Of a DNA stretch of 23,667 nucleotides, positions 1 to 23,667 are shown in pieces. Source of the DNA: a virus; IMG/VR virus record IMGVR_UViG_3300043399_001408, positions 1 through 23,667 of that record; one strand, 5' to 3'. Below the pieces are notes generated by a model. That model did no database searches and was not told where the DNA came from. It saw only the letters and a list, made by a program, of their open reading frames with translations. The translations under genes and the position numbers were made by a program. Numbering within the stretch: the first letter of the stretch is position 1; every line of letters starts with the position of its first letter.

Positions 1-1
1 C

Positions 2-217
2 GTCGTGCAATTAAGTAAAATAGCTTTATTATCTCGAGAAATGATTTATCAAGCTTTGTGTACTTTTCAACAGGATGGTTTTATTGAATTAGTAAAAAGA
101 ACAAAAGGAAAAACTGGTACAATAAATAGTATTATTCTAAAACCTAATAAATTAAATCAATTATTACAATTCTATATTAAACAGATAGAAATAAGAAAAA
201 AATACATAAATAAATAA
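2..217 (+). CDS. winged-helix DNA-binding protein, C-terminal part (cut by window edge)
   Basis: The reading frame is open to the left edge of the window, so the GTG at base 5 is probably an internal valine and the true start lies outside. The visible 70 or so residues begin with a pattern typical of the recognition helix of a winged helix-turn-helix domain (SREMIYQALCTFQQDGFIEL). A basic wing (KRTKGKTG) and a lysine-rich tail follow. This resembles the DNA-binding end of MarR/Crp-like regulators or phage and plasmid replication initiators, but too little is present to choose. It ends just before a strong promoter for the next genes, so it is likely the end of an upstream transcription unit and possibly a regulator or initiator of the phage. 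Confidence 0.5.
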   Translation, partial: VVQLSKIALLSREMIYQALCTFQQDGFIELVKRTKGKTGTINSIILKPNKLNQLLQFYIKQIEIRKKYINK

Positions 218-225
218 AAAAGAAG

Positions 226-254
226 TTGACAATCTTATTTTTCCCCTCTATACT
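226..254 (+). promoter_or_regulatory. sigma-70 promoter, near consensus
   Basis: TTGACA at 226-231 and TATACT at 249-254 are separated by exactly 17 bases, which is an almost perfect sigma-70 promoter. Transcription should start near 261, giving a leader of about 135 nt before the gene at 396. It probably drives the left + strand block containing the recombination genes. Confidence 0.8.
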
Positions 255-272
255 CATCTCATAAGGCATAAA

Positions 273-361
273 AAAACGCCTTAAGTTCGAGCTTAAGACG
301 TTTTAAGAACCTTATATAAAGCCGTAAGAATTTAACAGTCTGAGAACTCAACAATTCTTAC
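273..361 (+). promoter_or_regulatory. structured 5' leader with two hairpins
   Basis: Two inverted repeats fill the leader downstream of the promoter. The first (273-304) pairs AAAACG with CGTTTT and CTTAAG with CTTAAG, with one mismatch and a TTCGAG loop. The second pairs GTAAGAATT (324-332) with AATTCTTAC (353-361) around a 20-nt loop. The first hairpin is followed by only a short T-run (301-304, inside its own stem), so it is not a clear terminator. These could be an attenuator, an RNA-stability element or a protein-binding leader; no known riboswitch class is recognised. Confidence 0.45.
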
Positions 362-395
362 TTTTATCAATAACCAATCCATAAATTGAGGATAT

Positions 396-1052
396 ATGCA
401 AAATATCTTAATGCTACCATTATGTCAAGGTAGAATTTCTTACGAAAAAAACAGCAAAAATATCAATAATTCTATAAGTTATGGTACAATAGAATCAGTA
501 AATTGCGAATTATCTGCTGTGTCACGACTTGAAGAATTAAGCGTTGCTAAGGCTAAGGAAACTTTAAGGAAAATGTTACTTCCCTCAAGAGAGGCGGTAC
601 AAGTATTTTCTAATCTTGAGCAAGCAAGGCTAGCAGTAAAAATCTACAATGAACGCACTCCTAAAGAGCAATTACCAGCTAACATAACCGAAGCTCCTAA
701 GTTTCATGAGGCTAGAAGTGAATCTGTAGAATTATCAGCATCTAGCAAAGAAACATTTGCTAGAATAGGTGAAAGAGCTAGGGAAGCCTTTATAGAGGAG
801 CAGATTGAGAGAGCTATGTTTTATAACATTCCCTATAAAAGTTATGGTGAGAATTACTACCAATTAATGGTTGATATTGATAAATACGAGTATTTACTTG
901 GTAAGGCAAATGATTATTGTGTAGATTGGGATAGTAGCGAATATGACCTTGTGGCTTTAGAACAGGCAATAGAAGAAGCTGAGCATAATGCTTACATGGC
1001 CGATCAAGAGTTACGCTCTTATTATTCACAATCAAGAGGAATAGAGGTTTAA
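396..1052 (+). CDS. hypothetical protein, 218 aa
   Basis: No family is recognised. The protein is hydrophilic, has no signal peptide or membrane segment, and its second half is rich in Glu, Ala and Tyr with helical, possibly coiled-coil stretches (about residues 120-145 and 180-205). The start at 396 is supported by GAGG four bases upstream and by the promoter and leader that end just before it. It is the first gene after the strong promoter, and the next gene begins one base after its stop codon, so the two are translated together. Position in an early-type block next to phage recombination genes suggests an accessory early phage protein; nothing more specific can be said. Confidence 0.7.
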   Translation: MQNILMLPLCQGRISYEKNSKNINNSISYGTIESVNCELSAVSRLEELSVAKAKETLRKMLLPSREAVQVFSNLEQARLAVKIYNERTPKEQLPANITEAPKFHEARSESVELSASSKETFARIGERAREAFIEEQIERAMFYNIPYKSYGENYYQLMVDIDKYEYLLGKANDYCVDWDSSEYDLVALEQAIEEAEHNAYMADQELRSYYSQSRGIEV

Positions 1053-1053
1053 T

Positions 1054-1311
1054 ATGGCTATAAAAGATCGGTTTATTCCTCGTGAAGAAATATCAAATTT
1101 ATTATGGAATATGGATAGTGAGATATCAACGCATAGTTTGTCAATGTGGCTTAAGTCCAAAACCGATGATAAATGGGTGGTAGTGCCAAAATCTTTTTGT
1201 GAGTTAACGATTCAATTATTTGACGGAGATTTTTCAGAATATTTTAGAAGTAAAATAGAAGGATTTGAAGAAGCTATTGAGAACATTAATTCTATAAAAA
1301 ATTATTTATAG
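1054..1311 (+). CDS. hypothetical protein, 85 aa
   Basis: A small soluble protein of unknown function. Its start codon lies one base after the TAA of the preceding gene, so it is almost certainly part of the same operon and translationally coupled. The sequence has a mixed helix/strand composition with several aromatic residues (LLWNMD, MWLKSK, KWVVVP) and an acidic C-terminal helix. There is no catalytic motif, Cys pair or membrane segment. It lies directly upstream of the exonuclease gene, separated by about 60 bases that hold no clear promoter. Confidence 0.65.
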   Translation: MAIKDRFIPREEISNLLWNMDSEISTHSLSMWLKSKTDDKWVVVPKSFCELTIQLFDGDFSEYFRSKIEGFEEAIENINSIKNYL

Positions 1312-1375
1312 GAATAATGGAATACCAATATACAGTAACCAGTAAATAATAATATAAATAAATAAGGTTATTAGT

Positions 1376-2302
1376 ATGGAAAACAGGCAAGAATGGCTAA
1401 GAGAACGTAAGAACTATTTGGGTGGCTCTGAGTTAGCATCAATTTGCGGGGTATCTAGTTTTGGTAAGACTGCTCTTGATGTATACTTTTCTAAAGTAAA
1501 TCCTGCTATTGTGGAATTAACAAAAGATGACCCAAATTATGAAGCTGCTTACTGGGGGACGAAACAAGAAGAAATTATAGCAGAAAGATATGCAGAGGAA
1601 CGTAAGGTAATAATCAAAACACAACCTGCATTAATTAAGCATCCTAAATATGAATTTATTGCTTGTAATATTGATAGATGGGTTGGTAATAGAGAATATA
1701 TATTAGAATGTAAAACCTCTCATTTTTATAAGATGAAACAATGGGGAGACTCAGGCACTGACCAAATCCCTGAGTCATATCTGATACAAGTAGCATATTA
1801 CGCAAGTATATGTGATGTTCCTAAAGTTGATATAGCAGTACTCATCGGCGGACAGGATTTTAGAATTTATACGTATGAGCGAAATAAGGAGTTAGAGGAA
1901 AAGCTAATTAAAATAGCCTGTAATTTCTGGCATAACCATATAGAAAAAAGGATACCGCCTAAATGTGTTAATACTCAGGATACGTTTAACTTATTCCCAC
2001 AGTCGCATAATTGCGAAATAGTAGCGGAAAGTAACATTTTGGAAAAATGGGAACAACTTAAAGCCTTAAGAGCAGAAGAAAGCAAGATAGCCGATACCAT
2101 TGAGAAATTAAAGACTGATATACAGGAATTTATGAGAGATTATGACGTGCTAATTGATAATCAGGGGAACGTAATAGCTACATGGAAAAATACAGCTCCA
2201 AAGTCGTTTTTTGATGTAAAAAAGTTCAAAGATGAGGCAAAAGAGCTGTATTTGAAGTATATTAGTCATGCTAAGCAATCGAGAATGTTTTTAGTAAAAT
2301 GA
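1376..2302 (+). CDS. YqaJ-family phage exonuclease (lambda Exo-like)
   Basis: Predicted PD-(D/E)XK alkaline exonuclease of the YqaJ family. Such enzymes resect one strand of linear duplex DNA, leaving 3' single strands for an annealing protein. Visible landmarks in order: GGSELASICG (residues 16-25, family signature), the acidic cluster GTKQEE (61-66), NID (98-100) with the metal-binding Asp100, LECK (110-113) giving the E-x-K catalytic pair, and the Q-x-x-Y motif after the PESY stretch (about 132-142). A C-terminal helical region (about 220-260) follows. At 308 aa it is a normal length. Its TGA overlaps the ATG of a helix-turn-helix gene, and a RecT/Bet-type gene lies 420 bases downstream, the usual partner in phage recombination modules. 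Confidence 0.88.
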   Translation: MENRQEWLRERKNYLGGSELASICGVSSFGKTALDVYFSKVNPAIVELTKDDPNYEAAYWGTKQEEIIAERYAEERKVIIKTQPALIKHPKYEFIACNIDRWVGNREYILECKTSHFYKMKQWGDSGTDQIPESYLIQVAYYASICDVPKVDIAVLIGGQDFRIYTYERNKELEEKLIKIACNFWHNHIEKRIPPKCVNTQDTFNLFPQSHNCEIVAESNILEKWEQLKALRAEESKIADTIEKLKTDIQEFMRDYDVLIDNQGNVIATWKNTAPKSFFDVKKFKDEAKELYLKYISHAKQSRMFLVK

Positions 2303-2460
2303 GAAAATATCCAGTACCAACTAAAGAAGAAGCAGAAGAACTTAGAAGATTAAGGCAAGAGGCGGGCATGACAATTCCTCTAATAGCTGAGGCTTTACAT
2401 ACTAATAAAGCAAGGATCAGCGAGTGTCAACTACTCCCTGCTAAAGCAGGAAGCTTGTAA
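2299..2460 (+). pseudogene. helix-turn-helix protein, truncated by a mobile element
   Basis: A reading frame starts at 2299, overlapping the exonuclease stop in an ATGA junction. It encodes a typical Xre-like helix-turn-helix start (about residues 12-42, including LRRLRQEAGMTIPLIAEAL and NKARISE). At about base 2426 the sequence enters the end of a small IS200/IS605-type element, and the last dozen codons to the TAA at 2458-2460 are element sequence. The natural C-terminus is therefore lost or replaced. It was probably a small regulator co-expressed with the exonuclease. Whether the 53-residue product still folds or binds DNA cannot be told from sequence alone. Confidence 0.7.
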
Positions 2461-2547
2461 CTAAAGAGATAATTTATGTTAAGAACACAAACTATTCGAT
2501 GCTACCATTGGCCGATTGACAGCGGCCTTGTCTCGGATATTCCAAGA
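2426..2547 (-). ncRNA. candidate TnpB guide RNA (omega RNA) of the short element
   Basis: In IS200/IS605 elements the 3' end of tnpB and the right end are transcribed into a guide RNA whose 3' tail is flanking DNA. This stretch is the only part of tnpB kept in the short copy. Its terminal hairpin, CTTCCTGC-TTTA-GCAGGGAG, is preserved although several bases differ from the full copy. Expression is not shown by the sequence. Confidence 0.4.
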
Positions 2548-2636
2548 TTCGACGAAATTATTACTGATTATTTAACAACAGTCAAGCGTTTCCTCTCCGT
2601 CATAAATAACGGAGTATCCACGCTAAAGAGGTTTAG
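2426..2636 (-). mobile_element. internally deleted TnpB element (MITE/PATE-like)
   Basis: About 211 bases match the two ends of the full tnpB element at 17901-19152, in inverted orientation. Bases 2571-2636 match the left end (17901-17966) almost perfectly. Bases 2426-2547 match the 3' end of tnpB plus the right end, with about 10 differences in 120. The middle of tnpB is missing, and about 23 unrelated bases join the two parts. Both terminal hairpins are kept. The outer left boundary abuts ATGAAT (ATTCAT on the element strand), as in the full copy. It has no coding capacity and would need a transposase in trans. It splits the helix-turn-helix gene. Confidence 0.88.
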
Positions 2637-2729
2637 ATGAATATAATAGAAGCCATAAAAGAAGTGTTTAATTTGTATAGAAAATTTAGCAAGAAAATAG
2701 AAGAGGAGGAGATTAAAGAAAATGAGTAA
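2637..2729 (+). CDS. small hypothetical ORF (30 aa) between the element and recT
   Basis: An ATG at 2637 directly abuts the end of the short element and opens a 30-codon frame (MNIIEAIKEV...). It ends 8 bases inside the recT-like gene, suggesting translational coupling. GAGG at 2628-2631, within the element's end, gives a well-spaced ribosome-binding site. The product is a charged helix rich in Lys and Glu. It may be a genuine small gene or the remaining C-terminus of the interrupted upstream gene; no homolog is recognised. Confidence 0.4.
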   Translation: MNIIEAIKEVFNLYRKFSKKIEEEEIKENE

Positions 2730-3606
2730 CATAACAGCAATAAATACTACTAATGAAATTGATCAGCATATATGGTCAGCACTAAAAAACAGCTTATATA
2801 CCGGTGCAAGAGACGAAAGTATAAAAATGGTTCTTGATTATTGCAAGGCGGCAAAATTAGACCCGATGCAAAAGCCTGTACATATTGTCCCAATGAGTGT
2901 AAAAAATGCCGTTACAGGCAAATACGAGTACAAAGACGTGGTTATGGCGGGTGTCGGTTTATATAGAATACAGGCAGCACGTAGTAATCAATATGCGGGT
3001 GTAAGCGAGCCTGAATTTGGCGAAGATGTAACATGTAATTTAGGGGGTGCTGAGATTACTTATCCAAAATGGTGTAAGGTAACAGTTAAAAAGCTGGTAA
3101 ATAATACTATTGTTGAATTTACTGCGAAAGAATACTGGTTAGAAAATTATGCTGCTAAAAAAGATACATCTACACCTAATACTATGTGGCAAAAAAGACC
3201 ATATGGACAGCTAGCTAAATGTGCTGAGGCACAAGCCTTGCGTAAGGCTTTTCCTGAGATAGTAAGTCAGCATCCGACAGCTGAGGAAATGGAAGGCAAG
3301 CATTTTAATGAGCTTGAAATAGAAGTTAAAAATATTACGCCAAAATCTCAAAGCATAAGTAGCAAGCTTGATTCTGTATTATCTCATCAGGAAGAAGAGG
3401 TCAAAAACCTAGAGCCAAGCGAAACACTTTTAGAGTTGATAGAACTTATAAAATTGTATAATGTATCAAGCGAGATAACAAACAAGTGGTGCAGTAAAGC
3501 AGGAGTAGAGAGTATTGCTGATTTAGGGGAAGAAAGGCAACTGGCTTGTATAGAGTATATTAATAAGCAATATAATTATTCGCAAAGCATAGAGGAAGCG
3601 GCTTAA
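2722..3606 (+). CDS. RecT/Bet-family single-strand annealing protein
   Basis: A 294-aa protein with hallmarks of the phage recombination protein Bet/RecT superfamily. These are the N-terminal block YCKAAKLDPMQKPVHIVPM (residues 40-58), the VMAGVGLYRIQAARS strand-helix region (74-88), and the diagnostic AKCAEAQALRKAFPE helix (165-179). The C-terminal third, beyond about residue 195, is variable and charged, as usual. The protein would coat 3' single strands made by the upstream YqaJ-like nuclease and anneal them, supporting phage recombination or genome circularisation. A purine-rich GAGGAGGAG about ten bases upstream supports the start at 2722. The gene overlaps a small frame by 8 bases. Confidence 0.88.
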   Translation: MSNITAINTTNEIDQHIWSALKNSLYTGARDESIKMVLDYCKAAKLDPMQKPVHIVPMSVKNAVTGKYEYKDVVMAGVGLYRIQAARSNQYAGVSEPEFGEDVTCNLGGAEITYPKWCKVTVKKLVNNTIVEFTAKEYWLENYAAKKDTSTPNTMWQKRPYGQLAKCAEAQALRKAFPEIVSQHPTAEEMEGKHFNELEIEVKNITPKSQSISSKLDSVLSHQEEEVKNLEPSETLLELIELIKLYNVSSEITNKWCSKAGVESIADLGEERQLACIEYINKQYNYSQSIEEAA

Positions 3607-3630
3607 ATAAATAATTTAAAGGGATAAGCT

Positions 3631-4053
3631 ATGCAAAATAAAGAAGAGTATATAAGAAAAATATTAGATGAGATTTTTGATAAATGTAATGAATTATCCA
3701 GTCAAAGAGAGAAATTATTTAATTTTATCAAACTTACTATCAATGGAGATAGTCCCACAGATTATTTAATTATTAATGCTAATTTGAGCAATGATGAAGA
3801 AGGTATTGTTATTTACATTCTTACGAATGTTAGATTAATAAAGATGGATATCGGAATAAAAAGTGCAATTCAATCTTCTAGTTTTATTCTGGATTCTATA
3901 GTTAATATAGAAAGAAAATTATTGGATGCGGATAGAATGCAAGTAAGAATTTTATTTCCTAATGATGCTTTTGGTTTGCGTTATCCAATTTCAGATATAA
4001 AAGCTTCTGATTTTTTTCAGTCTTTAGATCAAGCAAGAGTAAGGAAGGATTAA
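3631..4053 (+). CDS. hypothetical protein, 140 aa, possibly PH-like fold
   Basis: No family is recognised with certainty. After an N-terminal helix (residues 1-35), the rest is strand-rich. It includes IVIYILTNVRLIKMDI (about 58-73), ILDSIVNIERKLL (about 86-98) and a VRILFPND strand, ending with a short helix (SDFFQSLDQAR). This order, with a 'TNVRLI' turn, recalls bacterial PH-like domains, but that is a weak analogy. There is no signal peptide or membrane segment. A GGGATAAGCT stretch precedes the ATG. Its TAA is immediately followed by the ATG of the next gene, a membrane protein, so the two probably work together. Confidence 0.6.
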   Translation: MQNKEEYIRKILDEIFDKCNELSSQREKLFNFIKLTINGDSPTDYLIINANLSNDEEGIVIYILTNVRLIKMDIGIKSAIQSSSFILDSIVNIERKLLDADRMQVRILFPNDAFGLRYPISDIKASDFFQSLDQARVRKD

Positions 4054-4347
4054 ATGGCTAAATACGAACAATTATTTAACGAAGCAAAAAGGGACGTAGA
4101 TAATATAAAAAAAGAATTAAGTGATACTCGTGAGCTTTTTTTAGAACGTTTTGTAAGCAAAGTAGATCAAAAAGAAGAATTAAAGCATTATCCAACCAAA
4201 TTTTTAGTACTTAGTTTAGGAATAAGTTTGGTAATTGCTTTGTGTACAGCTTATATGTACATTACACCGCATATGATTAGGAGTGAGATATCTTCTTTTT
4301 CTGATAAAAAGGTAGAAATAGAAAACAAAAATACAAATAAAAAATAA
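4054..4347 (+). CDS. small single-span membrane protein, 97 aa
   Basis: The first 45 or so residues form a charged helix of coiled-coil type (YEQLFNEAKRDVDNIKKELS). One clear transmembrane segment follows at about residues 48-72 (FLVLSLGISLVIALCTAYMYI), then a short Lys/Asn-rich tail. The positive tail and lack of a signal peptide leave the topology open. The start codon follows the stop of the previous gene with no gap, indicating coupling. It might anchor the upstream protein to the membrane, or be a holin-like or superinfection-exclusion protein; none of these is supported by a specific motif. Confidence 0.65.
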   Translation: MAKYEQLFNEAKRDVDNIKKELSDTRELFLERFVSKVDQKEELKHYPTKFLVLSLGISLVIALCTAYMYITPHMIRSEISSFSDKKVEIENKNTNKK

Positions 4348-4353
4348 TTCTTA

Positions 4354-4752
4354 ATGACTAAAGAAAAACCTGCTAAGGACAAAAAATTACAAAATAAGGT
4401 AGGAGTTAATCCGACTAAGAAAGAAAGGATAGAACCACCAAGAAAACAGATGTTATCCTTTGAGCTTTATATTAAGGTACTAAGACATATGCAAGAAAAA
4501 TACCCGAAATGTTTTAGTAAACCGCCAAAACCTTTAGCCATCGGTATTTTAAAGGATGTAAGAGGGGAGTGCCAAGCGCTTGAGATTACAAGAGGACAGC
4601 TACAACAATTTTTTAATAGGTACTGCAAGAAAGACCAGTATAAACAAGCACTCATAGTTGGAGCAGAAAGAATGGACTTAGAAGGTAATGTAAGAAGCAT
4701 TGTTACTGAGAAAGAAGTTGCTTTTTTGAAAGAACAAACTCTATCCGTTTAA
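4354..4752 (+). CDS. ProQ/FinO-domain RNA chaperone
   Basis: A 132-aa basic protein. A Lys-rich unstructured N-terminus (1-32) is followed by a ProQ/FinO domain (about 35-122). Diagnostic pieces are YPKCFS (50-55), PLAIGILKD (60-68), a helix with RGQLQQFFNRYC (80-91) and GAERMDLEG (103-111). They correspond to the family's 'P..F', 'PLKIGI..D', 'L..AL..Y' and 'G..R.DL.G' positions. Family members bind the base and 3' tail of RNA stem-loops such as terminators and mediate small-RNA control of plasmid transfer, competence or host mRNAs. Here it is compact and lacks the extra C-terminal domain of E. coli ProQ. It lies last in the recombination block, six bases after the membrane protein gene. Confidence 0.85.
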   Translation: MTKEKPAKDKKLQNKVGVNPTKKERIEPPRKQMLSFELYIKVLRHMQEKYPKCFSKPPKPLAIGILKDVRGECQALEITRGQLQQFFNRYCKKDQYKQALIVGAERMDLEGNVRSIVTEKEVAFLKEQTLSV

Positions 4753-4787
4753 TCTACTATCAAAAAATCTAAAATACAGAACATTTG

Positions 4788-4822
4788 TGCTATAATAAGG
4801 TGAAAGCCTTTGGAAGAAGGCT
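4788..4822 (+). promoter_or_regulatory. extended -10 promoter followed by a hairpin leader
   Basis: TGCTATAAT (4788-4796) is an extended -10 element; no good -35 is seen. A six-base-pair hairpin, AGCCTT (4805-4810) with AAGGCT (4817-4822), follows at the expected transcript start. A CTCCT at 4824-4828 could pair with the AGGAG of the downstream ribosome-binding site. This may drive the 164-aa gene and the virion genes behind it. Confidence 0.5.
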
Positions 4823-4867
4823 ACTCCTTTTATACGCTATATTTAACACTTAAATTTAGGAGGAAAA

Positions 4868-5362
4868 ATGAAAAATTCAGAAGAACTAAATCGAGAAGAT
4901 AACCGTCAAGTTTGTTCTTATCAAGACTTTTTTAATATTTTTATGGATAAAGCAATAAAAGATGGAGCTTTATACCCAGACTATAATTTTTGTAATGTAG
5001 CTTGGAATTTAGTATTTGGTATGAGGCAATATATCACACCTAGTGATTTAGAAAGAGATTATAACACAGAGTGTATGCAGTTAAGAGAAAGTTATAATAA
5101 TATAGTTAAATGCGTAAATAAAATAAAGGAAACTGTTCCAGAAGATATTTTAGTGCAAGGAGAAAATCGTTTCATTCTTTCAATAGAAAGTTTTTTAAAT
5201 AATATATTAGAGGCTACGAACACTTTAAATATAATATCTAATATTCCTGTAGATTATGAATCTTTAACAGAAGTATCTATTTGTCATGATTGTATTACAA
5301 AAACATATGATATAATTAATACTGATGTTTCTATGTTAGGCAATGATTACAACGAACAATAA
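4868..5362 (+). CDS. hypothetical AT-rich protein, 164 aa
   Basis: A soluble, mostly helical protein without recognisable motifs. It has no signal peptide or transmembrane segment and carries six scattered Cys residues. A strong AGGAGG six bases before the ATG and a promoter at 4788 mark it as the start of a transcription unit. Its base composition is lower in G+C than that of the structural genes downstream. It resembles in this the N-terminal part of the next gene, from which it is separated by 20 bases. It could be a dedicated partner, chaperone or immunity protein for the putative ADP-ribosyltransferase-like domain of that protein; this rests only on position and composition. Confidence 0.65.
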   Translation: MKNSEELNREDNRQVCSYQDFFNIFMDKAIKDGALYPDYNFCNVAWNLVFGMRQYITPSDLERDYNTECMQLRESYNNIVKCVNKIKETVPEDILVQGENRFILSIESFLNNILEATNTLNIISNIPVDYESLTEVSICHDCITKTYDIINTDVSMLGNDYNEQ

Positions 5363-5382
5363 AACAAGTTGGGGTAACAATT

Positions 5383-8190
5383 ATGTTTGGATTCAAACCA
5401 AGAACGTTTAAATCAGGGAATTCTTCTACTCCTTCTATTAATCAAGGAATATTAGGTAATCTTGATCCGCAGCTTTACTTAAATTTAGAAGGTTTTAATG
5501 GAGAAAGTACAATAAAGGATTTTAAAAATGATAAATTACAACGTATTTCTAATAGTTTGCAAAAAATACAACTACAGCCATCATCAGTTGTTAGATTTTA
5601 CGATGGAACTTCTAAAGGTCTACAATCTTTAGCTGAAGAAAAAGGTCAATATAACTTACCTTCTAGAGTAAAAGGCTTTTTTACTAATGCACATACAGGT
5701 TCTAATAAAAAAGTTATAGATGTAGAGGGAACACAGTATTATAGTCCTTATATATCGACAACTAAAAATTTACGTGATTTTATAGATACTACCTTTAGTC
5801 CTGAGGGAGATACAAACCTTAGGCATGATGTTTTGCATAGATCACCTGTTATTGGAACTTTTGATAATATACCACCACATTACTTGCATGACATGAGTGC
5901 TATGCAAGATAGTTTCGCACTACCTTATCGAGAAAAAGAAGTTTTATTTGATTCTGATAATCCAAACCGGGAGACACTTTCCAGTTACCAGTCAGAACCC
6001 AGTAAAAATCCATTTCAAGGCAATATTAATATTGATTTAAATAAATTGTTCGCGTCTAGGGGAATGCTTGATGGCAATAGTCTTCAACGAGTAAATAGAT
6101 ATAACGATACTATGAGCAATATACCTAGAGATACGAGATTAAATGCTAATCAATTAAAGAATTTTCAAGAAGCACAGAATCTTTATAAAACTTTAGAACA
6201 AGAAGGATTTAGTAGAAATCCTCCAATACCTGCTCCTCAAAGATATGATAGTAATTTTCAACCTATAAAAAGCCATACTAACGAAGAATTTAAACAGTCA
6301 AGGCTTTTTGCCGACGGAGGATACGTAAGCGGTAATAGCAGTTACGATCCATATTTAAACACTTATAATTACCCAGAACCATTAAGGCTTTCTGAGTATT
6401 TAACTGACCAAATGCCTGAATCTGGCTATGACGAGACTGGAGGTTATGATGATCCTTATATGTCTTATGGGAATGCTTACGATACTGATGGGCAACAATA
6501 TTCTTTCAGAGAAGGAGGAGCGGTAGAAAGAGGAAATTCTAACTTCCCACGCTTATTAGATGTTATTGGCGAAGAAGAACCTGTTAGAGGCGATATAGTA
6601 AATAAAGCTAAAGAATTGTCGCAAATGGTCATTAATGAGGTACTTAATGCAAATAATGGCAAGTTAGACGAACCAACGTTGATAAATAAATTTACTGAGA
6701 TTGGTAATAGTTTAAATTTGAATGAAACAGAAAAAAATCAAGTAGAAAGGTTTGTTGAAAATATTTTTAAAAATTCTCAATTTAACGATGGTCCAGGTTA
6801 TTTTTATGAGAAAGCTCATGGAATGACGAATAATAAGCCAATACAATCTGCATTTAAAAGAGGAGGCTCTGTCGGTGATGAGGACTTACCGAAGCTTGCC
6901 GATCTGATTCGAAGACACGGAAGAAACGGCGATACCGAGCTTGCCCATATTAATCCTATTGAAGCTCACATATTAAAAAGTTTAGGTGGAAGTGGTACGA
7001 TAAATCCTGAAACGGGGCTTCGTGAGTACAGTTTTTGGAAAAAACCATGGAAAGCAATAAGAAGTGTAATAGGAGGTGGAGCAGGAGCTTTACTTGGTAA
7101 CATGATTTTACCAGGCGCAGGTGGTATTATAGGAGGGGCTATTGGTCAAGGAGCTCAAAATGCAATAAGAGGCAAGAGTGCACTCGGCGGAGCTTTAAAA
7201 GGAGCAGGTATGGGTGCAGCTCTTCCATCTATGGCATCAGGGCTTGGATGGGGAGCAAGTAAGTTAGGGGCTACAGCTCTTGGTTCTAGCCTTAGTAATT
7301 ATGGTACTACTAATGCAATATTGCCTGCCTTAGGTCTTGGTGGTTCAGGTAGTAGTAGCGGATTATTTGGGCTTGGAGGAAGTAATCCTTATGTAAATGG
7401 TGGACTTAGTGCTGCAACTGCGCTTTCTTCTGGTATGGGTACAGGAAGAGGTCAAGGTTTAGGTGTCAGTAGCGGGGATTATGCAGAGAACTATTATAAT
7501 TACATGCTTGATAGACAGAAAAAACAAGACAATATGGGTTTTACCGATAAATTACAAGACTATCTAACACAACCAGGGAATTTACTAACGCTTGGTACTA
7601 CTGCCGCTCAATATTTAGGTAGAGAAAAACCAAAGAGTCCAGAGAAAATAGCAGCAGAAGAGCGAAGGTATCGAAACGCAAGTCGTAAGACGATTGCTGA
7701 AGTTGAAGCTGATGAAGCTCTGGAAACCGCACGTGCCGATTTACAAAAAAAGCATAAAAACAAGCAGTTAGAAGAAGATATAAAGAACATGGGTTCTACT
7801 CGGAGGCGAGTTGTATCACCAGAAGAGTTTGCAAGGACTGGACGCTGGCTTGAGTATGAGGATGATGAAGGTAGGCCAGTTAGGATGAAAAGCGGTGGCC
7901 TGATGCGTAGTCCTTATGATTATCTGGTAGAAGAAGTTCGTTATCCTGCAAGCCCCCTACATTATTTAAGCGGGGATAGTGGCGGTCAGGACGATTTAAT
8001 TGATGCAAAGCTTAGCGATGGTGAATATGTAATAGATGCAGCGACTGTTGCTGATTTAGGGGATGGTAACAATGCTGCTGGGGCACGCAAGCTTGATAAT
8101 TTTAGACGTAACATTAGAGAGCATAAGAGAGGAGGTAAAATTACATTACCGCCTCGGGCAAAATCTCTACAGAGTTATTTGATGGGTTAG
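5383..8190 (+). CDS. internal virion/ejection protein with N-terminal ADP-ribosyltransferase-like domain
   Basis: A 935-aa mosaic protein. Residues 65-195 show the spacing of an R-S-E class ADP-ribosyltransferase: Arg71 in VVRFYDGTS, Ser125-Thr126-Thr127 in YSPYISTTKN, and Glu184-Lys185-Glu186 in YREKEVLF. The middle and C-terminus look like podovirus internal proteins. They contain short GG boxes (FADGGYV, FREGGAV, FKRGGSV, MKSGGLM), a LAHINPIEAHILKSLGGSGT block near 525-545, and a Gly/Ala-rich, membrane-active-looking stretch (about 562-628). Near the C-terminus is the LSDGEYVIDAATVADLGDG motif (about 877-895). The N-terminal 300 residues and about 405-480 are encoded by far more AT-rich DNA. 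It leads a run of likely co-ejected virion proteins; the enzymatic assignment is inference. Confidence 0.7.
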   Translation: MFGFKPRTFKSGNSSTPSINQGILGNLDPQLYLNLEGFNGESTIKDFKNDKLQRISNSLQKIQLQPSSVVRFYDGTSKGLQSLAEEKGQYNLPSRVKGFFTNAHTGSNKKVIDVEGTQYYSPYISTTKNLRDFIDTTFSPEGDTNLRHDVLHRSPVIGTFDNIPPHYLHDMSAMQDSFALPYREKEVLFDSDNPNRETLSSYQSEPSKNPFQGNINIDLNKLFASRGMLDGNSLQRVNRYNDTMSNIPRDTRLNANQLKNFQEAQNLYKTLEQEGFSRNPPIPAPQRYDSNFQPIKSHTNEEFKQSRLFADGGYVSGNSSYDPYLNTYNYPEPLRLSEYLTDQMPESGYDETGGYDDPYMSYGNAYDTDGQQYSFREGGAVERGNSNFPRLLDVIGEEEPVRGDIVNKAKELSQMVINEVLNANNGKLDEPTLINKFTEIGNSLNLNETEKNQVERFVENIFKNSQFNDGPGYFYEKAHGMTNNKPIQSAFKRGGSVGDEDLPKLADLIRRHGRNGDTELAHINPIEAHILKSLGGSGTINPETGLREYSFWKKPWKAIRSVIGGGAGALLGNMILPGAGGIIGGAIGQGAQNAIRGKSALGGALKGAGMGAALPSMASGLGWGASKLGATALGSSLSNYGTTNAILPALGLGGSGSSSGLFGLGGSNPYVNGGLSAATALSSGMGTGRGQGLGVSSGDYAENYYNYMLDRQKKQDNMGFTDKLQDYLTQPGNLLTLGTTAAQYLGREKPKSPEKIAAEERRYRNASRKTIAEVEADEALETARADLQKKHKNKQLEEDIKNMGSTRRRVVSPEEFARTGRWLEYEDDEGRPVRMKSGGLMRSPYDYLVEEVRYPASPLHYLSGDSGGQDDLIDAKLSDGEYVIDAATVADLGDGNNAAGARKLDNFRRNIREHKRGGKITLPPRAKSLQSYLMG

Positions 8191-8191
8191 C

Positions 8192-10171
8192 ATGAAAAAC
8201 TTAAATGACCTAAGAGAGCAGGCACTTGCCATTATCAATCGTGATGTAGGACGAATGGTAGGCAATTCCACACCTGTATATAGAGGAAAGACCAGCGTTC
8301 CGATGTCTTCTTTAACACAGAAGAAACGAACGCTGGAAGATCAGTTTAGCAATAGCCCTGCTCCTTATTCGCAAGAGGCAAGCAGCGTTTTTAATAGAAC
8401 TCCGCAAGGTTTTAATGAGGGACAAAAGACCTCTTTACTAGATATACTCTCATCAGGTCAAAGAGGGGTGGGTAATACCGGATGGAGGATGATGGGAAAA
8501 CAGTTTGGAGATAGAACTGGTAGTAGACAAACCGGTTTTTATAATAAATTTGATAAGAACCTAAATAAGGGGCTTGATTTATCCCGTGTTGGTATAGATG
8601 CCTTAAGTAACGATGCTAAAAGCTACGAGTCTGAGTTCAATCAGGGACTTGGAAATAGTTTAAATGCACTTGGTAACGCAGAAAAAGCAAAGAGAGCGGG
8701 ACTTACTAATATGCTGGGACAATTTGGCAATCAGCAACATATATATTCACATCTAGCAAATTCGGCAGATAAGAATAGGTTTTATGAAGAATTAAACGCC
8801 CCAAAACAAAAGATGAAGGCTTTGTACAATATAGTAAATAGCGGTGGTAATCCTGATAACATGGGGCCTTATGGTGAGGCTGCAGCGGTTAAGGTACTTG
8901 AGAAGGGACTAAATCTTTATAATAGCCCGACTCCTACTTACAATGGTCAGCAACTAGCTAATGTGCCGGAAGATTTAGCGGTATCACATCGCCTGCTAGG
9001 GGATTTAAGTCATGATTATAATGATTCCTCAAGGGAAGAAAGAGATAAGCTTTATGGCTCGTTAATGGGGCGAGAGAATGTCGGAACACGCAGTATTAAC
9101 GATTTACCTACAATTTATGATCCACAAGTAAACAAGCAAGACGGCGATACAAAAAGTCTTATTAAGTCAGAGAAAGCAAGAATCAGTATGGATCATGAAC
9201 GAAAAGGTACTTATGGATCACAATCACATTTATCACAAACCGAGGATGCTATTAATAGAATCGCTAAAAGCCGTTTTGGCAATAGAAACAACTTACTCCA
9301 GGATGTACTTCGGGGAAGAATGAGCGGTTTAAATAAAAGTGACATGAATGATTTAAACCGGTTAAATAGTTTAGGTCAGCAAGGATTATCTGAATATCAG
9401 GACGTACTTGGTAAGATTAGCGGAATGAACCAGCTCGGAGTAGACAAATGGCTAAATGCCCAAGATGAGTTAAATCAGAGGCGGGAGCGATTTGAAGAAG
9501 AGAGAAATCAGGAATGGCCGCAGGGGGCAGGAAGCGATATTGTAAAATATAACGTAAGCCCAGAAATCAGTAGTATTTTTGCTAATCCGGGTGTCAGTAG
9601 TACCCCCTCTGTTTATACGCCGTCTTTAAGGCCAAATATTCATGCTTTAGCACAATATGCGCAAACTGTACCGGTAAGTCATAGTGAGACGGAACTTGAG
9701 AGTAACCTAAATCAGGATATGGGTAGCATTAAGAATTATGCTGATTTTGAAAATACCAAGTTGCAAAAAAAGAGAGAAGAAGAGACTAGACGTCAGGAAG
9801 AGGAAAGGCAAAGAGCTTTAAAAAAAATAGCAGAAGGTAAAAAAGCAGAAGAACTCAACAAATTATATCTTCAAAGAAAGAAACAACATATAAAAGCGGC
9901 AGCAAAAAGAGATAATTTATATAATAGTTCTAATGTCAATGGCGTTAATGCTTTTTCATGGTACAAGTCTAATCCGAGCCGTGATTTTTATACGTTTTTT
10001 AGAGATGGTTTGAATATCCCGGATAGAGAACAACAAACTCCTGATAATGTTAGAATAATTAAAAACTTATATCAGAACCTACCTAAATATTTAGAAGAAG
10101 CAAAAAGAAGTGATTATTATTTGGATCAATATAATAAATACTATCAGGATATGATGCAATTAAAAGGGTAA
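8192..10171 (+). CDS. phage internal virion/structural protein, 659 aa
   Basis: The start codon lies one base after the stop of the preceding gene, so the two are coupled. No enzymatic motif is visible. The protein is rich in Asn, Gly, Gln and Ser in its first 200 residues and helical in the middle. It has a strongly charged coiled-coil stretch at about 520-575 (KKREEETRRQEEERQRALKK). The C-terminal 80 residues are aromatic-rich (SWYKSNPSRDFYTFFRDGL). Size, low-complexity composition and position between two other large virion-type genes suggest an internal head or DNA-ejection protein of a podovirus. A scaffold or tail-tip component cannot be excluded. Confidence 0.6.
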   Translation: MKNLNDLREQALAIINRDVGRMVGNSTPVYRGKTSVPMSSLTQKKRTLEDQFSNSPAPYSQEASSVFNRTPQGFNEGQKTSLLDILSSGQRGVGNTGWRMMGKQFGDRTGSRQTGFYNKFDKNLNKGLDLSRVGIDALSNDAKSYESEFNQGLGNSLNALGNAEKAKRAGLTNMLGQFGNQQHIYSHLANSADKNRFYEELNAPKQKMKALYNIVNSGGNPDNMGPYGEAAAVKVLEKGLNLYNSPTPTYNGQQLANVPEDLAVSHRLLGDLSHDYNDSSREERDKLYGSLMGRENVGTRSINDLPTIYDPQVNKQDGDTKSLIKSEKARISMDHERKGTYGSQSHLSQTEDAINRIAKSRFGNRNNLLQDVLRGRMSGLNKSDMNDLNRLNSLGQQGLSEYQDVLGKISGMNQLGVDKWLNAQDELNQRRERFEEERNQEWPQGAGSDIVKYNVSPEISSIFANPGVSSTPSVYTPSLRPNIHALAQYAQTVPVSHSETELESNLNQDMGSIKNYADFENTKLQKKREEETRRQEEERQRALKKIAEGKKAEELNKLYLQRKKQHIKAAAKRDNLYNSSNVNGVNAFSWYKSNPSRDFYTFFRDGLNIPDREQQTPDNVRIIKNLYQNLPKYLEEAKRSDYYLDQYNKYYQDMMQLKG

Positions 10172-10217
10172 TTAAATAGTTAAACTTTAGTTTGTTTTTA
10201 TCAATGTAATATCGATT

Positions 10218-11189
10218 ATGATTATGGAAGAAGAAATATTAAATCAGGTACAGGGGCTTCCGGAGAGAAGAAATCCTTTTGATGAGGGAATAGCAAAAGC
10301 AGTTAGCAGCACCCGAAGCAACTTAGGGATGAATCGGGATCAGCAGCATAGAGCGATAAATAATGCGTTACTTGCTCTTGGTAATGGTTTAGCAAACGAG
10401 CCTGTGCAACGTGGATTTAAAAACAATTTAGGAGTTATAGGGAGGGCGATGAATCCAGCGCTCTCGGCTTATAATACTAGCGAGGATGCTGCAATTGCCG
10501 AAAATGAGCGTTTGGCTAATCAAATTCTGCAACATCAAAGGGCAGAGCAGGCTTTAGCAGACACTCGAGAAGATAAAGCCTGGAATCGTAAATTCCAAGA
10601 GAGGCAGCTGGAAGAAACTAAAAGACATCATAATTTACTGGATAATTTCAGGAGAGATAAAAGAGAAGAGAAAAGTTTATTAAATAATTTTAAATTAAGT
10701 AAAGGAGAACGAGAAAAGATAGAAAAAGAAAAAGAGTTTGAGCACATGTCACAGACAGCAGAGAAGCTAGTTCAAGACTTAGGTTCCGAAGGAGAAAGAT
10801 CGCTTTGGGCAAAAAAATTCAGGCCAAAATTCAGTAATCAGGAATATACCCCTGACCAAATGAGAATTTTAGTTGCAGGTGAGTTACTAAAAGGAAAATT
10901 ATTTAAGGCTATGGGTTATCAGAGTACACCAGAATTTCTACATGTTCCAGACATACATCCTGACAAAGGAATAGAAGCAAATTTAGCAGCCATTGATACC
11001 ATGAGAAAAATGTTGATGCAAAAAACACAAGCAGAAAATACATCTCCTGCTGATGAAGGAGTTAAGAATAGTAACAATGGTGATAGGGTTTTGATGGTTG
11101 ATCCGGAAACTGGCGAAAAAGATTACGTCCCAAGAAACAGGGTAGAGGAAGCTATAAATATTGATGGCCTGCAGGTGGTAGATGAGTAA
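10218..11189 (+). CDS. phage internal virion protein, 323 aa, coiled coil
   Basis: Begins with ATG at 10218 or possibly the ATG six bases later; no strong ribosome-binding site is visible for either. An N-terminal region has a helical Ala/Asn-rich block (NNALLALGNGLANEP). It is followed by a long charged coiled coil (about 85-180) and a C-terminal segment VLMVDPETGEKDYVPRNRVEEAI. That segment resembles the short C-terminal motif ('..P.G....VP...V..A...G') common on podovirus ejection proteins. The gene overlaps the next one by 8 bases, showing tight co-expression. It probably forms part of the ejection complex with its neighbours; the exact role is unknown. Confidence 0.62.
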   Translation: MIMEEEILNQVQGLPERRNPFDEGIAKAVSSTRSNLGMNRDQQHRAINNALLALGNGLANEPVQRGFKNNLGVIGRAMNPALSAYNTSEDAAIAENERLANQILQHQRAEQALADTREDKAWNRKFQERQLEETKRHHNLLDNFRRDKREEKSLLNNFKLSKGEREKIEKEKEFEHMSQTAEKLVQDLGSEGERSLWAKKFRPKFSNQEYTPDQMRILVAGELLKGKLFKAMGYQSTPEFLHVPDIHPDKGIEANLAAIDTMRKMLMQKTQAENTSPADEGVKNSNNGDRVLMVDPETGEKDYVPRNRVEEAINIDGLQVVDE

Positions 11190-12960
11190 ATTTGATAAAT
11201 ATAGAACCGGTAGTAAGTTTGATAAATACCGGAGTCCTAAAGCTGTAGAAAAAGAACCTTCACCATCTTTTCTTGATAGGGTTAGTCAATTCGGCAAGGG
11301 AGCATTAGCAGGTTTTATGAGAAGCGGGTTAGCGGAGGGAGCTGATCAATTCGGGGCAGGTGTTATGGAGGTAGCACCCGGAGTTGTTGCTCCAATCCTG
11401 CCGCAGTCGGCACAAGTAATGTCTGATACTACAAATAAAGCCCTCGAATCTTTAGATTCTATGAAACCTAAGGAGAATGATAGTTTAGGAAATATTCTAT
11501 ATAAAGCAGGAGAATTTGGAGGAGCTACAGCAAGTATGCCTCTTCCAACCGGCGCTTCGTTAAATGCTGCTGGAATAGCAGCTAGAGGGGGTGGTAAATC
11601 TTTATTATCCAAATTTGCCAAAGATGTAGGAACAGGAAGTGCTATTGGCGGTGGATCAGGAGTAATGCAGGAAGCAGGTGTTAATCCACTTGCTGCTGAC
11701 CTAGCTGCGAGCTTTGCTGCTCCATTTGCTATTGCTGGAAGTAAAAACCTGTTAAATAACTTTACGAAACCTCGCCAGACGCTCGCAAAAATACCAATGA
11801 AACTTATGGGGTTAACGCCTAAGAGTATGAATATTGAAGCAGCAGGGGCGGCAAGAGATTTAGGTATAGATTTACCTGCTGCAGCAGTTACCGACTCCAA
11901 ATTAACCGCTTTAGCCGATCAGTACGTGGGGAAAGCTCCTATTTTCGGTGACAAGTTAAAAAATAAATATGCACTTGCCGAAGAACAGACACAAAAAGTG
12001 TTAAGTGATATTTTTGATGAAATCGGTCCCGCGAGAACTCCGGAAATAGAAGGTCATATTGCCGGTTTATACGATAAAGTAAAGACTTCATTACCGGCAG
12101 ATGCTAAAACATTACCTACTAACTTTAAAGAAGCAATTGATAATATTAAAATAGATACGGCTATTCTTTCCCCTGATGAAAAAAGCCTCCTGCAGTCGCT
12201 TGAAACTATGAAAAATGAAATAGAACCATTTTCAACAGTACTAAATCAATATGGTAGTCCTATAAAGTTACCGCTACAAGAGTATGACGTTAATAAACTC
12301 GTCGGTACTAAAAAAAGCCTGAATTCGATCATAAAATGGGATACAGACGCAGGAGTTAAAAATCAGCTTAAGAAAATACAAAAAGCGATTTCACAGGATA
12401 TTGAGCAGTACGGCAAGAGTAACCCAGAGTGGTATGATGCTTTTAAGGAAGCTGATAAATTATACGGAGATGTAGCTAGAAGAGAAAAACTAGAAAATAT
12501 ACTCGGCCATAAAGCTACGAATTACGCTACTGATAGTCTATCTTATAACGCTCTTGCTAAAGCAATAAACGATCCTAAAAATAGTGTATCTATTAAAAAA
12601 CAGCTTACGCCTGAGGTTTTTAAAAAAATACAGAAACTAGGCACTGTAGCTAAAGCTATGGCTATAAAGAGTAAAAATATTCCTAATCCATCAGGGACGG
12701 CTACTACTGGCGCGATTAGCGCGGCAATTTTTGGATTGTTTTATGATCCTATTACCACATCCAGTCTTCTTGGGGGAGCTTATGGTACAACAAAATTATT
12801 AACCGATAAAAAGTTTTTGGATTTAGCCTTAAAATTAGCAGAAAATCCTAATAACCTTGCAACTACTACTGCTTTAAATCATCGTATTAAAGAAATTACC
12901 GGATACCCAGCTATAGCTTTAAATAAAAATTTGCAGGAGATGAATAACCTACCGGAATAA
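11182..12960 (+). CDS. phage DNA-ejection/internal virion protein, 592 aa
   Basis: The N-terminus carries a short tandem motif (SKFDKYRTGSKFDKYRSP), then Gly/Ala-rich helices that could insert into membranes (about 30-60, 115-190). The central part is long and helical, and there is a hydrophobic stretch near the C-terminus (about 508-535: TGAISAAIFGLF). This architecture fits podovirus ejection proteins, which leave the virion and help DNA cross the cell envelope. The gene overlaps the preceding gene by 8 bases and is the last large gene of the + strand block. No catalytic motif such as a transglycosylase Glu signature is apparent, so the assignment depends on size, composition and context. 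Confidence 0.62.
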   Translation: MSKFDKYRTGSKFDKYRSPKAVEKEPSPSFLDRVSQFGKGALAGFMRSGLAEGADQFGAGVMEVAPGVVAPILPQSAQVMSDTTNKALESLDSMKPKENDSLGNILYKAGEFGGATASMPLPTGASLNAAGIAARGGGKSLLSKFAKDVGTGSAIGGGSGVMQEAGVNPLAADLAASFAAPFAIAGSKNLLNNFTKPRQTLAKIPMKLMGLTPKSMNIEAAGAARDLGIDLPAAAVTDSKLTALADQYVGKAPIFGDKLKNKYALAEEQTQKVLSDIFDEIGPARTPEIEGHIAGLYDKVKTSLPADAKTLPTNFKEAIDNIKIDTAILSPDEKSLLQSLETMKNEIEPFSTVLNQYGSPIKLPLQEYDVNKLVGTKKSLNSIIKWDTDAGVKNQLKKIQKAISQDIEQYGKSNPEWYDAFKEADKLYGDVARREKLENILGHKATNYATDSLSYNALAKAINDPKNSVSIKKQLTPEVFKKIQKLGTVAKAMAIKSKNIPNPSGTATTGAISAAIFGLFYDPITTSSLLGGAYGTTKLLTDKKFLDLALKLAENPNNLATTTALNHRIKEITGYPAIALNKNLQEMNNLPE

Positions 12961-13031
12961 CCAAAAATGCTTTTAAGTACACGTTAAATCTGATATTTTG
13001 GGTTGGATATTTAACTAATGAAATTATATTC

Positions 13032-13238
13032 ATGAAAAGAGGAGTTGTTAAATTTTATTCTACCGAAAGCAAGTATGGTTTTATTAAACCTGATGATGGC
13101 TCAAAAGATGTCTTCTTTCATCAGAACAATCTTATAAAATCTGGTATAGAAGAAATTAAAAAGAATCAGAAAGTTGAATATACACCAGCTACTAAAGGCG
13201 AAAAGGTATATGCTATTGATATCAGACATTTAGACTAA
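13032..13238 (+). CDS. cold-shock protein (CspA family)
   Basis: A 68-aa single-domain OB-fold protein of normal CspA length. The RNP1-like motif KYGFI (14-18) and the RNP2-like VFFH (27-30) are intact, with GVVKFY at the N-terminus and the typical strand VEYTPATKGEKVYAIDI at the C-terminus. Such proteins bind single-stranded RNA and DNA and melt RNA structure. The gene stands alone after the virion genes with a 71-base gap and no clear ribosome-binding site. It may be a phage-carried copy used to aid translation, or a host-derived passenger gene. It ends about 70 bases before a convergent hairpin. Confidence 0.9.
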   Translation: MKRGVVKFYSTESKYGFIKPDDGSKDVFFHQNNLIKSGIEEIKKNQKVEYTPATKGEKVYAIDIRHLD

Positions 13239-13308
13239 AATAATCCACAAAAAACCTTAATAACTTTGTGTATTATGCTTGCAGGGGTTAGTTTTTCAAG
13301 GTTTTAGT

Positions 13309-13331
13309 GACTGCCTAGAAAATAGGCAGTC
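13309..13331. terminator. hairpin between convergent gene blocks
   Basis: GACTGCCTA (13309-13317) pairs perfectly with TAGGCAGTC (13323-13331) around a GAAAA loop. It sits between the cold-shock gene on the + strand and the lipoprotein gene on the - strand, where a two-way terminator is expected. No clear U-run follows on either strand, so termination efficiency is uncertain. Confidence 0.5.
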
Positions 13332-13344
13332 GTGATTATTCAAA

Positions 13345-13518
13345 TTAATTTTGCTGTACAGTGTTATTTTGTTGCTCTTTTTTCTGCTGTTGCTCTACGT
13401 TTGTTGGTGTAGTTATCTCATTAAATATCTCAATAGTAGGTGAGAAAAAGTCGTCACAAGCGATTAATAAACTAATTATTATTAATGTAAGACCAGCAAG
13501 TATTTTAAATTTACGCAT
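13345..13518 (-). CDS. small lipoprotein, 57 aa
   Basis: This reading frame begins MRKFKILAGL and has a hydrophobic helix ending in a classical lipobox, LLIAC (17-21), with the lipidated Cys21. A short Gln/Asn/Lys-rich tail of about 36 residues follows. Its ATG (13516-13518) overlaps the last codons of the RuvC-like gene, and the frame ends just before the convergent hairpin. Size and build are those of phage lipoproteins such as outer-membrane spanins (Rz1-like) or superinfection-exclusion lipoproteins. No partner spanin or other lysis gene is visible here, so the role is open. Confidence 0.65.
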   Translation of the reverse strand: MRKFKILAGLTLIIISLLIACDDFFSPTIEIFNEITTPTNVEQQQKKEQQNNTVQQN

Positions 13519-13993
13519 AATTTATTTCCTTATTTTTATTATTTAGTACAAAATCAAGCAGAGCAAGACTATCGGCCTCGTTATCATCAGCTGGAGAAAA
13601 CCCCTTGTTTCTAACAGCTGTTATTACGGACTCTTTAGAGCTATTACCTTTACCAGTAATATGTTTCTTAATTGTTCCAACAGGTATGCCTTGGTATGGT
13701 ATCTGGTGATGTTCACACCAGGCGGTAAGATGGGCAAGAAATCCGCCATATTTATGGGCAGCGTCTACTCCCTTATGGGCTCTTACTTCCTCAAAATAGA
13801 TCGCATCAATTAATCCTACAGTCGCCTTTAAATCGGTAAGCCATCGTTTAAAACGTAAAAATGACATACCGCCACCTTCAAACCTCCCAGTTTTAAAACT
13901 GGCAGTTCCGGAAGTTATGTTGCCTGCTGCCTCTCTAATAGCCCAGCCGGTAGTAGTACCAAGGTCTAGAGCTATAATTATTGATGTGCTCAC
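13511..13993 (-). CDS. RuvC-like Holliday junction resolvase (phage type)
   Basis: A 160-aa RNase H-fold nuclease of the RuvC group. The four acidic catalytic positions are visible: Asp10 in IIALDLGTTTGWA, Glu68/69 in IYFEEVRAHKG, and Asp136-137 plus Asp141 in DDNEADSLALL. The basic KKHITGKGNSSK loop (109-120) typical of RuvC is also present. It would cut branched replication or recombination intermediates, complementing the exonuclease and annealing protein at the other end of the window, and could trim branched DNA before packaging. The start is GTG at 13993, just after an extended -10 promoter. The lipoprotein gene overlaps its 3' end. Confidence 0.88.
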   Translation of the reverse strand: MSTSIIIALDLGTTTGWAIREAAGNITSGTASFKTGRFEGGGMSFLRFKRWLTDLKATVGLIDAIYFEEVRAHKGVDAAHKYGGFLAHLTAWCEHHQIPYQGIPVGTIKKHITGKGNSSKESVITAVRNKGFSPADDNEADSLALLDFVLNNKNKEINYA

Positions 13994-14006
13994 TTTTTTC
14001 TTTTTT

Positions 14007-14015
14007 ATTATAGCA
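14007..14015 (-). promoter_or_regulatory. extended -10 promoter for the resolvase gene
   Basis: Read on the - strand, TGCTATAAT (complement of 14007-14015) is a perfect extended -10 element. It lies 13 bases upstream of the GTG start of the resolvase gene. No good -35 is seen. It would give the resolvase and lipoprotein a very short leader and separate control from the tail genes. Confidence 0.5.
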
Positions 14016-14046
14016 CGAAATAACTGTAGACTTAAAAAATCGTAGT

Positions 14047-14316
14047 TTATTCTGGATCAGATATCATAACCAAGTAGGCTTTTTTTGCCCATTCTTCCCA
14101 GCTTTTAAAAGCAAGTTCTCCGTCCTTTTTACGTGCATCCTTGTAAGGACTTGGTACTCCTCTACTTGCAAACGGCTCAATACCAACTAAGTTTTGTGCC
14201 CACGCTGCCCATTTTGTTTCATCATGAAGCACAGGAAGAGGAAAATCCGAATAATCATCGCAAACAGTAGCTGCCCAGTATTTAATGCTAATATATTTGG
14301 GGTATACGCTAATCAT
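14047..14316 (-). CDS. small conserved-type phage protein, 89 aa
   Basis: The ATG overlaps the stop of the gp10-like gene (ATGA junction), so it is coupled to it. The sequence is rich in Trp, Tyr and Pro (IKYWAATVCDDYSDFPLP, KWAAWAQNLVG, FKSWEEWAKKAYLVM). It has two W-rich helices and a central GVPSP turn. Small W-rich proteins of this layout often sit directly after the stabilization protein in podoviruses of proteobacteria. It is therefore probably a minor tail or assembly component, with no known biochemical role. Confidence 0.65.
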   Translation of the reverse strand: MISVYPKYISIKYWAATVCDDYSDFPLPVLHDETKWAAWAQNLVGIEPFASRGVPSPYKDARKKDGELAFKSWEEWAKKAYLVMISDPE

Positions 14317-16067
14317 ACCCTACCATCATCTATTTCAGCTAAAACAAAGGTAGTTCCCATCTGGTAACCAGAACCTATACCTTCTGATTTGAAAGTAAAA
14401 TTAATGTTTCTTCCTTGTTTGCGTTCATTAATAGCAGGTCTAATAATATTCTCTACTTCTCCATCCTCAGTCAGGTTATAAGTAGCTGTTACAGGAGTGC
14501 TTGCAGGATATTCATACGTATTGATACTAACAGTCATCTTTATTTTTTTTGTTCCGACAATATTAGGCTCTATTCTCTCTATACCTATGTTGTAATCAAT
14601 TCCTGCCACCTGTTTTTGTGGGTTAAAGGTAGCATAAGAAATTATCGGCGTGGTAAAGAAGGAAGGAATAGCTTTAGTTTGCTGGTCTGGTGCTTTATAA
14701 AGATTGACCTGATCGTTTCCGACTTCATGTTCCCAGACATAACTGTTATTATCATCTTCGTAAGGACTCAGGTTTTTTCCTACAGTATACATGTTACCGC
14801 CAGTATTATCAAAATAACCCGCTGCCCTTTCTATATCCGTATCATACCAGGTATTATCTACAACATTGTAAATAACGGCTCTGGTGCATCCAACATTAGC
14901 ATCTTTCTCCTTTTCAGGGTAGAACCACCATATTTCATCTCTGCTTACGTTTTTGACGCCAAAGACCTTTTGGCGCTTACTCATATCAATAGTATCAAAA
15001 AAAGTCTGACGATTAAGATTGTTTTCAAGCGGAAGAACTACGCCGTTGAATACAAAAAATCTTTGTGTTCCAGGCCAATAGAATATTCCGTCATATTCAA
15101 CTACGCTATTTGAAGATAAAATGGAGCTATCCCTTGATAATACCTTTTTGCTAAAAGAAAGGTCATCAGGATCATCAATAATCTGATTATCGCTACCTGT
15201 AGTATTGCTAATAAGAACAACGGAGCTGAGTGTCCAGAAGATTATAGTCGGCGAGTTTACCCCTCCTCTCCACTCTGCGCCGTAAATTACTTTATCGGTG
15301 CTAATATTGATGGAATATTTATCTTCAAAAAACAGGAATGGGCAGGTTATGTTTGTTTTTTTATTTAATTTTTCTTGTGATGCTGAAGACCACCTAACAA
15401 GCCCATTATTGCCGTAATAAAATAATCTACTTCCCACGTAAAGTATTCCTCCCGTTGCTTCTTTAAAAATAAAATTATCTTCTGTAGGTATAGGTTGTTT
15501 AAATTCTTCATTTTGGTTTTTAACCGGATCTGCTTTAAATTTTACTGTCCAGAACTCACCGGTATCTTTCTTTGCCAAGATAGTAGAAACAGCTTCGTTA
15601 CTATTGATATCCAGGTAGTTTTTCATACCTAAACACAATATTAGCTCTGTTTTAACATTATTAATAATGCTTATGACTACAACAAATTGTGTCAAGGTAT
15701 TGGTAGGATTAGTGAATTTCTTAAAATAAGTGTTGGTTTGAGAATTTTTACTATAAGTAGCATCTATTACGCTAAATTCGCTATTCTCACCATTTTCAGT
15801 AAAAAAATGACCTCCTAATAAAAGATGTTTATCACCCGCATCATCATAGTATACTAAACAAGCGTTTGGAGTAGAAGTAGGTAGTAGTAGTTTAGGTACA
15901 CTGCTTATGTTTAGTACATAATTTTTCATTCCACCGATATTCTGAGGTTGACCTCTAAAAAACCTTACCCATTGCCCCCGCGTGCAGTAACTTCCTTGAA
16001 AAGATGAACCATCACGTAGTATTCCCGGTTTATAGATAATAGGAAAGATTTGTTTTTGCGTAGTCAT
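14313..16067 (-). CDS. packaged-DNA stabilization protein, P22 gp10-like tail hub
   Basis: A 584-aa protein whose N-terminus has the family signature of P22 gp10-like proteins: the block KPGILRDGSSFQGSYCTRGQWVRFFRGQPQNIGGM, about residues 13-47. In P22-like podoviruses gp10 joins the portal/gp4 assembly to the tail needle and keeps packaged DNA from leaking. The rest is strand-rich with repeated beta-propeller-like stretches (LVYYDDAGDKHLLLGG, GGILYVGSRLFYYGNNGLVRW, GIFYWPGTQRFFVFNG). It ends in a mixed domain that overlaps the next small gene by 4 bases. Its place downstream of a gp4-like gene matches the P22 order, although an unrelated-looking gene is inserted between them. Confidence 0.8.
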   Translation of the reverse strand: MTTQKQIFPIIYKPGILRDGSSFQGSYCTRGQWVRFFRGQPQNIGGMKNYVLNISSVPKLLLPTSTPNACLVYYDDAGDKHLLLGGHFFTENGENSEFSVIDATYSKNSQTNTYFKKFTNPTNTLTQFVVVISIINNVKTELILCLGMKNYLDINSNEAVSTILAKKDTGEFWTVKFKADPVKNQNEEFKQPIPTEDNFIFKEATGGILYVGSRLFYYGNNGLVRWSSASQEKLNKKTNITCPFLFFEDKYSINISTDKVIYGAEWRGGVNSPTIIFWTLSSVVLISNTTGSDNQIIDDPDDLSFSKKVLSRDSSILSSNSVVEYDGIFYWPGTQRFFVFNGVVLPLENNLNRQTFFDTIDMSKRQKVFGVKNVSRDEIWWFYPEKEKDANVGCTRAVIYNVVDNTWYDTDIERAAGYFDNTGGNMYTVGKNLSPYEDDNNSYVWEHEVGNDQVNLYKAPDQQTKAIPSFFTTPIISYATFNPQKQVAGIDYNIGIERIEPNIVGTKKIKMTVSINTYEYPASTPVTATYNLTEDGEVENIIRPAINERKQGRNINFTFKSEGIGSGYQMGTTFVLAEIDDGRV

Positions 16068-16097
16068 AATATTTTTAATTTTGAATTAATGCTCAAA

Positions 16098-17204
16098 TCA
16101 ATAAAATAATTCACTTACCTCACCAGTTAGTATCATATCAATTTCCTGTGGAGTTACCTGTGTAGATTGATCATGAGTAATTAAATCAGCTAAAGAAAGA
16201 GCTTCTCTATCTATATTTAGATACAATCCATTTTCATATACTTTATAAATAGGAGTATCATTGATATGTTTTATAAGTACTAATTCATTAGTTGTAGAAA
16301 GGTGTATCTCAGTGCCAACGTTAATATTTTCATATAATAACTTTTCAAAAAGTTCTTGTGGTAACTGTATATGAAATGTTTTTACTTTATTATTAATAAT
16401 ATCTTTAATCTCTATAATGTGCTGAAATTCATCTATTACTTTAAATTTAAAAACTTCATTTCTTTCATCAATAGAAATTTTAATTTTATCAAAAATAACA
16501 AGAGAATTATTGATTTTTCTTTGTATTGTTTCTAGTGATTCTAGAGTTGCAATTTGACACAATTGTTTGTATGTAATATTAAGTTTTTCGGCAACTTGAG
16601 AATATAGTTTTTCTGAAAATTCATTCTCTATTTCAAGTGAACCAAAGCCTTTTGGAAGCTCAATATTTAATCTTTTAAATACCTCAAACTTTTCTTTGAA
16701 TTTAGAACCCCAACTCTCCTTTAACTTTAATCTATCCTCCCATCCGTATTGACCAGCATGAAAGTAAGAAGACAAAAATTCTCCTACAAACTCATAAATT
16801 ATTTTTTTTTCTTCAAAACTAAATTCTTCTTTTACTTCTTCTTGTGGTATTTTTCCTACTTTTTCCAATCGTAATAATTTCCAATAATCTTTTAAATTTT
16901 TATAATTTTCAAAACTACGAGGAGTTAACACAGCACTTATTTTTTCTTCATAAGTATTAGTGGGAATATTTTTATAAGTTGCCATATTGTCGTTCCACAA
17001 CCTATCTTGAGATGGTTTGTAACCTATAACTAATTTTTCTTTTTCATCTACAATTTCGGATGTTGGTAAAAAATTTGAAAAAGAAGATCCTAAACCAGAT
17101 CTGTAATTCTCAGTATTACCTTTAAACTCACTATCTTGATTGCTCAATAAATTGTTAAAACTAAACTTATAGTCAGGATTTAAGTTGATTGGTTTATTCT
17201 TCAT
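16098..17204 (-). CDS. AT-rich gene of unknown function inserted between tail genes, 368 aa
   Basis: No family is recognised. The protein is soluble, Lys/Glu/Ile-rich and mostly helical in the middle (about 115-245). The C-terminal part is strand-rich (VFKFKVIDEFQHIIEIKDI; HIQLPQELFEKLLYENINVGTEIHLS) and the N-terminus (1-60) looks unstructured. It has no signal peptide or membrane segment. Sampled 60-base lines are about 20-23% G+C, against about 42% in the neighbouring gp10-like gene, so it looks like a recent cargo gene. It lies between the gp4-like and gp10-like genes, on the same strand with about 30-base gaps, so it is probably co-transcribed with the tail genes. It could be a virion-carried effector, a phage-defence protein or an additional tail protein. 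Confidence 0.65.
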   Translation of the reverse strand: MKNKPINLNPDYKFSFNNLLSNQDSEFKGNTENYRSGLGSSFSNFLPTSEIVDEKEKLVIGYKPSQDRLWNDNMATYKNIPTNTYEEKISAVLTPRSFENYKNLKDYWKLLRLEKVGKIPQEEVKEEFSFEEKKIIYEFVGEFLSSYFHAGQYGWEDRLKLKESWGSKFKEKFEVFKRLNIELPKGFGSLEIENEFSEKLYSQVAEKLNITYKQLCQIATLESLETIQRKINNSLVIFDKIKISIDERNEVFKFKVIDEFQHIIEIKDIINNKVKTFHIQLPQELFEKLLYENINVGTEIHLSTTNELVLIKHINDTPIYKVYENGLYLNIDREALSLADLITHDQSTQVTPQEIDMILTGEVSELFY

Positions 17205-17231
17205 GATATTTGTCTCTTATTTTTAATTAAA

Positions 17232-17900
17232 TTACCCTACATCTCTTTTTACGCTACGATCAATGTAACGATCTTTGGTCAAATTATTAGCAGACGTTAA
17301 GCTTTCCTGATATAATTTTGTATAAACAGGCATCCTCTGATCATCTTTTAAATAAATAAGAGCCTCTAAAAAGGCGGCATAAAATAGAAGATCAGGGTAA
17401 TAGTCTGTTAGTATGTTTGTTTGATTCTCATTTGTAATTAAATTAGGTCTTCCTATGTAAGTTATTTGGTAATTATATTCTTTATCCGGGGTTGGAACGA
17501 TCAAATAATATTTATAAGGACTTACGTTTTCTTGTCCCGGTTGATAATCTGAGTAAAAGAGGGGAGGATTAGCCGCGTCGCTTAAATTAACATTTGGCCA
17601 GTAATTTATACAGAACTCATAGCTTCTAGGAAATAGGACAACGTTATTTATAAAAAAGTTATCTGCTGAACCATAAATTATTGAGATAGTTTCCTGCCAA
17701 TCAGCAGGTTTTTCAATAGTGGCATTATTTACCTGAAACTTTTTAAGCTGTGTAGTTTTTTGAAAACCTGTGGTATTTAGCTCTTTCCAGATTTTCTGCT
17801 GTCCCATCTCAATAAAATAGGGAATGGCAGCAGCAAATTCAATGCTACCTCCTCTATTGGCATAAGCTATTATCTGTGCTGTAAGAGTATCATAATTCAT
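17232..17900 (-). CDS. tail adaptor/head-completion protein, gp4-like
   Basis: A 222-aa protein resembling the podovirus adaptor proteins that sit under the portal. The N-terminal helix block (YDTLTAQIIAYANRGG... AIPYFIEMGQQKIWKEL, residues 3-42) matches the usual pattern of 'L...I..Y.......F...IP.FI..A...I...L'. It is followed by PADWQETISI (61-70) and a strand-rich middle with FPRSYEFCINYWPN. The C-terminus has LLFYAAFLEALIYLKDD, also typical. The start ATG is the last base triplet before a mobile element, and GAGG in the element's end provides the ribosome-binding site. Any original upstream leader lies beyond the element. Confidence 0.78.
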   Translation of the reverse strand: MNYDTLTAQIIAYANRGGSIEFAAAIPYFIEMGQQKIWKELNTTGFQKTTQLKKFQVNNATIEKPADWQETISIIYGSADNFFINNVVLFPRSYEFCINYWPNVNLSDAANPPLFYSDYQPGQENVSPYKYYLIVPTPDKEYNYQITYIGRPNLITNENQTNILTDYYPDLLFYAAFLEALIYLKDDQRMPVYTKLYQESLTSANNLTKDRYIDRSVKRDVG

Positions 17901-18013
17901 CTAAACCTCTTTAGCGTGGATACTCCGTTATTTATGACGGAGAGGAAACGCTTGACTGTTGTTAAGAAATAATCCATATATTCTACACAGGAAAATTTTA
18001 GGCTACAAAGTGA

Positions 18014-19099
18014 ATGAAACTTACAGCTAATATCAAGTTGCAATGTAATAAAGAACAACATCAAAAATTGCTTGATAATCTTATTGCTTGCAATAACGCC
18101 TGTAATTATGTTTCTGAGTTTGGTTTTACAAATAAGATTTTTACACAATTTAAACTGCATAAAGCGGTTTATTACGTAATTAGAGAAAAGTTTAATCTCT
18201 CTGCTCAAATGGCGGTAAGGTGTATAGCTAAAGTCGCAGATAGCTATACACTTTCTAAAAAGGTTCAAATTAAGTTCAGACAACATTCTGCTCAACCTTT
18301 TGATAGTCGTATTTTTAGGTTTATAAAGAATGATTTCGTCTCCATTACTACCCTTACTGGTAGAGAAAAAATACCTTTCCAGTGTGGAGAGTATCAAAGA
18401 CAACTTCTTAAAACTCAGTCTGGTGAAGTTGATTTGCTGTATATCAAGAAGCAATTTTATATAGCTTGTCCTTGTGATGTTGAACAAGAACAAATACAAG
18501 AGACTAAAGATGCTTTGGGTATTGACCTTGGTATCGTTAACATTGCTGTAGATTCTGAAGGAACTTTTTATAGCGGTAGAGATGTTGAGATTTACCGCAA
18601 GAAAATGCTTAATTGCCGTAAAAACCTTCAAAAGAAAGGCACTAAAGCTGCTAAAAGAAAACTCAAGGCTATATCTAAAAAACAGCAGAGATTTCAAAAA
18701 GATACAAACCACTGCATTAGTAAAACTATTGTAGAAAAGGCTAAACGCTTGCACTACTCTATTAAACTTGAAGACCTTCAAGGAATTAGAGAAAGTGTTA
18801 AGGCCAATAAGTCTACTCGATCTAAAATAGCTAACTGGGGTTTTTATCAACTGAAAAGCTTTATTGAATATAAAGCTAAAATTAATGGTGTTCTTGTTGA
18901 ACTTATTGATCGTGCAAATACTTCTAATACTTGCCCTATGTGTCAGTATGTCAGTAAATCTAACAGAAGAACACAAGCAATTTTTAAATGCAAGCAGTGT
19001 AGTTTCGAGGCTAACGCTGATCTTGTGGCGTCTTGGAATATCCGAGACAAGGCCGCTGTCAATCGGCCAATGGTAGCAAGTAGTAGTTTGTGTGTTTAA
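18014..19099 (+). CDS. tnpB: TnpB RNA-guided endonuclease
   Basis: A 361-aa TnpB of normal length for compact members. The RuvC-like active site appears intact: Asp171 in ALGIDLGIVNIAV, Glu253 in IKLEDLQGIRE and Asp336 in NADLVASWNI. The zinc-binding cysteines are present: CPMC (307-310) and CKQC (326-329). The N-terminal half is the usual strand and helix wedge region. TnpB is known to cut DNA next to a short target-adjacent motif using a guide RNA made from the element's right end. This helps the element persist after the transposase excises it. The frame is undisturbed and probably functional. Its last codons overlap the presumed guide RNA, which is also the part kept in the short copy. 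Confidence 0.93.
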   Translation: MKLTANIKLQCNKEQHQKLLDNLIACNNACNYVSEFGFTNKIFTQFKLHKAVYYVIREKFNLSAQMAVRCIAKVADSYTLSKKVQIKFRQHSAQPFDSRIFRFIKNDFVSITTLTGREKIPFQCGEYQRQLLKTQSGEVDLLYIKKQFYIACPCDVEQEQIQETKDALGIDLGIVNIAVDSEGTFYSGRDVEIYRKKMLNCRKNLQKKGTKAAKRKLKAISKKQQRFQKDTNHCISKTIVEKAKRLHYSIKLEDLQGIRESVKANKSTRSKIANWGFYQLKSFIEYKAKINGVLVELIDRANTSNTCPMCQYVSKSNRRTQAIFKCKQCSFEANADLVASWNIRDKAAVNRPMVASSSLCV

Positions 19100-19152
19100 C
19101 ATAAATTATCTCTTTAGTTACAAGCTCCTTGCTTTAGCTAGGAGTAGTTGAC
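19032..19152 (+). ncRNA. candidate TnpB guide RNA (omega RNA) of the full element
   Basis: The 3' end of tnpB and the right end form the usual guide-RNA region of IS200/IS605 elements. They match the retained segment of the short copy with only about 10 changes. The guide would be the flanking DNA starting near 19153. The element's left flank, ATTCAT, would be the matching target-adjacent motif. Boundaries and expression are inferred. Confidence 0.45.
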
Positions 19153-19205
19153 ATAATCAACTAAAGTACAAGTTTCTATTTAATATTTTCTTGAATTAGT
19201 TATAA

Positions 19206-19244
19206 ACTAAAAACTACTCCATAGTTTAGACGCCTATGGAGTAG
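19206..19244 (-). terminator. intrinsic terminator after the tail-fibre genes
   Basis: CTACTCCATAG and CTATGGAGTAG (19214-19224 and 19234-19244) form a perfect 11-bp stem with a 9-nt loop. On the - strand it is followed by TTTTTAG. It lies about 30 bases after the stop of the last fibre gene, so it should end the fibre transcript. The gp4-like gene downstream would then need its own promoter, possibly in the ~60 bases between this hairpin and the element. Confidence 0.8.
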
Positions 19245-19274
19245 TAATGAAAGCTGTTTTTATATACTTTGTTA

Positions 19275-19808
19275 TTAAATATTAATAATAAAATACATAA
19301 AACTACCGACGTCGGTTTCTACAGTTGACTTAACTGTAAAAGAGCCGTTGCCGGGAATAACGTTTAAAGTACCGATAGTTGTTACATCGTTAATATCTCC
19401 AGTTCTAGTTAAAGAAATTCTTGAAGATGTAGTAACTATTGGTGCTTGTACTATTACAGTTCCATCGGTTAATGTACCAATACCAACATTATCACTGCTA
19501 ACAGTAAAAAGAGTTTTAGAACTGCTGCTATCAATAAAAGTAGGTACACCAGCCCTGGAAGAAAATATACCATCACCTGCAGCAACAGTTGGAAGAGTAC
19601 TACCAGTAGCATCAGCTAAGTAAAGAGCAGGGAGAGTACTTTCGGTATTTCCGATATGTAAACCAGCAAGTGGATTATCAGTACCGATACCGACATTTTG
19701 ACCGTTACCTAATGCTACAGCATTTGAACTACCACTAGCGACAGTATTACCAACACCAATATTATTATATTCTATATCAATGGTGGTAATGAGTTGACTT
19801 AAAGCCAT
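19275..19808 (-). CDS. short tail-fibre protein, 177 aa
   Basis: Composition and motifs are those of phage fibre proteins. It has beta-roll type repeats (NAVALGNGQNVGIGTDNPLAGLHIG, NVGIGTLTDGTV) and a C-terminal region ITL-like strand block (VTTSSRISLTRTGDINDVTTIG... GSFTVKSTVETDVGSFMYFIIN). The last 65 residues follow the same pattern as the end of the 524-aa fibre gene upstream, suggesting a shared C-terminal knob. TGAGGT eight bases before ATG supports the start. It is the last gene before the terminator, so it may be an accessory fibre or a fibre-tip subunit. Receptor binding is inferred from the family, not shown. Confidence 0.75.
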   Translation of the reverse strand: MALSQLITTIDIEYNNIGVGNTVASGSSNAVALGNGQNVGIGTDNPLAGLHIGNTESTLPALYLADATGSTLPTVAAGDGIFSSRAGVPTFIDSSSSKTLFTVSSDNVGIGTLTDGTVIVQAPIVTTSSRISLTRTGDINDVTTIGTLNVIPGNGSFTVKSTVETDVGSFMYFIINI

Positions 19809-19856
19809 GTTATTAACCTCATAAAATTATGTTAAAAAATATCTTAAATCCTTGAT

Positions 19857-21431
19857 TTATAAAATTTTAGGATTTAAAATGAACCAGTCAAAGTAATCTG
19901 TATCGTTTTCAGTGGTTGAGTAGACTGTAAAAGATATTTCATTAATAATTGATCCTACTATTAAATTTCCTGTTTTATTTACAACTTGCGGGATTCCCAG
20001 TCCCGCATTTCTGGTAACGCTTACTATAGAGTTTGTAGTAATTGCTGATGTTTTAATAACGACTCCAGTAGTACCATTTAGGGTACTTTTTCCTGTAGTA
20101 GAATTATTGATTACAATATTAGTATCTACCCAAGCCAAATTTCCATAACCGTCAGTACTTAGAACTTGATTAGCTTCTCCTGCATTTGGAGGTAAAATCA
20201 GTGTTAAATTATTTTTTTGAGCAATGTTTGGCTCTAATGTTAAATGAGTAGTATCATTAACATTCAAATTTAGACGCAGACTAGTTACATCGCTAGCAGC
20301 AGTAATGTCTCCTTTTGATACTAGAGTACCTGCTGAAACTGTACCTTCAGCTACAAAACCTCCATCAGTAATAAAGTCATTTGCTATTACCTGGCCTTGA
20401 ACGATTACTGAGTTACTTTCAAGATAATCAAAACTTCCGATTTTAGCAGTGATATTATCACTTAAATTCACAGCAATATTCCCAGCTTGTGTAACAGGAC
20501 CACCAGTGATGGTTAAGTTGTTGTCGGTGTTGGTTAGGCCTACAGAAGTAACAGTGCCGCTTCCACTACCTCCTCCGTTATTTATCCAGCTTAAATTTCC
20601 CTGTCCATCCGTAGAGAGTACTTGCCCTGATGTTCCTAAAGTATCTGGATAGGTTAATGTTAGGTTTTGTTCTTGATTAGGATTAGCAGCTATAACTAAA
20701 TAACTGTTATTATTTCCAGATAATCCAAGTTGATTACTGGTAATGTTTCCTATGCTATGGATAGAATTAAATATGCCATTACCATTACAAGAAATATCAT
20801 TTGCTGTAAGCAACCCGTTAATAGTAGTATCTTGCAATGAAGAAGGGCTTTCTGTACAAGTGATAGTTTCAAAGACCGGATTAGGATTTTCCTCGTTAAT
20901 AGAAGAAGAAATAACATGCCATCTGTTATCACCGGCATTAGAAGCAACCAGATGCAAGTATCCACTACCATTTAGAATTACTGTTTGAGTTCCATCTATA
21001 CTATCAAGGCCGACAGCGTTGATGGTGATTTCTTGACTTTGATTCTCTTGATATTTCAAAATTAATTGACGATTTATATTAGAAGCAACTGGAGGTAAAA
21101 TGATTTGCATACTATTTGCAGCAATTATCATTACGTCTTTATCTTGTACGATATATTGTTCTATTGAAGAAAGATAAGTAGTAGGAATATTTGCTATAAC
21201 TTCAGCTATACTTAAGCCTCCGTCTTTTATGTTTTTGGAGTTTCCTTCAAATACAGCAATTCGCCTGTCAGTCCCTTCTTCTATAGAGGTTACAACATTT
21301 GTAGAACTAATATTTGTATTTTTTAAAGTAACTCCCTGTTCATCATTAAATGCAACAAGATTATCAGTCATAGCATTAAAACTATTATCTGAAGTAATCA
21401 TTTTTATTTTAGTTTTCTTGTTTTTTCTCAT
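19857..21431 (-). CDS. tail-fibre protein, 524 aa
   Basis: The ATG overlaps the stop of the upstream fibre gene (ATGA), so the two are coupled. The N-terminal 60 residues after a basic start look like a virion-attachment segment. A middle part (about 100-170) has a beta-sandwich pattern common in fibres (ITINAVGLDSIDGTQTV, LHLVASNAGDNRWHVIS). Near 285-325 there is one copy of the module repeated in tandem in the neighbour (LSTDGQGNLSW, GTVTSVGLTNTDNNLTITGG). The last 65 residues form a conserved C-terminal block ending FTVYSTTENDTDYFDWFIL. It is likely one of several fibre subunits made together, contacting the host surface. Confidence 0.8.
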   Translation of the reverse strand: MRKNKKTKIKMITSDNSFNAMTDNLVAFNDEQGVTLKNTNISSTNVVTSIEEGTDRRIAVFEGNSKNIKDGGLSIAEVIANIPTTYLSSIEQYIVQDKDVMIIAANSMQIILPPVASNINRQLILKYQENQSQEITINAVGLDSIDGTQTVILNGSGYLHLVASNAGDNRWHVISSSINEENPNPVFETITCTESPSSLQDTTINGLLTANDISCNGNGIFNSIHSIGNITSNQLGLSGNNNSYLVIAANPNQEQNLTLTYPDTLGTSGQVLSTDGQGNLSWINNGGGSGSGTVTSVGLTNTDNNLTITGGPVTQAGNIAVNLSDNITAKIGSFDYLESNSVIVQGQVIANDFITDGGFVAEGTVSAGTLVSKGDITAASDVTSLRLNLNVNDTTHLTLEPNIAQKNNLTLILPPNAGEANQVLSTDGYGNLAWVDTNIVINNSTTGKSTLNGTTGVVIKTSAITTNSIVSVTRNAGLGIPQVVNKTGNLIVGSIINEISFTVYSTTENDTDYFDWFILNPKIL

Positions 21432-23667
21432 ATTTCAGCACTTACACTTTGAGGATTATATGGGCTACGAGTTAAATTTTGCCATCCAGAACCAGTGTAA
21501 ATAATGATCGTATCATTGGTACTATCGAAAGCGATCGCACCAAGAGCGATTTCTTGAAGATTCTGGATTTCGTCAGCAGTTAGAACGGGAATTTTAGGTT
21601 CACTAAGAGGTGAAGAAACATTTGTTCTATCTAATTTATATATTTGAGACTTATTTGACGCTGCCCCAGAATGCATATATAAAGCTCCATTATCCGGGCT
21701 AGTCCCCTTGCTTATAGCAGAGAATAAAGCTACATCATATCCTAAAGGAGCTGGTGGTGTAGAGAGAGTATTGGTTATTAAAATACTACATGATGTTTGC
21801 AGATCTGTCTGAGTATTTCCGATGTGTAATGAATATTTAGGTGCACCGATACCAATACCCACGGGATAATTATTGTTTTCTGAGCCAAGAGCTATGGCGT
21901 TACTTGTTTTAACCTGGGTGTTATAACCTATCGCAGTTGCATTTATTAAACCTGATACACTAGCATCAGCTAAAGCTCCTAAGAAAGTGCAATTTTGATA
22001 CGATGATTGTTTAGAAGCAGCCTGGTATCCTAATGCAGTATTATTTTGCTTACTACTCGTTAATTTTGAGAATGCTTGAGAACCAATTGCAGTATTATTT
22101 GAAGACTTAGAATCTATAACATTTAAAGCTTGAGAACCTATTCCTAAGTTGTCATTAGAATTTATCACTGGTAATACTGTTGCTTTTGGAAGACTTGCAT
22201 CGGCTTGAGTAAGTAAATAAGAACTATTAGCAGAAGCTGTAGTTATCCAACTAGTATTGCCCTTTCCGTCGGTAGATAATACATAACCAGCCGTTCCGTT
22301 AGTGTTGGGTAAAACAAAATTAGTCCCAGAAGAAGGAATCGTAGTAGGTCCTGAAAAGGATACATTATTACCACCAGATCCGGGGAATTGTATTGCTTTG
22401 GATATAGTAAGATAGTTACCCGAAATTACATTAAAATCAATTGAATTAGCGTTCACATTATTAGTATTTAGTGTAGTAATTGTTAATTCTTTACTCAACT
22501 GCACAGAGATACTACCTGAGGTAGTAACAGGACTCCCGGTAATAGTTAAGTTACTATCAGTGTTGGTTAGGCCTACAGAAGTAACAGTTCCACCTCCTCC
22601 TGTGTTATTAACCCAGCTAGTATTCCCTTGTCCATCCGTAGAGAGTACTTGCCCTGATGTTCCGATAGTGCTAGGTAATACAAAATTTAAGTTACTACTT
22701 AATGCTGATGAAGCACTTAAACTAATAGCTTTATTATTACTATTACTTAAATTTAAAGTATTAATATTATTAAGATTTTTATTTAAATTAACTGCGATAC
22801 TACCCGAGGTAGTAACAGGGCTACCGGTAATGGTTAAGTTGTTGTCGGTGTTGGTTAGACCGACAGAGGTAACAGTACCGCCAGCAATATCATTAACCCA
22901 GCTAGTATTACCCTGTCCGTCAGTAGAAAGTATCTGTCCTTTAATTCCTGAGCTAGTTGGAAGTGTAAAATTTAAATTACTACCAAGACCATTAGGAGAG
23001 CTTAATGTATAACCATAATTATTAGTATTATTTAAAGTAACGCTTTTTATAGCTAATTGCGGTTTTAAATTAACTGCAATATTCCCTGAGGTAGTAACAG
23101 GACCACCAGTGATGGTTAAGTTACTATCGGTGTTTGTTAGACCGACAGAAGTAACAGTACCACCAGCGATATCATTAACCCAGCTAGTATTACCCTTTCC
23201 ATCAGTAGAGAGTATTTGTCCAGCCGTTCCGTTAGTACCGGGTAATACAAAAGTTAGGTTGTTACTTAATCCTAACGGAGCACTTAAACTAATAGCTTTA
23301 CCGCTATTAGCTAAATTAACTGAAGTTATTCCGTTAAGTATTGGATTCAAATTAACTGCAATATTCCCTGAGGTAGTAACAGGACCACCAGTGATAGTTA
23401 AGTTACTATCAGTGTTTGTTAGACCGACAGAAGTAACAGTACCGCCAGCAATATCATCAACCCAGTTAGTATTACCTTGTCCGTCGGTAGAAAGTATCTG
23501 TCCTGATATTCCACTAGTAGAAGGTAATACAAAGCTTTTGTTACTATTTAATCCCGCTGGTGAAGCTAATGTATAACCATAATTATTTAAGTTATTTAAA
23601 GTAATAGTCTTTAAGACTATTTGTGATTTTAGATCAACTTCGATATTCCCAGCTTGTGTAACAGGAC
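21428..23667 (-). CDS. repeat-containing tail fibre / adhesin-like protein, 5' end outside window
   Basis: The frame stays open to the right edge, so the N-terminus lies outside; at least 745 residues are visible. The first part is a tandem array of about 94-residue repeats. Each has PVTTSGNIAVNL, a FVLP strand, GQ(I/V)LSTDG(Q/K)GNTSWVN and GTVTSVGLTNTD(S/N)NLTITG. Next come Hep_Hag-like beta-roll repeats as in YadA-type adhesin heads (NNTAIGSQAFSKL, NNTALGYQAASK, NATAIGYNTQVK, NAIALGSEN). It ends with a typical fibre end (LGAIAFDSTNDTIIIYTGSGWQNL). The repeats should form a long trimeric stalk, the roll a receptor-facing part. It is first in the visible fibre operon and is coupled to the 524-aa gene. 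Confidence 0.82.
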   Translation of the reverse strand, partial: PVTQAGNIEVDLKSQIVLKTITLNNLNNYGYTLASPAGLNSNKSFVLPSTSGISGQILSTDGQGNTNWVDDIAGGTVTSVGLTNTDSNLTITGGPVTTSGNIAVNLNPILNGITSVNLANSGKAISLSAPLGLSNNLTFVLPGTNGTAGQILSTDGKGNTSWVNDIAGGTVTSVGLTNTDSNLTITGGPVTTSGNIAVNLKPQLAIKSVTLNNTNNYGYTLSSPNGLGSNLNFTLPTSSGIKGQILSTDGQGNTSWVNDIAGGTVTSVGLTNTDNNLTITGSPVTTSGSIAVNLNKNLNNINTLNLSNSNNKAISLSASSALSSNLNFVLPSTIGTSGQVLSTDGQGNTSWVNNTGGGGTVTSVGLTNTDSNLTITGSPVTTSGSISVQLSKELTITTLNTNNVNANSIDFNVISGNYLTISKAIQFPGSGGNNVSFSGPTTIPSSGTNFVLPNTNGTAGYVLSTDGKGNTSWITTASANSSYLLTQADASLPKATVLPVINSNDNLGIGSQALNVIDSKSSNNTAIGSQAFSKLTSSKQNNTALGYQAASKQSSYQNCTFLGALADASVSGLINATAIGYNTQVKTSNAIALGSENNNYPVGIGIGAPKYSLHIGNTQTDLQTSCSILITNTLSTPPAPLGYDVALFSAISKGTSPDNGALYMHSGAASNKSQIYKLDRTNVSSPLSEPKIPVLTADEIQNLQEIALGAIAFDSTNDTIIIYTGSGWQNLTRSPYNPQSVSAEI
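22524..23667 (-). repeat. 282-288 bp tandem repeats in the tail-fibre gene
   Basis: Using GTAACAG as a marker on the + strand, repeat starts fall at 22524, 22812, 23094, 23376 and 23658. The spacings are therefore 288, 282, 282 and 282 bases, all multiples of three. The units code for about 94-96 residues and differ mainly in the segment between the two conserved motifs. The array continues beyond the window. A single related unit lies at about 20491 in the next fibre gene. Confidence 0.92.

Follow-up and report, generated by a model that had tools for sequence, protein, structure and literature searches.

We report here that a family of tnpB-only IS200/IS605-type elements is found next to antisense start codons well above expectation, and that this start-codon link is family-wide. 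The window analysed, a 23.7-kb virus fragment from IMG/VR (23,667 nucleotides), contains two copies of one such mobile element, and the left ends of both adjoin the start codon of a phage gene on the opposite strand. Our best explanation, which we consider probable, is that the target motif of these elements is a reversed start codon and that insertions at TTCAY sites are afterwards sorted by survivorship.

Copy A occupies positions 17901-19152 on the plus strand and carries tnpB; its edges were set by comparison of the two copies and by the right-end consensus of the family. Copy B (2426-2636, minus strand) is non-autonomous, its tnpB having been deleted by an internal loss of 1041 nt, which corresponds to 347 codons in the antisense frame. 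The left end of copy A starts at 17901 with CTAAACCTCTTTAG and its right end closes at 19152 with ...TAGTTGAC. Copy B runs from 2636 to 2426, its left 20 nt are identical to those of copy A, its right end ...GGAGTAGTTGAC is also that of copy A, and the TAGTTGAC tail is present in both. TTCAT precedes the left end of both copies. At copy A, this target motif lies at 17896-17900 on the plus strand, within the ATTCAT (17895-17900) that adjoins the left end; in the family, the corresponding flank is YCAY. It is followed by the linker CTAAACCTCTTTAG (17901-17914, plus strand), whose loop (17906-17909) is GAGG when read from the minus strand, and by the main left-end hairpin AGCGT-GGATA-CTCCGT..ACGGAG-AGGAA-ACGCT (17913-17952, plus strand; DNA fold z=-2.4), on which the left-end covariance model R1 matches both window copies (E=2e-11). 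The tnpB gene (18014-19099, plus strand) codes for an RNA-guided nuclease of 361 aa, with matches to Pfam OrfB_IS605 and Cas12f1-like_TNB, both above the Pfam cut-offs, and to a PHROG transposase. The right end (19122-19152, plus strand) consists of a conserved hairpin at 19125-19144 and the TAGTTGAC tail, and the family consensus for this end is ACAAG-CCC..TTTAG..GGG-TNNTTGAC. Based on the precedent of ISDra2 (PMC8612924), 19122-19152 is expected to form the 3' end of a guide-RNA scaffold, with the predicted guide running from 19153 on (ATAATCAACTAAAGTACAAG). The TAM of ISDra2 TnpB is the target motif of that element (PMC8612924), and TTCAT is the expected TAM of the copy A TnpB.

Imperfect subterminal hairpins, a criterion for IS200/IS605 elements, are present at both ends, and empty sites in related viral loci (L024/L025 and L099) place the insertion 3' of a fixed short motif without target duplication. 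A Y1 HUH transposase TnpA was not found among the main window ORFs scanned, nor was there an Rfam match to a group I intron in 17850-19300. IS200/IS605 forms that carry only tnpB are known, and copies A and B are an element of this type. The left-end hairpin, composed of an outer stem, GGAAG, an inner stem, a TTTAG loop and AGGAA, and the right-end hairpin with its TNNTTGAC tail are common to related TnpB elements on plasmids, on a Bifidobacterium megaplasmid and in a virus. Close relatives of the exact element were found neither in viral contigs nor in phage records, and plasmids yielded one distant left-end match. The sole viral-contig match (L460) has the same left end and flank as the Bifidobacterium plasmid element (L006), and 100 related viral loci contained no further left end. 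The phage also encodes an RNA chaperone of the ProQ/FinO type (E=5e-19) and a protein with a cold-shock domain (E=1e-17), located at window positions 4354-4752 and 13032-13238.

The target of copy A is a gene for an SU10-adaptor/gp4-like virion protein (17232-17900, minus strand), identified by Pfam SU10_adaptor and by its relatives, and the complement of 17900-17898 is its ATG. In about 60 related viral loci, this gene almost always starts with ATGAAY at the same place. Just upstream of the gene, the region (window 19145-19830) is highly variable among the relatives L014-L078, with differing tail-fibre-like 3' ends, whereas the gene itself is conserved. The start codon next to copy B belongs to a small gene, MNIIEAIKEVFNLYRKFSKKIEEEEIKENE (2637-2729, plus strand), which is conserved together with its start in relatives and follows, as a separate gene beginning MNIIEA, a complete HTH gene in several of them. 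The idea that this ATG is an internal methionine codon of the HTH gene is ruled out by the separate gene that starts there in relatives. Judged by this conservation, both ATGs are genuine start codons, as had been claimed from the ATTCAT next to each copy in a reading of the window made from the sequence alone (hereafter the sequence-only reading).

The same reading had both copies insert against start codons, which holds directly for copy A but not for copy B. Both empty sites are found on one contig, IMGVR_UViG_3300047565_000218 (L025 and L099/L461). Copy B is flanked on its right by an HTH gene remnant (2299-2425, plus strand), and this flank, ACTCGCTGATCCTTGCTTTA, is identical in 20/20 nt to the intact HTH gene of that contig (L099/L461), at a site immediately 3' of a TTCAT that is internal to this gene, out of frame and no start codon. 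On its left, copy B abuts the TTCAT belonging to the MNIIEA start, which in relatives lies 98-202 bases from the HTH-gene site. With the right flank inside the HTH gene and the left flank at the MNIIEA start, copy B therefore landed in the HTH gene, its original insertion site, and its left end was brought to the start codon by a deletion between the two TTCATs, with the transposase or repeat slippage as candidate agent. The predicted guide of the copy B right end (window 2406-2425) matches the HTH gene in 20/20 positions and is accompanied by the TTCAT motif (L099/L461, 1075-1099). If the copy A TnpB works in trans, relatives without the element could be cut at the HTH gene.

The covariance model was run against 151 Chloroflexota genomes, which gave about 150 left ends among the matches listed. 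From 263 nonredundant left ends, a YCAY boundary was set in 226, and 75 with a confident right end were used; because the rest of the 226 sites had no accepted right end, sampling may be uneven. The comparison set comes mostly from Chloroflexota genomes and its TnpBs are approximately 38-47% identical to that of the window, whereas the exact element is represented by its two copies only. For each site, the flanks were rejoined to give the empty site and the antisense strand was read. A Shine-Dalgarno sequence 5-17 bases upstream of an RTG was present in 33/75 rejoined sites compared with 11.7 expected, as estimated from sites in these flanks that share the 5-mer (p=5e-9). An antisense ORF of at least 50 codons, closely preceded by a stop, was present in 22 compared with 6.4 (p=2e-7). 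By location, 25 of the 75 sites are at a start, 20 at other intergenic positions and 30 in a gene, against 4.5, 6.8 and 63.7 expected. The set of 71 independent insertions, which leaves out the window and related flanks, gave 23 at an antisense start, 18 at other intergenic positions and 30 in genes (about 4, 6 and 60 expected), where the 30 in-gene calls rest on an ORF caller that is crude in GC-rich DNA. This amounts to an approximately 5-fold enrichment of starts (p ~1e-11) and a depletion of genes (p ~1e-16), and the enrichment of antisense start codons at left flanks is what the sequence-only reading had proposed to look for. Among TTCAT sites alone, with the window included, nine are at a start, three are intergenic and two are in a gene. 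Examples of start-site insertions are AAAGGAGTATTCCAAA|ATGAATCGTCAA (L177) and CAACCGAGGAGGAATCGC|ATGACCACC (L437). Since starts make up a share of 0.56 of the non-genic sites compared with 0.40 expected (p=0.04), most of the start surplus reflects the avoidance of genes, and targeting of starts is not required to account for it.

At both window copies, GAGG lies five nucleotides before the ATG and its duplex with the anti-Shine-Dalgarno sequence reaches -6.5 kcal/mol. The native leaders differ between the two genes: those of gp4 are almost without a Shine-Dalgarno sequence (+0.6 to -2.2 kcal/mol), whereas those of the MNIIEA gene have one (-6.4 to -7.3 kcal/mol), which was lost at copy B. Thus, the element may add a Shine-Dalgarno sequence at copy A, as had been claimed for both insertions, and may replace one of similar calculated strength at copy B. 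The GAGG had been described as the loop of a terminal hairpin. Its position stands but the hairpin is marginal: the CTAAA-CCTC-TTTAG fold has -0.7 kcal/mol alone and -1.4 in context, and the terminal hairpin CTAAACCTCTTTAG is absent from the minimum free energy DNA fold of the left end, in which the 17913-17952 hairpin is the fold. When folded as RNA, copy A mostly has its GAGG base-paired to other parts of the sequence, and copy B gives a mixed picture. A consensus search found no promoter in the left end.

Across the family, the linker next to the start differs completely between lineages. The proportion of linker classes that reach -6 kcal/mol with the anti-Shine-Dalgarno sequence (12-15%) is close to that of random genomic windows (12%), class means are not clearly different from those of shuffles (p=0.07-0.17), and Shine-Dalgarno strength does not differ between elements at starts and elements elsewhere (p=0.68). 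At start sites, the element sequence upstream of the start is more Shine-Dalgarno-like than random genomic DNA (-4.55 compared with -2.65, p=4e-4, a value that ignores shared ancestry), and GGAGG/AAAGG-type motifs occur at good spacing in several lineages, for example GGAGGTTTTCG and AAAGGAGTTTTCT. In Chloroflexota left ends such as L374, L365 and L443, which form a long-linker class (TCAY-AGATGCTTGCCTTTAGGCGCGG), the antisense strand reads CTAAAGG some 9 nt upstream of the target start. A good Shine-Dalgarno sequence at the element end is hence a feature of the window and of a few lineages, and it is not conserved. Conservation of the GAGG as proof of its function is ruled out by the variable linkers and the lack of a start/non-start difference.

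A second property of these elements is the antisense frame of tnpB. Copy A contains an antisense ORF of 401 codons that is codon-aligned with tnpB (17897-19102, minus strand), has its own ATG with an SD-like AAAGAG upstream (19115-19110) and ends in a TGA that forms an ATGA overlap with the gp4 start codon (17900-17897). In copy B, the ORF is reduced to 54 codons (2476-2640, plus strand; AAAGAG at 2463-2468) and keeps the start, frame and end of that in copy A, with an in-frame deletion and an ATGA at 2637-2640. The frame is open for 401 codons because the window tnpB (GC 34%) contains no TTA, CTA or TCA among its 26 leucine and 25 serine codons, for which P is ~3e-12 under the phage's own codon usage. 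Depletion of TTA, CTA and TCA is about 3-fold across the clade: over 64 family tnpB genes they occur at 0.26-0.46 of expectation, compared with 0.85-1.11 for other NNA codons. Across the family, the aligned antisense frame has 110 stops against 341 expected, whereas the other antisense frames are at 1.05 and 1.04 of expectation; these expectations were drawn from short flanks and the exact ratios are rough. The aligned frame is free of stops in 28 of 65 family genes (1.7 expected), and it also stays open across the non-coding left end in 16/21 of the zero-stop elements but in only 1/21 of the others (p=3e-6). Seven TnpBs of other lineages lack a comparable stop loss, whereas the Bacteroides member has 0 stops compared with 14. 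Codon usage is disfavoured as the cause of the open frame by the normal counts of other NNA codons and of the other antisense frames, by the openness of the non-coding left end and by the unaffected distant TnpBs, as well as by IS110 and DDE transposases, which show only a general shortage of NNA codons. Taken together, the aligned antisense frame of this clade looks like a selected reading frame.

The antisense protein has no Pfam or PHROG family match. On the antisense strand, a strong Shine-Dalgarno-ATG arrangement (for example GTCGGCAGGAGCCGT-ATG) recurs approximately 90-100 bases inside the tnpB 3' end (L388, L443, L398, L431 and L451), which may be a start of the antisense frame or a by-product of conserved TnpB sequence. 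Family-wide, start sites seldom carry a fully open coupled antisense ORF and the two are not linked, nor do zero-stop elements show a surplus beside antisense flanking genes. The antisense ORF is thus unsupported as a general cause of start-site survival.

We propose that a tnpB-only element, mobilized by a transposase supplied in trans, inserts 3' of TTCAY and duplicates no target sequence. On the other strand this motif reads RTGAA, the opening five bases of many genes, and insertion there keeps the start codon and the entire coding sequence beyond the left end intact. Because the target is a reversed start codon, many of the tolerable sites are at starts; most other TTCAY sites lie in genes, where insertions would be purged by selection. 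The outcome is a strong surplus of copies placed exactly between an antisense start codon and its native Shine-Dalgarno sequence. Of the two window copies, copy A inserted directly at such a site, and copy B arrived there from the neighbouring gene by the TTCAT-TTCAT deletion. The data show the element type, the target, the genuine start codons, the enrichment across the family and the depletion from genes; that selection after insertion caused the surplus is what we infer, and the target gene is presumably still translated, perhaps aided by the GAGG and by the antisense ORF ending in ATGA. Two observations speak against survivorship: insertion between a Shine-Dalgarno sequence and its ATG should hurt expression, so that translation must somehow be restored, and 30 insertions are still called in genes.

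One way in which translation might be restored is that ribosomes enter at the right-end Shine-Dalgarno-ATG, cross the element within the antisense ORF and re-initiate at the ATGA of the target. The shared start and ATGA end of the 401- and 54-codon ORFs, the in-frame deletion in copy B, the lack of antisense stops in the window tnpB and in much of the family and the open left ends all fit such passage. We regard it as rather unlikely, as start sites seldom have fully open coupled ORFs, zero-stop elements show no surplus beside antisense genes, and the open frame is the RTGA-coupled frame in only 11/21 elements (7 expected). The related proposal, that the clade carries a selected, element-long antisense frame which, combined with an RTGA target, renders insertions translationally transparent for the antisense gene by stop-start coupling, is one we regard as possible but doubtful. 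The sequence-only reading had instead placed the rescue in the GAGG loop, with an element end that evolved a Shine-Dalgarno sequence as a selected tolerance strategy. The duplex strength and spacing at both copies, and the SD-like motifs and element sequences at other start sites, would suit this view. Against it, the loop varies freely, an outcome that the sequence-only reading itself had named as refuting, and linkers perform no better than random windows or shuffles or at starts than elsewhere, and with gene avoidance covering most of the enrichment, we consider selected tolerance of this kind unlikely. The start-codon part of that reading stands, although two thirds of the insertions are off starts. 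A transposase that prefers initiation regions, for example because DNA around gene starts is single-stranded or because the target is longer and takes in the Shine-Dalgarno complement, might produce the slight excess of starts among non-genic sites and the sites with a Shine-Dalgarno sequence but no long ORF. That excess is small next to gene avoidance, and for ISDra2 only the pentanucleotide is named as target (PMC2806898), making active targeting improbable as well. Finally, ATGAA is common as a gene start and, with copy B brought there by deletion, the window holds just one direct start insertion, so that two copies near starts could be meaningless; given the 5-fold enrichment in the family, coincidence is highly implausible. 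We therefore retain a reversed-start target combined with survivorship as the probable explanation.

More broadly, these results show that a transposon can be led by its target motif to the rare spots of a compact genome where insertion spares coding sequence. The insertions of the family provide a test set on which targeting can be told apart from survivorship. If the loss of antisense stops is confirmed, the gene for a widespread RNA-guided nuclease shares its sequence with a second function on the antisense strand, either coding or readthrough. In the literature searched, outside which most subscription papers lie, we found no paper on start-codon insertion or on a tnpB antisense frame, and a loss of antisense stops confined to one frame of tnpB is, by this search, undescribed.

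With ISDra2/IS608 and IS1341-type elements, the element described here shares TnpB, subterminal hairpins, and the absence of inverted terminal repeats and of target duplication. ISDra2 inserts 3' of TTGAT and IS608 3' of TTAC (PMC8612924, PMC2806898), and insertion 3' of a short motif that remains at the left end is likewise common to both and to our element. In contrast to them, the target here, TTCAY/YCAY, is a reversed start codon, the antisense frame of tnpB is open and no tnpA was seen in the window. IStrons, which combine an IS605-type element with a group I intron and are rendered harmless by splicing (PMC4227781), provide a precedent for an IS605-related element with a harmless-insertion device. 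However, IStrons splice from the transcript, whereas here there is no intron and the position of insertion spares the gene. TldR proteins are TnpB-derived RNA-guided regulators in phages (PMC13418256), and are thus, like the protein studied here, phage-borne TnpB relatives; their guides aim at the 5' part of genes. Unlike TldR, the TnpB described here lies inside recognizable mobile ends.
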